Below, in pieces: positions 1 to 64,000 of a stretch of 64,000 nucleotides of DNA. The position numbers were made by a program, and so were the translations under genes. Positions within the stretch are counted from its first letter, which is position 1. Each line of letters opens with the position of its first letter. The notes under the pieces were generated by a model that saw only the letters and a program-made list of their open reading frames with translations, had not been told where the DNA came from and did no database searches. The DNA is from Frigoribacterium sp. Leaf263 (GTDB lineage Bacteria > Actinomycetota > Actinomycetes > Actinomycetales > Microbacteriaceae). The stretch spans positions 782,370 to 846,369 of the forward strand of contig NZ_LMMO01000001.1 of NCBI RefSeq assembly GCF_001422285.1, in the 5' to 3' direction.

Positions 1-1
1 G

Positions 2-1444
2 AAGATCGGCACGCTCGCCCAGTTCGACGAGATGATCACGGCGCTGCACGGCGCGGGCATCAAGGTGATCGTCGACCTCGTGCCGAACCACTCCTCCGAC
101 CGGCACGTCTGGTTCCAGGAGGCTCTGGCGGCGCCCGCCGGATCGCCGGCCCGCGCCCGCTACATCTTCCGAGACGGTCTCGGCGAGAGCGGCGAGCTGC
201 CGCCGTCGGACTGGACCTCGATCTTCGGCGGCCCGGCCTGGACGCGCGTCGCCGATGGTCAGTGGTACCTGCACTCGTTCGCGAGCGAGCAGCCCGACTG
301 GGACTGGGACAACGACGAGGTGCGCGAGGACTTCCTGACGACGCTGCGGTTCTGGTCGGATCGCGGGGTCGACGGGTTCCGCGTGGACGTCGCGCACGGT
401 CTCGCGAAGAGCCTGCCCGAGGTGCTGCCCTCGAAGGCCGAGCTCGACGCCCTGCCGAAGGCCGACGGCGACCACCCCCTGTGGGACCGCGACGCCGTGC
501 ACGAGATCTACGCCACCTGGCGCGAGGTCTTCGACTCGTACGACCCGCCCCGCACGGCCGTGGCCGAGGCCTGGGTCGAGCCCGCCCGTCGTGCGAAGTA
601 CGCCAGCGCGTCGGGTCTCGGTCAGGCGTTCAACTTCGACCTGCTCGAGGCGGACTTCGACGCCGAGTCGTTCCACGACATCATCACGTTCAACCTCAAG
701 GCCGCCGAGGAGTCCGGGTCGTCGACCACCTGGGTCTTCTCAAACCACGACGTGGTGCGGCACCCGACCCGCTACGGGCTGCCCCCGCTGGCGGGCCGTG
801 AGATCAAGCAGGGCGCCGAGTGGCTGCTCGCCGGGGGCGACGCGTCCGAGGTCGACGCCGAGCGCGGACTCCGTCGCGCGCGCGCCGCGTCGCTCTTCAT
901 GCTCGGCCTGCCGGGCTCGGCGTACATCTACCAGGGCGAGGAGCTCGGGCTGCCCGAGGTCGGCGACATCCCCGAGGCGCAGCGCCAGGACCCGGCGTTC
1001 TTCCGCAACCCGGGCGTCGACGTCGGTCGTGACGGCTGCCGCGTGCCGCTGCCGTGGGAGCGCTCGGGCGAGTCGTTCGGCTTCGGCCCCGGCCCGGCGC
1101 ACCTGCCGCAGCCGGCGTGGTTCGGCGACTTCTCGGTCGAGGCCGAAGACGACGACCCGGCCTCGACGCTCTCCCTCTATCGCGCGGCGCTCGCGGCGCG
1201 ACGCGAGCTGCAGACCGACGAGACCCTGACCTGGGAGGCGGTGGCCGACACGGGCGCCGTGGCCGGGGCCGAGCCGCAGGTGCTGCACTTCTCCCGCCCC
1301 GGCGGCTGGCACGTGGTCTGCAACTTCGGACCGACCCCGGTGGCGCTGCCCGCCGGCGAGGTGCTCGTCGCGAGCGGTCCGCTCGGCGAGGCCGGCTCCG
1401 ACTCGGTGCTGCCGGGCGAGACGGCGGTCTGGCTGCGGGCGTAG
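2..1444 (+). CDS. GH13 alpha-glucosidase family enzyme, 5' end outside the window
   Basis: The frame is open from base 2, so the N-terminus (including the start of the TIM barrel) lies upstream. The visible part begins at the GTLAQFDEMI helix and the strand IKVIVDLVPNHSSD, a typical alpha-glucosidase/oligo-1,6-glucosidase signature. The three catalytic carboxylates are visible: the nucleophile Asp in DGFRVDVAHG, the acid/base Glu in AVAEAWVEP, and the Asp in VFSNHDVVRH. A beta-sandwich C-domain follows. Known family members hydrolyse terminal alpha-glucosidic bonds of maltose, isomaltose or related oligosaccharides; the exact substrate cannot be read here. Two hairpins follow the stop codon. 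Confidence 0.9.
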   Translation, partial: KIGTLAQFDEMITALHGAGIKVIVDLVPNHSSDRHVWFQEALAAPAGSPARARYIFRDGLGESGELPPSDWTSIFGGPAWTRVADGQWYLHSFASEQPDWDWDNDEVREDFLTTLRFWSDRGVDGFRVDVAHGLAKSLPEVLPSKAELDALPKADGDHPLWDRDAVHEIYATWREVFDSYDPPRTAVAEAWVEPARRAKYASASGLGQAFNFDLLEADFDAESFHDIITFNLKAAEESGSSTTWVFSNHDVVRHPTRYGLPPLAGREIKQGAEWLLAGGDASEVDAERGLRRARAASLFMLGLPGSAYIYQGEELGLPEVGDIPEAQRQDPAFFRNPGVDVGRDGCRVPLPWERSGESFGFGPGPAHLPQPAWFGDFSVEAEDDDPASTLSLYRAALAARRELQTDETLTWEAVADTGAVAGAEPQVLHFSRPGGWHVVCNFGPTPVALPAGEVLVASGPLGEAGSDSVLPGETAVWLRA

Positions 1445-1482
1445 TCGCACCGCGCCTCCTCGGCGTCGCTCGGGCCAAGGGC

Positions 1483-1511
1483 CGTCCCGGTGAGTAACCA
1501 GCTCACCGGGA
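1483..1511 (+). terminator. Hairpin 38 nt after the glucosidase
   Basis: An 11-bp perfect stem (GTCCCGGTGAG with CTCACCGGGAC) closes a 7-nt loop. It has no T run, as is usual for high-GC actinobacterial terminators. It lies just downstream of the GH13 stop codon. Confidence 0.6.
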
Positions 1512-1553
1512 CGACCGGGTCCCACACGGCGGCCCGAACCGGCACGTATGAGT

Positions 1554-1591
1554 GCCCTGCGGTGCCGGGATCAGGGGCGGCACCGCAGGGC
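1554..1591. terminator. Second hairpin, 14-bp perfect stem
   Basis: The arms 1554-1567 and 1578-1591 (GCCCTGCGGTGCCG and its complement) enclose a 10-nt loop. It is probably a back-up terminator of the GH13 gene or a bidirectional insulator in front of the tRNA gene. Confidence 0.55.
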
Positions 1592-1905
1592 GTCGGTGCG
1601 CCGTCCACGATGACGGCGAGAGTGCCCGCAGAGCGACGTCTTCGGGGGCGTCGCCCAGGTCGGGGGGCGACCGGGCACGGCGACGTCCGCTGGTCGAGAC
1701 CCATGCGCCGGGGGGAGCGCGATCCGTGCTGTCGGATCAGGTGTGCCTCGGCCGTCGCCGGCGTCAAGGGGTACTCTATGGGTCCGCATATGGGGGGACA
1801 AGCCCGATCGTGTCCCCCGAGCGGGGGGTCGTCGGGTGAACCTGCCGCCTGTCGCGGGTGAGACCCGCGCCGTTCCGGGGCTGTGGGATGGCCGAGGAGG
1901 CGCGG
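1592..1905. other. Spacer without recognisable gene
   Basis: I found no open frame with the third-position G/C bias of neighbouring genes on either strand. One copy of the dispersed CCGAGGAGGCGCGG element starts at 1891. G runs such as 1794-1799 and 1824-1829 are present but form no obvious regulatory structure. Confidence 0.5.
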
Positions 1906-1934
1906 TTCGCTTCGCCCCCGACTCCGGGTATGCT
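1906..1934 (+). promoter_or_regulatory. Promoter of tRNA-Ser
   Basis: TTCGCT (1906-1911) and TATGCT (1929-1934) are separated by 17 bp. This places the start about 25 nt before the mature tRNA 5' end. Confidence 0.5.
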
Positions 1935-1965
1935 TGTCGAGCGCGTTCGCTCTGCGACGCGTGAT

Positions 1966-2055
1966 GGAGCCGTCGCATAGTTCGGCCTAGTGCACCACCC
2001 TGCTAAGGTGGAGTTCCCTTTGTGGGAACCGTGGGTTCAAATCCCACCGGCTCCG
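1966..2055 (+). tRNA. tRNA-Ser (anticodon GCU)
   Basis: The acceptor stem GGAGCCG (1966-1972) pairs with CGGCTCC (2048-2054), followed by discriminator G. The anticodon loop CTGCTAA sits between CCACC and GGTGG. A long variable arm (GTTCCC with GGGAAC) and the T-arm GTGGGTTCAAATCCCAC complete a class II serine tRNA of 90 nt. CCA is not encoded. Confidence 0.95.
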
Positions 2056-2057
2056 CT

Positions 2058-2102
2058 GGACCCCGTTGAGTTGTGATCTCGCCAGATCAGTTCACGGGGT
2101 CC
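2058..2102 (+). terminator. Terminator after tRNA-Ser
   Basis: The outer arms GGACCCCGT (2058-2066) and ACGGGGTCC (2094-2102) enclose a second perfect stem TGATCT/AGATCA with a CGCC tetraloop. It starts 3 nt after the tRNA. Confidence 0.8.
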
Positions 2103-2165
2103 TTCGCTTTGACAGGCATCGTCGGCTCGTCCGCGGGGTGAGCGCCGAGGTGCGATGCTGGCCGC

Positions 2166-4727
2166 ATGACGCACGGTCGGTTGAGGGTGCTGCTCGGGGC
2201 CGCGCCCGGGGTGGGCAAGACGTACACGATGCTCGAAGAGGGCGCCCGGCTCGCGGCCGAGGGCAAGGACGTCGTCGTCGCCGTCGTCGAGACGCACGGG
2301 CGGGCGGCCACCGCCGCCGTGATCGGCGACCTCGAGATCGTGCCGCGCAGCATCCGCACGCACCGCGGGGTCGTGCTCGACGAGATGGATCTCGAGGCCG
2401 TGCTCGCGCGCCGCCCCCAGCTGGCCCTCGTCGACGAGCTCGCGCACACCAACGCCCCCGGCTCGACGAACGCCAAGCGCTGGCACGACGTGCAGGCGCT
2501 CCTCGACGCGGGCATCGACGTCGTGTCGACGGTCAACGTGCAGCACATCGAATCGCTCGGCGACGTCGTGGAGGAGATCACGGGCGCCCGTCAGCGCGAG
2601 ACCGTGCCCGACGCCGTGCTGCGGGACGCCGACCAGGTGGAGGTCGTCGACCTCGCGCCGCAGGCGCTCCGCGACCGCCTCGCCGCCGGCGACGTCTACC
2701 CCGTCGACCGCATCGACGCCGCCCTCTCGAACTACTTCCGACTGGGCAACCTGACGGCCCTCCGCGAGCTCGCGCTGCTCTGGCTCGCCGACGAGGTCGA
2801 CAGCGCCCTGAGGGCCTACCGCGACGAGCACGGCATCGACAGCCACTGGGAGGCGCGCGAGCGCATCGTCGTCGGACTCACCGGGGGGCCCGAGGGCGAG
2901 ACGCTCATCCGCCGGGCGGCCCGCGTCGCCGCCCGGTCGTCGGGCGGCGAGCTCATCGCCGTCCACGTCAGCAGCCCCGACGGGCTGGCGCAGGGCGAGC
3001 CCGGGGCCCTCGCGGCCCAGCGCGCACTCGTCGAGAAGGCCGGTGGCACGTACCACCAGGTCGTCGGCTCGGACGTGCCCCGGGCGCTCGTCGACTTCGC
3101 TCGGGCCGCGAACGCCTCGCAGCTCGTGATCGGCGTCAGCCGACGCGGCCGGCTCGCCACCGCCATCAGCGGCCCCGGCATCGGCGCGACGGTGATCCGC
3201 GAGTCGGGTCGCATCGACGTCCACATCGTCACGCACTCGGCGGCGGGCGGTCGTTCGCGCCTGCCTCGTCTCGGCGGCGCCCTCTCGCCCCGTCGCGTCG
3301 TCGCCGGCTTCGTGCTCGCCCTCGCGGGCGGGCCGCTGCTCACCTGGCTGCTGACGAACAACCGGACGGAGGACGGCATCGCCGGCGACGTCCTCCTCCT
3401 GCAGCTGCTCGTGCTCGTCGTCGCGGTGACCGGCGGTCTCTGGCCGGCGCTGTTCGCCGGGCTGCTGTCGGGCATCATCCTCGACGTCTACTTCATCGCC
3501 CCGATCTACAGCCTCACCATCGCCCAGCCGCTGCATCTGCTGGCACTCGTGCTCTACCTCGTCAACGCGACGCTGGTCAGCTGGGTGGTCGACCAGGCGG
3601 CACGGCGGTCGCGGGCCGCCGCCCGGGCGCTCGCCGAGACCGAGCTGCTCGCGACCATCGCGGGCAGCGTCATCCGCGGCGAGGGAGCCCTGCAGGCCGT
3701 CATCACGCGCACCCGCGAGGCCTTCGGGCTCAGCCGCGTCCGCATCGTGACCGACACGGGCTCGGGGGAGCGCGAGCTGCAGAGCACCGGGCAGGAGGCG
3801 GTGGCCGGCCCGGTCACGCGCCTCCCGGTGGGCGACGGCACCGCTCTCGAGGTGACGGGCGACGTCACCGCGGCCGACCGTCGTCTGCTCGGCGTCGTCG
3901 CCGCGCAGGTCGAGGCCGCCCTCGAGCACTCCGCCCTCAGCCGCACGGCCGGCGAGGTCGGGCCGCTGGCCGAGGTCGACCGGATGCGCAGCGCGCTGCT
4001 CGCCGCGGTGGGACACGATCTGCGTAGGCCCCTCGCGGCGGCGACCGCGGCCGTCAGCGGGCTGCGTCAGAGCGACGTGCGCTGGAGCGACGCCGACCGC
4101 GACGAGCTGCTGTCGACCGCGCACGAGAGCCTCGACTCGCTCTCGACGCTCGTCACGAACCTGCTCGACGTCAGCCGCGTGCAGGCGGGTGCCCTGGCCG
4201 TCACCCCCGCCGACGTCGACGTCGACGAGGTCGTCATGGGGGCGCTCGACGAGCTGGGTCTCGGACCCGACGACGTCGAGCTCTCGCTGCGGACGGCCGT
4301 GCCGGCGGTCCGGGCCGACGCCGTGCTGCTGCAGCGCGTGCTGGTGAACCTGCTCGACAACGCCCTGCGCTACTCGCCGACGGGGGAGCGGGCGCGGATC
4401 TCGTCGAGCGTGTTCGGAGGCCGCGTCGAGATCCGCGTGGTCGACCGGGGGCCCGGGGTGCCCGCCGATCGACGGGACGAGATCATGGTGGCGTTCCAGC
4501 GGCTCGGCGACACCGACAACGCGACCGGGCTCGGTCTCGGACTCGCGCTGAGCAAGGGGTTCGTCGAGGCGATGGGCGGCACGCTCGCGCTCGACGACAC
4601 CCCCGGGGGCGGTCTCACGATGGTCGTCTCGCTCGCCGCGGTCGATCGCGATCCTCACGGAATCCCTACGCCGGAGGCGCGTGCCGAGTCGGTCGCGTCG
4701 GCTACGGTCGGCGAGGAGGCACCGTGA
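2166..4727 (+). CDS. kdpD: KdpD-type osmosensitive K+ sensor histidine kinase
   Basis: This 853-residue protein has all KdpD parts in order. The N-terminal KdpD domain carries Walker A GAAPGVGKT at residues 11-19 and the LALVDELAHTNAPGS motif. A USP-like domain follows (about 230-360), then four closely packed membrane segments (about 378-480), a GAF-like region, a HisKA domain with H617 in HDLRRPLAA, and an HATPase domain with its GLGLGLAL box near residue 790. The protein senses K+ limitation or osmotic stress and phosphorylates KdpE. Oddly, no kdpFABC is present; the upstream neighbour is a glucosidase. A GATGCT hexamer 8 nt before the ATG suggests leaderless transcription. The stop overlaps kdpE by 4 bp. 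Confidence 0.93.
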   Translation: MTHGRLRVLLGAAPGVGKTYTMLEEGARLAAEGKDVVVAVVETHGRAATAAVIGDLEIVPRSIRTHRGVVLDEMDLEAVLARRPQLALVDELAHTNAPGSTNAKRWHDVQALLDAGIDVVSTVNVQHIESLGDVVEEITGARQRETVPDAVLRDADQVEVVDLAPQALRDRLAAGDVYPVDRIDAALSNYFRLGNLTALRELALLWLADEVDSALRAYRDEHGIDSHWEARERIVVGLTGGPEGETLIRRAARVAARSSGGELIAVHVSSPDGLAQGEPGALAAQRALVEKAGGTYHQVVGSDVPRALVDFARAANASQLVIGVSRRGRLATAISGPGIGATVIRESGRIDVHIVTHSAAGGRSRLPRLGGALSPRRVVAGFVLALAGGPLLTWLLTNNRTEDGIAGDVLLLQLLVLVVAVTGGLWPALFAGLLSGIILDVYFIAPIYSLTIAQPLHLLALVLYLVNATLVSWVVDQAARRSRAAARALAETELLATIAGSVIRGEGALQAVITRTREAFGLSRVRIVTDTGSGERELQSTGQEAVAGPVTRLPVGDGTALEVTGDVTAADRRLLGVVAAQVEAALEHSALSRTAGEVGPLAEVDRMRSALLAAVGHDLRRPLAAATAAVSGLRQSDVRWSDADRDELLSTAHESLDSLSTLVTNLLDVSRVQAGALAVTPADVDVDEVVMGALDELGLGPDDVELSLRTAVPAVRADAVLLQRVLVNLLDNALRYSPTGERARISSSVFGGRVEIRVVDRGPGVPADRRDEIMVAFQRLGDTDNATGLGLGLALSKGFVEAMGGTLALDDTPGGGLTMVVSLAAVDRDPHGIPTPEARAESVASATVGEEAP

Positions 4728-5449
4728 AGATCCTGATCGCCGACGACGACCCGCAGATCCTGCGTGCGCTGAAGGTCACCCTCGGCGCGCGCGGCTACGA
4801 GATCGTGACGGCCGGCGACGGTCGCACCGCCCTCGACCTGGCGGCCACGGAGCACCCCGACCTCGTGATGCTCGACCTCGGGATGCCTCGACTCGACGGC
4901 GTCGAGGTCATCGCCGGGCTGCGCGGCTGGTCGACGGTGCCCATCCTGGTGGTGTCGGGCCGAACCGACGCGGCCGACAAGGTCGAGGCGCTCGACGCCG
5001 GCGCCGACGACTACGTCACCAAGCCGTTCGCGATGGAGGAGCTGCTGGCGCGCATCCGCGCCCAGACCCGCCGTCTGCCCTCGGGAGCCGACGACGAGCA
5101 GCCCGTGACGACGTTCGGCGACGTGCGCGTCGACCTGTCGGCGAAGACGGTCGAGCGGGGCGCCGTGCGCGAGCCCGTGCGGCTGACTCCCACGGAGTGG
5201 AAGATCGTCGAGCTGCTGCTGCACAGCCCCGGCAAGCTGATCACGCGCGAGACGATCCTCACCCAGGTCTGGGGCCCCTTCCATGCGAAGGACACCGGCT
5301 ACCTCCGCCTCTACTTCGCCCAGCTGCGCAAGAAGCTCGAACCCGTGCCGGCCTCGCCCCGGTACCTCGTGACCGTGCTCGGCATGGGGTACCGCTTCGA
5401 GCCGGATGAGCCCGCCGGGCCGGTCGACCCGGCTGCGGTCGAGGGCTGA
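4724..5449 (+). CDS. kdpE: KdpE-type OmpR-family response regulator
   Basis: It starts with GTG inside the kdpD stop (GTGA overlap), so the two are co-translated. The 241 residues comprise a receiver domain with acidic residues D7-D9, the phospho-acceptor D51 in MLDLGMP and the conserved Lys in VTKPF, followed by an OmpR/PhoB winged helix (about 130-230) with LTPTEWKIVELL. It is the partner of the KdpD above. Its classical target kdpFABC is not in the window, so the local candidate target is the APC transporter at 6186 (inference). Confidence 0.93.
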   Translation: MKILIADDDPQILRALKVTLGARGYEIVTAGDGRTALDLAATEHPDLVMLDLGMPRLDGVEVIAGLRGWSTVPILVVSGRTDAADKVEALDAGADDYVTKPFAMEELLARIRAQTRRLPSGADDEQPVTTFGDVRVDLSAKTVERGAVREPVRLTPTEWKIVELLLHSPGKLITRETILTQVWGPFHAKDTGYLRLYFAQLRKKLEPVPASPRYLVTVLGMGYRFEPDEPAGPVDPAAVEG

Positions 5450-5487
5450 TACCGCGCCGACCCTCCTGGGCACCCCGTCAGGACCCA

Positions 5488-5988
5488 TCACTCGTCCGGA
5501 GGCGGCGATGGCGTCGTCGGAGCGGTCAGCGGCACCTCGATCGTCTCGATCTGCACGGTCGCACCGCCGCGTGCACACGCCGCCGCCACGGCATCCAGAC
5601 CGTTTCTGAACGAGTCGACGGCGTCCGCCTGGGCTCGGACACCCAGCCCACCGCCGGACCAGGCCGTCACCAGGTTGCGGTCGAGAGTCCGGATGGACTC
5701 GACGACGGCGGCGGACGGTCGTGTCGGTCCCCCGACCAGGTCGTTCCAGTCCTGGCGGAGGGCGTCGCGGGCTGCGAGCGCGTCGTGCCGTCCCTCGGAC
5801 GCGTCGAGCCTCTGATCCGCCGGCCGCGCACCACCGCGGCGGTCGACGTAGTCGTGCCAGGCGGCCGCGAACGGCTGACAGAAGTCGGCCCCTGCGCGAG
5901 GCTCCGAGGTGGAGCACCCCGCGAACGGCAGCGCCGCCGCCATGCCGACAACGACCGCTAGACGACGGCGCCGGGGCTGGTGCGTCAC
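5488..5988 (-). CDS. Putative lipoprotein, unknown function
   Basis: This 166-residue protein starts with GTG. It has an Arg-rich n-region (RRRR), a hydrophobic stretch and a lipobox LPFAGC, so it is probably anchored outside the membrane. The mature part is rich in Ala, Asp and Arg and has no domain I recognise; the C-terminus is a Pro/Ser/Thr tail. It converges on kdpE with 38 bp between stop codons and is divergent from the transporter at 6186. Confidence 0.7.
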   Translation of the reverse strand: MTHQPRRRRLAVVVGMAAALPFAGCSTSEPRAGADFCQPFAAAWHDYVDRRGGARPADQRLDASEGRHDALAARDALRQDWNDLVGGPTRPSAAVVESIRTLDRNLVTAWSGGGLGVRAQADAVDSFRNGLDAVAAACARGGATVQIETIEVPLTAPTTPSPPPDE

Positions 5989-6185
5989 GAAGGTCGAATT
6001 CGGCCACCGGGTGAGGTCTCGACTCCAGATGCGCTTGCGTCATGCTATCGGGTGTCATGTCAGCGGGAGGTTCGGGCCTGGGGCGAGAATCCTTACGGTT
6101 TCCTCGCGCTTTTGGGGGCTGGCGCTGTCGCTCGCCCGCATAGCCTGACGGAGCGTCCGCCGAGGGCGCGATCGAGAGGTCCGCC

Positions 6186-8177
<1,992 letters not shown>

Positions 8178-8345
8178 CCTGCGCGTCCTGCGGCGCGAGT
8201 CCTGACCCGCGCGACCTGCGTCCTGCGCCGCGCCTCCTCGGTCGCGCGTCCTGACCCGCGCCCTCTGGCCTGGGCGTCCTGCGTCCTGACCCGCGCCTCC
8301 TGGCCTGCGCGTCTGAGTCGCACCTCCTGACCCGCGCCTCCTCGG
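8178..8345. repeat. Cluster of degenerate copies of the dispersed element
   Basis: The spacer between the transporter and glgX consists largely of variants of GTCCTGACCCGCGCCTCC. Three exact CGCGCCTCC copies start at 8229, 8292 and 8333, with degenerate neighbours such as GTCCTGACCCGCGCGACC and GTCCTGACCCGCGCCCTC. No coding frame is convincing. It looks like local duplication and decay of the genome-dispersed 14-mer. Confidence 0.65.
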
Positions 8346-8386
8346 CTGGGGCGCGGACGGGGTACGCCGGCGCCGGCGCGCTCAGC

Positions 8387-8417
8387 TTGGCCCTCGCGCT
8401 CGCGGCTGCTGTACATC
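8387..8417 (+). promoter_or_regulatory. Putative glgX promoter, leaderless transcript
   Basis: TTGGCC (8387-8392) and TACATC (8412-8417) are 19 bp apart. The ATG at 8425 is only 7 nt beyond the -10-like hexamer and has no Shine-Dalgarno sequence, so the transcript probably begins at or next to the start codon. Confidence 0.4.
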
Positions 8418-8424
8418 TAGAGAA

Positions 8425-10473
<2,049 letters not shown>

Positions 10474-10535
10474 GCGGTCTCGACCCGAGCCTCCCGGCCC
10501 CTTGCGGTCGGGAGCCCGGGCAGGCGCGCCCATGC

Positions 10536-10626
10536 GCGTGCCGCGTGCCGCGTGCTGCGTGCTGCGTCCCGCATGCTGCGTGCCGAGTGCCGAGTGCCGA
10601 GTGCCGAGTGCCGAGTGCCGCGTGCC
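10536..10626. repeat. Thirteen tandem heptamers (GCGTGCC/GAGTGCC)
   Basis: From 10536 the sequence is an uninterrupted 7-bp tandem array of exactly 91 bp. There are six variants of GCGTGCC/GCGTGCT, a seventh GCGTGCC, five identical GAGTGCC units (10585-10619) and a closing GCGTGCC. It lies in the noncoding spacer after glgX. The identical central block implies recent slippage. Confidence 0.9.
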
Positions 10627-10633
10627 GGGCGTC

Positions 10634-11415
10634 GGCAACTCCTGAACTTCGGCGTCGGTCCCGCCGGGGCGGCCACGCGGACCGTCGCTCGGGTGCAGGA
10701 GTCAGGAGTTGTCGCCGGTCGCGGCGATGCGCCGACATCGCCCAACGTGGGCCTGAGGCGGGTGTCGCCAACTCCTGTGAATCGGCGTCGGTTCCGCTGG
10801 TTCTGCCCCTTGAGCGTCGCTTGGGTGCAGGAGTCAGGAGTTGCCACCAGGCCAGGCCCGTCCCGTTCCGGCCCGGCCCGGTTGGCTCGGCAAGGTCCGG
10901 CGTCGCCCCGAGAGGGGTGGGTCCGCGCGTCGGCGTGCGTCGTGTGCGCGGGCGGGCGTCGGCAACTCCTGCATTTCGGCGTCGGTTTCGCTGGTTCGGC
11001 CTCGCTCAGCGTCGGCCGGGTGCAGGAGGCAGGAGTTGCCGCCAGGCCAGGCCAGGCCCGTCCCGGGGGTGCGTCGTGTGCGCGGGCGGGCGTCGGTAAC
11101 TCCTGCATTTCGGCGTCGGTTCCGCTGGTCCGGCCTCGCTCGCCGTCGGTCGGGTGCAGGAAGCAGGAGTTGCCGACACGGCCCGTCCCGTCCCGACACG
11201 GCTCGGCCCGGCGCGGCTCGGCCCGGCAAGGCTCGGCGCAGTCCGGCTCGGGCCGGGCCGGTTCGGCAAGGTCCGGCGTCGCCGCGGAGGGGTGGGCCCG
11301 CCGCGTCGGCGCTCATCGCGTGCGCGGGAGGGTGTCGGCAACTCCTGCACTGGGCGTCGGTCAGCTGGTTCAGCGCCCGCTGCGCGTCGCTCGGGTGCAT
11401 GAGGCAGGAGTTGCC
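10634..11415. repeat. Five large imperfect dyads ending in GGCAACTCCTG...CAGGAGTTGCC
   Basis: Units lie at 10634-10715, 10767-10845, 10961-11040, 11095-11174 and 11337-11415. Each is about 80 bp, opens with GGCAACTCCTG, has a conserved core resembling CGGCGTCGGTTCCGCTGG, and closes with GGTGCAGGAGNCAGGAGTTGCC, so each can fold into a long cruciform or hairpin. The linkers share direct repeats such as GTGCGTCGTGTGCGCG (10937 and 11069) and GGCCCG-rich stretches. Frames crossing the array lack the codon bias of real genes. It resembles a REP/BIME-type array. No transposase is nearby. Confidence 0.85.
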
Positions 11416-11440
11416 GACGCCAGCTGGCGCCGCCGCGGAT

Positions 11441-11512
11441 GCCGGCGACGCCGCAGACGCCGCAGATGCCGATGAGGCCGCACATGCCGCACACGCCGCC
11501 GACGGCGCAGAC
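11441..11512. repeat. Eight tandem nonamers (GCCGCAGAC-like)
   Basis: Eight 9-bp units run from 11441 to 11512 (for example GCCGCAGAC, GCCGCAGAT, GCCGATGAG, GCCGCACAT, GCCGCACAC). They lie directly before the terminator of the minus-strand gene at 11563. The period is a multiple of three, but no start codon with a ribosome site or sustained codon bias supports a gene. Confidence 0.75.
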
Positions 11513-11513
11513 G

Positions 11514-11553
11514 CCGAGGGCCCGCTGCGCCGAACGGCGGAGCGGGCCCTCGG
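11514..11553 (-). terminator. Terminator of the 11563-11909 mini-operon
   Basis: A 13-bp perfect stem (CCGAGGGCCCGCT with AGCGGGCCCTCGG) closes a 14-nt loop, 9 bp after the stop codon of the gene at 11563. Confidence 0.8.
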
Positions 11554-11562
11554 CGGAGCGGA

Positions 11563-11814
11563 TCAGGCGGAGGCGAGCTGGCCGAGCGACCCGCGGAGGA
11601 AATCGGCGTACGTGGGCTCGACGACGGTCGTCGTCATCGGGGCCGCGGCGACCGGGCCGGCGGTGAGGCGGCGGCGCTTCGGATAGGCGGTGATGCGGAC
11701 GGCGGAGACACCGGGCTCGCGACGGTAGAAGCTGTCGCTCGACACATCGACGCGGGCGCGGATGTGGGCGACGAGCGACTCGTGCGAGAGGCGGGCGAGT
11801 GTCGCGGCGCTCAT
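11563..11814 (-). CDS. Small basic protein of unknown function (83 aa)
   Basis: I do not recognise this protein. The start is set by the ATGA overlap with the 32-codon gene upstream. From this ATG onward the frame has strong third-position G/C bias, whereas the longer frame upstream of it does not. The sequence has an N-terminal amphipathic stretch (ATLARLSHESLVAHIRARV), a basic centre with PKRRR, and a C-terminal EPTYADFLRGSLGQLASA segment. No membrane segment or Cys is present. A strong terminator follows. Confidence 0.65.
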   Translation of the reverse strand: MSAATLARLSHESLVAHIRARVDVSSDSFYRREPGVSAVRITAYPKRRRLTAGPVAAAPMTTTVVEPTYADFLRGSLGQLASA

Positions 11815-11909
11815 ACGGCGTCTTCCGCGAAGAGGGCGGCGAGGTCGAGCGGCTGGGTCTCGGCGAGGTCGAGAACGGCCGGCGAGGTGGAGTCGGTTGC
11901 AGAGAGCAT
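11811..11909 (-). CDS. Tiny ORF (32 aa) translationally coupled to the 83-aa gene
   Basis: This 33-codon frame has the codon bias of a real gene. The alternative longer frame over the same bases has A/T-rich third positions. Its stop TGA overlaps the ATG of the downstream gene. The product is acidic and Leu/Ala-rich (for example LDLAETQPLDLAALFAEDAV), with no Cys. It could be a leader peptide, a small regulator or a precursor peptide; nothing in the sequence decides. The Shine-Dalgarno sequence is weak. Confidence 0.5.
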   Translation of the reverse strand: MLSATDSTSPAVLDLAETQPLDLAALFAEDAV

Positions 11910-12062
11910 TGTTCATCTCATTTCTGGTGTCCCTGTGGTCACCGTGAGGGGAACTGGTGTCGCACTGCCGTGAATCAGTGCGCTTTCACTCTCGCATCGG
12001 GGGATGGGGGCGTCCAGTCGCCGCCCAGAGGAGTTCGCATTGCGGACACGACCGCTTCGTCT

Positions 12063-12965
12063 TCAGCGCCGTCGCCCGACGAGCGCCTCGCCCAGACGCT
12101 CGGTCTCGGCGCCGTCGACGGGCACGGAGACCCCGTCGAGAGTGGTCACGGGGGCGATCTGCCGACCGCTCGAGACGAGCCAGAGGGCATCCGCCTCGCG
12201 CACCCGGTCGAGTGTCAGCAGCGCGTACTCGACCGTGACGCCCTGCCGTTCGAGCGCCTCGAAGGCGGCCGCCTGGGTGGTGCCCGCCAGGATGCCCAGG
12301 TCGAGGCGCGGGGTCGTGTAGCGGTCGCCGAAGCGGGCGAGCAGCGAGGCCGAGGGCCCCTCGAGCGCGTAGCCGTCACTGCTGACGAAGAGGACGTCGT
12401 CGGCACCGCGGCGCGCGGCCTCGCGCAGCACGCTCTTGTTCACGGCGTACGAGAGGGTCTTCGCCCCCTGCAGCAGCCAGGGGGAGGTCTCGGCGACGTC
12501 GTGTCGGTAACCCCGGTCGAGTGAGACCACCGAGATGCCGTCACGACGCTCGATCGCCGGGTCGTCCATCACGGCGGTGCGCACCCAGGCGGTCGGCGTG
12601 CCGTCGCCGCCCTCGAGCCCGCGGGTCACGACGAGCTTCTGCAGCAGGAACGGGGCCGGCTCGTGCGCGGCCGCCGACGCGAGGCACGCGGCACGGAAGA
12701 CGTCGAGATCGAGTTCGGGCAGGTCGAGCATCGCCGCCGACCGGGCGAGGCGCAGGAGGTGCGGCTCGAGCGCCTGCACCGCCCCGTCGACGACGCCCAG
12801 GCCCTCGAAGACGCCGTCACCGCGGGTGACGCCGAGGTCGGTGACGTGGATGGTGACGAGGTCGGGGTCGACGAGCCGGTAGCCGACGTCGGACGGGCCC
12901 TGGACGGGCATGCCCCGCATGGGCCGGTCGACTACGGCGACGGTGGCAGGGGGCTGAGCGGTCAC
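12063..12965 (-). CDS. pabC: Class IV aminotransferase / 4-amino-4-deoxychorismate lyase-like
   Basis: This 300-residue GTG-start protein is PLP-dependent. TRGDGVFEGL is the class IV signature region, the Schiff-base Lys is in LLQGAKTLSYAVNKS, and the RGADDVLFVSSDGYALEGPSASL stretch binds PLP. Family members either cleave aminodeoxychorismate to p-aminobenzoate (folate synthesis) or are branched-chain/D-amino acid aminotransferases. The ADC lyase reading is the common one for this actinobacterial length class but is not proven here. The Shine-Dalgarno GAGGAG precedes the GTG and derives from a degenerate copy of the dispersed element. Confidence 0.75.
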   Translation of the reverse strand: MTAQPPATVAVVDRPMRGMPVQGPSDVGYRLVDPDLVTIHVTDLGVTRGDGVFEGLGVVDGAVQALEPHLLRLARSAAMLDLPELDLDVFRAACLASAAAHEPAPFLLQKLVVTRGLEGGDGTPTAWVRTAVMDDPAIERRDGISVVSLDRGYRHDVAETSPWLLQGAKTLSYAVNKSVLREAARRGADDVLFVSSDGYALEGPSASLLARFGDRYTTPRLDLGILAGTTQAAAFEALERQGVTVEYALLTLDRVREADALWLVSSGRQIAPVTTLDGVSVPVDGAETERLGEALVGRRR

Positions 12966-13266
12966 GACGGGTCTCCTCGGCTGGGCGACAGCGCGCCCTC
13001 GACACCAGCATGCCCGACACCACCGACACGGCGATCCTCCGGTCGACGTTCCTAGTCCGTCTAGTTAGTGCTTCTAGGTAAAAGCCCTTCTGATCTGGAC
13101 TTTTCACGCCACCGAATGCTGGTGGCACACAGGTTGGCACCGTAACGTGGAACACGCCCGGCTCGAACGGGCTCGTGGCACCCCGCAGGCGCGGAGCTTC
13201 ACACGCAGGGGCGCTGTCTGCGGGGGGTCACCACGAGCGCCCATGTGCCGGTCGCCCGAGCCGGCC
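12966..13266. other. Spacer with a locally A+T-rich stretch
   Basis: Bases 13053-13145 are only about half G+C, unlike anything nearby, and read like foreign or relic DNA (CTAGTCCGTCTAGTTAGTGC and following). No gene with supporting codon bias is present. The frame on the minus strand through this stretch has no proper end within the region and overlaps the aminotransferase gene. Confidence 0.4.
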
Positions 13267-14283
13267 TCAGCCGCTGAGCGGGTGCGACCCCTCGTGCTCG
13301 GCGCCGGTGGCGAGTCCGCCGATGAACTCGCCCAGGGTCTCGTCGGCGGTCCGGGTCGGCGTCCATCCGAGCTCGCGCCTCGCCTTGTCGGTCGACATGG
13401 TCGGGATCTTCGCGGCGATGTCGAGCCAGCCGGGCTCGGTCGGCTGCAGCCGCAGCAGCCAGGTCAGCAGCACGACGGCTCGAAGTGCCCGGTACGGCAC
13501 CGGGACGACTCGGCTGCCGAGCACACGTGCGACGACGTACGGGTCGACGAGACCCTCCGTGGCCAGGTTGAAGGCGCCCCCGGCGCGACGGTCGACTGCG
13601 CGCCAGAAGGCGTCCGCGACGTCGTCGGCGTGGACGATCTGGGCGACGAACCGGGGCGACAGGGGAAGGAACGGCGGGCGGAACCGGCTGAGCCAGGTCG
13701 TCGGCACCCAGCGCCCGGCGAACAGCCCGACGATCTCGCGTGCGGCCGCCGCCTGGAGCACGAGCCCCGGTCGCATCCGGGTGACGACGACGTCGGGGTG
13801 CTGGCGAGAGAAGCGGTCGAGCACGCTCTCGTTGGTCGCCTTGTACGACGAGTAGCTCGAGCGGCGCACGCCCCGGGTCTTGTACGACTCGTCGACACGG
13901 CGCCCCTTGGGGCCGCGACTGTAGGCGCCCACCGAGCTCGCGACGAGCACATGAGGCACGCGGGCGCGCACGACCGCATCGAGGACGTGGGAGGTGCCGG
14001 TCACGTTCGTCCGGTACATCGCGTCGCGATCGTGGCTGGGCTGCAGTGCCCAGCCGAGGTGGACGACCGCGTCGGCCCCGGCGAAGGCCACGGCGAGCTG
14101 CTCGGGGGCGGCGTCCGCGCCGATGTCGATGCCGTACCAGGTGACGTCGCCGTAGGGCGGCGACGCGGAGCGCGGGCCGCGACGGGCGATCCCCACGAGT
14201 TCCGTCACGCTCGGTTCGGCCTGCAGGCGGGTGAGGAGGGCCGTGCCCAGGTTGCCCGTTGCTCCGACGACGACCACGCGCAT
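13267..14283 (-). CDS. NAD-dependent epimerase/dehydratase (extended SDR)
   Basis: The start ATG at 14283 follows a strong GGGAGGA site and begins the Rossmann motif MRVVVVGATGNLGTAL. Upstream in-frame sequence is low complexity and excluded. The 338-residue protein carries the extended-SDR elements GADAVVHLGWAL, SSVGAYSRG, and a YxxxK-like SSYKATNES. The C-terminal half is a substrate lobe. It acts on an unknown, probably nucleotide-linked or lipid, substrate. It has no partner genes; it is flanked by spacers. Confidence 0.8.
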   Translation of the reverse strand: MRVVVVGATGNLGTALLTRLQAEPSVTELVGIARRGPRSASPPYGDVTWYGIDIGADAAPEQLAVAFAGADAVVHLGWALQPSHDRDAMYRTNVTGTSHVLDAVVRARVPHVLVASSVGAYSRGPKGRRVDESYKTRGVRRSSYSSYKATNESVLDRFSRQHPDVVVTRMRPGLVLQAAAAREIVGLFAGRWVPTTWLSRFRPPFLPLSPRFVAQIVHADDVADAFWRAVDRRAGGAFNLATEGLVDPYVVARVLGSRVVPVPYRALRAVVLLTWLLRLQPTEPGWLDIAAKIPTMSTDKARRELGWTPTRTADETLGEFIGGLATGAEHEGSHPLSG

Positions 14284-14559
14284 GCGGGTTCCTCCCGTGT
14301 TGTCCGAACGGGGCGGCGGCTCGACCCCGTGTGCTGCGAGCGTACGCGCGACCGCTGAGCGACCGGCGCGCGGGGTACCCCGCTTCCCGGCGCCGCCGCC
14401 CCTGCCCTGCCCGATGGGTCCTTCGCCCCGAGTGCCCGATGCGCTCTGCGCCCTGCGCCCGCCCTGCGCCCGCCCTGCGCCCAACGCGCCCCGCGCCCCG
14501 CGCCCAGCGCGCCCCGCGCCCAGCACTCAGCGCGCCCGGCGCTCGGGGCGCACCTCGCG
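14284..14559. repeat. Low-complexity CGCCCTGCGCCC-type spacer
   Basis: Between the epimerase start and the phosphoesterase stop, bases 14446-14550 are built from short iterations of GCGCCC, CCTGCGCCCG and CCCCGCGCCCAGCG. They contain GGCGCTCGGGGCGC-like self-complementary segments. No coding signal is visible. Confidence 0.6.
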
Positions 14560-15435
14560 TCACGCGGCGGGCGGGCCCGCCTCGGCGGCGATCCGCGCCA
14601 CCGTGTCGCGGTCGAGCGAGAAGACCTCGTCGCCGTCGTGCGCGTCGTGCGCCCGGACGACCGTGGTGCGGACTCCGTCGGCCCCGCGGGCGTCGGCCGA
14701 GACGTCGACGACGACGAACCCCGACCCGCGGACGGCGCGCTCGGTGCCCTCCTCGGCGGAGACGTCGGTGTCGTTGGCGACTCCGGGGGCCACGACGACG
14801 GGCACGCCGGCGAGGCCGCCGACGATGTGGTGGTGGTAGTGCCCGGCGAGGACGACGCGGACGTCGGTTCCGTCGATCACCTCGGCCAGCGCCTCCGGGG
14901 CTCGGAGGGCGAGAGCGCGGTGCAGCACGGTCGGCGCGGGCAGCGGAGGGTGGTGCAGCACGAGCACGGTGCCGCGCACGGCGGGCGTCGCGAGCAGCTC
15001 GCGCAGCATCTCGAGCTGCGCGGGGCGGAGGTCGCCGTAGCCGGCCCCGGGCACGGAGGTGTCGAGTCCGACGATGCGCCAGCCGTCGACCTCGACGAGG
15101 CGGTCGAGGGGTCCTTCGGGGTCACCGCCGAACACCTCGGCGAAGCCCTCGCGCCGATCGTGGTTGCCGGGCACGAGCGCCACGGCCGCACGCCGGGCGC
15201 CCGCCCAGGCGCCGAGCCGGGATCGCAGCAGACGGTAGGAGGCGGTGCTCCCGTCGTCCGACAGGTCGCCCGAGCCCACCAGCAGCCGCACCCCCTCGAC
15301 CCTCGCCGCCTCGGCCAGCACCCGGTCGAGGGCGGCGGTGGTGTCGACGACCCCCTGGTGCAGGGTGGCGTCGCCCGTCAGGTGGGCGTCGCTGAGGTGG
15401 ACGAGGCGGAGCGCGCCGGGCGCGAGTGGCTGCAT
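14560..15435 (-). CDS. Calcineurin-like metallophosphoesterase
   Basis: The start is taken at the ATG of MQPLAPGALRLVHLSDAHL. A TACGCT hexamer ends 8 nt before it and there is no Shine-Dalgarno site, so the mRNA is probably leaderless. The 291 residues show the dinuclear metal motifs in order: SDAHL, GSGDLSDDG, GNHD, LVLHHPP and LAGHYHHH. The pattern fits the cyclic-nucleotide phosphodiesterase/3',5'-cAMP phosphodiesterase (CpdA-like) branch, but substrates are diverse. Confidence 0.85.
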   Translation of the reverse strand: MQPLAPGALRLVHLSDAHLTGDATLHQGVVDTTAALDRVLAEAARVEGVRLLVGSGDLSDDGSTASYRLLRSRLGAWAGARRAAVALVPGNHDRREGFAEVFGGDPEGPLDRLVEVDGWRIVGLDTSVPGAGYGDLRPAQLEMLRELLATPAVRGTVLVLHHPPLPAPTVLHRALALRAPEALAEVIDGTDVRVVLAGHYHHHIVGGLAGVPVVVAPGVANDTDVSAEEGTERAVRGSGFVVVDVSADARGADGVRTTVVRAHDAHDGDEVFSLDRDTVARIAAEAGPPAA

Positions 15436-15449
15436 GGGTCGAGCGTAGG

Positions 15450-15845
15450 TCAGTGCGCGAAGCCGTCGGCGGGGGCGAGCCGGGCGTCGAGTTCGCCGCC
15501 GAGCCGGTCGAACATCCCGGTGACCTCGGCCCACTGCCCGGGCGTCGGCGTGTTGGGCTCGACGTAGAGGCCGTAGAACCAGCGGGGCAGGGCGAGCACC
15601 TCGATCAGCACGGTCTCGCTGCGGTCGAAGAACTGGGTGCCGTCGCGGCGCAGATCGGCGGCGACGAGGGGTTCGCCGGTCACGTGGTGGAACCCGGCCG
15701 CGCGCAGGGCCCTGGCCGTGATCCGTGCCGAGAGTCGCGGCGACGTGCGCCTCGTGGCCCGGTCGCCCACGACCGCTCGCACGTGCGCGAACACGAGCTC
15801 GAAGTCGTGGACGGCGTGCGAGCCGTCAGCGGGCGGACTGCTCAT
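15450..15845 (-). CDS. Uncharacterised protein (131 aa)
   Basis: I do not recognise the family. The frame has good codon bias from the ATG at 15845. Features are a mixed alpha/beta sequence, an Arg-rich stretch (TRRTSPRLSARITARALRAAG) and an aromatic motif LPRWFYGLYVEPNTPTPGQWAEV. No signal or membrane segment. It ends 14 bp before the phosphoesterase start on the same strand, so the two may be transcribed together despite the apparent downstream promoter. Confidence 0.6.
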   Translation of the reverse strand: MSSPPADGSHAVHDFELVFAHVRAVVGDRATRRTSPRLSARITARALRAAGFHHVTGEPLVAADLRRDGTQFFDRSETVLIEVLALPRWFYGLYVEPNTPTPGQWAEVTGMFDRLGGELDARLAPADGFAH

Positions 15846-16028
15846 CGTGACACTGTGCCACCTGCGTCCGACCCCGACGACGCCCAGTTCGGGTCGCCCC
15901 CGGACGGGAGCGGCGGCCGCCTCTTCCCTCGGCCGACCCTGCGGTGCCAGGATGCCCCTACGGCTGCCGCAGGCGCCGCCCCCGCCCGGCTCGACGACGT
16001 GCCGGGCGCCCGTCCGAGGAGGAACATC

Positions 16029-16442
16029 GTGCCCACGCAGCTCACCCCGTACCTGGCCTTCCGCGACACCGCCCGCGAGGCGCTCGAGTTCTACCGCTCC
16101 GTGCTCGGGGGCGAGTTCACGGTCAGCACCTTCGGCGAGTACGGCATGGGGGGCCCGGCCGAGAGGGATCGCATCATGCACGGGCAGCTGGTGACCGCGG
16201 GCGGCATGCTGCTCATGGCCTCCGACCGGCCCGACGAGATCCCGCTCGAGTCCGAGAACGCGATCTCGCTGTCGCTCTCCGGCGACGACGCCGACGAGCT
16301 GACCGCCTACTTCACGGGGCTGTCCGACGGGGGCACCGTCGGCGTCCCCCTCGAGAAGGCTCCGTGGGGAGACAGCTTCGGCATGGTGACCGACCGCTAC
16401 GGCATCCACTGGATGGTCAACATCTCCGGCGAGGCCGCCTGA
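16029..16442 (+). CDS. VOC-superfamily protein, PhnB-like
   Basis: The GTG start follows a GAGGAGG site at about 16016. The 137 residues show the PhnB/3-demethylubiquinone-like pattern: TPYLAFRDTAREALEFYRSVLGGE at the front and DSFGMVTDRYGIHWMVNIS at the end. Members form paired beta-alpha-beta-beta-beta modules; many PhnB-like proteins lack a known reaction and may be antibiotic- or metabolite-binding. No neighbouring gene indicates a substrate. Confidence 0.85.
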   Translation: MPTQLTPYLAFRDTAREALEFYRSVLGGEFTVSTFGEYGMGGPAERDRIMHGQLVTAGGMLLMASDRPDEIPLESENAISLSLSGDDADELTAYFTGLSDGGTVGVPLEKAPWGDSFGMVTDRYGIHWMVNISGEAA

Positions 16443-16485
16443 TCGCGCGGTCGACCGGACCCGCCCGACGGGCCAGAATGGCGAC

Positions 16486-16872
16486 ATGGACGACGCGAGC
16501 CGCTGCCCCTGCCTGAGCGGAGACGTCTACGGCGACTGCTGCGGCCCCCTGCACGCCGGTGCCGCCGCACCCACCGCCGAGCGGCTGATGCGTTCGCGCT
16601 ACTCCGCCTACGTGCTGCGCGACGTCGCCTACCTGGCCGCGACCTGGCATCCCTCGACCCGACCGGCCGATCTCGACATCGACCCCGGCACGCGGTGGTT
16701 CCGGCTCGACATCGTGCGCACCGAGAAGGGCGGCCCCTTCGACGACGCCGGCGTCGTCGAGTTCGAGGCCCGGTCGACGACGGACGGCGAGGTGCACGTG
16801 CAGCACGAGGCGAGCCGGTTCGTGCGAGACCGCGACCGGCGCTGGCTCTACCGGGACGGCCTCGTCTCCTGA
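16486..16872 (+). CDS. YchJ-like UPF0225 protein with SEC-C motif
   Basis: This 128-residue protein has the N-terminal SEC-C zinc motif (CPCLSGDVYGDCCGP) followed by the YchJ NTF2-like domain: RSRYSAYVLRDVAYLAATWHPSTRP and the aromatic C-terminal RWLYRDG. Its molecular role is not known. A CAGAAT hexamer ends 6 nt before the ATG, suggesting leaderless transcription. The 3' end overlaps the convergent DUF429 gene by 25 bp. Confidence 0.85.
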   Translation: MDDASRCPCLSGDVYGDCCGPLHAGAAAPTAERLMRSRYSAYVLRDVAYLAATWHPSTRPADLDIDPGTRWFRLDIVRTEKGGPFDDAGVVEFEARSTTDGEVHVQHEASRFVRDRDRRWLYRDGLVS

Positions 16873-17759
16873 AGGGACGACGACGGGCCGGAGTCGCGGC
16901 CCGGTGCGGAGGCGGCGGCGACGAGCGGTCGGGGCGGGGGAGCCAGACGCTGCGAGTCGCGAGCCGGCGCGAGGAGCGTCGCGCGCCTCCCTCGCTCGTC
17001 GGGCTCGGTCGTGGCGCCGAGCACCTGGAGGCGCTCCGGCGTCAGGGTCCTGACCGCCGCCGTCCAGGCGCAGACGAGCGCGTCGAGGAGGTCCTCGCGG
17101 TGCTTGTACGCCCGGTCGACGAGGGGCGAGGGCTCGTCGATCAGGAGGCGCGACACCGGGTGGGACGAGAGGCGCAGCGGAGGGGCGGCCCCGTCGAGAG
17201 CCGCCAGCCGGGCGATCAGATCGTCGCAGACGACGGCCCGCGCGGCCCGGCGGTCGGCGAGCGGGAGCGTCGTGTCCGGCCTCTTGTAGCGCGGCCGGCG
17301 GGTCTCGTAGCCGAGCTCGGTCATGCCGACCAGCGTCGTGTACGGGTAGCACTCGAAGTACGACGAGCGGCCGGGCGGCACGGCAGCGACCCCGTCGTCG
17401 TAGACCATTCCGGCGGTCTCGAGGCGCTCGCCGAGGGTGCGTCCGCCGAGCCACGCCAAGGAGGCGCTGCTCGCGTTGGCCGCGACGTGCCAGCGACCGT
17501 AGGCGCGACCGACCTCCCGCTCGCTCGGCCGCATGCCGGTCGCGTTCGGCACGAGCACCGGGGCGTCGATCGCGATGGACGAGCCAGGGGTCGCCCACGC
17601 GTCGATCCACCGGACGACCTCGTCGACGCCGCGCGCCCAGCCGGCGTCGAGCACCGTGCCGTCGGCATCGAGGACGGCGAGGCCCGTCTCGTTCGCGGGG
17701 CGCCCGGGGGACGAGTCGCGCCAGGCGAGGTCGACGCCGACGAAACGGGGTGAGGTCAC
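16848..17759 (-). CDS. DUF429-family protein (RNase-H-like fold)
   Basis: The GTG at 17759 begins TSPRFVGVDLAWRD, the first strand and acidic residue of the DUF429 fold. Other conserved segments are SIAIDAPVLVPN, RPSEREVGRAYGRW, FECYPYTTLVGM and HREDLLDALVCAWTA. The family is predicted to be RNase-H-like, with unknown substrate. Of 303 residues, the last 45 or so (after ERLQVLGATTEPDER) look unconserved and Ser/Pro/Arg-rich, and they cover the 25-bp convergent overlap with the YchJ-like gene. Confidence 0.75.
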   Translation of the reverse strand: MTSPRFVGVDLAWRDSSPGRPANETGLAVLDADGTVLDAGWARGVDEVVRWIDAWATPGSSIAIDAPVLVPNATGMRPSEREVGRAYGRWHVAANASSASLAWLGGRTLGERLETAGMVYDDGVAAVPPGRSSYFECYPYTTLVGMTELGYETRRPRYKRPDTTLPLADRRAARAVVCDDLIARLAALDGAAPPLRLSSHPVSRLLIDEPSPLVDRAYKHREDLLDALVCAWTAAVRTLTPERLQVLGATTEPDERGRRATLLAPARDSQRLAPPPRPLVAAASAPGRDSGPSSSLQETRPSR

Positions 17760-17832
17760 ACGCCCGACGGTACCCGTGCGGGTCGGCGGCGACCCGCCGC
17801 AGCCCCGCCGTCGGACGGCATGCGGGCGCTCC

Positions 17833-17930
17833 GGTGCCTCCGCGTTGCGCCGGCGTGCCCGTGCCGGTGCCTCCGCGCTGCGCCGGCGTGCCCGTGCCCG
17901 TGCCTCGCGCTGCGCCGGGTGCGTGCGAGC
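17833..17930. repeat. 33-bp tandem repeat, nearly three copies, before the ferritin-like/VIT1 gene
   Basis: Copies begin at 17833, 17866 and 17899. Copies one and two differ at one position (CCGCGTTGCG versus CCGCGCTGCG); the third is shorter and diverged. The array fills the divergent spacer up to a GATACT -10-like hexamer at 17934-17939. It may alter promoter spacing or supercoiling, but that is inference. Confidence 0.8.
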
Positions 17931-17945
17931 ACCGATACTGGGGGC

Positions 17946-19139
17946 ATGTCGAGCACACCGACCGGCCCCGCGGCCGCCGCGCCCACCCCCGCCGATCTGC
18001 GACGGTGGCGCCGGTTCCTCGCCGACGAGCGGGCCGAGGAGTCGACCTACCGCTATCTCGCCCGCCGCCGCACCGGTGAGGAGCGGGACATCCTGCTCGC
18101 GCTCGCCGACGCCGAGGCTCGTCACGCCCAGCACTGGCTCGCGCTGCTCGGAGACCGGGTGGGGCGGCCGGCGCGCACCGACCTCCGCACCCGCGTGCTC
18201 GGTCTCCTCGCCCGCCGCTTCGGCTCGATCTTCGTGCTCGCGCTCGTGCAGAGCGCCGAGGCCCGCTCGCCGTACGCGACCGACGCCGATGCGACCGTGG
18301 CGATGGCCGCCGACGAGCGGATCCACGGCGAGGTCGTCCGCGCGCTGGCCGAACGCGGCCGCACCAGGCTGTCCGGATCGTTCCGAGCCGCGGTGTTCGG
18401 AGCCAACGACGGGCTCGTCAGCAACCTCGCCCTCGTGCTCGGCATCAGCGCGACCGGGGTGCCGAACCGCGTCGTGCTGCTGACCGGTCTCTCGGGGCTG
18501 CTCGCGGGGGCCCTCTCGATGGGCGCGGGCGAGTACGTGTCGGTGCGCTCGCAGCGCGAACTGCTCGATGCGTCGACGCCCGACCCCGCCACCCGCGGCG
18601 TGCTCGCCGACCTCGACGTCGACGCCAACGAGCTGGCGCTGGTGTTCCGCGCTCGGGGGATGACGGCGGCCGACGCCGATGCGCGCGCTCGCGCCGTGCT
18701 CGGCGGGACCGACCGGGGCGAGGCGCCCTTCGGCGGTCCGGCGACCGGTGCGCCCGCCCTGCCCGCCGACGCTGCGGCGCCCGAGGGCGACGTGCCCGCG
18801 GGAGCGGCGCCGGGGGATGCCGCGTCGTCGGCGGCCCCGGCCTCCGACGCCCACGAGTCCCTCGGCACGGCGTTCGGGGCGGCGGGCTCGAGCTTCTGCT
18901 TCTTCGCCTCCGGGGCGATCATCGCCGTGCTGCCCTACCTGTTCGGTCTCGAGGGCCTCACCGCGGTCGTGGTCGCCGCCGTGCTCGTCGGCATCGCGCT
19001 GCTCGGCACGGGTGCGGTCGTCGGGCTGCTCTCGGGCGCGAGTCCGCTGCGCCGGGCCCTCCGGCAGCTCGCGATCGGCTTCGGAGCCGCCGCCGTGACG
19101 TACGCGCTGGGGCTGCTCTTCGGCACGGGCGGGGCCTGA
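17946..19139 (+). CDS. Ferritin-like/VIT1 membrane protein (MbfA-type iron/manganese exporter)
   Basis: This 397-residue protein combines an N-terminal ferritin-like helical domain (about 15-140) with a C-terminal VIT1/CCC1 domain. Likely metal ligands are Glu residues in DERAEESTYRYL and the EARHAQHW and DERIHGE motifs. The VIT1 part starts with FGANDGLVSNLALVLG and SGLLAGALSMGAGEYVSV and has about five membrane segments split by an Ala/Pro-rich cytosolic loop (about 265-310). Erythrin/VIT proteins such as MbfA export Fe(II) or Mn(II). The start lies 6 nt after a GATACT hexamer, so it is probably leaderless. Confidence 0.88.
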   Translation: MSSTPTGPAAAAPTPADLRRWRRFLADERAEESTYRYLARRRTGEERDILLALADAEARHAQHWLALLGDRVGRPARTDLRTRVLGLLARRFGSIFVLALVQSAEARSPYATDADATVAMAADERIHGEVVRALAERGRTRLSGSFRAAVFGANDGLVSNLALVLGISATGVPNRVVLLTGLSGLLAGALSMGAGEYVSVRSQRELLDASTPDPATRGVLADLDVDANELALVFRARGMTAADADARARAVLGGTDRGEAPFGGPATGAPALPADAAAPEGDVPAGAAPGDAASSAAPASDAHESLGTAFGAAGSSFCFFASGAIIAVLPYLFGLEGLTAVVVAAVLVGIALLGTGAVVGLLSGASPLRRALRQLAIGFGAAAVTYALGLLFGTGGA

Positions 19140-19276
19140 GCCCTCGAACGAGCGGCAGCGCCCGGACCGCACCCGCGCGACCGGGACCACCCGCGCCTCC
19201 TGCCCGGTCGCGACCCGCGCCTCCAGACGGCAGCGGCCGCACCCGGCGATCAGACCCGGCGAACCCCACCCCGCGG

Positions 19277-20137
19277 TCAGACCCGGCGGTCGAGCTTCCA
19301 GGCGATCCACGCCGTGACGAGCACGACCCCGGCCGCGGCGAGGCGCGCGCCGTCGAGCACGCCGTAGCCGGTCGTGCCGGTGAGGCTCATGTCGCTGCCG
19401 ATGCCGATGCCCCAGACCGCGCCCGAGGTCGCCAGGCAGACGACCACCGCGAGACCGATGATGCTCGAGGTCACCGCGTGCGACTTGACGCCCACCTGGT
19501 CGGTGGTCGTGGTGGGCCGCGACCAGCGGGTGGCGGCGAACCGCACGATGCCGAGCCAGAGCAGGGCGACGGCGCACGAGCCGACGACGTCGCTGCACCG
19601 GTGCCAGCCGTAGGCCACGGTCTGCTCGGCGACGATCGCGGCGAACGCGGTGCCGATGACGAACAGGAGCGGTCGCAGGTGCCGGCCGAAGGCGGTCATC
19701 ACGGCCAGGAGACCGGCGACGGCGATCGTGGCGTGACCGCTCGGGAAGCTGTTGCTGTATAGCTCGCCGGTCAGGTCGGGTCGGGGCACGACCTGCTTGA
19801 GAACCTGCGCGGTCACCGTCGCGCCGATGATGATCACGGCCGACTGGATCGCGGCGCCCGGGCGTCGGCGGATCAGCGCGACCCCGACGGTGAGGGCGAG
19901 GACGGCGAGGACGGCCGTGGGTGAGATCGCGTCGAGGGCCACCCCGGACTGCAGCAGCGTGTCGCCCTCGACCGAGGCGAGGATGCTGTCTTCTATCTGC
20001 TGCCCGGCCGGGGTGAGCACCGCGGCGAAGTAGACGCCGACGAGGGCGGCGAACGAGACGCCCGACGTGACGACCCACCTCGTGGCGCCCGAACGGCGGA
20101 CGGCCGTGGGCGCGGAGAGGGTCGGAGAAGCGGTCAC
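19277..20137 (-). CDS. PAP2-family membrane phosphatase
   Basis: I place the start at the GTG at 20137. A CATTAT hexamer lies 6 nt upstream, and codons further upstream in frame lose their G/C third-position bias. The 286-residue protein has six or so membrane segments and the three PAP2 motifs: KQVVPRPD, SFPSGH, and GWHRCSDVVG. In the third motif the usual SRxxxxxHxxxD pattern is replaced by a related HRCSD form. It probably dephosphorylates a lipid phosphate such as undecaprenyl pyrophosphate. The spacer downstream (19141-19276) holds two copies of the dispersed element. Confidence 0.85.
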   Translation of the reverse strand: MTASPTLSAPTAVRRSGATRWVVTSGVSFAALVGVYFAAVLTPAGQQIEDSILASVEGDTLLQSGVALDAISPTAVLAVLALTVGVALIRRRPGAAIQSAVIIIGATVTAQVLKQVVPRPDLTGELYSNSFPSGHATIAVAGLLAVMTAFGRHLRPLLFVIGTAFAAIVAEQTVAYGWHRCSDVVGSCAVALLWLGIVRFAATRWSRPTTTTDQVGVKSHAVTSSIIGLAVVVCLATSGAVWGIGIGSDMSLTGTTGYGVLDGARLAAAGVVLVTAWIAWKLDRRV

Positions 20138-20298
20138 CGGATAATGAAACAACACCACTGCTGGGCGCAAGCTCCCACCGGGCACCGAATCCGCGGAAAG
20201 ACGAGGGACTCCCAGGTTCGACGGTGCTCGCTGCGATCAGCCTGGGAGGCGCGGGCCGGCCGGGTGAAGACTGGTCACCACCCGATCGAGGAGGATCC

Positions 20299-20583
20299 AT
20301 GAGCACGACGAACAGCAACGAGCCGCAGCAGGGCGGGGTCACCGACGAGGACTCCACGTTCGGAGACCGCGACGACCAGAAGCCCGTCGAGGTGTCGGAG
20401 AACGGCGGGGCGCCCGACGGCGGCACGTCGCCCGACGCGGCGGAGAAGGCCGACGGCGAGGAGGTCACCGGCCGCGACGCGACCGGCGACATGCGCGACC
20501 GGACGGGCACCGCCGACGCCGACGACATCGACGAACTGCTCGGCGAGCGGCACGACGACGCCGAGGGTCCGCGCGCTCCGTAA
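20299..20583 (+). CDS. Acidic, disordered small protein (94 aa)
   Basis: The ATG at 20299 follows GAGGAGGA. The product is about one third Asp/Glu with many Gly, Thr and Ser, has no hydrophobic core, and is therefore probably intrinsically disordered. Codon bias supports it as a real gene. I do not recognise a family. It lies between a PAP2 gene and tRNA-Arg. Confidence 0.6.
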   Translation: MSTTNSNEPQQGGVTDEDSTFGDRDDQKPVEVSENGGAPDGGTSPDAAEKADGEEVTGRDATGDMRDRTGTADADDIDELLGERHDDAEGPRAP

Positions 20584-20601
20584 CCCGCGCCTCCGTCCCG
20601 A

Positions 20602-20631
20602 TTGGCGGGGAGGCCCTGCCTCGTGTAGTGT
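20602..20631 (+). promoter_or_regulatory. Promoter of tRNA-Arg
   Basis: TTGGCG (20602-20607) and TAGTGT (20626-20631) are 18 bp apart. The mature tRNA begins 27 nt later. Confidence 0.5.
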
Positions 20632-20658
20632 TTCCTCTGGCCAATCGGCCGGAGAAAT

Positions 20659-20731
20659 GCGCCTGTAGCTCAACGGATAGAGCATCTGACTACGGATCAG
20701 AAGGTTGGGGGTTCGAGTCCCTCCAGGCGCA
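20659..20731 (+). tRNA. tRNA-Arg (anticodon ACG)
   Basis: The acceptor arms GCGCCTG (20659-20665) and CAGGCGC (20724-20730) pair, with discriminator A. The anticodon loop CTACGGA lies between TCTGA and TCAGA. The T-arm contains GGTTCGAGTCC. It has 73 nt and no encoded CCA. ACG reads CGN codons after A-to-I editing. Confidence 0.96.
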
Positions 20732-20737
20732 CATTCT

Positions 20738-20769
20738 GAAAGGCCCCGCCCTCGTCGGCGGGGCCTTTC
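20738..20769 (+). terminator. Terminator after tRNA-Arg
   Basis: A 13-bp perfect stem (GAAAGGCCCCGCC with GGCGGGGCCTTTC) closes a 6-nt loop and ends in a short T run. Confidence 0.9.
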
Positions 20770-20839
20770 TCCGTCTGCGGGCTCGGCCGGGGTGGCCCCG
20801 GGCGGGGCTGCCGCCCGTCTCCTGAGGCCTCGGCCGGCC

Positions 20840-21583
20840 CTACTGGTAGATGTACGGGTCGTCCGGCTCCGCGACGGCTTCGATCGAGTCGGCGGTCACG
20901 GCCGTCGGCTGGTCGCTGGCCGCGCTGGTGTTCGTCGTGAACCGGCCCTCGAGGTCGACCCACTGGTCGGGCTCGTAGGTGCTGGTCCAGTCGGGCAGGT
21001 GCACCGGGATCCCGACGGCCTGGGCGTCGATGGCGCAGTGGCTGATGTAGAAGCGCGAGACGTAGAAGACGTTGTCGGGGTCGTCGGCGTCGGGGGTGAT
21101 GAAGCCGGTCGCGCGCACCGTCTTGCCCTCGTAGAACGCCGGGTCGCTCGTCTGCCGCAGCAGCGAAGCCCAGTCGAGCAGCGACAGGTTCGCCGTCGAG
21201 GCGTCGGGTGCCGACTGCTCGTCGAGGGTCGTGCTGCTCGTCAGCGGGGCGGTGCTGTTGACGTCGCGCTGAGCGGCCGTGGCCGAGGTCAGCGTCGCCG
21301 GCGGCAGCAGCACCATGGCCCCGGTGACGACGACGGCGACGGCGGCTCCGACCCCCGTCAGGGCCCGACCGAGGAGGCGCGGGGCGGGTCCGTGACGATG
21401 CACCGTCACGCGCATGGCGCTGAAGAGCACGCCGGCGAGTCCGAGCGCCGACATGATGACGGCGAAGACGGCGTGCTTGGGGGCGACGTACAGCTCGAGC
21501 TGATCGGTGGCGGCCAGCCACAGGGTCGAGGCGGACATGACGCCGATGAGGGCGAGGCCCTGGTAGCGCTTGAGGTCAGGCAT
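20840..21583 (-). CDS. TIGR03943 / UPF0703-family membrane protein
   Basis: This 247-residue protein has three N-terminal membrane segments (about 10-30, 38-58, 73-95), a Ser/Thr-rich linker and an extracytoplasmic beta domain with YEGKTVRATGFITPD and FYISHCAIDAQAVGIPV. This is the partner family of UPF0718 permeases; B. subtilis YcgQ and YcgR form such a pair. Its start overlaps the permease stop by 8 bp, so the two are co-expressed. Function is unknown; the permease partner suggests metal or metalloid handling. A copy of the dispersed element encodes PRLLGRA. Confidence 0.88.
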   Translation of the reverse strand: MPDLKRYQGLALIGVMSASTLWLAATDQLELYVAPKHAVFAVIMSALGLAGVLFSAMRVTVHRHGPAPRLLGRALTGVGAAVAVVVTGAMVLLPPATLTSATAAQRDVNSTAPLTSSTTLDEQSAPDASTANLSLLDWASLLRQTSDPAFYEGKTVRATGFITPDADDPDNVFYVSRFYISHCAIDAQAVGIPVHLPDWTSTYEPDQWVDLEGRFTTNTSAASDQPTAVTADSIEAVAEPDDPYIYQ

Positions 21584-22616
21584 AGAAGTTCACCATCAAT
21601 CCGATCGCGGCGCACGTGAGGGCGACGACCGTCGTGAGCTGGACGAGCGTCGTGGTCGTGAAGGTGGTCTTCATCATGGCGAGCATCTTGATGTCGACGA
21701 TGGGACCGAAGAGCAGGAAGGCGACGATGCCGCCGGGCAGGAACGTCGAGGCGAACGGGAGGATGAAGAACGCGTCGATGTTCGAGCAGATCGAGATGAC
21801 GAACGCGAGGGCCATCAGGGCGAGGACCGACCAGACGGGGTTGCTGCCGAGGGTCACGAGGACGCTGCGGGGGACGGCGACCTGCACCAGGCCGGCGATG
21901 AACGCCCCGAGCACCAGCGCGGGCATGACCGCAGCCGACTCGCGGGCCATCACGTCGCGGCTCTCCTGCCACCGCGAACCGTGGTCGTGGTCGTGGTCGT
22001 GGGCGTCGCTCGCGGGGACGGCGCAGTCGGCGGCGAACGACTCGGTGAGCAGCCTCTGCGGTGCGGGGTGCCGGCTGAACAGCCATCCGATCAGGTTCGC
22101 GATCACGAAGCCGCCGACGACGCGCGAGACGAGGATGCCGTCGTCGAAGCCGAAGACCTGGAAGGTCGTGAGGATCGTGACGGGGTTGACGATCGGCGCG
22201 GCGACGAGGAACGTCATCGCTTCGGGCACCGAGAACCCCTTGGCGATGAGCCCGCGTGAGAGCGGCACGTTGCCGCACTCGCAGACCGGGAGCAGCACCC
22301 CGAGGACCGAGATGACCATCCGCCGCGCGGTCGCGTTGCGGGGGAGGACCTTCACGATCCACCGGTCGGGGATCCACACCTGCACGAGCACCGAGATGAG
22401 CAGGCCGAGGATGACGAATCCGAGCGACTCGATGAGCACGCTGGTGGTCAGGGTGACGAGGTCCTGGCCGACGTTCGGCAGGTCGACGAGGGCGATGTCG
22501 CCGGTCAGGGCGCGGACGACGAAGACGAGCGCCAGCACCCCGGCGGCGACGAGCAGGCCGGTGCGCTGCGCGCGTCGGGCCACCCGCGGGCGGTCCCTCG
22601 TGAGGAGATCGGTCAT
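21576..22616 (-). CDS. UPF0718-family permease (DUF318)
   Basis: This 346-residue protein has about eight membrane segments and the family motifs PVCECGNVPLSRGL and SVPEAMTFLVAAPIVNPVT. A His-rich cytosolic loop (HDHDHDHG) lies near residue 205, a plausible metal-binding stretch. UPF0718/DUF318 permeases are proposed metal or arsenite-type transporters; the substrate is not established. It is the first gene of a two-gene operon with the TIGR03943 protein. Confidence 0.85.
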   Translation of the reverse strand: MTDLLTRDRPRVARRAQRTGLLVAAGVLALVFVVRALTGDIALVDLPNVGQDLVTLTTSVLIESLGFVILGLLISVLVQVWIPDRWIVKVLPRNATARRMVISVLGVLLPVCECGNVPLSRGLIAKGFSVPEAMTFLVAAPIVNPVTILTTFQVFGFDDGILVSRVVGGFVIANLIGWLFSRHPAPQRLLTESFAADCAVPASDAHDHDHDHGSRWQESRDVMARESAAVMPALVLGAFIAGLVQVAVPRSVLVTLGSNPVWSVLALMALAFVISICSNIDAFFILPFASTFLPGGIVAFLLFGPIVDIKMLAMMKTTFTTTTLVQLTTVVALTCAAIGLMVNFYA

Positions 22617-22758
22617 GTCGTCCCAGTCTCGCAGGAGTCGTCGGGTCGTCTGTCGGGCGGCGACCCGTGAGTCGGCCTCCGCAGACAGTACAGGCCGTCG
22701 ATGAGGGGCCGGCGGGGAGGGCGCGCTCGCCGGGACCGCCGCACCGCGCCTCCGAGGC

Positions 22759-23328
22759 TCACGTCCGCAGCGATCCGAGGTGCCGGTCGAGCGCCGCGAT
22801 CGCCCACGACGCGTCCTGCCCGAGATCGTAGGCGAGCAGATGCAGCGCCAGGCCGTCGACGACCGCGTGCGTCAGATCGAGGTCGACGTCGCTCGGCGAG
22901 GCGCCGAGATGGGCGAGCGCCTCGGCGCAGACGTCGCGCACGACGCGGTGACTCAGCTCGTGCGCCTCGCGGAGGGCGGGTTCGGCCGTGGCGAGGGCCA
23001 TCAGCGAGACGGTGACCTCCATCTCGTCCCGTCGCTCGGCGTCCAGCGGCAGCAGCTCGAGCAGGATCGCGCGGGCGCTGTCGACGCCCCGCGCGGCGCC
23101 CGCCGCTCGCACGACCCGCTGCCGGACGCGTTCGACCAGGAGGTGCACGGCCGCGCTCCGGACGCTCGCCTGGGTGGGGAACGTGTACCGCAGCGACGAC
23201 GGGGGCAGGCCGGCCTCGGCCGCCACCCGGCGCACCGACATCTCGGCCGGGCCGTCGCGGACGAGCACCCGCCAGGCCGCCTCCGACACCACTCGTCGTC
23301 GTTCGTCGACATCCATCGTCCGGGGCAT
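22759..23328 (-). CDS. TetR-family repressor of the SMR pair
   Basis: I take the ATG of MPRTMDVDERRR (23328); an ATG 18 nt upstream is possible. The N-terminal helix-turn-helix reads MSVRRVAAEAGLPPSSLRYTFPTQ, followed by an all-helical ligand domain of about 140 residues. It is transcribed divergently from two SMR exporter genes with dyads between them, the usual layout of a substrate-responsive local repressor. Confidence 0.88.
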   Translation of the reverse strand: MPRTMDVDERRRVVSEAAWRVLVRDGPAEMSVRRVAAEAGLPPSSLRYTFPTQASVRSAAVHLLVERVRQRVVRAAGAARGVDSARAILLELLPLDAERRDEMEVTVSLMALATAEPALREAHELSHRVVRDVCAEALAHLGASPSDVDLDLTHAVVDGLALHLLAYDLGQDASWAIAALDRHLGSLRT

Positions 23329-23346
23329 CCCCGCATTTTGGCACAT

Positions 23347-23398
23347 CCGTACGAGATCCGTGCTAAGAATGGGCCTCGTGGTCGTACGGTCGTGCGAC
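23347..23398. promoter_or_regulatory. Putative TetR operator region
   Basis: GTCGTACGGTCGTGCGAC (23381-23398) is an 18-bp near-perfect palindrome. Its half CCGTACGA also occurs inverted at 23347-23354. The first site lies 26 bp before the smr start codon and the second directly before the repressor gene. Confidence 0.55.
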
Positions 23399-23423
23399 TA
23401 TCCACTTGCGAACGGAGCGGCAC

Positions 23424-23738
23424 ATGGCCTGGGCACTGCTGATCGTCTCGGGGGTGCTCGAGTCCGTCTGGGCGTCGGCCCTCGGGGCGTCGAAGAACTT
23501 CACGAGGCGGGGGCCGACGGCGCTGTTCGTCGTCGCGCTCGCCCTGAGCATGGTGGGCCTCGCCCTCGCCATGAACGACATCCCCGTCGGGACGGCCTAC
23601 GCCGTCTGGGTCGGCATCGGCGCGGTGCTGACGGTCGTCATCGGCGTCGTCCGCAAGCAGGAGGTCCTCACGATCGGCCGCGGCATCCTGCTGGCCCTGC
23701 TGATCGGCTGCGTCATCGGCCTCAAGGTGGTCAGCTGA
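23424..23738 (+). CDS. Small multidrug resistance protein, subunit 1 (SugE/Gdx-like)
   Basis: This 104-residue protein has four membrane segments and the essential Glu at position 13 (SGVLESVWASAL), the position used by Gdx/SugE proteins. Other SMR marks are PVGTAYAVWVGIGA and the C-terminal GLKVVS. The ATG follows GGAG. It overlaps the next SMR gene at TGATG, implying an obligate heterodimer of opposite topologies like YkkCD or EbrAB. Substrates may be guanidinium or quaternary cations. Confidence 0.9.
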   Translation: MAWALLIVSGVLESVWASALGASKNFTRRGPTALFVVALALSMVGLALAMNDIPVGTAYAVWVGIGAVLTVVIGVVRKQEVLTIGRGILLALLIGCVIGLKVVS

Positions 23739-24100
23739 TGCCGTGGATCGTGCTCGTCGTCAGCGCCGTGCTCGAGGCCGTCTGGGCGACCGCCCTCGGC
23801 CGGAGCGACGGGCTCAGCGTCCTCACGCCGTCGATCGTGTTCTTCGTCGCGCTCGCCGCCTCGATGCTCACCCTCGCCTACGTCACCCGCCACATCCCGA
23901 TCAGCACCGCCTACGCGATCTGGGCCGGACTCGGCGCGGCGTTCACCGTCACGTACAGCATGCTGACGGGCGGCGAGGCGGTCACGGCCCTGCGGGTGCT
24001 GTTCCTCGCCGGCATCGTCGCCAGCGTCGTCGGCCTCAAGCTGCTGAGGCCCCGCCCCGCCGCGGCGGCGGAGGTGGTCGACGAGCCGACGGGTCGCTAG
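23738..24100 (+). CDS. Small multidrug resistance protein, subunit 2
   Basis: Start and preceding stop overlap (TGATG). The 120 residues contain four membrane segments, Glu13 in SAVLEAVWATAL and PISTAYAIWAGLGA, then a polar C-terminal tail of about 15 residues that the partner lacks. It pairs with the upstream SMR protein under the divergent TetR repressor. Confidence 0.9.
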   Translation: MPWIVLVVSAVLEAVWATALGRSDGLSVLTPSIVFFVALAASMLTLAYVTRHIPISTAYAIWAGLGAAFTVTYSMLTGGEAVTALRVLFLAGIVASVVGLKLLRPRPAAAAEVVDEPTGR

Positions 24101-24180
24101 GGTGTGGGCCATGCAGTGCTGCTGAGCCTCCGTCGAGTACCCGCCCCGCGCCTCCTCGGCGCTCGATCGATCGGTTCAGC

Positions 24181-25047
24181 ATGTCCGCAGCCCTGCCCCT
24201 CCACGGCAAGACCGCCCTCGTCACCGGCGTCTCACGACGCCGCGGCATCGGGTTCGCCGTCGCCACTAAGCTCGCCGCGCTCGGTGCGAGCGTCGTCGTG
24301 CAGCACCACCGCCCGCACGACCTCGAGCTGCCCTGGGGCGGCGACGACCTCGACGCGGTCCGCGACGGGATCCGCGCGCACCTGACCCCCGGGGCCTCGT
24401 TCGCCGACGTCGCCGCCGACCTCGCCGACCCGGAGAGCATCGGCCGCGTGATGAGCGTCGCCACCGAGCTGACCGGGTCGCTCGACGTGCTCGTCTGCAA
24501 CCACGCCAAGAGCGGCGACGACGGCAGCATCCTCGACATGACCCCCGAGCGCCTCACCGCGTTCTGGGAGGTCGACACGCGCTCGACGCTGCTGCTCACC
24601 ACCGCGTTCGCCCGTCTGCGGGCACCCCGGGTCGAGACCCCGCGCCGCCCCGGCGACCGCATCGTCGGGACGGGCCCCTACGAGGAGGCGCGGGGTCACG
24701 TCATCTGGATGACGTCCGGGCAGATCCACGGCGCGATGCGCGGCGAGGTCGCCTACGCCGCGAGCAAGGCGGCGCTCGCCGGGGTCACCCCCACCGTGGC
24801 CGCCGAGCTGCTCGAGCTCGGCATCGTGCTGAACACGATCGACCCGGGGCCCGTGAATACCGGCTACCTGGACCCGGAGACGACCGACCGGTCGCTCGAC
24901 GACCTCGCCGAGCAGCTCGCGAGCACGCCGTTCGGCCGAGTCGGACGACCGGAGGACCCGGCCGAGCTGATCGGCTGGCTCGTCACCTCGGCCGGCAGCT
25001 GGGTGGTCGGCCAGGTGCTGACGTCCGACGGCGGCTTCGGGCTCTGA
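24181..25047 (+). CDS. Classical short-chain dehydrogenase/reductase
   Basis: This 288-residue SDR has TGVSRRRGIGFAVA for cofactor binding, NHAKSG in place of NNAG, and the catalytic YAASK (VAYAASKAAL). A degenerate active-site Ser region reads WMTSGQIHG. A loop (about 155-172) is enlarged and holds a copy of the dispersed element (YEEARGH). The pattern resembles 3-ketoacyl reductase-like SDRs. There is no clear Shine-Dalgarno sequence before the ATG. Confidence 0.82.
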   Translation: MSAALPLHGKTALVTGVSRRRGIGFAVATKLAALGASVVVQHHRPHDLELPWGGDDLDAVRDGIRAHLTPGASFADVAADLADPESIGRVMSVATELTGSLDVLVCNHAKSGDDGSILDMTPERLTAFWEVDTRSTLLLTTAFARLRAPRVETPRRPGDRIVGTGPYEEARGHVIWMTSGQIHGAMRGEVAYAASKAALAGVTPTVAAELLELGIVLNTIDPGPVNTGYLDPETTDRSLDDLAEQLASTPFGRVGRPEDPAELIGWLVTSAGSWVVGQVLTSDGGFGL

Positions 25048-25112
25048 GGCGGGCCGGTGCGGCCGGCCCCGCCGCTCGCGGTGCGGCCGGACGCGGTGCG
25101 GCCGGACGCGCC

Positions 25113-26420
25113 TCAGCGGCGTGCGACCACGGCCCAGCCGTGCGGCCCGACCGAGAGCACGTCGCCGTCGAGCCCCGCGTCGCGCCCGGCGAGCCACTCG
25201 CCCGGCGCCGGCTCGGGCACGCGCAGCTCGTCGTCACCCAGATTCAGCGCAACGACGAGCGCCTCGTCCGGCCCGTCCCCGGTGATCTCGAGCACGAGCG
25301 TCTCGTTCGAGACCGCGATCGTGCGACTGCGCGCCGTGTGCAGCCAGGGGTGACGGCGTCTCACGCCGATGAGCTCCTGGTGCAGCGCGAGGACCTCGGG
25401 GACGGCGCCGTCCACCCCGAGCCCCGGCTCGTCGACGGGCGCCGAGGGGAACGGCGGGCGCACGGCGTCGTCGCCGCCGACCCGCTCCTCCTTCAGGGCC
25501 CGGAGCCCCAGTTCGTCGCCGTAGTAGATCGTGGGCGTGCCGCCGAGCGTCAGCAGCAGCGCCACCGCATGATCGTGGTGACGGTCGTCGTCGATCTGGC
25601 TGGCGATGCGGGTCACGTCGTGATTGCCGACGAACGTGAGCGGCACGAAGTGCTCGAGGAACCCGTCGTGGCGCTGCAGCGCCCACTCGAGCTCGTGCAG
25701 GTTGACGTCGTTCAGCGCATGCCAGACCCCCTGCCACAGCTCGTACTGGGTGACGCTGTCGAGTGCTCCGTCGGCGACGGCCGCGACGTAGTCGCCGTGC
25801 AGCACCTCGCCGACGACGTACACGTCGGGGTGGCGTTCGCGCAGCGGCGGCAGCACGGTCGCCCAGAACGCCGAGGGGACCGAGTACGCGGCGTCGAGTC
25901 GCCAGGCGTCCGCCCCGCGATCGCACCAGTACGTGAGCACGTCGGTCACGCGGCGGGCGACCTCGGGCGAGTCGTGGTCGAGCGCGATGAGGCCGCCGTG
26001 GCCCTCGAAGGTCGCGAGGCCGCCGTCGTCGTCGCGACGGAACAGCGCGGCGGCCGGCGACGACGGGTCGCGTCGCGCCTCGAGCAGGTCGGGGAACTCG
26101 GGGCCGACGTGGTTGAAGACCCCGTCGAGCATGATCTGGACGCCCTTCGCGTGCGCCGCGTCGATGAGCGTCACGAGGTCGGCCTCGGTGCCGAGGCGCG
26201 GGTCGACGGCGAACCAGTCGATCGTGTCGTAACCGTGCGTCGACGAGGCGAACACCGGCCCGAGGGCGAGGCCGTTGGCGCCGAGCGCCAGCAGATGGTC
26301 GAGCCAGGGGACCAGATCGAGGAGGCGCGGTGCCGGCGAGCGGTCCGCCCCGGTCGTGTCGGCCCCGACGAAGCCGAGCGGATAGACGTGCCACCAGATG
26401 GTGTGCTTCGAGCTGTTCAC
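25113..26420 (-). CDS. GH13 alpha-amylase-family protein
   Basis: This 435-residue protein begins directly with the first barrel strand (TIWWHVYPLGF), so it lacks a signal peptide and acts in the cytosol. Catalytic residues are Asp in ADAWRLDAAYS, Glu in YVVGEVLHGD and Asp in FVGNHDVTR. A short C-terminal beta domain follows. Many actinobacteria carry such intracellular amylase-like enzymes on maltodextrins or glycogen. A copy of the dispersed element near the N-terminus encodes APRLLDLV. Confidence 0.88.
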   Translation of the reverse strand: MNSSKHTIWWHVYPLGFVGADTTGADRSPAPRLLDLVPWLDHLLALGANGLALGPVFASSTHGYDTIDWFAVDPRLGTEADLVTLIDAAHAKGVQIMLDGVFNHVGPEFPDLLEARRDPSSPAAALFRRDDDGGLATFEGHGGLIALDHDSPEVARRVTDVLTYWCDRGADAWRLDAAYSVPSAFWATVLPPLRERHPDVYVVGEVLHGDYVAAVADGALDSVTQYELWQGVWHALNDVNLHELEWALQRHDGFLEHFVPLTFVGNHDVTRIASQIDDDRHHDHAVALLLTLGGTPTIYYGDELGLRALKEERVGGDDAVRPPFPSAPVDEPGLGVDGAVPEVLALHQELIGVRRRHPWLHTARSRTIAVSNETLVLEITGDGPDEALVVALNLGDDELRVPEPAPGEWLAGRDAGLDGDVLSVGPHGWAVVARR

Positions 26421-26482
26421 CTCTCACACCGTACGGGTCGAGGGCGGACGCCGGCCTGGCGCGCACCCGACCGACGGCCGGA

Positions 26483-27196
26483 TCAGAGCGCGATGCGTCG
26501 GGAGACCACGTCGCGGGCCACGTCGGCGAGCTTCAGATTGTGACGGCGGGCGTACGAGCGGAGGGATTCGAAGGCGTCGTCCGTGCTGACGGACAGCGAC
26601 TCGGAGAGCACCCCCTTGGCCTGCTCGATGACGACGCGACTGCCCAGCGCCTTCTGCAGCTGCTGCTGGACGAGAGCGCTCTGGCGGGCTGTCCGCTCGT
26701 GGAGGATGCCCACCGTAGCGACGTCGGCCAGGGCCTGAGCGGCGCGGAGGTCGCGCGGAGCCAGCTCGCTCGGCCGGTCGCGCAGCAGGGTGAGCGTGCC
26801 GACCGTCTCGGAGCGGAGGCGCAGGGGGATGGCGAACGACGACCGGAAGCCGCGTCGCGTGGCGATCGATTCGTAGCTGTGCCACCGGGGCGGACCGTCG
26901 ACGAGGTCGGCGACCATGACCGGCTTGCCGCTCGTGTAGCAGTCGAGGCAGGGGCCCGCTTGCGCGCCCACCTCGAGCACCTCGACGAGATCGAGCGATT
27001 CGCTCGACGACGCGACGATGTCGAGGGCGCCGTCGTCGTCGGCGAGGAGGATGCCGGTCGCGGCGACGTCGAAGAGCGCGACGCTCGTCTCGACGACGGT
27101 CTGGAGGAGATCGACGACGTCGTACTCGGCGACGAGCGTGTCGGCCAATGTGGTGAAGAGGTCGACCAGATGGGTCTCCCGTTCGGAGCTAGTCAT
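26483..27196 (-). CDS. GAF-ANTAR protein
   Basis: This 237-residue protein has a GAF sensor (about 18-165) with the QAGPCLDCYTSGKPV segment and a C-terminal ANTAR RNA-binding domain (about 170-237) containing RVVIEQAKGVLSE. ANTAR domains bind paired hexanucleotide hairpins in nascent RNA and prevent termination. The start overlaps the stop of the gene at 27189 by 8 bp, so these two ANTAR proteins form one operon and may heterodimerise. Confidence 0.92.
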   Translation of the reverse strand: MTSSERETHLVDLFTTLADTLVAEYDVVDLLQTVVETSVALFDVAATGILLADDDGALDIVASSSESLDLVEVLEVGAQAGPCLDCYTSGKPVMVADLVDGPPRWHSYESIATRRGFRSSFAIPLRLRSETVGTLTLLRDRPSELAPRDLRAAQALADVATVGILHERTARQSALVQQQLQKALGSRVVIEQAKGVLSESLSVSTDDAFESLRSYARRHNLKLADVARDVVSRRIAL

Positions 27197-27905
27197 TGCG
27201 GTGTTCCTCGATTCCGAATTCTGTGGCCGAGAACGAGAGGCGTCCGTCGAGGATCTCTGCGGCGACGTCCGTCACTCGGGCGCCGGTCGAGTACGCGTGA
27301 CCTTGGATGAGCAGGTACGCGTCGTCGACGGAGACGTCGGCCTGGACGATGACCCGGCCGGTCGCCTGGTGCACGATGCGGCGCGAGTGGGACCCGACGG
27401 GGTCGGGCTCGACTCCGGCATCGTGCGCCTGTCGCTCGATGCCGTTCTTGAGCACGGCGCGGCTGACGGCCCGCGCCAGCAGGCGGGCATCGTCGACCGC
27501 CTCGTCAGGCAGTGACTCCGCCCGGTCGGAGTACATGTCGATGGCGCCGAGCTCGAGAGGACCCACCCGGACCGGGAAGACGAACATCGCCCGTACGTCG
27601 AGGCTCTGGAGGGCCGCGCCGAACAGGGGCCAGACCGCCGGCGTCGACGCGCGGGCGTCAGCGAGGATGACGGGCGAGCCCGAGCGCATCGAGTCCCAGC
27701 AGGGGCCCTCGCCGAGGTCGAACTGCAGCTCGTCGAGCCGTTCGGCGGTGCCGTCGGTCGCCGTGAGGGTCTCGTTGCCGAGCACGGAGCCCACCGTCGC
27801 GACCGAGACGCCCGTCACGGGGAAGAGGTCGAGGAACGGTCGGGACAGAGCGTCGGCGTTCGGGGCAAGGGCGATCGCTCGGACCGCCTCGTCGAGCTTG
27901 GACAT
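27189..27905 (-). CDS. GAF-ANTAR protein, first gene of the pair
   Basis: The GAF domain (about 15-160) contains LGEGPCWDSMRSGSPV, and the ANTAR region is more diverged (RIVHQATGRVIVQADVSVDDAYLLIQGHAYSTG). In it the usual IEQAKG is replaced by VHQATG, so RNA binding may differ from its partner. The 238-residue protein is translationally coupled to the ANTAR gene at 26483. Confidence 0.9.
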   Translation of the reverse strand: MSKLDEAVRAIALAPNADALSRPFLDLFPVTGVSVATVGSVLGNETLTATDGTAERLDELQFDLGEGPCWDSMRSGSPVILADARASTPAVWPLFGAALQSLDVRAMFVFPVRVGPLELGAIDMYSDRAESLPDEAVDDARLLARAVSRAVLKNGIERQAHDAGVEPDPVGSHSRRIVHQATGRVIVQADVSVDDAYLLIQGHAYSTGARVTDVAAEILDGRLSFSATEFGIEEHRND

Positions 27906-27992
27906 CCCACCCCCTCACGTCGAGACCAAACCTATCGGGTCGCGTCGCCCTGGCGTCCGCGACGTGGAGGGGGTCGGCGTCGAGGGGGTCGG

Positions 27993-28274
27993 TCAGCTCG
28001 GTGGTCCTCCGAACGACCAGTCGAGGTCGTCGAAGTCGGGGTAGGCGACATCGGGCTCGTCGAACCCCTGCGCGAGGTTCTCGACGACCTCGAGCCAGAC
28101 CTCGGTGAGCGGTGTGACGAGGAGGGACACCCGGCTGCCGGTCGCCGTCTCGAGTTCGACGAAGGCCGTCTCGCCCTCGGAGGCCGCGAGGATCCGGCGC
28201 TTGATCTCGGGGAGATCGCTGGTGGGGGCCAGGGCCACGCTGTGCTGGCCGGTGTGCAGGGTGGTGAGAGACAT
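27993..28274 (-). CDS. Uncharacterised small acidic protein (93 aa)
   Basis: I do not recognise a family. The ATG at 28274 has GAGG upstream and the codon bias is good. The C-terminus is acidic and aromatic (DEPDVAYPDFDDLDWSFGG). The central part alternates strands and helices (ETAFVELETATGSRVSLLV). It lies 87 bp upstream of the ANTAR pair on the same strand and could be part of that transcript. Confidence 0.6.
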   Translation of the reverse strand: MSLTTLHTGQHSVALAPTSDLPEIKRRILAASEGETAFVELETATGSRVSLLVTPLTEVWLEVVENLAQGFDEPDVAYPDFDDLDWSFGGPPS

Positions 28275-28602
28275 GAGACCTCGTTCGTCTGGTCGCGGTG
28301 GGTCGTTCGGGGCGTCGCGTCCGAGGTCTGGAGACGGAGGGGCCTGGTCGAATCCGCAGGGATGTGCAGAGCTGGTGATGGTTTCCGGCCCGGACGGGGC
28401 CGGAACGGGTGACGCGTGCGGGGGCGGGCCGCGACCCCACGCCCGAGGCCGCGACCCGGCGGCGAGCCGCGCCGCACCGAACTCCCTGCCGCGCCCGGCC
28501 TGAGGGCCGTCGCGGTGCCCGTGAAGACTCGATCAGGAAGTGACTCCATCCTGCCCTGGCCGCGGCCCGCGGGCACGGGGTTGACATCGCGCCCGCTCTC
28601 CC
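28275..28602. other. Spacer without recognisable gene
   Basis: The region between the 93-aa gene and the end of the P450 gene contains GC-rich iterations (GGGCCGCGACCCC, GAGGCCGCGACCCGG) but no frame with coding bias and no convincing terminator. It probably carries the promoter of the minus-strand gene at 28274. Confidence 0.45.
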
Positions 28603-29934
28603 TCAGCGGCGCGGGGAGTGGCCCCGCGGGAGGTGCACCGGGCAGCGAGGAGCGTCGCCGGTCGCGCGCACCCGCCCGCCGGAGGCGGGCTTCGTCGGCA
28701 GGCGACGCCGGTTCACCTCGAGTCCCGTGTCGAGCACGGTGACCCTCGGGTCGCTCAGGGTCGCCACGGCGGCGGCCAGCCCCGCGATGGCGAGCTTCTC
28801 GCCGGGGCAGCGGTGGCCGGTGGCGACCCCGGCACCGCCGTGCGGGATGAACGCGGCGATGGCCTCGTAGTCGTCGACTCCGACGAAGCGCTCGGGGTCG
28901 AACTCGTCGGCGCGCTCCCACGAGGCGCGGTCGGTGTCCGTGCCGAGGATGTCGAGCACGAGGCGCCCTCCCTCGGGCACGGTGAGTCCGTCGAATTCGA
29001 CGTCGCGTCGGGTGAGCCCCGGCAGCATCGGCACGAACGGGGCCGTGCGTCGGATCTCCTGCGCGAAGGCGACCGCGAGCGGGCCGTCGACGAGCGAGCC
29101 GCGCTCCGCGGTCTCGGCGGCGATGCGCCTCCTCCATTCGGGGCGGTCGTGCAGCTCCTTCGCGGCGAACGCGACGAAGCGGGAGACGGCGATCAGGGGG
29201 CGGATGCTGTTCTGCAGCTCGATGCCCGCGAGCCGGGCCGGCAGCAGACGGCCCTCGCGGTCGCGATGCCAGGTCCACTCGAACAGGGCCGTGCCCGCGT
29301 CGGGGGTGAGGCGCCCGGCCCGGGTCGACTCGATCAGGCGCTCGGCGTGACGATCCGACCAGCGCCGGTGGAGGGCCGCGAGCAGGTACTCGGGCGAGTA
29401 GGGCACCCCGAAGCCGTCGACGATCTGCGCCAGTCGTGCCGACCATCGGGTCTTGGCGGCCGCGGTGCCCGGCAGGCCGGCCCAGCGCATGCCCGCGCGA
29501 CCGAAGGCGCCGACCGCCGCGTCGTAGGCCGAACGCTCGCCGCCGGCGAGCCACTCGTCGAGCTCGGCGCGCCATTCCCGCGCGAACAGGGGCGTGAGGC
29601 GGGCGACCTGCGCGTCGTCGTAGGCGACGTCGACGAAGGTGGCCTTGCGATGACGGTGATCGTCACCGTCGAGGCTGTGCACCGAGCCCTTGCCGAACAA
29701 CGTGCCCTGCACGATCCCCGGCATCGCGCCGTGGCGGGCGATGACGTCGCCGTCGGAGAAGAGCTCGACGGCCTCCGCTCCTCTCACGAGGAGGGCGTCA
29801 TCGCCCAGCAGGCCGAGGGGCGCCGCCCGGGCGTCGGGTGCGACCCGATCCCAGATCCGCGAACCGAAGCCGTAGCCGCGGGTCATCAGCGAGAGCGAAT
29901 CGTCTGTTAATGCACGGAGGATCATGCGGGTCAT
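28603..29934 (-). CDS. CYP152-family P450 peroxygenase, OleT-like active site
   Basis: This 443-residue protein lacks a membrane anchor. The heme-thiolate Cys is C376 in GGAGVATGHRCPGE, with the longer loop typical of CYP152. R245-P246 (NSIRPLIA) replaces the acid-alcohol pair, as in H2O2-using fatty-acid hydroxylases. F80 and H86 (TLFGKGSVHSLDG) correspond to F79 and H85 of OleT, the decarboxylase forming terminal alkenes, where the BSbeta hydroxylase has Gln. It probably uses H2O2 and fatty acids directly without redox partners. No reductase or ferredoxin gene is adjacent. Confidence 0.88.
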   Translation of the reverse strand: MTRMILRALTDDSLSLMTRGYGFGSRIWDRVAPDARAAPLGLLGDDALLVRGAEAVELFSDGDVIARHGAMPGIVQGTLFGKGSVHSLDGDDHRHRKATFVDVAYDDAQVARLTPLFAREWRAELDEWLAGGERSAYDAAVGAFGRAGMRWAGLPGTAAAKTRWSARLAQIVDGFGVPYSPEYLLAALHRRWSDRHAERLIESTRAGRLTPDAGTALFEWTWHRDREGRLLPARLAGIELQNSIRPLIAVSRFVAFAAKELHDRPEWRRRIAAETAERGSLVDGPLAVAFAQEIRRTAPFVPMLPGLTRRDVEFDGLTVPEGGRLVLDILGTDTDRASWERADEFDPERFVGVDDYEAIAAFIPHGGAGVATGHRCPGEKLAIAGLAAAVATLSDPRVTVLDTGLEVNRRRLPTKPASGGRVRATGDAPRCPVHLPRGHSPRR

Positions 29935-30020
29935 GGTGCCAGCGACGGGGAGCCGCGGTCCGCCGCCGGAGGGCGCTTGACATCCGGCCCGGCGACGGGC
30001 AGGGGCCGGGTGTCGTGACG

Positions 30021-30308
30021 TCAGACGGCCCGCAGGGCCGAGGGGATCTGCGCCTTCTCGAGCGCGTCGAGGAACACCGCGCGGGCGGCGCGCTCATCGG
30101 CGCAGAACTCGATCTCGAGCGGGCGGGCGAGCGTGGTGACCTCGAGCAGGCCGGCGACCACGCAGACGAAGCCGAGCACCGCGGTGGCGTCGTCGTGGGG
30201 GAGTCGCGCGTCGACGACCCGCCACTGATCGCGGGCGAGCTCGTCGAAACGGATGTCGCCGTCGGCGAGAGACGAGACGGGGCGGATGGCGCTGGCGGTG
30301 ATGGTCAT
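30021..30308 (-). CDS. Uncharacterised small protein (95 aa)
   Basis: The ATG at 30308 has GAGGGACC upstream. The sequence has a central hydrophobic stretch (DATAVLGFVCVVAGLLEVTTLA) that could be a buried helix or a membrane segment, flanked by acidic regions. I recognise no family. It sits upstream of the P450 on the same strand (86 bp) and divergently from the PadR gene. Confidence 0.6.
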   Translation of the reverse strand: MTITASAIRPVSSLADGDIRFDELARDQWRVVDARLPHDDATAVLGFVCVVAGLLEVTTLARPLEIEFCADERAARAVFLDALEKAQIPSALRAV

Positions 30309-30490
30309 GATGCGGTCCCTCGGTCGGCGGCGGGCGAGCTGCTGCGGTGATCTCGGGCCCCCATCCGGGGGCGTGCCTCGAGATTATGACTGAGCTTGAT
30401 TTTCTTGAACGGGATTGCGGCCCCCGCGATCGTGGCCTATAGGGGCGGAACGGGAGCCTGGGCGTCGGCTCTGCTCCGTCTCGGAGCCCG

Positions 30491-30510
30491 GGTATATCGT
30501 TCGGGTATCG
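30491..30510 (+). promoter_or_regulatory. Possible PadR operator/promoter
   Basis: GGTATATCGTTCGGGTATCG contains two similar half-elements (GTATATCG and GGTATCG) 25 bp before the padR start. PadR proteins usually repress their own gene from such sites. The match is suggestive only. Confidence 0.3.
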
Positions 30511-30534
30511 CTCGACCCTCGACAGGAGATCATC

Positions 30535-31077
30535 ATGAGCACCTCGCGTACACCCGGCTCGTTCAGCGTCGACCTCGACGGGATGTGGCAGGCGATGGAT
30601 CAGCTGCGCTCGACCTTCGATCGCCGTGACGGCGCCCGCGCCCCCCGCGGCGAGGTCCGCGCCGCCATCCTCGCCCTCCTCGCCGAGCGGCCGATGCACG
30701 GCTACCAGGTCATCCACGAGATCGACGAGCGCAGCGGCGGCGACTGGAAGCCCAGCGCCGGCTCGGTCTACCCGACCCTGCAGCTCCTCGCCGACGAGGG
30801 CCTGATCGTCGCGGAGGAGACCGACGGTCGCAAGGTCTACTCGCTGACCGACTCCGGGCGGGCCGCCGCCGGCGTCGACGGAGCGGACGCCTCCGACCCG
30901 TGGGCTCCCCAGCGATCGACGGGCGACCGACGCACCGCGCTGCCCCGGGCCGGGGTCGAACTGGCCCGTGCCACCGCCCAGGTCGGTCGCACCGGCACCT
31001 CCGCTCAGGTCGACGAGGCGGTGGCGGTCCTCGACGAGGCCCGCCGTCGCATCTACTCGATCCTCGCCCGAGACTGA
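30535..31077 (+). CDS. PadR-family transcriptional regulator
   Basis: The ATG follows CAGGAGATCATC. Residues about 40-115 form the winged helix (RGEVRAAILALLAERPMHGYQVIHEI, then SAGSVYPTLQLLADEGLIV). The C-terminal helices form the dimerisation part. It is 5 bp from the AarF-like kinase gene, so the two are co-transcribed and the kinase is a likely regulatory target along with the regulator itself. Confidence 0.9.
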   Translation: MSTSRTPGSFSVDLDGMWQAMDQLRSTFDRRDGARAPRGEVRAAILALLAERPMHGYQVIHEIDERSGGDWKPSAGSVYPTLQLLADEGLIVAEETDGRKVYSLTDSGRAAAGVDGADASDPWAPQRSTGDRRTALPRAGVELARATAQVGRTGTSAQVDEAVAVLDEARRRIYSILARD

Positions 31078-31082
31078 CGCGG

Positions 31083-32795
31083 GTGGCGTCGCCCCGTCCC
31101 GACGAGGCCGATCATCCGGTGCACGACCGTGCCGGTCGCGCCCGTTACCGCCGAATCCTGCGGTTCGCGTCACGCCACCTGGCGGTGAGCTGGTGGTTCG
31201 AGCTCGTGCTGCCCCGCCTCGGTCTGCGCTGGATCGCCGACCGGACGCGCCCGCGTCGGATGCAGCGCTTCGCCCGGGGCTTCCACGTGCTCGCCCTCGA
31301 CCTCGGCGGTCTGATGATCAAGGTGGGGCAGTACCTGTCGTCGCGCCTCGACGTCCTGCCGCCCGAGATCACGAAAGAGCTGGAGGGTCTGCAGGACGAG
31401 GTCACGCCCGTGCCCTTCGCCGAGATCAAGGCGCTCGCCGAGGCCGAGCTGGGGATGCCGCTCGATCGCGTCTTCGCGTCCGTCTCGGCCGAGCCGATCG
31501 CGGCCGCGTCGCTCGGTCAGGCGCATCGCGCCACGCTCGGACCCGTCGACTCGGCCGACACCGGCCTCGTCGACGTCGTGCTCAAGGTGCAGCGTCCGGG
31601 CATCGACCGGATCGTCGACGTCGACCTGGCCGCGCTCCGGAGGGTCGGCGGCTGGCTCAGTCACGTGCGCCTCGTCTCCGACCGGGTCGACGCCCCCGCG
31701 CTCGTCGAGGAGTTCGCCCGCACCAGCCTGGAGGAGATCGACTACCTCAACGAGGCGGCCAACTCGGCGCGGTTCGCCGCGGACTTCGCCGATGACGACC
31801 GGGTCGGCGTGCCCGACGTCGTCTGGGAGCGCAGCACCCGACGGATCCTCGTGCTCGAGGACGTCTCGGCCGTCAAGATCACCGACATCGAGGGCCTCCG
31901 CGCCGCCGGCATCGACCCCGACGAGGTCGCCCCCGTCTTCGCGGCCGTCATGTTCGACCAGCTCTTCTCGAACGGCTTCTTCCACGCCGATCCGCACCCG
32001 GGCAACATCTTCGTCACCCCGATCGAGGCGGCCGACGGCGAACGGCCCTGGCGGCTCACCTTCATCGACTTCGGCATGATGGGCGAGGTGCCGACGGGCA
32101 CCCGGAACGGCCTCCGCCAGCTGCTGATCGCCGCCGCCTCGCGCGACGGCAGCGGCATGGTGAACGCCATGCGCGACCTCGGGGTGCTGCTGCCGAGTGC
32201 GGACACCCGCGAGCTCGAGCGGGCCGTGTCGGCGACCTTCGCCCGGTTCGGCGGCATGGGCTTCGCCGAGCTGCGAGAGGTCGACCCGCGCGAGTACCGC
32301 GAGTTCGCCGGCCAGTTCGGCGAGCTGATCAGGTCGCTGCCGTTCCAGCTGCCCGACGACTTCCTGCTCGTCCTGCGGTCGGTGACCCTCACCTCCGGGG
32401 TGTCCAGCGCCCTAAACCCGGCCTTCAACCTCTGGGACTCGGTCGAGCCCTACGCCGCGAGACTCGTGCGCGACGAGAGGGGCAACGCGGTGCAGGACGT
32501 CGCGCGTCGGGCGCTCGACGCGGCCCAGGTCACGGTGCGGCTGCCCGGTCGGCTCGACCACCTCGTCACGCGGCTGGAGGACGGCACCCTCGAGGTCGGC
32601 AGCCCGCGCATCGAACGTCAGCTGAGCCGGATCGAGCGGACGGCGAGGCGCGTGCTGGCCGCCGTGCTCTTCGGCGGCTTGCTGATCGCCGGTGCCGTGC
32701 TGAGGGCGGACGACGACGGACTCGGCACCGTGCTCATGATCGCCTCGATCGTGCCCGGGCTGTACGCCCTGCTTGCCGGACGCCTGCCGGGCTGA
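31083..32795 (+). CDS. ABC1/AarF/UbiB-family atypical kinase
   Basis: GTG start 5 bp after padR. The 570-residue protein has the signature KxGQ motif (MIKVGQYLSSR), the Ala-rich loop (AAASLGQAHRA), the ATP Lys (VVLKVQRPG), catalytic HADPHPGN and metal-binding IDFGMMG. Two C-terminal membrane segments (about 520-565) anchor it. UbiB-like kinases support isoprenoid quinone synthesis or lipid transport; in actinobacteria a menaquinone role is plausible but unproven. Coupling to a PadR regulator is notable. Confidence 0.92.
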   Translation: MASPRPDEADHPVHDRAGRARYRRILRFASRHLAVSWWFELVLPRLGLRWIADRTRPRRMQRFARGFHVLALDLGGLMIKVGQYLSSRLDVLPPEITKELEGLQDEVTPVPFAEIKALAEAELGMPLDRVFASVSAEPIAAASLGQAHRATLGPVDSADTGLVDVVLKVQRPGIDRIVDVDLAALRRVGGWLSHVRLVSDRVDAPALVEEFARTSLEEIDYLNEAANSARFAADFADDDRVGVPDVVWERSTRRILVLEDVSAVKITDIEGLRAAGIDPDEVAPVFAAVMFDQLFSNGFFHADPHPGNIFVTPIEAADGERPWRLTFIDFGMMGEVPTGTRNGLRQLLIAAASRDGSGMVNAMRDLGVLLPSADTRELERAVSATFARFGGMGFAELREVDPREYREFAGQFGELIRSLPFQLPDDFLLVLRSVTLTSGVSSALNPAFNLWDSVEPYAARLVRDERGNAVQDVARRALDAAQVTVRLPGRLDHLVTRLEDGTLEVGSPRIERQLSRIERTARRVLAAVLFGGLLIAGAVLRADDDGLGTVLMIASIVPGLYALLAGRLPG

Positions 32796-32871
32796 CGACC
32801 CGTGCCGGAGCCGGCTCGGACGGGCCGACGCACCCCGGGGGTGCCGCGGCCCGCTGTCGCCTGGGGCAGGA

Positions 32872-33579
32872 TCAGAGCAGGATCTCGCGGCGGACGACGA
32901 GCTGCGCGGTCTCCTGCAGAGTGCGGTTGTTCGTCCGGGCGTCGTCGCGGAGCAGCATGAACGCCTGGCCGACGCTGGTGCTGTGCCGCTGGGCGAGGGC
33001 GCCCTTCGCCTGCTCGATGACGATCCGGCTGTCGAGGGCGCCCTGAAGCTGTGTCGTCAGGGCCTCCTGCCGACGCAGTGCGTTGCGCTCCTGCAGGCTG
33101 ATGGCCAGGACCTGCGCCATGGCCTCGATGAAGCTCCTCTCGTCGTCGTCGAGGCGGCCGGGGGTCCGCAGGAACACGTTGAGTCCGCCGATCGCCCGGC
33201 CGTCGACGATCAGGGGCATGGCGAGGGCGGCCCCGAGACCGGAGTCCACGGCGGTGGCGACGAACTCCGGCCAGAGCTCGGTCGCCTCGCGGAGATCGGG
33301 CACCTCGATGCTCCGGAGGTCTCGGATGCTGTCGATGCAGGGCCCGCCGCTGGCGCCGATCTGCGCCTCCTCGACGTCGAGGGTGCGCTCCCGCGTCGAG
33401 GCGATGGGGCGGAACGTGTCGTGATCCGCGGCGAGGATCACCGCCGCCTCGACGGCCCGCGTGTGCTCGGTCGTCCCCCGGACGATGACGTCCATGGCGT
33501 CCACGAGGCCGCCCTCCGCGCTGAGCGACGCCACGAGATCCACGAACAGGCGGGCGATGTCAGCGGGATTGTCGGTCAC
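32872..33579 (-). CDS. GAF-ANTAR protein
   Basis: I chose the GTG at 33579, preceded by GGAGACG; an in-frame start at 33660 is less likely. The GAF domain (about 20-165) includes GASGGPCIDSIRD, and the ANTAR domain (about 170-235) contains RIVIEQAKGALAQR. It is a third ANTAR antiterminator within 7 kb, here as a single gene converging on the AarF-like kinase. Confidence 0.9.
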   Translation of the reverse strand: MTDNPADIARLFVDLVASLSAEGGLVDAMDVIVRGTTEHTRAVEAAVILAADHDTFRPIASTRERTLDVEEAQIGASGGPCIDSIRDLRSIEVPDLREATELWPEFVATAVDSGLGAALAMPLIVDGRAIGGLNVFLRTPGRLDDDERSFIEAMAQVLAISLQERNALRRQEALTTQLQGALDSRIVIEQAKGALAQRHSTSVGQAFMLLRDDARTNNRTLQETAQLVVRREILL

Positions 33580-33744
33580 GGTCTGCGTCTCCGTCGAGGG
33601 ATGTGATCGGGCGATCGGTGCGTGCCCGATGTCGGCGCCCCTGCGAACGACCCTAGTCACGACGCCGGTCCCGTGACCGTCGTGACGGGCGTGGCCGACC
33701 GGAGGGGCGCCTCCTCGGCTGCGGTGCGGGGCGCGGCCGCGGCG

Positions 33745-34782
33745 TCAGTGCCGGTGCCCCTCCTCGGACCAGACGGGGAAGGGGTCGGCGAAGTCGCGCC
33801 ACCCGGCGGGGTCGCCGAGCAGCTCGTCGTCGGTGAGGAGGCACGTGTCGAGATCGCGACGGATGGTCACCACGTCGAGGTCGAGACCGAAGAACGCGAT
33901 CTGCTGGCCGTGCGGCGAGTCGGGGTGCCAGGACGGCGCCGAGGTCGGGTCGAGGCTCAGCATCTGCCCGACGCTCGACCACGACCCGACGCGGTCGCTG
34001 CGGGTGGCGAACTGCGTGAATCCGCGCGATCGCAGCACCGTGCCGACGGTGCCGGGGGCGAAGGTCCGCTCGAGCGCGAGACCGAGGCGCCCCGGGTGGA
34101 ACGGGCGCTCGTCGCGGTAGACGAACGTGGTGATGGCGCCGTCGTGGTGGTGGTCGGGGGTGTGATCCGAGAGGGCCTGCATCCAGCCCGCGGCGCCGCC
34201 CAGGCGAGCCGCGCCTCCTCGGCCGGAGAGCGACGCGTGCGTCAGCGCCGCGGTCGACGCGACGAGCGTCTCGGGTGCGAGGCGGGCGAGGAGGCGCTCG
34301 AGCACCCGGAGATCCGCGGCGGGCACGGCGGACGTGTCGGCGACGGCGACGACGGTGGCGTGCTCGACGAGGTCGATCACGTGCTCGGCGGCGAGGAACC
34401 GGTCGTCGACGCCGCCCAGCACGAGTTCGGCGAGGTCGACGGCGCTGACCACGGCGACCACGTGCTGCAGCAGCGACTCGCCGCTGGGGCGGCCGAGGTC
34501 GGAGTCGAGCAGCGCGCCGAGCAACAGGGCCGTCGGTCGCACCGGGGTGCCGGGCTCGAGCGTGGCGACGACGTCGATGCGGTCGCCAGCGCGAGCCCGG
34601 TCGAGCACCAGTCGATGCACGGAATCCGCGGCCTCGTGGGTGTCGGGTCCGACCGCGACGCGGAGGCTGGCCGGACCCGCCACGATGTCGGCGGCGCGAT
34701 CGACGGGGCCGGCGCCCTGCCCGGCGACGATGGTGACACCCCGGTGTCGGAGGGACGAGGAGGCGCGGGTCGGGTCGGTCAT
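33745..34782 (-). CDS. CobW/ZNG1-like protein with degenerate nucleotide site
   Basis: This 345-residue protein keeps the COG0523 shape: a C-terminal CobW domain (RPFHPGRLGLALE then VLRSRGFTQFATRSDRVGSWSSVGQMLSL) and switch-like segments (VVAVVSAVDLAELV). The P-loop, normally GFLGAGKTT, reads GQGAGPVDRAA with no Lys-Thr, and the metal-binding CxCC motif is absent. It may be a non-GTPase metal chaperone or scaffold. It is divergent from an L36 paralogue with a Zur-like box between them, so it is probably induced by zinc starvation. Confidence 0.8.
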   Translation of the reverse strand: MTDPTRASSSLRHRGVTIVAGQGAGPVDRAADIVAGPASLRVAVGPDTHEAADSVHRLVLDRARAGDRIDVVATLEPGTPVRPTALLLGALLDSDLGRPSGESLLQHVVAVVSAVDLAELVLGGVDDRFLAAEHVIDLVEHATVVAVADTSAVPAADLRVLERLLARLAPETLVASTAALTHASLSGRGGAARLGGAAGWMQALSDHTPDHHHDGAITTFVYRDERPFHPGRLGLALERTFAPGTVGTVLRSRGFTQFATRSDRVGSWSSVGQMLSLDPTSAPSWHPDSPHGQQIAFFGLDLDVVTIRRDLDTCLLTDDELLGDPAGWRDFADPFPVWSEEGHRH

Positions 34783-34795
34783 GCCCCTAAGCTAA

Positions 34796-34812
34796 GTGAT
34801 AACCGTTCTCAC
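34796..34812. promoter_or_regulatory. Zur-type operator
   Basis: GTGATAACCGTTCTCAC is a near-perfect palindrome of form TGANAANNNTTNTCA, the pattern of Fur-superfamily Zur boxes in actinobacteria. It lies 14 bp before the CobW-like start and 32 bp before the L36-paralogue start, so one site can repress both. Confidence 0.75.
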
Positions 34813-34843
34813 TAACAACTCCCCACCGACTCCTGGAGGCAGC

Positions 34844-34966
34844 ATGAAGGTCCGCAACTCGCTCAAGGCGCTCAAGGCCATCCCCGGGTCGCAGGTGGTC
34901 CGCCGCCGCGGCCGCGTCTTCGTCATCAACAAGAAGGACCCGCGCTGGAAGGCGCGCCAGGGCTGA
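34844..34966 (+). CDS. rpmJ: Zinc-independent ribosomal protein L36 paralogue
   Basis: The 40-residue product starts [17 protein letters not shown] and continues [17 protein letters not shown], the extended L36 type. It lacks all Cys and His ligands of the zinc-ribbon L36, so it is the C-minus form that replaces the zinc protein during zinc limitation. The ATG follows TGGAGG. The Zur-like box upstream fits this role. A bidirectional terminator follows. Confidence 0.93.
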
Positions 34967-35002
34967 CCCGCCCACCCTGCCCGCGCCTCCTGCCGGGGAA
35001 CG

Positions 35003-35042
35003 CCGGAGGCGCCCCCGCTCGGACGAGCAGGGGCGCCTCCGG
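35003..35042. terminator. Bidirectional terminator between rpmJ and the ADH gene
   Basis: The 13-bp arms CCGGAGGCGCCCC and GGGGCGCCTCCGG enclose an inner GCTC/GAGC stem. It serves convergent genes on both sides. The arms resemble the dispersed GGAGGCGCG element. Confidence 0.8.
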
Positions 35043-35063
35043 AGCACCGGACCGGGCGACGGG

Positions 35064-36110
35064 TCAGGCGAAGGTGGCCGCGTCGATGACGAAGCGGTAG
35101 CGGACGTCCGACTTCAGCACGCGCTCGTAGGCGTCGTTGATGCCGTCGGCGCCGATCAGCTCGGTCTCGGGGACGATGCCGTGCTCGGCGCAGAAGTCGA
35201 GCATCTCCTGCGTCTCGCGGATGCCGCCGATGGCGGAGCCGGCCCAGCTGCGACGTGCGGGGATCAGCGCGAACGCGGGCACCTCGAGCGGCTCGGACGG
35301 AGCACCGACGTTGATGAGCGTGCCGTCGACGGCCAGCAGGCCGAGGTACGCGCCCATGTCGACCTTGGCCGAGACGGTGTTGATGATGATGTCGAACGAG
35401 TTCGCCAGGTCGGTGAAGGTCTGCTCGTCGCTGGTCGCGTAGTGCGCCTTCGCGCCGAAGCGCAGCGAGTCGTCCTTCTTCGAGGTGGTCTGCGACAGCA
35501 CGGTGACCTCGGCGCCGAGCGCGGCGGCGATCTTGACGCCCATGTGGCCCAGCCCGCCCATGCCGACGATGGCGACCTTGGTGCCCTCGGTCACGCCCCA
35601 GTGGTGCAGGGGCGAGTACAGGGTGATGCCGGCGCAGAGCAGCGGCGCGACCTTGTCGTAGTCGAGCGACTCGGGAACGCGAAGCACGAAGTCCTCGGTG
35701 ACGACGACGGCCTGCGAGTAGCCGCCCTGGGTGATGGTGCCGTCGGCGGGGTCGACCGCGCCGTAGGTGCCGGTGTTGCCCTTCGCGCAGTACTGCTCGT
35801 CGCCGCGCTGGCAGTACTCGCACTCGCCGCACGAGTTCACCATGCAGCCGACGCCGACCCGGTCGCCGACCTCGTGCTTCGTGACCTCGGAGCCGACCTC
35901 CGAGACGGTGCCGACGATCTCGTGGCCGACGACCTGCGGGTACTGGATCTCGCCCCACTCGCCGCGGACGGTGTGGATGTCGCTGTGGCAGATGCCGGCG
36001 TAGGCGATGTCGATCATGACGTCCTTCGGGCCGACGTCGCGGCGCTCGATGGTCGTCTTGACGAGGGGCTCGGTGGCGGACGGTGCCGCGTAGGCGTTGA
36101 CGGTGCGCAT
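35064..36110 (-). CDS. Zinc-type NAD(P)-dependent alcohol dehydrogenase / aldehyde reductase
   Basis: The ATG at 36110 follows CAGGAGAACC. The 348-residue MDR enzyme has the catalytic zinc ligands ([14 protein letters not shown]), the structural zinc cluster ([15 protein letters not shown]), and the Rossmann motif [12 protein letters not shown]. The [16 protein letters not shown] and [17 protein letters not shown] patterns match the CAD/YahK/AdhC group, usually NADPH-dependent aldehyde reductases of broad specificity. It is not near other alcohol genes. Confidence 0.92.
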
Positions 36111-36268
36111 GGTTCTCCTGGGGTGGTGGGTTCGGTTCGCGGGGGATGAGGAGCGGGTCGGAACACGGTGCTCGACGACGGGCTCTCCGTCTCCGACGTT
36201 ACGCTCTCGCGCCGACCGTGGGTGGCCCTGACAGGGCCCCCCGAGGCGACGGCCTGCAGGAGGCGCGG

Positions 36269-37480
36269 TCAGAGCGTCGCAGGGAACGCGGTGCGGCGAC
36301 CGAGGACGGTGAGCGCGAACGCCACCACCCCGAAGCCGATCATCACCACCGGCAGCACGAGGCCGTCGGCAACGGTCAGCAGGGCGGCGCCGACGATCCC
36401 CGCGAAGAAGATCGCCACGTTGAAGGCCACTGGCAGGAACGCGTTGGCGACGTCGGCGTTGTCTCCGCCGACGGTCGTCAGAGCCGCCTGCAGCTGAGCC
36501 GACGCGCCGCCGAACGTGACACCCCAGAGCACGGAGGCGACCACGACGGCCGCCACCGACTCGTGACCCACGAGCAGGATCACGCCGGCGACCACGAAGA
36601 GCGCGACGCTGCCGTGCAGCAGGGGTCGCGGGTGCCGGTCGAGCAGTGCCCCCGTGATGACGATCCCGCCGATCGACGCCACTCCGTAGATCAGCAGGGT
36701 GAGATCGACGCCGAGCCCGGAGCCCCCGGCCCTCAGATAGGGCGAGACGTAGGTGTAGATCGTGTTGTGCGCCAGCATCCAGGCGGCGATCACCGCGAGG
36801 ATCACCGCGATGCCGGGGATGCGGAACACGCGCCCGAGCGACAGGCGAGCCCCCTCGGGCGCAGGCGCGGCGTCGGGCACGATCATCGCCACGAGGCAGA
36901 GCACGACGACGCCGAGCAGCGTCAACCCGACGAACGACCAGCGCCAGTCGAGGGTCGTGCCGAGCCACGAGCCGAGCGGCGTGCCGAACGCGAAGCCGAC
37001 GGGTGCCCCGGCCGAGACGACGGCGAGCGAGAGACCGGCGCGGCTCGGCGGGCTGATGCGGCGGCCGTAGGCGGCGAGCATGCCCCAGATCACGCCCGAG
37101 AAGGCGCCGGCGACGAACCGCGACACCAGGGCGAGCGCGATCACCGGCGAGAGCGCCGTCACGGTGTTCGCCACGACCAGCCCGGTGATCGCGATCAGGA
37201 GGAGCGGCTTGCGTCGCATCCCACGGGTCAGCGTGATGGCCGGAACGGTCGCCAGCACGGTCCCGAGGGCGTAGGCGCTGATGAGCAGACCGACGGCCCC
37301 TTCGCTCGTGTCGAGGCCGTTCGCGATGACGGGCAGCAGCCCCGCCGGCATCGTCTCCATGGCGACGAGGATGAAACCCATCGTCGCCAGGACGACGAGC
37401 GAGACGACCGGCAGGCGCTCCGGGGCTCCGCCGGGGGAGGAGGCGCGGGGGGAGCGGGTGGGGACGGGCGCGGTGTCCAT
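36269..37480 (-). CDS. MFS transporter of the DHA1 (AraJ/YdhP) type
   Basis: Start at MDTAPVP (37480); upstream in-frame sequence lacks support. The 403-residue protein has 12 membrane segments. Motifs are [12 protein letters not shown] in helix 1, [14 protein letters not shown] in helix 4 and DWRWSFVGL in the central region. This DHA1 branch exports sugars or drugs. The upstream XRE regulator lies on the same strand, 74 bp away, and is probably its regulator. Confidence 0.88.
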
Positions 37481-37554
37481 CGTGAGGTCCTTTCGGGCGC
37501 AGAGACGCGCCTCCGGGGCGTGCCCGGCGGTTCGGATGACGGGGGAGGCGCGGG

Positions 37555-38442
37555 TCAGGTCGAGCTGTCGGCCGCGCGGGCGCGCTCGAGGAGGCCCTCG
37601 GTGGCGGCCCACGAGGCCAGCAGTCGCAGACCCTCGTCGGAGGGCGAGCCCGGTCGGGCCGTGTAGACGGTGAGCGAGTGGCCGGGCGTGTCCTGGAGCT
37701 CCATCGCCTGGAAGTCCAGTTCGAGCAGTCCGATGCTCGGGTGCCGGAACTCCTTGGCGCCCGTGTAGTGGCGGCGGACGTCGTGGGCGGCCCAGCGGGC
37801 GCGGAACTCGTCGCTGTGGATCGAGAGCTCGCCGACGAGGGCGGCGATGCCCGCGTCGTGCGGGTGGCGCCCGGCGTCCCGGCGGAGGATCGCGACGTTG
37901 ACGTTCGCCGCGCGCTCCCAGTCGGGGTAGAAGTCGTGCGCGCCCGGGTCGAGGAAGATGTACCGCGAGTGGTTGGCGGGGCGGAGGGTGCCCCGGTGCA
38001 TGTCGCTGTACAGCGCGAAGCCGAGCGCGTTCGCGGCCACGAGGTCCATCCGCGTGTTCGTCACCATCGCGGCGGCCCCGGTCATCGCGTCGAGCATGTG
38101 CTGCACGGGGGACTGCGCGAAGCGCGGCTCTCCGGTGATCTGCGGGCGTCGACGGGGCGGGGTGAACGCCCGGGCGAGGTCGTGGAGGTGGTCGTTCTCG
38201 GCCTGGTCGAGACCGAGGGCGCGCGAGATCGCGTCGAGCACGCTGTCGGACACCCCCGCGAGATCGCCGCGTTCGAGACGCGTGTAGTAGTCGACGCTGA
38301 CGCCGGCGAGTCGGGCGACCTCGTTGCGGCGGAGACCGGGGACGCGTCGGCGCCCGCCCGCGCTCACGACGCCGGCCTGCTCGGGCGACAGCCGCGCCCG
38401 GCGTGACGCGAGGAACTCGCGGACCTCGGCTCGTTCATCCAT
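37555..38442 (-). CDS. XRE-family regulator with MmyB-like ligand domain
   Basis: The helix-turn-helix (about 35-90) includes [25 protein letters not shown], and the remainder is an MmyB-like PAS-type domain ([19 protein letters not shown]). I use ATG 38442; a GTG 6 nt upstream is possible. These actinobacterial regulators usually control an adjacent transporter or oxidoreductase, here the MFS gene downstream. Confidence 0.9.
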
Positions 38443-38548
38443 GACCACGACCCTACGGTCGCCCCTCGGACGCAGCCAGGCCCTGCCGGAACCCTGTTGG
38501 AGCAGGGACCTCGCCCCCGGTGCAGCAGCCGACCCGAGCGGCCTCGCG

Positions 38549-39187
38549 TCAGCCCCGGGTGAAGCGCGCGGCGCCGGCCGTCGCCGACTCGGGCAGGTTG
38601 CTCGATACGAGGGGCGCGCCCGTCGAGAGCGCCGTCGTCCATTCCGCGGTCGTCGCGACGGCGGCGAAGTTCGAGGCGAGGAGGGCCATGAGCGTGCGGT
38701 GCACGGTCTCGGCGTCGACGAAGCCGGCGTCGTTGCCGATGCTGATGGCGCCGGTCGCGTCGGAGAGCACCTCGGCGGTGATGCCGACGGCCTCGGCTGC
38801 GGCGGCCGAGGCGAGGATGCAGTTGTTCGTCATGTAGCCGACGAGGGTCACGGTGTCGATCGAGTTCTCGTGCAGCCAGTCGAGCAGGCCGGTCTCGGCG
38901 AAGACGGAGCTGTAGCGCTTCGTGATCGACGTCCATCCGGCCTGGCGGCGCTTCTCGATCTCGGGGTGCAGGGCGAAGCGCTCGGTGGTCGGGTCGAAGA
39001 CGGGTGCGCCCTCGCCGGCCGTGTGCTGGAACACGACGACGGGGGTGCCAGCGGCCGTCGCCGCGTCGATCGCGGCGGTGACCTGGGCGAGCGAATCGTC
39101 GACCGGTGGGTGCTGGATCTCGAGCGGGCCGTCGAAGTACTCCTGCTGGACGTCGACGACGACGAGGGCGCGGTTCGGTGCGGTCAT
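38549..39187 (-). CDS. Isochorismatase-family cysteine hydrolase
   Basis: This 212-residue protein has the catalytic triad of the family: Asp in VVVDVQQEYF, Lys in SITKRYSSVF and Cys in VGYMTNNCILAS. It probably hydrolyses an amide or vinyl ether (nicotinamidase-like or isochorismatase-like); the substrate is not known. It is divergent from the AraC/DJ-1 regulator at 39321, which very often controls such a hydrolase. Confidence 0.92.
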   Translation of the reverse strand: MTAPNRALVVVDVQQEYFDGPLEIQHPPVDDSLAQVTAAIDAATAAGTPVVVFQHTAGEGAPVFDPTTERFALHPEIEKRRQAGWTSITKRYSSVFAETGLLDWLHENSIDTVTLVGYMTNNCILASAAAAEAVGITAEVLSDATGAISIGNDAGFVDAETVHRTLMALLASNFAAVATTAEWTTALSTGAPLVSSNLPESATAGAARFTRG

Positions 39188-39320
39188 GGGGGCTCCTTCA
39201 CTCAGGGCGGACGGTCGGGGCGGGATCGCCGACGAGGACGATCCTCCTCCGCGCGCCACCGTCGCACGAGTGGCACGTGTGCGGCGATACGATGACTTCA
39301 GGCCACCTGGGAGGAGCCCC

Positions 39321-40268
39321 ATGCAGATCGCCGTGCACGCCTTCGAAGGCGTCTCGATGTTCCATCTCTCGGTGCCCCAGATCGTGTTCGACGAGGTGAC
39401 CCGTCAGGGTCTCGGGTCATGGCGGACGACCCTGTTCTCCGAGCGGCCGGGCTCGGTCACGACGGCGGAGGGCTACTCGCTCGGCGGCATCGCCGGGCTC
39501 GAGGCAGTGACCGGCGCCGACCTGGTCGTCGTCCCCTCGTGGGTCGACGACGGGCGCGAGCCCGGACCCTCGCTCCGCCTCGCGCTGCTCGAGGCCCACG
39601 AGCGCGGGGCCACCATCGCCGGGCTCTGCCTCGGGGCCCTCGCCGTCGCCGATCTCGGTCTCCTCGAGGGGCGGAGCGCGGTCACGCACTGGCACGCGGT
39701 CGAGGGCATGGCCGAACGCCACCCGGGGATCACCGTCGAGGCCGACGTCCTGTACCTCGATCACGGCGACGTGCTGACCTCGGCGGGCACCGCCTCCGGG
39801 ATCGACGCGTGCCTGCACGTCGTGCGGACGCGACTCGGGGCCGAGGCCGCGAACCGGGTCGCGCGGAGCCTCGTCGTCGCACCGCATCGCGAAGGGGGCC
39901 AGGCGCAGTTCATCGAGCGGCCGGTGGCGCAGCGCGCCGCGACCGACCCCGTCGCCGTCGCCATGGCCTGGGCGCTCGAGCACCTGGGCGACGAGCTCGG
40001 AGTCGACCGCCTCGCGGCCCAGGCGCGGATGAGCCGCCGCACGTTCATCCGGTCGTTCCGGGCCGCGACGGGCACCACCCCGGCCGCCTGGGTGCGGTCG
40101 CGTCGCCTCGACGAGGCCCGGCGCCTGCTCGAGACGTCGGACCTCTCGATCGATCGGATCGCCGCGTCGTGCGGATTCGGGAACCCCGTGACCCTGCGAC
40201 AGAACTTCGCGAGCGCCTTCGGCAGCACCCCGTCGGGGTACCGGCGCCGGTTCGACGCACGCCCCTGA
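39321..40268 (+). CDS. AraC-family regulator with DJ-1/PfpI domain (GlxA/FtrA type)
   Basis: The ATG follows GGGAGGAGC. Residues 1-175 form a DJ-1/PfpI domain with the nucleophile-elbow Cys in IAGLCLGALAVA. Residues about 215-310 are two AraC helix-turn-helices (VDRLAAQARMSRRTFIRSFRAATG and IDRIAASCGFGNPVTLRQNFASAFG). It probably activates the divergent isochorismatase gene. Confidence 0.92.
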   Translation: MQIAVHAFEGVSMFHLSVPQIVFDEVTRQGLGSWRTTLFSERPGSVTTAEGYSLGGIAGLEAVTGADLVVVPSWVDDGREPGPSLRLALLEAHERGATIAGLCLGALAVADLGLLEGRSAVTHWHAVEGMAERHPGITVEADVLYLDHGDVLTSAGTASGIDACLHVVRTRLGAEAANRVARSLVVAPHREGGQAQFIERPVAQRAATDPVAVAMAWALEHLGDELGVDRLAAQARMSRRTFIRSFRAATGTTPAAWVRSRRLDEARRLLETSDLSIDRIAASCGFGNPVTLRQNFASAFGSTPSGYRRRFDARP

Positions 40269-40336
40269 GGCCGAGGTGCGCGAAGGCTGCGCACCGTGCA
40301 GGGATACTGGAGAGTCGCCCATCCGACGGAGGATCC

Positions 40337-41779
40337 GTGCCCACCACCCCGCCCGACAGTCCCACCCGTGTGCCGCTGCCCGCGCTCGTCGCCGGCCCCC
40401 ACACCCGACGGCTCGGCCTCGTCGCCGTCATCGCGACGTTCGGCGGTCTGCTCTTCGGCTACGACACCGGCGTGGTCAACGGCGCCCTCGACTCGATGGA
40501 GGAGGGGCTCGGGCTGACCCCGACCACCGAGGGGGTCATGGTGTCCGCGATCCTCGTCGGCGCGGCCCTCGGCGCCTTCTTCACCGGGCGCGTCTCCGAT
40601 GCCCTCGGGCGGCGGCCGACCATCAGGGCCCTCGCCGTCCTCTTCTTCGTCGCGGCCGTCGCGTGCGTCCTGGCGCCGTCGTGGGAGTTCCTCACGGGCG
40701 CCCGCTTCGTGCTCGGCCTCGCGGTCGGCGGGGCGTCGGTGACCGTCCCGGTGTTCCTCGCCGAGCTCGCGCCCACCGAGCAGCGCGGCGGGCTCGTCAG
40801 CCGCAACGAGCTGATGATCGTGGTCGGCCAGCTGGCGGCCTTCACGATCAACGCCGTCATCGGCAGCGTCTGGGGCGAGCACGACGACGTCTGGCGCTTC
40901 ATGCTGGCGGTCGCCGCCCTGCCCGCCATCGCCCTCTTCCTGGGGATGATGCGGGTGCCCGAGAGCCCGCGGTGGCTGATCGCGCAGGGTCGCGACGACG
41001 ACGCTCTCGCGGTGCTGAAGCAGATCCGCGCCGACGACCGCGCGGTCGCCGAGCTCGACGAGGTGCGCCTCCTCGCCCATCACGAGGAGGAGGCTCGCGG
41101 CGCCCGTCTGGCCGACCTGGTGGCGGAGCCGTGGCTGCGGCGGATCCTCGGCGTCGGCATCGGCCTCGCCGTCGCGCAGCAGCTCACCGGCATCAACTCG
41201 ATCATGTACTACGGCACGCAGGTGCTGCAGCAGTCCGGCTTCTCGCAGAACGGGGCGCTGATCGCCAACGTCGGCGCGGGCGTCATCGCGGTCGTCGCCA
41301 TGCTCGTCGCGCTGCGCATCATCAACCGGGTCGGCCGCCGCGCCATGCTGACGGTCGGGTTCGCCGGCGTCGCGGTGTTCCACCTGCTGATCGGGCTGTC
41401 GTCGCTGCTCATCCCCGAGGGGCTGGGCAGGGCGATCGTCGTGCTGATCTTCGTGATCTGCTTCGTGGGAACCATGCAGGGCACCATCGGGCCGCTGGTC
41501 TGGCTGATGCTCTCCGAGATCTTCCCGTTGAAGCTGCGCGGCGTCGGCATGGGGCTGACCGCGCTCGTGCTCTGGTCGACGAACTTCGTCGTCAGTCTGC
41601 TGTTCCCGATCGTGGTCGCCTCCGTCGGCATCTCGACCACGTTCTTCGTCTTCGCCGGGCTGAACGCCGCCTCCCTGGTCTTCGCCATCACCCGCGTGCC
41701 CGAGACGCAGGGGCGCTCGCTCGAGCAGCTCGAAGAGGACTTCAGCACCGGATCCGTGCCCGTGGTCCGGTCCGAGTGA
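40337..41779 (+). CDS. MFS sugar porter
   Basis: GTG start after GGAGGA. The 480-residue protein has 12 membrane segments and the sugar-porter motifs: FGGLLFGYDTGVVNGAL, GRVSDALGRRPT, RVPESPRWL, QQLTGINSIMYYGTQVL, NRVGRRAML and PETQGRSLEQLE. It resembles bacterial inositol or galactose/arabinose:H+ symporters. There is no catabolic gene immediately adjacent. Confidence 0.93.
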   Translation: MPTTPPDSPTRVPLPALVAGPHTRRLGLVAVIATFGGLLFGYDTGVVNGALDSMEEGLGLTPTTEGVMVSAILVGAALGAFFTGRVSDALGRRPTIRALAVLFFVAAVACVLAPSWEFLTGARFVLGLAVGGASVTVPVFLAELAPTEQRGGLVSRNELMIVVGQLAAFTINAVIGSVWGEHDDVWRFMLAVAALPAIALFLGMMRVPESPRWLIAQGRDDDALAVLKQIRADDRAVAELDEVRLLAHHEEEARGARLADLVAEPWLRRILGVGIGLAVAQQLTGINSIMYYGTQVLQQSGFSQNGALIANVGAGVIAVVAMLVALRIINRVGRRAMLTVGFAGVAVFHLLIGLSSLLIPEGLGRAIVVLIFVICFVGTMQGTIGPLVWLMLSEIFPLKLRGVGMGLTALVLWSTNFVVSLLFPIVVASVGISTTFFVFAGLNAASLVFAITRVPETQGRSLEQLEEDFSTGSVPVVRSE

Positions 41780-41909
41780 GTCCGCCGGGGCGCGGGCGGG
41801 CGTCGGAGGGCGTTTGATGGAGCCAGGGCGCGACGTCGCCGTGCACCGGGACGCATCGGCCGCGCGCGTCGTCCGACAGCCGGTCGGCGTCCGCGACAGG
41901 AGCCCCGAC

Positions 41910-42494
41910 ATGACCACCCCGAGCAGACGCGCCGTGCACGCCGTCGCGACACGCTCCGCGCCGTCGGCGTGGACGGTCGTCGTGACGGTCGACGACGGCC
42001 GGGTGGTCGGCACGCTGGTCTCGCACGGCTCCGTGGGTGTCGCCCCGCTCACGATCGAGACGCGCGACATCGCCGCCGAGTGGCTGGGCGTCGCGGTCGA
42101 CGATCTCGACCTGCGACTCGTGGTCGAGCTCCCCGAGGAGGCGCGGGACCTGTGGGCGCGCGCCTCGCGTCCCGAGACGACCGCCGAGGAGGCGCGGGCG
42201 CTGCGACGACGCGCCGTGCGTCTCGCACACGATCGGGGTCACGCCCCCGACGCCATCGCCGAGGCGCTCGATCTGCCCCGGGCGCGCGTGGCCCGGCTGC
42301 TGCGCGCGGACTCCGCCGCGCTCGCCGCCGCCGTGGCCGAGTCCGCCGAGCGTGCGCTGAGCGACGCGCCCGCGGTGCCCGCACCCGGGCCCGCGGCCGC
42401 CGGGCCGGCGGCGCCGGCGGCGGCGTCGGCCGCCCCCGCGGCGCCCGCCGAGCCCGCACGCGCAGCGCCGCGCCCGCGCGGCCGTGAGGCCTAG
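41910..42494 (+). CDS. Uncharacterised protein with sigma-like HTH and Ala/Pro tail
   Basis: The ATG at 41910 follows ACAGGAG; an earlier in-frame ATG lacks codon bias. The 194 residues contain a beta-rich N-terminal part, a putative helix-turn-helix (GHAPDAIAEALDLPRARVARLLRAD) and a C-terminal tail of about 60 residues almost wholly Ala and Pro. Two copies of the dispersed element encode PEEARD and AEEARA. The 3' end overlaps the convergent SDR gene by 4 bp. Confidence 0.6.
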   Translation: MTTPSRRAVHAVATRSAPSAWTVVVTVDDGRVVGTLVSHGSVGVAPLTIETRDIAAEWLGVAVDDLDLRLVVELPEEARDLWARASRPETTAEEARALRRRAVRLAHDRGHAPDAIAEALDLPRARVARLLRADSAALAAAVAESAERALSDAPAVPAPGPAAAGPAAPAAASAAPAAPAEPARAAPRPRGREA

Positions 42495-43141
42495 TACGCG
42501 ACGCTGAAGTGCGCGCGGCGGTGCTTCGGCGTGTCGATCTCGTCGACGATGGCGAGCGCGAAGTCGGCCCCGCCGACGGCCGAGACGCCCTCGGCGTCGG
42601 CGAACGCCAGGTCGCCGCCCGTGCGGTACTCGCCGCGGCTCTCGCCGGGCGCGTAGGCGCCGAAGTTCATGGCGGGCGACACGAAGAACCAGTCGAGGGC
42701 CTCGGGGGCGTCGCCGAGGCGCACGAGCACCTCGTTCATCTGCTTGGCCTCGCTCGCGAACTCGGGCGGCAGCTGGTCGGTCTCGGCCATGCGCGGGCCG
42801 CCCTCCTCGAGGCGCAGCGAGCTGTAGCCGCCGACGACGCCGAAGCGCACGCCGTGCTCGGCTGCGAGGTCGGCGAGGGCCAGGTCGGCCTCGACGATGC
42901 GGCCGTCGAGCTCGCCGCGGGGCGACAGCGACGAGACCACGACGTCGCTGCCTGTCACCGCACGGAGGCGGGCCTCGGCGTCGAGCATCGAACCGGTCTC
43001 GTAGCGGACGCCCTCGACCCGCGCCTCCTCGGCGGGGGTGCTGCGGCTGAACGAGACGACCTGGTGTCCGCGCTTCGCGGCCTCGCGGACGATGGCGCTG
43101 CCGGCGTAGCCGGTCCCTCCGACGACGGTGATGGTGCTCAT
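42491..43141 (-). CDS. NAD(P)-binding Rossmann protein (NmrA/YwnB-like)
   Basis: This 216-residue atypical SDR has the motif VVGGTGYAGSAIV and lacks the YxxxK pair. The central GVVGGYSSLRLEEGG and DWFFVSPAMNFGAYAPGE regions match YwnB-type putative NADH-flavin reductases. A copy of the dispersed element is inserted after the second strand (STPAEEARVEGVRYE). It is divergent from an HxlR regulator that probably controls it. Confidence 0.88.
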   Translation of the reverse strand: MSTITVVGGTGYAGSAIVREAAKRGHQVVSFSRSTPAEEARVEGVRYETGSMLDAEARLRAVTGSDVVVSSLSPRGELDGRIVEADLALADLAAEHGVRFGVVGGYSSLRLEEGGPRMAETDQLPPEFASEAKQMNEVLVRLGDAPEALDWFFVSPAMNFGAYAPGESRGEYRTGGDLAFADAEGVSAVGGADFALAIVDEIDTPKHRRAHFSVAY

Positions 43142-43232
43142 GGTGTTCTCCTTCTGGTGCGGGTGGGCTTCCCCGTCCGGGGTCGCAGGGCTACGCTAGA
43201 TCCATTAGTCACCATTGGGAAGTAGGCACTTC

Positions 43233-43628
43233 GTGGTAACCGACCCCTCGCTCCCGGTCGATCCGTCGCTCGCGCTCGACCCCTACGCCGACGGCTGCCC
43301 GACGCGGCGCGTGCTCGACCGCATCGGCGATCGCTGGACGGTGCTGATCGTCGGCACGCTCGACTCCGGCCCGCATCGCTTCACCGACATCCGACGGCGG
43401 GTGTCGGGCATCTCGCAGAAGATGCTGACGCAGACGCTCCGCGGTCTCGAGCGCGACGGTCTCGTGACCCGCACGGTCTTCGCCGAGGTGCCCCCGAGGG
43501 TCGAGTACGAGCTGACGGCAGCGGGTCGCACGCTCATCGCGCCCCTCAAGGCCCTCGAGGAGTGGTCGATCGCGCACTTCGGCGACGTCCGCGAGGCCTG
43601 GGTCGACTACGACGAGCGGACCGCCTAG
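43233..43628 (+). CDS. HxlR-family transcriptional regulator
   Basis: The GTG at 43233 is preferred; a TTG at 43215 would add six residues. The 131-residue winged-helix protein shows [22 protein letters not shown] and [20 protein letters not shown]. Members respond to electrophiles or oxidants and control a neighbouring NAD(P)H oxidoreductase. The divergent spacer contains TAGTCAC and GTAGGCACT, a weak candidate operator. Confidence 0.92.
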
Positions 43629-43711
43629 GAGGCGCGGGCCGGCCACGCCCCTCCCGCGGGCGTCTGCGGACGATCAGGCTGCGCACCGCTTGCGGATCGC
43701 ATGATGGGCGG

Positions 43712-44935
43712 GTGATCATCCCGACCAGAGCCGCCGGCCTCCAGGCGCTCGACGACTTCGTCCCCCGCGCGGGCGGCGCCTACGCCCGCGACCGCAACCA
43801 CGATCTCGGTGCCCGCCGCGACAACGTCTCGGGGCTGTCGCCGTATCTGCGTCATCGCCTCGTGACCGAGCAGGAGGTCGTCGCCGCCGTCCTCTCGCGG
43901 CACAGCCAGGGCGCGGCCGAGAAGTTCGTGCAGGAGGTCTTCTGGCGGACCTACTGGAAGGGCTGGCTCGAGCAGAACGCCGAGGTGTGGCGCCGGTACC
44001 GTCGCGACGTCGCCGAGCTCGCCGCCGGCGACCTCCCTCCGGGCTACGCGGAGGCCGTCGCGGGCCGCACGGGGATCGACGCCCTGGACGCGTGGGTGCA
44101 CGAGCTGATCGACACCGGCTACCTCCACAACCACACGCGCATGTGGTTCGCCAGCATCTGGATCTTCACCCTCGGTCTGCCCTGGCAGCTCGGGGCGGAC
44201 CTCTTCCACCGGCACCTGCTCGACGGCGACGCGGCGTCCAACACGCTCTCGTGGCGCTGGGTGGCGGGTCTGCAGACGAAGGGCAAGACGTATCTCGCGA
44301 CGGCCGAGAACATCTCCCGGTTCACCGAGGGGCGCTTCTCGCCGACCGGCCTCGCCGAGACGGCGCGGGCGCTCACCGAGGAGCCGCTGCCGTCGCGGAC
44401 CCCGTTCGAGACGGACGACGTCGTGGGCGCCGTCGAGGGACGGGTCGGGCTGCTCCTGCACGAGGAGGACCTCGAGCCCGAGAGCCTGCTCGCCGAGCGA
44501 CCGGGGCTCGCCGGGCGGCTGGTGGCCGCCGCGGTCGCGGGCGATGCCGAGGAGCGTTCCCCCGGGGGCGCGTCGGGGGTCGTGACCGCGTTCACGGTCG
44601 GCGCCCTCGAGGACGCCGCCGGGCGCGCACGCGACGGCGACGGACGCGCGGCCCGACTGCTGTCCGACGCACGCCCTCCGACCATCGCGAGCTGGGCGGT
44701 GACGGAGCGGCTCGACACCGTCGTCGTCCCGTACGCGCCGATCGGCCCGGTGCACGAGCGGCTCGATGCTCTGCGTCCCGTCCTCGCGTCCGAGGGGATC
44801 GGTCTCGCGACCGTGCGCCGCGGGTGGGACTCCGAGGCGTGGCCGCACGCGTCTCGGGGGTTCTTCCCGTTCCGCGAGAGCATCCCGTCCCTCGTCCGAC
44901 GATCCGGGCTCGCGTCAGGCGGTCCGTCCGTCTGA
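43712..44935 (+). CDS. Photolyase/cryptochrome-like FAD-binding protein with N-terminal FAD domain
   Basis: GTG start. The photolyase FAD domain starts almost at residue 1 (GLQALDDFVPRAGGAYARDRNHDLG, SGLSPYLRHRLVTEQEV, then HNHTRMWFASIW and WRWVAGLQTKGKTYLATAENI). The usual N-terminal antenna domain is missing. Instead a C-terminal domain of about 160 residues (from RVGLLLHEEDL) with a Rossmann-like pattern follows. It may repair DNA or act as a light sensor. Its end overlaps the convergent TetR gene by 21 bp. Confidence 0.82.
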   Translation: MIIPTRAAGLQALDDFVPRAGGAYARDRNHDLGARRDNVSGLSPYLRHRLVTEQEVVAAVLSRHSQGAAEKFVQEVFWRTYWKGWLEQNAEVWRRYRRDVAELAAGDLPPGYAEAVAGRTGIDALDAWVHELIDTGYLHNHTRMWFASIWIFTLGLPWQLGADLFHRHLLDGDAASNTLSWRWVAGLQTKGKTYLATAENISRFTEGRFSPTGLAETARALTEEPLPSRTPFETDDVVGAVEGRVGLLLHEEDLEPESLLAERPGLAGRLVAAAVAGDAEERSPGGASGVVTAFTVGALEDAAGRARDGDGRAARLLSDARPPTIASWAVTERLDTVVVPYAPIGPVHERLDALRPVLASEGIGLATVRRGWDSEAWPHASRGFFPFRESIPSLVRRSGLASGGPSV

Positions 44936-45556
44936 GACGGGGGGAGGCGCGGTGTCGGCGGCCGGCCCAGGCCCCGGCACCCCGGCGCCCTCGAACAGCA
45001 GCGCGACCGTGGCGGCGAGGCCGGAGGCGTCGGGGGCCCGGCGGGTCAGGACGCCGAGCAGCACCACGCCGACCAGGGTCTCGACGAGCGCCTCGAGAGG
45101 CGTCGCGGAGCCGACCTGCCCGGCGCGCTGCGCCGACTCGAGCCGTGTCACGAGCTCGGCCCGCACGACCGAGGTGACGTGGTCGTCGTAGTGCCGCGCC
45201 ACGTCGGCGTCCTCGGCGGTCGCGGCGATCGTCGCCCGGATCAGGCCGCCGGTGGCGGCGTCGGTCAACGACTCGGCCGTCGCGAGCAGCCAGCTCGTCA
45301 CGTCGCCCCGGACGTCGCCGGTGTCGGGCACGACGACCCGGGGGAGGAGGTGCCCCGAGACCATGCCCTCGGCGACGAGGGCGCCCTTGCCCGGGTACCA
45401 GCGGTAGATGGTCGCCTTGCCCACGCCGGCCGCGGCGGCGATCCGGTCGAGCGAGAGCCTGTCGTAGCCGCGCTCGGCGAGCTCGTCGCGCGTCGCCTCG
45501 AGGATCGCCAGGCGCGCGGCCTCGCTGCGGACCCGACCGGGGCGTGCTGTCTTCAT
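44915..45556 (-). CDS. TetR-family regulator
   Basis: The ATG at 45556 follows a strong GGAGGATGACAGC. The 213-residue protein has the DNA-binding helices LSLDRIAAAAGVGKATIYRWYPGKGALVAEG and a C-terminal TetR_C ligand domain with a Pro/Ala-rich end. It lies 117 bp downstream of the SDR gene at 45674 on the same strand. A TetR-like operator lies upstream of that SDR, so this protein is its probable regulator. Confidence 0.9.
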   Translation of the reverse strand: MKTARPGRVRSEAARLAILEATRDELAERGYDRLSLDRIAAAAGVGKATIYRWYPGKGALVAEGMVSGHLLPRVVVPDTGDVRGDVTSWLLATAESLTDAATGGLIRATIAATAEDADVARHYDDHVTSVVRAELVTRLESAQRAGQVGSATPLEALVETLVGVVLLGVLTRRAPDASGLAATVALLFEGAGVPGPGPAADTAPPPVSDGRTA

Positions 45557-45673
45557 GCTGTCATCCTCCTGCACGCACCCGACGCGCGTCGCGCGCACCG
45601 CGCCTCCCGAGCTCCCGCCCGTCGGCCCCCGCCCGTCGACCCGTGGCATCGGGCCGACGAGCGCCCGTCGGAG

Positions 45674-46699
45674 CTACTGGACCGACCAGCCGCCGTCGGA
45701 GGCGAGCACCGCGCCGTTGATGTTGACCGCGTCGTCGCTGAGCAGGAACGTGATCGAGGCCGCGAGCTCCTCGGCGGTCGCGATCGTCGGGATGGCCGCC
45801 TGGAACGGCCGCAGCCGCGCCGAGCCCGCCTCCGACACGTTCGCCGGGAACGGGATGCCGGTCGCGACGCCGCCGGGGGCCACGGCGTTGACGCGCAGGC
45901 CCTGCTTCGCGTACATGAACGCCGCCGACTTCGTCAGCCCGACCACGCCGTGCTTCGACACCGTGTACGCGTTGCCCGACGCGTTGCCGCGCAGCCCCGC
46001 CTCCGAGGCGACGTTGACGATCGATCCGCGGCCGGCGGCGAGCATGACCGGCACGACCGCCCGCGACAGCTTGAAGCCGCCGGTCAGGTTGATGCCGATG
46101 ACGCGCTCCCACATCGCGTCGCTCGTCTCGTGCAGCGGCGAGAAGTCGTCGTTGATGCCGGCGATGTTGGCCAGCGCGTCGATGCGGTCGCCCGCGACCT
46201 CGACGATGCGGTCGATGTCGGCCTGGCTGGTGATGTCGCCGACCACGGTCTCGACGGACGAGCCGGGCAGCGAGGCGACCAGCGCCTCCAGCCCCGGGGC
46301 GGTGATGTCGACGGCGATCACCCGACCGCCCTCGCGGGCGACGCGCGACGCCGTGGCCCGGCCGATGCCGCCGGCGGCACCGGTCACGACGACCGTCCTG
46401 CCCGCGAAGCGGCCCGGCGTGATCGTCTCGCGCCACGGTCCGGCGTCGGAGGCCTCGGTGTCGGGCATCACGCCGCCGTTGACCTGCAGCACGAGGCCGT
46501 CGACGAGCTCCTGGGGGAGCGTTCCGCGGCTCAGCGAGACGAGCTGCTGCAGCGGCAGGTCGCGGACGGGGGCCAGGGCGCTCTCGTCGAAGGCGCCGCC
46601 CTGCGAGAGGGCCGCGCGCAGGGCGGGCCCGCCCTCGGGGTGATCGAGCCAGGTCGCGATCGTGCTCGATCCGGTGAGGGGTGCGGGGGTCTCGGTCAT
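45674..46699 (-). CDS. SDR dehydrogenase with extra N-terminal domain
   Basis: This 341-residue protein has a classical SDR core from about residue 98 (VVVTGAAGGIGRATA, NIAGIND, catalytic YTVSK in NAYTVSKHGVVGL, and a VASEAG Ser region). About 90 residues precede it (ATWLDHPEGGPALRAAL, PLQQLVSLSRGTLPQELVDGL), a segment I associate with helical domains appended to actinobacterial GH3 enzymes. The role of that domain is unknown. The substrate is unknown; its promoter carries a TetR-type dyad. Confidence 0.85.
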   Translation of the reverse strand: MTETPAPLTGSSTIATWLDHPEGGPALRAALSQGGAFDESALAPVRDLPLQQLVSLSRGTLPQELVDGLVLQVNGGVMPDTEASDAGPWRETITPGRFAGRTVVVTGAAGGIGRATASRVAREGGRVIAVDITAPGLEALVASLPGSSVETVVGDITSQADIDRIVEVAGDRIDALANIAGINDDFSPLHETSDAMWERVIGINLTGGFKLSRAVVPVMLAAGRGSIVNVASEAGLRGNASGNAYTVSKHGVVGLTKSAAFMYAKQGLRVNAVAPGGVATGIPFPANVSEAGSARLRPFQAAIPTIATAEELAASITFLLSDDAVNINGAVLASDGGWSVQ

Positions 46700-46753
46700 G
46701 CGCGTCTCTTCTCTGCGGGGTCCGGCGGCCCAGGGGCCGTGGTCAGGGCATTT

Positions 46754-46772
46754 ACGAGACGAATCGTCTCGT
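46754..46772. promoter_or_regulatory. TetR-type operator
   Basis: ACGAGACGAATCGTCTCGT is an inverted repeat with perfect 8-bp arms and a 3-bp centre. It lies 54 bp before the SDR gene at 46699 and about 150 bp before the divergent SDR gene at 46926. Confidence 0.7.
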
Positions 46773-46925
46773 TTCAGTGACAGTAGGCGCACGAGCGCCT
46801 CCGCGTCCAGCCTGAGGGTCGATAAACGACAGGTGTAGCGTGCACTGCGGTGCGCGGCGAGGCGCACCACGGGCCCGACTGCTCGTCGGGTCCGACGAGT
46901 CATCGAGAGAACCGGAGTCGAGCCC

Positions 46926-47711
46926 ATGGAACGTTTCACCGACAAGGTCGTCCTCATCACCGGCGGAGGGTCCGGCCTCGGCCGTGCCGCCGCCGTCCGC
47001 GTCGCGCAGGAGGGCGCCCGTCTCGCCCTCGTCGACATCTCGGAGAAGGGCCTCGCCGCCTCCGAGGCCGCGGTGCTCGAGGCCGTCCCCGGCGCGGAGG
47101 TCCTGACCGCCGTCGCCGACGTCTCGAGCGAGGCCGACGTCGACGCCTACGTCGCTGCGACGCTCGAGCGCTTCGGTCGCATCGACGCGTTCTTCAACAA
47201 CGCCGGCATCGAGGGGCGGCAGAACCTCACCGAGGACTTCGGGGCCGACGAGTTCGACAAGGTCGTCTCGATCAACCTGCGCGGGGTCTTCCTCGGCCTC
47301 GAGAAGGTGCTCGGAGTCCTGCGCGCGCAGGGCGACGGCGGCGCGGTCGTCAACACCGCCAGCGTCGGCGGGATCCGCGGAGTCGGCAACCAGTCCGGCT
47401 ACGCGGCCGCGAAGCACGGCGTCGTCGGACTGACGCGCAACTCGGCGGTCGAGTACGGGCGGTACGGCATCCGGGTGAACGCCATCGCGCCCGGCGCCAT
47501 CTGGACCCCGATGGTCGAGGCCTCCATGCGCCAGATCGACGCGGACGACCCCAAGGGCGCCGCGGAGCAGTTCATCCAGGGCAACCCGACGAAGCGCTAC
47601 GGCGAGGCTCCCGAGATCGCCTCGGTCGTCGCGTTCCTGCTCTCGGACGACGCGACCTACGTCAACGCGGCCGTCGTCCCCATCGACGGCGGGCAGTCCG
47701 CGAAGTACTGA
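46926..47711 (+). CDS. SDR resembling levodione reductase
   Basis: This 261-residue classical SDR has TGGGSGLGRAAA, NNAGIEG, catalytic YAAAK (SGYAAAKHGVVGL) and a C-terminal VVPIDGGQSAKY. Segments such as SVGGIRGVGNQSGYAAAKHG closely match my memory of the levodione reductase of Leifsonia/Corynebacterium aquaticum, an NADH alcohol dehydrogenase. The natural substrate here is probably a secondary alcohol, possibly a sugar acid of the adjacent operon (inference). A strong terminator separates it from tctC. Confidence 0.9.
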   Translation: MERFTDKVVLITGGGSGLGRAAAVRVAQEGARLALVDISEKGLAASEAAVLEAVPGAEVLTAVADVSSEADVDAYVAATLERFGRIDAFFNNAGIEGRQNLTEDFGADEFDKVVSINLRGVFLGLEKVLGVLRAQGDGGAVVNTASVGGIRGVGNQSGYAAAKHGVVGLTRNSAVEYGRYGIRVNAIAPGAIWTPMVEASMRQIDADDPKGAAEQFIQGNPTKRYGEAPEIASVVAFLLSDDATYVNAAVVPIDGGQSAKY

Positions 47712-47728
47712 CGCGGCTCGGACCCCGC

Positions 47729-47774
47729 GAACCCGCTCGGACCCCAGCGCGCGCGCCGGGGTCCGAGCGGGTTC
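47729..47774 (+). terminator. Terminator after the levodione-reductase-like gene
   Basis: A 17-bp perfect stem (GAACCCGCTCGGACCCC with its complement) closes a 12-nt CG-rich loop, 17 bp after the stop. Confidence 0.9.
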
Positions 47775-47802
47775 CCGCGGTCTCATCTTCCCTCTTCCCA
47801 GA

Positions 47803-47822
47803 ATCCGATAGGATATGCGATA
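47803..47822 (+). promoter_or_regulatory. Candidate promoter/operator of the tct operon
   Basis: ATCCGATAGGATATGCGATA contains the small palindrome ATCCGATAGGAT and A/T-rich hexamers (GGATAT, and GATACT just after). It is the only A/T-rich patch before tctC and a plausible site for the GntR regulator at the operon end. Support is weak. Confidence 0.35.
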
Positions 47823-47878
47823 CTGACGGCGGTCGGGTGGCTGCACCCGGGCGACACCAATCACTGGAGATTGAGACG

Positions 47879-48844
47879 ATGAAGTCAAGAGCCCCCCTCG
47901 CTGCCGCGGTCGCGGCAACCGCCCTGTTCGCCCTCACCGCCTGCGGCTCCGCGGGTGCGGGCTCGGGCGCCGACGGCGCCCCGTCGGGCAACATCAGCAT
48001 GATCGTCCCGTTCAGCGCCGGCGGCGGCAGCGACCTCTCGGGTCGCGCGATCGCCTCCGGGCTCGAAGCCGGGACGGGTCTGAACATCAGCGTCGAGAAC
48101 CGCGAGGGCGGCTCCGGCGCCGTCGGCTACTCGTACCTGCTGGCGCAGCAGGGCAAGTCCGACACCCTGCTCGCCTCCGAGACGGCCATGCTCGCCCTCC
48201 CGCTCACTCAGGACGTCGAGTTCTCGTACGAGGACTTCACGCCGATCATGAAGCTCGGCGACGACTTCACGCTCATGGTCGTCGCCCCCGACTCGCCGTA
48301 CGACACCTGCACCGACGTCATCGACGCCGCGGACGACGACCGCGTCGTCGCCGCCGTCTCGGGGGCCACGAGCCTCGACGAGATCATCTTCACCCTCGTC
48401 GAGCAGGACCAGGGCATCGAGCTCGACCGGGTGCCGTTCGAGTCCGGCAGCGAGGTGCTCACCGCCCTGCTCGGCGGGCAGGTCGACGTCGCGTCGCTCA
48501 ACCCGTCCGAGGTCGTGGCGCAGCTCGAGGCCGGCGACCTCAAGGCGCTCTGCGCCTTCGCCGACGAGCGGTACACCTACGACGAGCTCGCGGACATCCC
48601 CACGGCGGCCGAGCAGGGCATCGACGTCTCGTTCGCGCAGTTCCGCGGCTTCATCGCCCCCGGCGGCATCTCGGCCGAGACCGAGGCGTACTGGACCGAC
48701 GCCGCCGAGGCCTTCGCCGAGACCGACGACTACACGCAGTACATCGAGAGCAACTACATGCAGGCCAACGCCGTCTACGGCGACGACTTCACCGAGTACC
48801 TGGCGGGCAACACGGCCGATCTCGAGAAGGTGTTCACCGAATGA
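47879..48844 (+). CDS. tctC: Tripartite tricarboxylate transporter substrate-binding lipoprotein (TctC)
   Basis: This 321-residue protein has a signal peptide and lipobox (LTAC, C22), then the Bug/TctC fold: MIVPFSAGGGSDLSGRAIA, ENREGGSGAVGYSYLL and GSEVLTALLGGQVDVASLNPSEV. It captures a carboxylate outside the cell and delivers it to TctAB. Bug proteins grip the carboxylate with water-linked loops. Its stop overlaps tctB by 4 bp. Confidence 0.93.
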   Translation: MKSRAPLAAAVAATALFALTACGSAGAGSGADGAPSGNISMIVPFSAGGGSDLSGRAIASGLEAGTGLNISVENREGGSGAVGYSYLLAQQGKSDTLLASETAMLALPLTQDVEFSYEDFTPIMKLGDDFTLMVVAPDSPYDTCTDVIDAADDDRVVAAVSGATSLDEIIFTLVEQDQGIELDRVPFESGSEVLTALLGGQVDVASLNPSEVVAQLEAGDLKALCAFADERYTYDELADIPTAAEQGIDVSFAQFRGFIAPGGISAETEAYWTDAAEAFAETDDYTQYIESNYMQANAVYGDDFTEYLAGNTADLEKVFTE

Positions 48845-49458
48845 CCGGCGCCCAGCGGGGCGGCCTCATCGCGAGCATCGTCCTCGCCGTGATCGGGGGC
48901 TCGGCCGTGTCGGCCGGTCTCGGCTACGGCGTCACGGTCGAGGGCGGTGAGATCGGACCGGGGTTCCTGCCGGTCCTCGCCGGCGGCCTCGTCGCGGTCT
49001 TCGCCGTGCTCGACATCGTCGGGCGGCTCCGTCCGCGACGGGCGCTGCCGAGCCAGGCCGAGCTGATCCTCGACACGGTCGACGCGCCTCCCGCCGGCGT
49101 CGCCGGGTACCTCGCCGAGCAGAACGCGGCCGACCCCGGCGCCGTCTCGACGAGCACGCAGACGATCCACCGCGAGGCGGAGGGCGACGAGGTCGACATC
49201 TTCGGCCGCACGCAGTCGCAGCGCAACCGCATGCTCGGCATCGTGCTGGGCATCGTCGTGCTGACCCTGCTCGCCGTGCAGCTCGTCGGGTTCCTCATCG
49301 CGTTCGTGCTCATGCTCGTCGTGATCGCCGTCTTCGTCGAACGCCGTTCGCTCGTGCCGTCCGTCGTCGTGGCCCTCGTGGCCGGCGGCGTCACCTACGC
49401 CATCTTCGTCGCCCTGCTGCGCGTTCCGCTGCCGCAGGGTCTGCTCGGCCTCATCTAA
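48841..49458 (+). CDS. tctB: TctB-type small membrane subunit
   Basis: This 205-residue protein has four membrane segments (about 8-28, 40-60, 132-152, 158-200) with a long hydrophilic loop (about 65-125), longer than usual for TctB. It starts in the tctC stop (ATGA) and is followed by tctA after 8 bp. It is the small integral subunit of the TTT transporter. Confidence 0.88.
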   Translation: MTGAQRGGLIASIVLAVIGGSAVSAGLGYGVTVEGGEIGPGFLPVLAGGLVAVFAVLDIVGRLRPRRALPSQAELILDTVDAPPAGVAGYLAEQNAADPGAVSTSTQTIHREAEGDEVDIFGRTQSQRNRMLGIVLGIVVLTLLAVQLVGFLIAFVLMLVVIAVFVERRSLVPSVVVALVAGGVTYAIFVALLRVPLPQGLLGLI

Positions 49459-49466
49459 GGACGACC

Positions 49467-51005
49467 ATGCTCGACAATCTCGCACTCGGCTTCTCGACGG
49501 CGTTCACGCCCGAGAACCTGCTCTGGTGCTTCATCGGCGTGCTGCTCGGCACGATCATCGGGCTCATGCCCGGTCTCGGCTCGACCACCGGTGTGGCCAT
49601 CCTCATCCCCCTGACCCTCACGCTCGAACCCGTCACGGCGCTCATCATGCTGGCGGGCATCTACTACGGCGCCCAGTACGGAGGCACGATCACCTCGGTG
49701 CTGATCTCGACGCCAGGAGAGGCCGCGAGCGTGGTCACCACGCTCGACGGCTATCAGATGGCCAAGAACGGCAAAGCCGGCTCGGCCCTCGCCATCAGCG
49801 CCATCGGCTCGTTCGTCGCGGCGATCATCTCGCTCGCGCTGCTCATGTGGCTCGCGCCCCCGCTGGCCGATCTGGCGCTCAACTTCGGCCCGGTCGAGAA
49901 TCTCGCGATCATGATCCTCGGCCTGATCATCGTGGTCAGCTTCGCGGGCGGCTCGCTGTCGCGCGGTCTCATGATGGCGGCCGCCGGCCTGCTCATCTCG
50001 ACCGTCGGCGTCGCCACCGGCTTCAGCGACGCGCGCTTCACGTTCGGCAGCGTCAACCTGCTCGGCGGCATCCCGTTCGTCGAGGTCATGATCGGCCTCT
50101 TCGCCGTGGGCGAGGTGCTGCACCAGATCCGCCTCGGCGCCGACGCGCCGATCCGCACGCGGTTCCGCGACATGGTCATCAGCCGTCGCGAGCTCAAGCA
50201 GAGCGCCGGCCCCATCCTCCGCGGCAGCGGGATCGGCTTCGTGCTCGGCATCCTGCCCGGCGCCGGCTCGACCCTCGCGTCGTTCATGGCCTACGGCATC
50301 GAGAAGCGGGTCTCGCCGCGCAAGGCCCTGTTCGGCAAGGGCGCGATCGAGGGCGTCGCCGCGCCCGAGAGCGCCAACAACGCGGCGGCCAACGCGAACT
50401 TCGTGCCGACGCTGGCCCTCGGCATCCCCGGTGGCGGGACCACCGCCGTGCTGCTCGGCGCCTTCACGGTCTACGGGCTGCAGCCCGGGCCGCGACTGTT
50501 CGAGACGCAGCCGACGCTGATCTGGGGGCTGCTCGTCTCGTTCTTCATCGGCAACGTCATGCTGCTGGTGCTCAACCTGCCGCTCGCGCCGGTGTTCGCG
50601 CAGATGCTGCGGATCCCCTACGGCTACCTCTATCCGATCATCCTGCTGACGAGCTTCGTCGGCGCCTACTCGGTGAGCAACAACATGTTCAGCGTGGTGC
50701 TCGTCTTCGTCTTCGGGGTCGTCGGCTGGCTGATGAAGGAGCTCGACCTCCCCATGGCGCCGCTGGTGCTCGGGCTCGTGCTCGGCCCGCTGTTCGAGAA
50801 GGCGCTCGTGCAGACCTCCGCCCTCGGCCAGGGCAGCTTCGGCATCGTGCTGCAGAGTCCGATCAGCGTCACGATCCTGCTCTTCGCCGTCGCCCTCATG
50901 GTCGGCCCGAAGATCGCCGCCCGCTTCGCCGTCCGTCGCCGACCCGCCGCGGTCGCCGCCCACGACTCCACCCCTTCCGACCGACAGCACGAGGACGTGT
51001 CATGA
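49467..51005 (+). CDS. tctA: TctA-type large membrane subunit
   Basis: This 512-residue protein has 11-12 membrane segments. Family motifs are GLMPGLGSTTGVAILIPL near the N-terminus and its repeat GILPGAGSTLASFMAYGIEK, plus PESANNAAANANFVPTLALGIPGGGTTAVLLGA. It is the ion-coupled permease of the TTT system. It overlaps the TIM-barrel gene by 4 bp. Confidence 0.95.
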   Translation: MLDNLALGFSTAFTPENLLWCFIGVLLGTIIGLMPGLGSTTGVAILIPLTLTLEPVTALIMLAGIYYGAQYGGTITSVLISTPGEAASVVTTLDGYQMAKNGKAGSALAISAIGSFVAAIISLALLMWLAPPLADLALNFGPVENLAIMILGLIIVVSFAGGSLSRGLMMAAAGLLISTVGVATGFSDARFTFGSVNLLGGIPFVEVMIGLFAVGEVLHQIRLGADAPIRTRFRDMVISRRELKQSAGPILRGSGIGFVLGILPGAGSTLASFMAYGIEKRVSPRKALFGKGAIEGVAAPESANNAAANANFVPTLALGIPGGGTTAVLLGAFTVYGLQPGPRLFETQPTLIWGLLVSFFIGNVMLLVLNLPLAPVFAQMLRIPYGYLYPIILLTSFVGAYSVSNNMFSVVLVFVFGVVGWLMKELDLPMAPLVLGLVLGPLFEKALVQTSALGQGSFGIVLQSPISVTILLFAVALMVGPKIAARFAVRRRPAAVAAHDSTPSDRQHEDVS

Positions 51006-52000
51006 GCCACACCCGAGAGACCTGGCCGATCGCCGCGGCGATGCTGCAGTTCCCCGCGGTGTCCCGAACGGGGCAGCGCGTGCAGGACGCCGAGGGCGAG
51101 ACCTGGAGCGACGCCTTCACGCAGATCCGCGAGACCGGCTTCGACCGGGTCGAGATCAACGACAACTGGCTGCGGGTGGGCGACCTCCCGCCCGGCCGGC
51201 TCGACGAGCTGTCCGACGCGGGTCGAGCCGCCGGCGTGGTGCTCGGCAGCGTCTGCGTCGTCCGTTCGAGCATCATCGACCCGGTCGACGGGCTCGCGAA
51301 CCTCGCCTACAGCCACCGCACCCTCGAGGCCGCGGCCCGACTCGGCGCCGACGTGCTGTCCATCGGCTTCCACCGCCCCCTGACGGCGGAGCAGCGCGAA
51401 CGGCTCTGGTTCTGGACCGCGCAGGGCGAGATCGACGAGCCCGACGACGTCGAGAACTGGCAGCGCGCCGTCGACCGCGTCGGCGAGCTGGGCCGGCACG
51501 CCGCCGACCTCGGGCTCGAGCTGACCCTCGAGATGTACGAGGACACCTACCTCGGCACCGCGGCGAGCTCGGTGCGGCTCGTGACCGAGGTCGGGCTCGA
51601 CAACGTCGGCCTCAACCCCGACGTCGGCAACCTCGTCCGACTGCACCGCCCGATCGACGACTGGGTCGAGACCCTGCACGCCACGCTGCCCCACGCCAAC
51701 TACTGGCACGTGAAGAACTACGCCCGCGACGAGGATCCCTCGACCGGTCTCTACACGGCCGTCCCCACGCCGCTCGAGCTGGGCGTCATCAACTACCGCC
51801 ACGCCGTCCGCGACGCGGTCGCCTACGGGTTCCGCGGCACCTTCGTCTGCGAGCACTACGGCGGCGACGGGCTCGGGGTCGCGGCGATGAACCGCGACTA
51901 CCTGCGGCGGGTGCTGCCCGCCGAGGCGCCCCCCGTCGAGAGGCCGACCCGCGCCTCCTCGGCTGCCACCGCCACCGCCACCGAGGAGATGGTCTCGTGA
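51002..52000 (+). CDS. Sugar-phosphate isomerase/epimerase-type TIM-barrel protein
   Basis: This 332-residue xylose-isomerase-like TIM barrel shows metal-ligand-type segments LTLEMYEDTY, LNPDVGNLVRLH, YWHVKNYARDED and TFVCEHYGGDG, consistent with one divalent metal bound by Glu, Asp, His and Glu. By analogy with OtnI/hydroxypyruvate isomerases it may interconvert 2-oxo and 3-oxo sugar acids, or act as a decarboxylase or epimerase. The last 20 or so residues contain a copy of the dispersed element (TRASSAATATATEE). It is coupled on both sides by 4-bp overlaps. Confidence 0.85.
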   Translation: MSHTRETWPIAAAMLQFPAVSRTGQRVQDAEGETWSDAFTQIRETGFDRVEINDNWLRVGDLPPGRLDELSDAGRAAGVVLGSVCVVRSSIIDPVDGLANLAYSHRTLEAAARLGADVLSIGFHRPLTAEQRERLWFWTAQGEIDEPDDVENWQRAVDRVGELGRHAADLGLELTLEMYEDTYLGTAASSVRLVTEVGLDNVGLNPDVGNLVRLHRPIDDWVETLHATLPHANYWHVKNYARDEDPSTGLYTAVPTPLELGVINYRHAVRDAVAYGFRGTFVCEHYGGDGLGVAAMNRDYLRRVLPAEAPPVERPTRASSAATATATEEMVS

Positions 52001-53739
52001 CCGTGCTCGACTACGACGCGACCACCTTCGCCGACGAGGCGCTCGCCGGCTTCGTCGCCGCCCACTCCGAGCTGCGGGCGGTCGACGGCGGCATCGTCCG
52101 TCGCGCCCCCCTCGCCGACGGGTGCGTCTCGCTCGTCATCGGCGGGGGCTCGGGCCACTACCCCGCCTTCGCCGGTCTGATCGGCACGGGGCTCGCCGCG
52201 GGTGTAGCGTACGGCAACATCTTCGCCTCGCCGTCGGCCGGTCAGGTCCACCGGGTCGCGAGGGCCACCGAGCGCGGCGGGGGAGTGGTGCTCGCCTTCG
52301 GAAACTACGCCGGCGACGTGCTGAACTTCGGCCAGGCGGCCGAGAGGCTGCGGGCCGAGGGCGTCGACGTCCGCGTGATCGCGGTCACCGACGACATCGC
52401 CAGCGGCGCGGTCGGCGAGGAGTCCAAGCGGCGAGGCGTCGCCGGCGACCTGGCCGTCTTCAAGATCATCGGCGCCGCGGCCGAGGCGGGGTTCGACCTC
52501 GACCGGGTCGAGGAGCTCGGCCGGCGTGCGAACGCCCGCACCCGCTCGCTCGGCGTCGCCTTCTCGGGCTGCACGCTGCCCGGCGCCGACCGGCCCCTGT
52601 TCGAGGTCCCGCCCGGGCGCATGTCGATCGGCCTCGGCATCCACGGCGAACCCGGCATCTCGGAGGCCGATCTGCCGACCTCCCCCGAGCTGGCCGAGCT
52701 GCTCGTGGGCCGCCTCCTCGACGAGCGGCCCGAGGGCGCGGGCGACCGGGTCGTCGTGCTGCTCAACGGCCTCGGCACCTTCAAGTACGAGGAGCTCTTC
52801 GTGCTGTACGGCCATGTCGCGCGCCTGATCGGCGATGCCGGGCTGACGATCGTCCGCCCCGAGGTCGGCGAGCTGGTCACGAGTCTCGACATGTCCGGCG
52901 TCTCGGCGACCCTCTTCTGGGTCGACGACGAGCTCGAGGGGCTCTGGGCCGCGCCCGCCTCGTCTCCCGCCTTCCGGACCGGATCCGTCGAGGACGCCGT
53001 CACGGAGACCGAGGAGGCGCGGGTCGAGTCGACCGCGCCCGCCGACGATCCGCGTCACGCGGCCGCGTCGCCCCGCGTCGTGCGGGGTCTCGAGCAGGTG
53101 CGCGACGTCGTGCTCGCCGCCGAGGACGAGTTCGGGCGCCTGGACGCCGTCGCCGGAGACGGCGACCACGGGATCGGCATGTCGCGGGGCATCACTGCGG
53201 CCGTCGTCGCGGCGCGGGCCGCCCTCGATCGCGGGGCCGGCATCGGGACGGTGCTCGCCGACGCCGGCGAGGGCTGGGCGGAGAACGCCGGGGGCACGTC
53301 GGGCGCCCTGTGGGGCGTCTGCCTGACCGCCGCCGGGGGGAGTCTCGCCGCCGAAGGCGATCCGTCGTCGGCGGGGGCCTCGGCCCGGGCCGCGTCCGCC
53401 GGGCTCGCCGCGATCCAGCGTCTCGGCGGAGCGGAGGTGGGCGACAAGACGCTCGTCGACGCGTTCGCGCCGACCGTCGACGAGCTGGACCGCGCCTCCT
53501 CGGCGGGTCTCCCGCTCGCCGATGCCTGGGCCGGCGCCGCCGAGGTCGCCGAGGCCGCCGCCCGCTCGACGGCCGAGATGCGGCCGCGCCTCGGCCGGGC
53601 CCGACCGCTCGCCGAGAAGAGCGTCGGGCACCCCGACGCCGGCGCCGTCTCGTTCGCCCGCATCACCGGGGTCGTCGCACGAGCGACGGCCGCCGATCCG
53701 ACCTCCGACGACCGTTCCGCTGAAAGGGACCGAGCATGA
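51997..53739 (+). CDS. Fused DhaK-DhaL (Dak-type) sugar kinase
   Basis: This 580-residue protein fuses DhaK (1-325) and DhaL (about 358-560). DhaK has GGGSGHYPAFAG at 49-60 and the substrate-binding His216 in GIHGEPG, which forms a hemiaminal with the ketone. DhaL has the Mg-ATP motif GDGDHG at 387-392 and NAGGTSGALWG. It is an ATP-dependent kinase, not PTS-linked. Related enzymes phosphorylate dihydroxyacetone or D/L-erythrulose; the PdxA2 neighbour suggests a C4 keto substrate. The linker holds a copy of the dispersed element (TEEARVES). GTG start, 4-bp overlap. Confidence 0.92.
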   Translation: MTVLDYDATTFADEALAGFVAAHSELRAVDGGIVRRAPLADGCVSLVIGGGSGHYPAFAGLIGTGLAAGVAYGNIFASPSAGQVHRVARATERGGGVVLAFGNYAGDVLNFGQAAERLRAEGVDVRVIAVTDDIASGAVGEESKRRGVAGDLAVFKIIGAAAEAGFDLDRVEELGRRANARTRSLGVAFSGCTLPGADRPLFEVPPGRMSIGLGIHGEPGISEADLPTSPELAELLVGRLLDERPEGAGDRVVVLLNGLGTFKYEELFVLYGHVARLIGDAGLTIVRPEVGELVTSLDMSGVSATLFWVDDELEGLWAAPASSPAFRTGSVEDAVTETEEARVESTAPADDPRHAAASPRVVRGLEQVRDVVLAAEDEFGRLDAVAGDGDHGIGMSRGITAAVVAARAALDRGAGIGTVLADAGEGWAENAGGTSGALWGVCLTAAGGSLAAEGDPSSAGASARAASAGLAAIQRLGGAEVGDKTLVDAFAPTVDELDRASSAGLPLADAWAGAAEVAEAAARSTAEMRPRLGRARPLAEKSVGHPDAGAVSFARITGVVARATAADPTSDDRSAERDRA

Positions 53740-54779
53740 CCGACACCACGATCACGACCGCGACGCCCGCGACCCCCGGGGGCGTCCCCGACGTCCGGCC
53801 GCGCATCGCGCTGACCCTCGGCGACCCCGCCGGGGTCGGACCCGAGCTCGCCGCCCGACTGCTCGCCGACCCCCGCAACCTCGAGCGTGCCGAGATCTAC
53901 GTGCTCGCGGATCGCAGCGAGCTCGACGCGGCCGCCGCCGTCATCGGCGCCGAGATCCCGCTCAGCGACGAACCGCGGCCCGGGTACGCGACCCTGCTCG
54001 ACGACTCCTCGGCCCCCGCGACGCCGATCCCCGCGCGGCAGGTCAGCCGGGAGGCCGGCGAGCGGGTGCTGCACCAGCTGCGGCGGGCCATCGCGCTCGC
54101 CAACGACGGCGCCATCGGGGCGATCGTCTTCACGCCGTTGAACAAGACGAGCCTGCACCTCGGCGGCATGGACGAGGAGGACGAGCTGCGCTGGTTCGCC
54201 AAGGAGCTGCACTACGAGGGCGTGACCAGCGAGATCAACATCATCCCCGGCATGTGGACGGCCCGCGTGACCTCGCACATCGGCATCCGGGACGTCGCCG
54301 CCCGGGTGACGACCGCCGGTGTCGTCGACGCGATCCGACTGCTGCACGGGCTGCTGCGCGACTCGGGCGTCGCCGCGCCGCGACTCGGCGTCTGCGCGCT
54401 CAACCCGCACAACGGCGAGAACGGCATCTTCGGTCGCGAGGAGATCGACGTGATCCGCCCCGGCGTCGAGGCGGCCGTGGCCGAGGGCATCACCGTCGAC
54501 GGGCCGTGGCCGTCGGACACGATCTTCGTGGGCTCGCGCGACCGCTACGACGGCATCGTCACGATGTACCACGACCAGGGTCAGATCGCCATCAAGCTGA
54601 TGGGCTTCGACGGCGGCGTGACCGTGCAGGGCGGGCTGCCGGTCGTCATCGCGACGCCGGCGCACGGCACGGCCTTCGACATCGCGGGCACCGGGGTCGC
54701 CAGCGTGACGTCGAGTCAGAACGCCCTCGACGTGGCCATCGCGATCGCGGGGCGTCGGGCCGTCCCCCGTGCGGGCTGA
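53736..54779 (+). CDS. pdxA2: PdxA2-type 4-phospho-tetronate dehydrogenase (decarboxylating)
   Basis: This 347-residue PdxA-family protein has the FTPLNKTSLHLGG motif typical of the PdxA2 branch. Metal ligands lie in TSHIGI, YHDQGQIAIK and AHGTAFDIAGTG, and the entry is ALTLGDPAGVGPEL. PdxA2 enzymes oxidise 4-phospho-D-threonate or D-erythronate and decarboxylate it to dihydroxyacetone phosphate. There is no pyridoxine synthesis gene nearby, supporting a catabolic role. It starts in the kinase stop. Confidence 0.92.
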   Translation: MTDTTITTATPATPGGVPDVRPRIALTLGDPAGVGPELAARLLADPRNLERAEIYVLADRSELDAAAAVIGAEIPLSDEPRPGYATLLDDSSAPATPIPARQVSREAGERVLHQLRRAIALANDGAIGAIVFTPLNKTSLHLGGMDEEDELRWFAKELHYEGVTSEINIIPGMWTARVTSHIGIRDVAARVTTAGVVDAIRLLHGLLRDSGVAAPRLGVCALNPHNGENGIFGREEIDVIRPGVEAAVAEGITVDGPWPSDTIFVGSRDRYDGIVTMYHDQGQIAIKLMGFDGGVTVQGGLPVVIATPAHGTAFDIAGTGVASVTSSQNALDVAIAIAGRRAVPRAG

Positions 54780-54869
54780 GAGCCGGGCCCCGCGGCGCGG
54801 TCCCGGCCGGGGCGGCGGGCGCCTGCTCGTCGCCCCCGCCGACGACCCCCTGCGTGACAGACTGGTCCG

Positions 54870-55538
54870 ATGACAGCCTCGCCCTCGACCGGTCGGCCCC
54901 GGCGGGTGTCTCTCGCCGACGGCGTCTACGACGAGCTGCTGTCGCGTCTGTTCGACAACACGCTCCCGCCCGGCACCTGGATGAACATCGACGCGCTCGC
55001 TCGTGATCTCGAGGTCTCCCAGACCCCCATCCGCGAGGCGCTCGCGCGTCTCGAGTCCACGGGGCTCGTCACCCGGGCGGCCCTCCGCGGCTACCGGGCG
55101 GCCCCGTTGCTCACCGCCAAGGAGCTCGGCGATCTGATGCACGCCCGTGCCGTCGTCGAGCCGGCCAACGCGGCCCTCGCGGCGGCGCACGCGACGGAGG
55201 CGTTCCTGGCGGGGCTCGACGAGTCGATCGAGCGGCTCGCGACCTCGCCGACCGGCCCCACCGTGCACGAGTACCACTCGTACTGGCAGGCCGACGAGCA
55301 GTTCCACGACCTCATCGCGCGGCAGGCCGACAACGCTTTCCTCTACCGCGCCTTCGAGTCGCTCGGCGGTCAGGCCCAGCGCTTCCGCATGTTCGGGGGG
55401 CTCGGCGTCACGGACGCCGAGTACGCCATCGCCGAGCACCGGGCGATCCGGACGGCGCTGGCCTCGGGTCGGCCCGAGGCCGCCGAGGCCGCGATGCTCG
55501 ACCACGTCGTCAACGTGCGCATCCGCTCGCTCGACTGA
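54870..55538 (+). CDS. GntR/FadR-family regulator with FCD domain
   Basis: This 222-residue protein has an N-terminal winged helix (WMNIDALARDLEVSQTPIREALARLESTGLV) and a helical FCD domain. Metal/ligand residues of FCD are in YWQADEQFHDLIARQ and AEHRAIRTAL. It ends the tct/dhaKL/pdxA2 locus and is the likely substrate-responsive repressor. It has its own short upstream spacer of 90 bp. Confidence 0.92.
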   Translation: MTASPSTGRPRRVSLADGVYDELLSRLFDNTLPPGTWMNIDALARDLEVSQTPIREALARLESTGLVTRAALRGYRAAPLLTAKELGDLMHARAVVEPANAALAAAHATEAFLAGLDESIERLATSPTGPTVHEYHSYWQADEQFHDLIARQADNAFLYRAFESLGGQAQRFRMFGGLGVTDAEYAIAEHRAIRTALASGRPEAAEAAMLDHVVNVRIRSLD

Positions 55539-55554
55539 CCCGACCGCGGGCCCC

Positions 55555-55601
55555 GTTCAGGAGGCGCGGCGCGGGGGAGTCCCGCACCGCCCCTCCTGAA
55601 C
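55555..55601. terminator. Bidirectional terminator including a dispersed element
   Basis: Arms 55555-55569 (GTTCAGGAGGCGCGG) and 55587-55601 pair with a single mismatch and close a 17-nt loop. It lies between the convergent gntR and diacylglycerol kinase genes. One arm is a copy of the GGAGGCGCG element. Confidence 0.75.
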
Positions 55602-55608
55602 GCCCCGG

Positions 55609-56562
55609 TCAGTCCTCGCGCGGGACGCGCACGCGCAGCGCACCCGCGTCGACGGTCGTGCGGAAGCCGATGGCGGTGCCGAAGCCGTCGCCGTCGAGCT
55701 CGATCTCCGCGGGCTCCGACAGCTTCGCGGTCAGCTGCTTCGCCTTGACGTAGTTCAGGGCCGCGATCTCGCGCGACCCGACGATCCGCTTGAGCGGGGT
55801 GCGCTGGACCAGCCCGTTCTCGATCAGCACCTTGCCGATGATCTGCAGCCAGTGGACGATGCCCTCGGGGCGCAGCATCATCACGTCGAAGACGCCGTCG
55901 TCGATGGCCGCGTCGGGCAGCAGCAGGATGTTGCCGGTGAGCGTGCCGCAGTTGCCGACGATGACGGTGTTCGCGTGCATCCGCTTCGTCGGGCCGTCGT
56001 CGAACCGGTACCGGAGCTTGAGGGTGTTCTCGTCGCGCAGCGCGACGACGATGGCCTTGACGTAGGCGAGCCAGCCGATCTTGGCCTTGAGGTCCTCGTC
56101 GGTCGCGGCGAGCATCTTCGCGTCGATGCCGACGCCCGCCATCACGAGGAACGCGTGCTTCTGGATCGACCCGTCGGCGGCGCGGATCTCGATGCGCCCG
56201 AGGTCGATGGCGCGATCCCGGCCGGTGAAGGCCGTGTGGATCGAGTTGTCGACGTCGTCGAGCGTGAGGTTCATGTTGCGGGCGAGCAGGTTGCCGGTCC
56301 CCGACGGCAGCAGGGCGAACGCGACGTCGCGGTCGGCGATCGTCTCGGCCACGATCCGCACGGTCCCGTCGCCGCCGGCGGCGATCACCAGGTCGACCCC
56401 CGCCTCCAGCGCCTCGAGCGCGGCACCGCGGCCCGGGTCCTCCTTCGACGTGCTGAACCACAGCGTGTCGTCCCACCCGGCCGCGGTCTGCTCGCGATCG
56501 ACGACCGCCTTGACGGCGTCGAGATCGATCTTGATGGGGTTGTAGACCACGGCTGCGCGCAT
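55609..56562 (-). CDS. Diacylglycerol kinase family lipid kinase (DgkB/YegS-like)
   Basis: This 317-residue protein has the DAGK catalytic motif GGDGT (63-67), LLPSGTGNLLARNMNL for nucleotide binding, and the C-terminal IELDGDGFG. It phosphorylates diacylglycerol or a related lipid using ATP at the membrane face. Start at MRAAVVYNP; an in-frame ATG 33 nt upstream is less likely. It follows the Asp23-type operon on the same strand after 72 bp. Confidence 0.9.
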   Translation of the reverse strand: MRAAVVYNPIKIDLDAVKAVVDREQTAAGWDDTLWFSTSKEDPGRGAALEALEAGVDLVIAAGGDGTVRIVAETIADRDVAFALLPSGTGNLLARNMNLTLDDVDNSIHTAFTGRDRAIDLGRIEIRAADGSIQKHAFLVMAGVGIDAKMLAATDEDLKAKIGWLAYVKAIVVALRDENTLKLRYRFDDGPTKRMHANTVIVGNCGTLTGNILLLPDAAIDDGVFDVMMLRPEGIVHWLQIIGKVLIENGLVQRTPLKRIVGSREIAALNYVKAKQLTAKLSEPAEIELDGDGFGTAIGFRTTVDAGALRVRVPRED

Positions 56563-56634
56563 GACGACTCTCTGTCGAGGGGACGGAGCCTCCATGAAAC
56601 CGCAGATCGGAGCCCGGTGGTCGCTCCCGAAGGC

Positions 56635-56982
56635 TCAGCCGGGGCGATCGGCGTCGGGCCGGTCGACCAGATGCGCCGTCACGGTCACCAGCGTCTGCCC
56701 GCCGTCGTCCGCCTCGAGTCGGGTGCGGAGCGCCTCGGCGGCCCGACCGAGGATCTCGGGCGTCGACCCGTCGAGGTCGGTGGCGACGTGGGCGGTCACG
56801 GCGACGAGTCCCTCGCTGCGGTCGACGAGCACGAGTCCCGTCGAGTCCGCCCAGTCGAGCTCGGCGGCGACGGCGCGCACGGTCGACTCGACCGCGGGGT
56901 GGGCGTCGAAGACGTCGATGACGCCCTCGACCCGTCGCAGCAGGTCGGTCAGGGTCTGCGACAGTCGGTCGTCGGTGGTCAT
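56635..56982 (-). CDS. Small protein of the Asp23/sigma operon (115 aa)
   Basis: This 115-residue protein has helix-strand alternation (LTDLLRRVEGVIDVFDAHPAVESTVRAVAAEL, then VAVTAHVATDLDG and TLVTVTAHLVDRP) similar in rhythm to Asp23 proteins but with no firm family match. It is last in an operon coupled by ATGA overlaps: sigma factor, Asp23, then this gene. Presumably it acts with the Asp23 proteins at the envelope. Confidence 0.7.
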   Translation of the reverse strand: MTTDDRLSQTLTDLLRRVEGVIDVFDAHPAVESTVRAVAAELDWADSTGLVLVDRSEGLVAVTAHVATDLDGSTPEILGRAAEALRTRLEADDGGQTLVTVTAHLVDRPDADRPG

Positions 56983-57572
56983 GGGTCGTCCGTCCGGGGG
57001 AGGAAGACGTCGTCGATCACGATGTCGACGGCGGCGATCGTCAGGTGGGTGTGGCGCGTCAGGGTCTCGACGATGCGGGCACGGAGGTCGTCCGCGACGC
57101 CGCGGATGTCGTCGCCGTAGCGGACGGCCGCCGTGACCTCGACGGTGACGGGCGCGCCGGGCGTCGTCACGTCGCCGCTGAAGGTGGTGGCTCCGAGCAC
57201 GACCCCGCCGTCGGCGTCGCCGGTCCGACGGACGAGTCCCCGGGCGGCCGCCTCGGTGATGCGCAGGTCGATGCCGGCGTCGGGGTGCCCGAGGGGGATC
57301 TCCCGACCGCCGACGACCTCGCGTCGGATCGACTCGAGCAGACCGCTGATCCACCGGCCGTCGCGATCGGGCTCGCGGGTCGCCTCGTGCTCGAGGGAGG
57401 CGCGTGACAGGTCGTGCACCTGGGCGAGCGAGATGAGATAGAGACGGCAGGCCGCCGAGCCCTCGATGCCGGGGTCGCGGGGCGTGCGGCCGCTGTCGAG
57501 GTAGTCGCTGAGGCGTTCGACGGAGTAGCCGTCGACGGTCTGATCGGGCAGGGCGTCATCGGGGATCGTCAT
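56979..57572 (-). CDS. Asp23/Gls24-family protein
   Basis: The start at 57572 is fixed by the ATGA overlap with the sigma gene and a well-spaced GGAGG; an ATG two codons upstream has no room for a ribosome site. The 197-residue protein has a sigma-associated N-terminal half (YSVERLSDYLDSGRTPRDPGIEGSAACRLYLISLAQVHDL) and an Asp23 domain in the second half (PVTVEVTAAVRYGDDIRGVADDLRARIVETL). Asp23 proteins form membrane-bound filaments tied to cell-wall stress. Confidence 0.82.
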   Translation of the reverse strand: MTIPDDALPDQTVDGYSVERLSDYLDSGRTPRDPGIEGSAACRLYLISLAQVHDLSRASLEHEATREPDRDGRWISGLLESIRREVVGGREIPLGHPDAGIDLRITEAAARGLVRRTGDADGGVVLGATTFSGDVTTPGAPVTVEVTAAVRYGDDIRGVADDLRARIVETLTRHTHLTIAAVDIVIDDVFLPRTDDP

Positions 57573-58126
57573 CGCCATGCCTCCATCTCCGTCATCAGGA
57601 AGGTGCGTGCCCGGGCTATGCAGCCGCGGACGGTCGAGACCGACATCCCCAGGGCCTCGGCGATCTCGGCGTACGAGTACTCGGCCGTCTCGCGCAGCAG
57701 CCAACAGCGTCGCTGGTCGAGGGGCAGCTTGTCGAGAGCCGACCACATCGCGTCCATCTGGAACCGCGTCTCGACGACGCGATCGGGGGACTGCGACCGG
57801 GGGGCCTCGGGGTCGCGCTGGTCGATGTCGTCGTGGTCGCGGCGGACCCTGAGGCGGTCGATGCTCTTGTTGCTGACGATGCGCATCATCCAGTTGCGGA
57901 TCTGCGCGGGGTTCTCGAGATCGCCCAGTCGGCGCCACGCCGTCAGGAAGGCGTCCTGCACGACGTCGTCGGACTCGAGGTCGGAGCCGAGGAGGCGCGA
58001 GGCGTACACGCGCATCAGCGGACCGTGTCGACGGGCCAGGACCTCGTAGGCGTGGACGTCCCCGTCGCGTGCGCGAGCGGCGAGGAGCGCGTCGCCGGCG
58101 TCGGGGAGGGGATCGTCGGCGGTGAT
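57569..58126 (-). CDS. ECF sigma factor, probably starting at a non-ATG codon
   Basis: From the ATG at 58015 the protein has 148 residues and contains regions 2 (DDVVQDAFLTAWRRLGDLENPAQIRNWMMRIVSNKSIDRLR) and 4 (QRRCWLLRETAEYSYAEIAEALGMSVSTVRG). The open frame continues upstream with a perfect region 2.1 start (DALLAARARDGDVHAYEVLARRHGPL), but no ATG, GTG or TTG occurs before a GAGGAGG site. An ATC at 58126, 5 nt after that site, is the likely start, giving 185 residues. It is the first gene of the minus-strand Asp23 operon and faces a second Asp23 operon. Confidence 0.8.
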   Translation of the reverse strand: MTADDPLPDAGDALLAARARDGDVHAYEVLARRHGPLMRVYASRLLGSDLESDDVVQDAFLTAWRRLGDLENPAQIRNWMMRIVSNKSIDRLRVRRDHDDIDQRDPEAPRSQSPDRVVETRFQMDAMWSALDKLPLDQRRCWLLRETAEYSYAEIAEALGMSVSTVRGCIARARTFLMTEMEAWR

Positions 58127-58301
58127 GACGTCCTCCTCGCAGCGATCCGATCGGGCGATCGGTCGATCGCGCCCTCCGTGGATACCACCTCGCCGTCCGG
58201 CGGGTCGCGGCGCTGGCCGGTAACGGCTGTCGGGCCGGGCCGCGGGTGTCGGACGGGCCGCAAAACGAGTCTCCGGAGCGCGGAGTCTGAAAGGAGTCTG
58301 A

Positions 58302-58340
58302 ATGACCGTGACCTCCGCCGGGCTCGATGCGTCTGAATGA
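58302..58340 (+). CDS. Possible 12-codon leader peptide before the asp23 operon
   Basis: ATG at 58302 follows AAAGGAG with ideal 6-7 nt spacing. The frame encodes MTVTSAGLDASE and ends 71 nt before the asp23 start. Nearby GAGTCTGA is repeated (58283, 58294 region). It may be a regulatory upstream ORF. No conservation evidence is available. Confidence 0.35.
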   Translation: MTVTSAGLDASE

Positions 58341-58411
58341 TGTGTCCCGCTTCACGGGCACCGCAGGACCTGCCAGCAGGCCCCGCGACATCGACATCAA
58401 GGAGCAGTCCC

Positions 58412-58852
58412 ATGAGCACCGTCACCCCCGCCACCACCGGCTCCGCCGCCGCGAAGACCTCGGGCGCCTCGACCGCCGGCAAGAACACGATCGCCGACGG
58501 CGTCGTCTCGAAGGTCGCCGGCATCGCCGCCCGCGAGGTCCGTGGAGTCCACGACCTCGGCAACGGCGCGGCCCGTGCCATCGGCGCGATCCGCAACGCG
58601 ATCAACCAGCAGGACCGCAGCCAGGGCGTCTCCGTCGAGGTCGGCGAGAAGCAGGTCGCGGCCGACATCGTGATCGTCGCCGAGTACCCGGTCGAGCTCC
58701 AGCGCGTAGCCGACGAGGTCCGCAAGTCGGTCTCCGAGGCCATCTCGCAGGTCGTCGGCATGGAGGTCGCCGAGATCAACGTCACCGTCTCCGACGTGTA
58801 CATCCCCTCGGACGACAACGACGACGACGCCGACGACAGCCGCGTCCAGTGA
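58412..58852 (+). CDS. Asp23/Gls24-family envelope stress protein
   Basis: The ATG at 58412 follows AAGGAG. The 146-residue protein has a Ser/Thr/Ala-rich head (1-40), then the Asp23 domain: IADGVVSKVAGIAAREVRGVHDLG, VSVEVGEKQVAADIVIVAEYPVELQRVADEVRKSVSEAISQVVGMEVAEINVTVSDVYI. An acidic Asp-rich tail ends it. It begins a tightly overlapping operon (GTGA, GTGA, ATGA, ATGA). Confidence 0.93.
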   Translation: MSTVTPATTGSAAAKTSGASTAGKNTIADGVVSKVAGIAAREVRGVHDLGNGAARAIGAIRNAINQQDRSQGVSVEVGEKQVAADIVIVAEYPVELQRVADEVRKSVSEAISQVVGMEVAEINVTVSDVYIPSDDNDDDADDSRVQ

Positions 58853-59037
58853 CCGCCACGACCACCGGCATGCTCGTCGGCGCGGTCCTCGCGCTGACCG
58901 CAGTGGCCTTCGGGTTCTGGGCCTTCATCTTCGTCGCGATCGCCATGGCCGTCGGCTTCGGCGTCGGACGTGTCGTCGAGGGCAAGCTCGACGTCCGTGG
59001 TCTCGCGGACGCCCTCCGCGGGCGGCGGTCGTCGTGA
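58849..59037 (+). CDS. Small membrane protein (DUF2273-like, 62 aa)
   Basis: GTG start inside the asp23 stop. The 62-residue protein has one long or two tightly packed membrane segments (LVGAVLALTAVAFGFWAFIFVAIAMAVGFGVG) and a basic C-terminal helix (LADALRGRRSS). Such small proteins accompany Asp23 clusters and probably anchor Asp23 to the membrane. It is too short for most searches and has good codon bias. Confidence 0.85.
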   Translation: MTATTTGMLVGAVLALTAVAFGFWAFIFVAIAMAVGFGVGRVVEGKLDVRGLADALRGRRSS

Positions 59038-59387
59038 CCGCGGCGGTGACGGCCGACCAGACCCTCCACGGCCGGAACAAGATCACGTCGCGTGCCGTCC
59101 GCCGGGTCGTGTCGGCCGTCACCGCGGAGGCCCTCGAGGTCACCGCGTCCGACGTGTCGGTCGAACTGGCCGACCGTGACGGCGCGCTCAGCGTGATCGC
59201 CAAGACCCCCATCCGGATCACTCCGCTGGGGCTCCCCACCCGTTCGTCGGGCACCCTGCTCGAGCGCCTCACCTCGGCGCAGAGCACCATCCGCGACCGC
59301 GTCCTGCAGTTGACCGGATCGTCCATCGACCGCGTCGACCTCCAGATCACCGGCGCCGAACTCCGTGAGAGGAAGCGGGTCTCATGA
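59034..59387 (+). CDS. Asp23/Gls24-like protein (117 aa)
   Basis: GTG start inside the preceding stop. It lacks the acidic tail of the first Asp23. The recognisable part is KITSRAVRRVVSAVTAEALEVTASDVSVELADRDGALSVIAKTPI, then IRDRVLQLTGSSIDRVDLQITGA. It probably co-assembles with the other Asp23 proteins. Confidence 0.82.
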   Translation: MTAAVTADQTLHGRNKITSRAVRRVVSAVTAEALEVTASDVSVELADRDGALSVIAKTPIRITPLGLPTRSSGTLLERLTSAQSTIRDRVLQLTGSSIDRVDLQITGAELRERKRVS

Positions 59388-59962
59388 GCAGCAGCTCGCT
59401 CTACCGGCGCATCGTGCGCCGCGAGACGCATTCGTCGCGGGCCGTCATCGCGATCACCCTCGCGGTGATCCTGATCGTCGTGCTCGCCTGGATCGGCACG
59501 GAGTCCGTGCTCGCCGCCATCGGTCAGCAGCCCCTGCTCGTGGCGCCGGCCGACGCCGCCGGTGCGGTCCTCGACGCCGCCGGAGCGGCCGTGGGAGTGC
59601 TCACGGCCATCGGCGCCGTGGTGGCCCTGATCGGTCTCGTCCTCATCATCGTGTCGCTCGCCCCCGGGCGCCGCGGTCGCCGTGCCGGAGGGATCGGACG
59701 CACCGCGGCCGTCGTCGACGACCGGGTCATCGCCCGTTCGCTCGCCCGCACGGCCAGCTACGCCGGCGACGTCGACCCCTCGCAGGTCAGCGTCAGCGTC
59801 GGCAAGCGGAAGGCCCTCATCGAGGTGACCCGCACCTCCGGTCGCAACACCGACGTGCGCAGCATCGACGAGGCCGTCCGCGACGAGCTCGACGCGTACG
59901 ACTTCAGCCCGGCGCTCAAGCACACCGTGCGCCTGTCCAAGAAAGGAACGGTCGGAGCATGA
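59384..59962 (+). CDS. DUF6286-type membrane protein
   Basis: This 192-residue protein has two membrane segments (about 21-45 and 70-95) and a C-terminal cytosolic domain of about 85 residues (DRVIARSLARTASYAGDVDPSQVSVSVGKRKALIEVTRTSG). It is found in actinobacterial Asp23 clusters. It is joined to its neighbours by ATGA overlaps on both sides. Confidence 0.85.
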   Translation: MSSSSLYRRIVRRETHSSRAVIAITLAVILIVVLAWIGTESVLAAIGQQPLLVAPADAAGAVLDAAGAAVGVLTAIGAVVALIGLVLIIVSLAPGRRGRRAGGIGRTAAVVDDRVIARSLARTASYAGDVDPSQVSVSVGKRKALIEVTRTSGRNTDVRSIDEAVRDELDAYDFSPALKHTVRLSKKGTVGA

Positions 59963-60564
59963 ACAACACCAATCGCGCCCTGAACCGCCTCCTCGTCTTC
60001 GTGATCGGCCTCGTGCTGCTCGCCGGCGGCGCCGCCGTCGCCGTCGGGGCCCTCTGGCCCGACGTCCGCGACACCGTCTCGGGCGCCGCATCCGACGCCT
60101 CCGGTCCCGTCTCGGACGCCCTCTCGGGCGACCAGGTGTGGATCCTCTGGGTCGTCGCCGCAGCCTCGCTGGTGCTCATCCTGCTGCTCGTCTGGTTCGC
60201 GTTCCGTCAGGGGCACGGTCAGACCGGCGAGCTGCTGACGGTGGACGAGGGGTCGTCGCGGAACGAGCCCACCGGTGGCCGTCTCGTCATCGACGCCAAG
60301 GTCGCCGAGCAGGTCCTCGAGGAGGCGCTGGCCGACACGGCGGGCATCGTCTCGATCGACGTCACGGCGTTCCGGGTGAAGGGCGAGAACGTCCTCCGCA
60401 TCACGGCGAACGCCCGCAAGGGCGCCTCGCCCGTCGAGATCCGTCGCAGCATCGACCAGGCGGTCTCCCGCTGGGATGCGCTGCTCGGCACCGAGACGCC
60501 CGTGGTCGTCCAGATCAACGGCGGGCTCCGCACGCAGATGGCCTCCGCCACCCGCCTCGACTGA
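59959..60564 (+). CDS. amaP: AmaP-like alkaline-shock membrane anchor
   Basis: This 201-residue protein has two N-terminal membrane segments (about 10-33 and 60-84) joined by an Asp/Ser-rich loop, and an Asp23-like cytosolic domain (GRLVIDAKVAEQVLEEALADTAGIVSIDVTAFRVKGENVLRITANARKG). AmaP tethers Asp23 to the membrane in firmicutes. A hairpin follows within the cluster. Confidence 0.85.
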   Translation: MNNTNRALNRLLVFVIGLVLLAGGAAVAVGALWPDVRDTVSGAASDASGPVSDALSGDQVWILWVVAAASLVLILLLVWFAFRQGHGQTGELLTVDEGSSRNEPTGGRLVIDAKVAEQVLEEALADTAGIVSIDVTAFRVKGENVLRITANARKGASPVEIRRSIDQAVSRWDALLGTETPVVVQINGGLRTQMASATRLD

Positions 60565-60609
60565 GCCGGTCCCGACCGGATGCCCGGTCGCCGCAGCATC
60601 CGCACCACC

Positions 60610-60652
60610 GGTGATGGCCCTCGACCTCCCCCCGAGGACGAGGGCCATCACC
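60610..60652 (+). terminator. Intra-cluster hairpin, probably partial terminator
   Basis: A 14-bp perfect stem (GGTGATGGCCCTCG with CGAGGGCCATCACC) closes a 15-nt loop between amaP and the next asp23 gene. It may lower expression of the last two genes or mark a new promoter. Confidence 0.75.
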
Positions 60653-60708
60653 GTCTCCCGACCCGCACGACACCGCGTCACCCCGCATCACGATGAAAGG
60701 ACGGCCTC

Positions 60709-61746
60709 ATGACCGAGTCCACCCACCACGTCACCCCCATCGACCTCGACTCGGCCGGTCCGTCCGCCCCGGAGACGCCGGAGCAGCGCCTCGAGCGCAC
60801 CATCGCCTTCACCGTCCTCGGCGTGACGGGCGTGCACCGCCTGGGCAGCGGGGCGGCCCGCGTCGTCGGCGCCGTCCGGACCGCTCTCGGCTCGGCGGAC
60901 TCCGCCGGCGTGACGGTCGCCACGACCGACACCGGGCTGAAGGTCGACGTCTCCGTCGTCGCCGAGTACCCGACCAACGTCACCGAGCTGGCCGACACCA
61001 TCCGCACGCAGGTGCGGCACGCCGTCGGCCAGCTCGAGGGCGAGCCGGTCACCATCGACGTCGTCGTGACCGACGTGCACGGCCCGTTCGACGAGGCCGA
61101 CGCCGCCAAGGCCGCCGCCGACGCCGAGAAGGCGGAGGAGCGCAAGCGCGCCATCGCCGAGAGGAAGGCCCAGGCGAAGGAGGCCGCCGCGGCGGTCGGG
61201 GCCGAGGCCACCGAGACGGCCGACCGCGCGAGGACCGGAGCCGCCGACGCGTTCGACGACGCCAAGGACGCCGCCGCCGGTGCTCTCGACGTCGCCAAGG
61301 GCAAGGCGGCCGACGCCCTCGACGGCATCGCGGACGCGGTCGACTCCCGCGGCGCCGAGCGCACCCCGGGCGCCGACACCGCAGCCGCGCGCACGGCCGA
61401 CACCGCCGACGACGCCGTCGAGCGCACGGACGACCCGGCCGCCGAGACCACGACGGCCGCCGTCGCACCCTCGGCCGCGCAGGCCGCCGCGGACGCCGCT
61501 CAGGCCGCCGCTGACGCGGCTCAGGCGGCCGCCGACGCGGCCGAGGCGGCCGCTGCGGCCGCCGACGACACCGCCGACTCCGCGTCGGCGGACGGCCCCT
61601 CCGCGACGGACCGCGTCGACGACTGGTTCGCCACGGACGACGACGCGGACGACGAGGCCACCGCAGCCCGTGAGGCGGCGGACTCCGCCGCGGCCGACCG
61701 GGCCGACGCAGCCGCCGCCCCCGACGCGGGCGGCCGGGACCGCTGA
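60709..61746 (+). CDS. Asp23-family protein with very long Ala-rich acidic tail
   Basis: The first 130 residues form an Asp23 domain (RTIAFTVLGVTGVHRLGSGAARVVGAVRTAL, VDVSVVAEYPTNVTELADTIRTQV). The remaining 215 residues are a charged, Ala-rich helical or coiled-coil region with imperfect AAADAAQ repeats near 265-285 and an acidic end (DDWFATDDDADDEA). LEA-like stabilisation or filament spacing is possible. The ATG follows GAAAGGACG. The next gene overlaps by 1 bp (TGATG). Confidence 0.88.
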   Translation: MTESTHHVTPIDLDSAGPSAPETPEQRLERTIAFTVLGVTGVHRLGSGAARVVGAVRTALGSADSAGVTVATTDTGLKVDVSVVAEYPTNVTELADTIRTQVRHAVGQLEGEPVTIDVVVTDVHGPFDEADAAKAAADAEKAEERKRAIAERKAQAKEAAAAVGAEATETADRARTGAADAFDDAKDAAAGALDVAKGKAADALDGIADAVDSRGAERTPGADTAAARTADTADDAVERTDDPAAETTTAAVAPSAAQAAADAAQAAADAAQAAADAAEAAAAAADDTADSASADGPSATDRVDDWFATDDDADDEATAAREAADSAAADRADAAAAPDAGGRDR

Positions 61747-62156
61747 TGCTCGGCCGTCGATCGGCCGGGGCGCGACGGCCCCGCCCGCGGGCCGTCTGGG
61801 CCGCGCTGATCACGTCGACGATCGTCTGCCTCGTGATCGTGGTGGGTGTGCTCATCCCCGTGCTGACCCTCATCGGGGCGGCCGACGGCGGCACCGCCGG
61901 CGCGCTCGACGTCCCCGTCGGCGGGATCGTCGCCGCGATCGCGATCGGCTACATCCTCGCGCTCGTGCTCCTGGCGCTCATCGTCACGGTCCGCAACGGG
62001 CCGCTGGCCTGGGTCCTCGGCGTGGCGGCCGTCGTGTCGACGCTCCTCGTGTCGCTGTGGCCGCTCGTCGCGGTGGCGATCGCCGGCGTCGACCAGGTGC
62101 AGGACGTCGTCCCGTTCATCCAGGATCTCGTCCGTCAGTACGTCCCCGGGGCCTGA
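61746..62156 (+). CDS. Small integral membrane protein of the Asp23 cluster (136 aa)
   Basis: The start overlaps the preceding stop. An Arg-rich head (GRRSAGARRPRPR) precedes three or four membrane segments (about 20-42, 54-75, 82-105 and possibly 108-125). No known domain. Its end overlaps the convergent ApnL-like gene by 22 bp. Confidence 0.75.
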   Translation: MLGRRSAGARRPRPRAVWAALITSTIVCLVIVVGVLIPVLTLIGAADGGTAGALDVPVGGIVAAIAIGYILALVLLALIVTVRNGPLAWVLGVAAVVSTLLVSLWPLVAVAIAGVDQVQDVVPFIQDLVRQYVPGA

Positions 62157-63961
62157 CCCGCGCCTCCTCGGTCGATGACGGAGCCCCACGCCGGCACGAC
62201 GACCCGGCGGTCCGCGCCCCCGTCGCCGTCCGGCCCGGCGACGCGGAGGCTCACCTCCGACGACGTGAGGTTCGCCGCGATCAGCCGGAGACCGGCCGCT
62301 GTGGCGACACCGGCCAGACGGACGCCCTCGGGCAGGGCGTCCGTCGGCTCGTGCACCGCCCCTCCCGAGAGTCGCGACAGCGCCTGGACGACCTCGGCGG
62401 CCGGCGTCGCCGCGCCCGTCCCGTCACGCAGGCCCCGCGGCCCGAGGGATTCGAAGAACGACAGGCTCGCGACCCCCGGAACGGCCAGGGCCACCGCGCT
62501 CGCGACCACCCACGCGGCCGTCGCCGTCGACCCCTGACGGTGGTCGACGGTCTCGGGCCCGCCGCGCCCCGACGATCCGGACGTCGCCACGGCGTTGAAC
62601 CGCGGACGCAGCGTGATCGGCCCGACGTGCACCCGTCCGCTCGGCGCCATCGCGACGGCCTGTCGGGCGACCAGGCGCTGCATCGCGACGGACTCCCCGA
62701 TCTGGAATACGTCGGTCGCGTGCATCTGCGGCGTGATGCTGAAGGTCCACGAGTCCAGCCCGTCGGGCAGCCCCTCCCGACCGCGGTTGAGCTCGGTGAA
62801 GTGCGAGCGCGCCCCGCCGACCCGCTCGGGGTCGAGACCGGCCGCGACGAGTCCGTCGCCGAGGAGGCGCGCGGCCGTCGGCGTCGTCACCTGCGTCACC
62901 GAGTCGAAGACCCCCGCACGCACCACCCGGCACCCGGCCAGGGCCGCCGTCACGGCTCCGATCGCCGTCCCGTCGCCGGGTGCGACGACGATGCGGACGT
63001 CGAGGGCGACGGGCCCGGCCTCCGACGCGGCGCGGGCGAGGTCGGCTCGCCACGCGGGCTCGGTCGTGTCGATCTCGACGAGGAGGGTCGGACCGGGCGG
63101 AGGCGCGGCGGACGTCCCGACGGCGCCCGCGGAGGTCCCCACCTCGGGGAGCACCGCACCCGTGGGCGCCAGGCGGATCGACGACGTGCGGGCCGGGGGA
63201 GCGGGTGAGGCGACGGAGCGTCGGGAGACCCGGAGCGTCAGGGTCTGCCGCACCGCGCCTCCCTCGGGGATCTCGAAGGGGAACGGCCGGCTGAGCGGGC
63301 GGCTGTATGTCTTGAAGGAGGCGTCGGTCCAGTTGCGCTGGTCCTCCATCTCGAAGACGTCTCCGTCGACGCCGAGGTCCACGCCGAGGTCGACGCCCCG
63401 GCCGCCGACGGTCCACGACAGGGCGCGGATGTCGCGGGCGGGCTGATGCGGGGCGACGTCGACGGGGAACGCCGTCGAGGTCGTCCCGCCGTCGGGGTGA
63501 CGGACGACGAGCGCGGCGCCGGCGGACGACGGCGGGTGCAGCACGACGAGACCGACCCGGTTGGCCCGGCAGGCGCGGGTCGCGGTCGCGGCGAGGTCGA
63601 TCGTCAGCGTGTCGGTGTCGGTGCTGCTGCCGGTCGCGAGTGCGAGCGTGCCGGTCAGGTCGATGTCGCGGCCGGCGAAGCGCAGGTCGAGCCGGGCGGC
63701 GCCGTCCGTGTCGTCGAGATGCACCGGCGGGCCGTCGACGCGGGCCGTGCCCCAGTCCGCGTCGCGCGCCACGGCACGGACCCCGCGCAGCACCACCACG
63801 CCCTCGAAGCGGATGTCGGCCAGCTCATCGCCGCGCAGCTCGATCGCCCACGGGCCCGACCGCAGCTCGACGGGCGCCGGCGTCGACTCGCCCCAGGCGG
63901 CGTCGTCGGCGCGGTGAGCGTCGAGACGCGCGGGCCGGGTCGCGTCGCGCCAGTCGCTCAC
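62135..63961 (-). CDS. apnL: D-apionate lactonase-like protein (ApnL family)
   Basis: This 608-residue GTG-start protein has family blocks I associate with D-apionate lactonase: VGLVVLHPPSSAG with VVRHPDGG, DIRALSWTVGGRG, and the central FEMEDQRNWTDASFKTYSRPL. A C-terminal TIM-barrel-like half has GARSHFTELNRG and SFSITPQMHATDVFQIGES. ApnL opens D-apionolactone to D-apionate in breakdown of the plant sugar apiose. It follows the end of an SDR gene by 7 bp. A second catabolic step enzyme (ApnO) would lie outside the window. Confidence 0.82.
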   Translation of the reverse strand: MSDWRDATRPARLDAHRADDAAWGESTPAPVELRSGPWAIELRGDELADIRFEGVVVLRGVRAVARDADWGTARVDGPPVHLDDTDGAARLDLRFAGRDIDLTGTLALATGSSTDTDTLTIDLAATATRACRANRVGLVVLHPPSSAGAALVVRHPDGGTTSTAFPVDVAPHQPARDIRALSWTVGGRGVDLGVDLGVDGDVFEMEDQRNWTDASFKTYSRPLSRPFPFEIPEGGAVRQTLTLRVSRRSVASPAPPARTSSIRLAPTGAVLPEVGTSAGAVGTSAAPPPGPTLLVEIDTTEPAWRADLARAASEAGPVALDVRIVVAPGDGTAIGAVTAALAGCRVVRAGVFDSVTQVTTPTAARLLGDGLVAAGLDPERVGGARSHFTELNRGREGLPDGLDSWTFSITPQMHATDVFQIGESVAMQRLVARQAVAMAPSGRVHVGPITLRPRFNAVATSGSSGRGGPETVDHRQGSTATAAWVVASAVALAVPGVASLSFFESLGPRGLRDGTGAATPAAEVVQALSRLSGGAVHEPTDALPEGVRLAGVATAAGLRLIAANLTSSEVSLRVAGPDGDGGADRRVVVPAWGSVIDRGGAGQAPGTY

Positions 63962-63968
63962 GACGCGG

Positions 63969-64000
63969 TCACAGCGCCGTCATGCCGCCGTCGACGGCGA
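63969..64000 (-). CDS. C-terminal end of an SDR (partial)
   Basis: The last codons on the minus strand read AVDGGMTAL followed by TGA. This is the usual C-terminal DGGxxxL signature of a classical short-chain dehydrogenase. Only nine residues lie in the window. It is 7 bp upstream of the ApnL-like gene and therefore probably in the same operon, possibly as an apiose or apionate dehydrogenase (inference). Confidence 0.6.
   Translation of the reverse strand, partial: AVDGGMTAL

Follow-up and report, generated by a model that had tools for sequence, protein, structure and literature searches.

Analysis of the window, by which we mean the whole 64,000-nucleotide stretch of the Frigoribacterium sp. 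Leaf263 genome, has led us to a gene on its minus strand that probably encodes an H2O2-driven, stand-alone fatty-acid peroxygenase of the CYP152 type, belonging to an actinobacterial clade with His at the active site and releasing a mixture of 1-alkene and beta-hydroxy acid. Judging from studied relatives, it is quite likely that 1-alkene is a clear product of this enzyme; that it is the main product is possible, at somewhat under an even chance, because the protein carries Val at position 170 (OleT numbering) and an F-G loop shorter than that of OleT. An earlier note on this DNA had proposed an alkene-forming CYP152 enzyme of OleT type. The Phe-His-Arg-Pro residues are indeed in place and alkene formation is a reasonable expectation, while the descent from OleT and the use of His as a dependable sign have to be given up.

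The reading frame is uninterrupted, starts with ATG and encodes 443 residues (Table 1). In a profile search of the protein the Pfam p450 family scored 41.3 bits (cut-off 22.8), and the NCBIfam CypC model (NF053744) matched over nearly its full length (E 3e-79) with 266.4 bits, which does not reach the equivalog cut-off of 600 bits; by its sequence the protein is a relative of CypC, not CypC itself. A sequence search of the PDB returned 24 distinct CYP152-type chain sequences at E <=2e-54, and other P450s followed far behind (E 6.5e-8 and weaker). In CYP152 enzymes an Arg245-Pro246 pair replaces the usual acid-alcohol pair of P450s, and this pair is present in the window protein. The assignment to the CYP152 peroxygenases made in the earlier note is thus borne out by the Pfam and NCBIfam matches, the heme loop around C376 and Arg245-Pro246, and the sequence identifies the frame as a genuine, intact CYP152-type fatty-acid peroxygenase gene. 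A pseudogene was ruled out by the unbroken frame and the conserved signature. No second P450 was found in the genome of the strain, which fits a peroxygenase without need of a partner.

Table 1. Features of the CYP152-type gene and of its conserved flank (positions in the window).
Feature	Position	Strand	Basis or conservation
CYP152-type P450 fatty-acid peroxygenase gene	28603..29934	(-)	443 aa; Pfam, NCBIfam, PDB matches, residues, AF2 model
C376 codon, heme thiolate ligand in GHRCPGEK	28807..28809	(-)	alignment to OleT C365
R245-P246 codons (Arg binds substrate carboxylate in OleT)	29197..29202	(-)	R+P in 134/134 homologues (98+13+23)
V172 codon (OleT I170; BSbeta Val; Kocuria/Rothia/Corynebacterium decarboxylases Leu)	29419..29421	(-)	V in 98/98 close relatives
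H86 codon (OleT H85; BSbeta/SPalpha Gln)	29677..29679	(-)	H in 98/98 close relatives and 33/33 His-clade rows
F80 codon (OleT F79, adjoining active-site His in OleT)	29695..29697	(-)	F in 98/98 close relatives
PadR regulator + ABC1-kinase gene	30415..32795	(+)	conserved flank ending the P450's variable stretch; not part of the enzyme

A MAFFT alignment with references including OleT (4l40), BSbeta (1izo) and SPalpha placed F80, H86, R245, P246 and C376 of the window opposite F79, H85, R245, P246 and C365 of OleT, confirming the residue match drawn in the earlier note; for SPalpha, 8vwk, 8d8p and 8w1j the reference letters represent the aligned stretches only. The note had named an alignment of H86 elsewhere as an outcome that would speak against it, and here H86 stays on OleT H85 within a stretch of 23 residues that has equal length in the window and all six references. 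Its statement that hydroxylating relatives carry Gln at this position was likewise seen to hold for BSbeta and SPalpha. Among the residues that characterize OleT (CYP152L), the window protein has Phe79, His85 and Arg245 and lacks Ile170, having Val (V172) at a position that the earlier note left out.

To follow these residues through the family, homologues were taken from 80 named Microbacteriaceae loci and from further genomes; the named loci are weighted towards close relatives, being the best 80 of 224. After duplicates and the partial sequences L176, L090, L095 and L125 had been dropped, 134 distinct homologues were aligned, of which 98 are close (at least 60% identity), 13 middling and 23 distant. 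F79, H85, V170, R245, P246 and C365 (OleT numbering) are invariant in all 98 close relatives, ruling out a chance motif, and F79 and H85 are present in all 13 middling homologues. The distant homologues have Gln (18) or His (5) at position 85; at position 79 Gln occurs in 12, and 11 of these also have Gln at 85.

The phylogenetic position of the window protein was obtained with IQ-TREE from 66 rows in which columns 79, 85 and 170 were masked: ten of the 98 close relatives (every tenth), the 13 middling and 23 distant homologues, 13 named plasmid rows, six references and the window. The family falls into two sides (100/99). One of them comprises 33 rows, all with His at 85 and all actinobacterial by name or kinship label, and holds the window together with 8vwk, 8d8p and 8w1j, each a fatty acid decarboxylase by its PDB title. 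Within this 33-row His clade (100/99) the window belongs to a 20-row clade (99/98) that stands beside, not within, a four-row group made up of the three solved decarboxylases and locus L161. The other side contains BSbeta, SPalpha and OleT, with Gln in 30 rows, His in two (OleT and L094) and another residue in one; OleT fell within a group of Bacillota (99/98), and support for its exact sister is weak (84/63). A quicker tree, built without masking, also set the Gln side apart by this unrooted split (SH-aLRT 98). The purely actinobacterial look of the His clade is partly a matter of sampling, because the rows from genome searches represent the window's phylum only and, of the 13 named plasmid rows, no more than 10 stem from other phyla.

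On this tree the His/Gln label requires at least three changes, and since the well-supported branches force at least two, the His of the window and the His of OleT are probably separate in origin. "OleT-type" therefore describes a resemblance and not a descent, the window His belonging to a separate, all-His actinobacterial clade that it shares with 8d8p (OleTPRN), 8vwk and 8w1j. By custom, P450s of the same subfamily share about 55% identity or more. The window is 45% identical to 8vwk, 41% to 8d8p, 40% to 8w1j, 37.5% to SPalpha, 32% to BSbeta and 31% to OleT, so that the term does not stand as a statement of kinship; OleT lies on the opposite, mostly Gln side of the split, and its grouping with the Bacillota Gln enzymes ruled out an OleT kinship. 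OleT is like the window in Phe79, His85, Arg245, Pro246 and the P450 peroxygenase fold, and differs from it in Ile170, in an F-G stretch two residues longer and in a heme loop that reads HRCAGEW.

Whereas family, residues and kinship are observed here, the fold is predicted. An AF2 model built from 66 window and locus sequences reached a mean pLDDT of 94.1, and its first 22 structural matches were CYP152 entries. In VIA-align 2, 8d8p (Z 57.5, rmsd 1.2, 414 residues aligned) and 8vwk (Z 57.0, rmsd 1.5, 419 aligned) tied for first place, followed by 8w1j (Z 55.9, rmsd 1.4, 409 aligned), the BSbeta entries (Z 48.9-49.9; 1izo 49.2), the SPalpha entries (Z 47.8-48.4; 3awm 48.2) and OleT 4l40 (Z 47.9). 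Foldseek again ranked 8vwk, 8d8p and 8w1j as the top three, and they are also the nearest solved chains by sequence. They share with the window the His clade, the fold, His85, Arg245-Pro246 and GHRCPGEK, but differ from it in Leu170 instead of Val, in Met/Ala/Met instead of Phe/Val/Val at OleT positions 99/100/102, and in an F-G stretch of 28 instead of 30 residues (OleT 32, BSbeta 29). The window-type F-G loop VDGFGVPYSPEYLLA is two residues longer than in the solved decarboxylases and one residue longer than in most other His-clade rows, L093 being an exception. The hydroxylases BSbeta (CYP152A1) and SPalpha (CYP152B1) resemble the window in fold and in the Arg-Pro pair, BSbeta also in Phe79 and Val170; unlike the window they have Gln85 and lie across the deep split, SPalpha with Leu79 and Phe170. 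Among the decarboxylases 8w1j, from Corynebacterium, differs from the window in having Val at the Phe79 position of OleT, so that it would manage without Phe79.

By analogy with studied relatives, R245 would hold the carboxylate of the fatty acid above the heme, and Arg and carboxylate together would help H2O2 to form Compound I, making a redox partner unnecessary. Compound I may then abstract a hydrogen from C-beta. With His86 adjoining the carboxylate, some of the turnover would proceed to CO2 and 1-alkene, and the rest would rebound to give beta-hydroxy and some alpha-hydroxy acid. What determines this choice among CYP152 enzymes is described as an open question (PMC13049924), and the part of His85 in it is disputed. 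The OleT H85Q mutant has been reported to keep a near wild-type profile with mostly alkene (PMC5377825, Table 3), and conversely to lose myristate decarboxylation (PMC5343568), while the Gln85 enzyme BSbeta is reported to yield 1-tridecene as 36.8% of its C14 products (PMC5588734). His can hence hardly serve as the dependable mark of alkene formation for which the earlier note had taken it, and the Phe-His-Arg signature is weaker evidence for an alkene than kinship with the actinobacterial decarboxylases.

The second proposed determinant, residue 170, is Ile in OleT and Val in both BSbeta and the hydroxylase CYP-Aa162, and according to the same report Q85H/V170I double mutants formed more alkene (PMC5588734). 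Among the OleT I170X mutants, I170V and I170L included, none was reported to decarboxylate myristate (PMC5343568). In our tree Leu170 is found in all four rows of the decarboxylase group (the three solved chains and L161), and Val170 in all 29 His-clade rows outside it, the window among them. The 30 Gln rows of the other side have Val (11), Phe (10) or Ile (9), and because Ile occurs in 9 of these 30, residue 170 does not sort the two sides of the tree. Moreover, the rule drawn from OleT is not directly transferable, since Leu accompanies decarboxylation in the actinobacterial enzymes though I170L abolishes it in OleT.

It is against these data that the window protein may be viewed as mainly a hydroxylase, an H2O2-driven alpha/beta-hydroxylase of fatty acids giving traces of alkene at most despite His86. 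This reading, which we consider unlikely though the strongest of the alternatives, draws on the Val that V172 has in common with BSbeta and CYP-Aa162 and that all of the His clade beyond the decarboxylase group shares, and on the report that Q85H by itself lifts the decarboxylation/hydroxylation ratio of BSbeta just from 0.19 to 0.30, compared with 3.32 in OleT (PMC5377825). The window is nevertheless nearest to three decarboxylases by tree and by fold, BSbeta gives its reported share of alkene with Val170 in place, and Ile170 on the Gln side deprives the residue of its sorting value. We accordingly retain the mixed peroxygenase as the preferred reading, with the expectation from sequence that kinship would favour, and V172 would speak against, 1-alkene and CO2 as the main product. 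Other points weighing against this reading are the place of the window's clade outside the group of the solved decarboxylases, the identity of only 40-45% to these three, the differing F-G length and the dispute over His85. It is highly improbable that the enzyme is a P450 acting on a carboxylic acid other than a fatty acid, with a pocket reshaped by the clade-specific F-G loop: the length of this loop and the lack of a widely shared neighbour gene pointing to a pathway would agree with it, but Arg245-Pro246 and the other counted signature residues are invariant, and the PDB titles of the nearest structures record that they were determined with myristic, palmitic and oleic acid.

Alkene formation in Actinomycetota is not new, as enzymes from Kocuria, Rothia and Corynebacterium are already known. 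According to PMC5818669 and PMC5377825, Rude et al. obtained 1-pentadecene with CYP152s from Kocuria rhizophila and from Corynebacterium efficiens, and PMC6167049 also tells of alkene formation by these. The K. rhizophila enzyme, which formed 1-pentadecene from palmitate (PMC5818669), is presumably CYP152T1 (P450 KR), whose His89 occupies the position of OleT His85 as in the window. OleTPRN and OleTPCL are presented as alkene formers in PMC13049924; the former is identified there with 8d8p, for which the PDB title names Rothia nasimurium, and 8w1j/8w1k from Corynebacterium lipophiloflavum is probably the latter. 8vwk, from Kocuria marina, is called a decarboxylase by its PDB title alone. The earlier note held that an alkene-forming enzyme in this actinobacterial group would be noteworthy, which these precedents weaken for the phylum; for the family, our literature search found no alkene-forming or studied CYP152 of Microbacteriaceae in open-licence papers.

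Taken alone, the window gene adds one more candidate to several actinobacterial decarboxylases already listed. We propose tentatively, and with more doubt than confidence, that it and its Microbacteriaceae kin constitute a His85/Val170 group of mostly 1-alkene makers that reached His independently of OleT. If this is true, the published need for Ile170 would be a peculiarity of OleT, decarboxylation linked to His would have more than one origin, and the making of 1-alkenes would be scattered as a trait across Microbacteriaceae. Here His85 occurs naturally with neither Ile nor Leu at 170, which separates the two proposed determinants and is of use mainly to specialists, and the group occurs in many named Microbacteriaceae strains.

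The distribution of the gene is patchy. With at most four candidates scored per genome, a CYP152-type match at E <=1e-20 was found in 68 of 398 Microbacteriaceae genomes. In 35 of these, counting the window's own genome, a copy is close (at least 62% identity), and the other 33 have nothing nearer than a distant copy (30-38%); among congeners, three of 15 have a close copy. Rathayibacter VKM Ac-2857 has two close P450 copies on different contigs (L028, L035).

Neighbours of the gene in the window include GAF-ANTAR proteins, an alpha-amylase, PadR and the ABC1 kinase. Nine neighbour proteins were scanned with Pfam (six matched, three without match), and since the matches include no oxidase, no source of H2O2 was seen among them. 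Of the 80 named loci, 74 had full 3-kb flanks for comparison, and homologues of any one window neighbour ORF stand next to the P450 in at most three of the 80: a GAF-ANTAR homologue occurs there in L054, L059 and L077, and the other neighbour ORFs are matched in one or two loci. Across the 25 largest gene families listed for the loci, window members fall only in the P450 and in frames overlapping it, and the commonest other family reaches 16 of 81 loci. An operon or pathway read from the neighbours was therefore ruled out, as they are hardly shared across the named loci.

The P450 lies within a stretch that is variable inside the genus. Twelve of the 15 congeners were examined, and in them conservation of the PadR-ABC1 flank reaches window position 30454-30491, where synteny ends sharply; in all 12 the 6-7 kb adjoining PadR lack each of the six window genes tested, namely the P450, the amylase, both GAF-ANTAR genes and the two small ORFs. 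In one congener (G407) a segment lying about 1 kb away from PadR corresponds to C1:763764-765451 in the window's own genome, 47 kb from the PadR there, and this single comparison suggests that the variable stretch measures some 47 kb. Parts of it are found elsewhere in congeners, such as the amylase, which 15 of 16 genomes carry, the window's own being among those counted. Three GAF-ANTAR genes lie within about 7.2 kb (26483-27196, 27189-27905, and 32872-33660), the first two overlapping by 8 bases.

Two further sets of CYP152 genes were met with. A second actinobacterial set has Gln at both 79 and 85, with the motif mostly LLQDxGSVQ, and occurs in Microbacteriaceae species other than that of the window (L116, L117, L118, L124, L168, L173), with further rows in L092, L169, L171, L174, L175 and L181; we know of no characterised member. 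Several plasmid-borne CYP152 genes (L177, L178, L180; H60, H74, H75, H77-H80) adjoin genes of metal-resistance type, namely those for a P-type ATPase, signal peptidase II, a cation diffusion facilitator and MerT.
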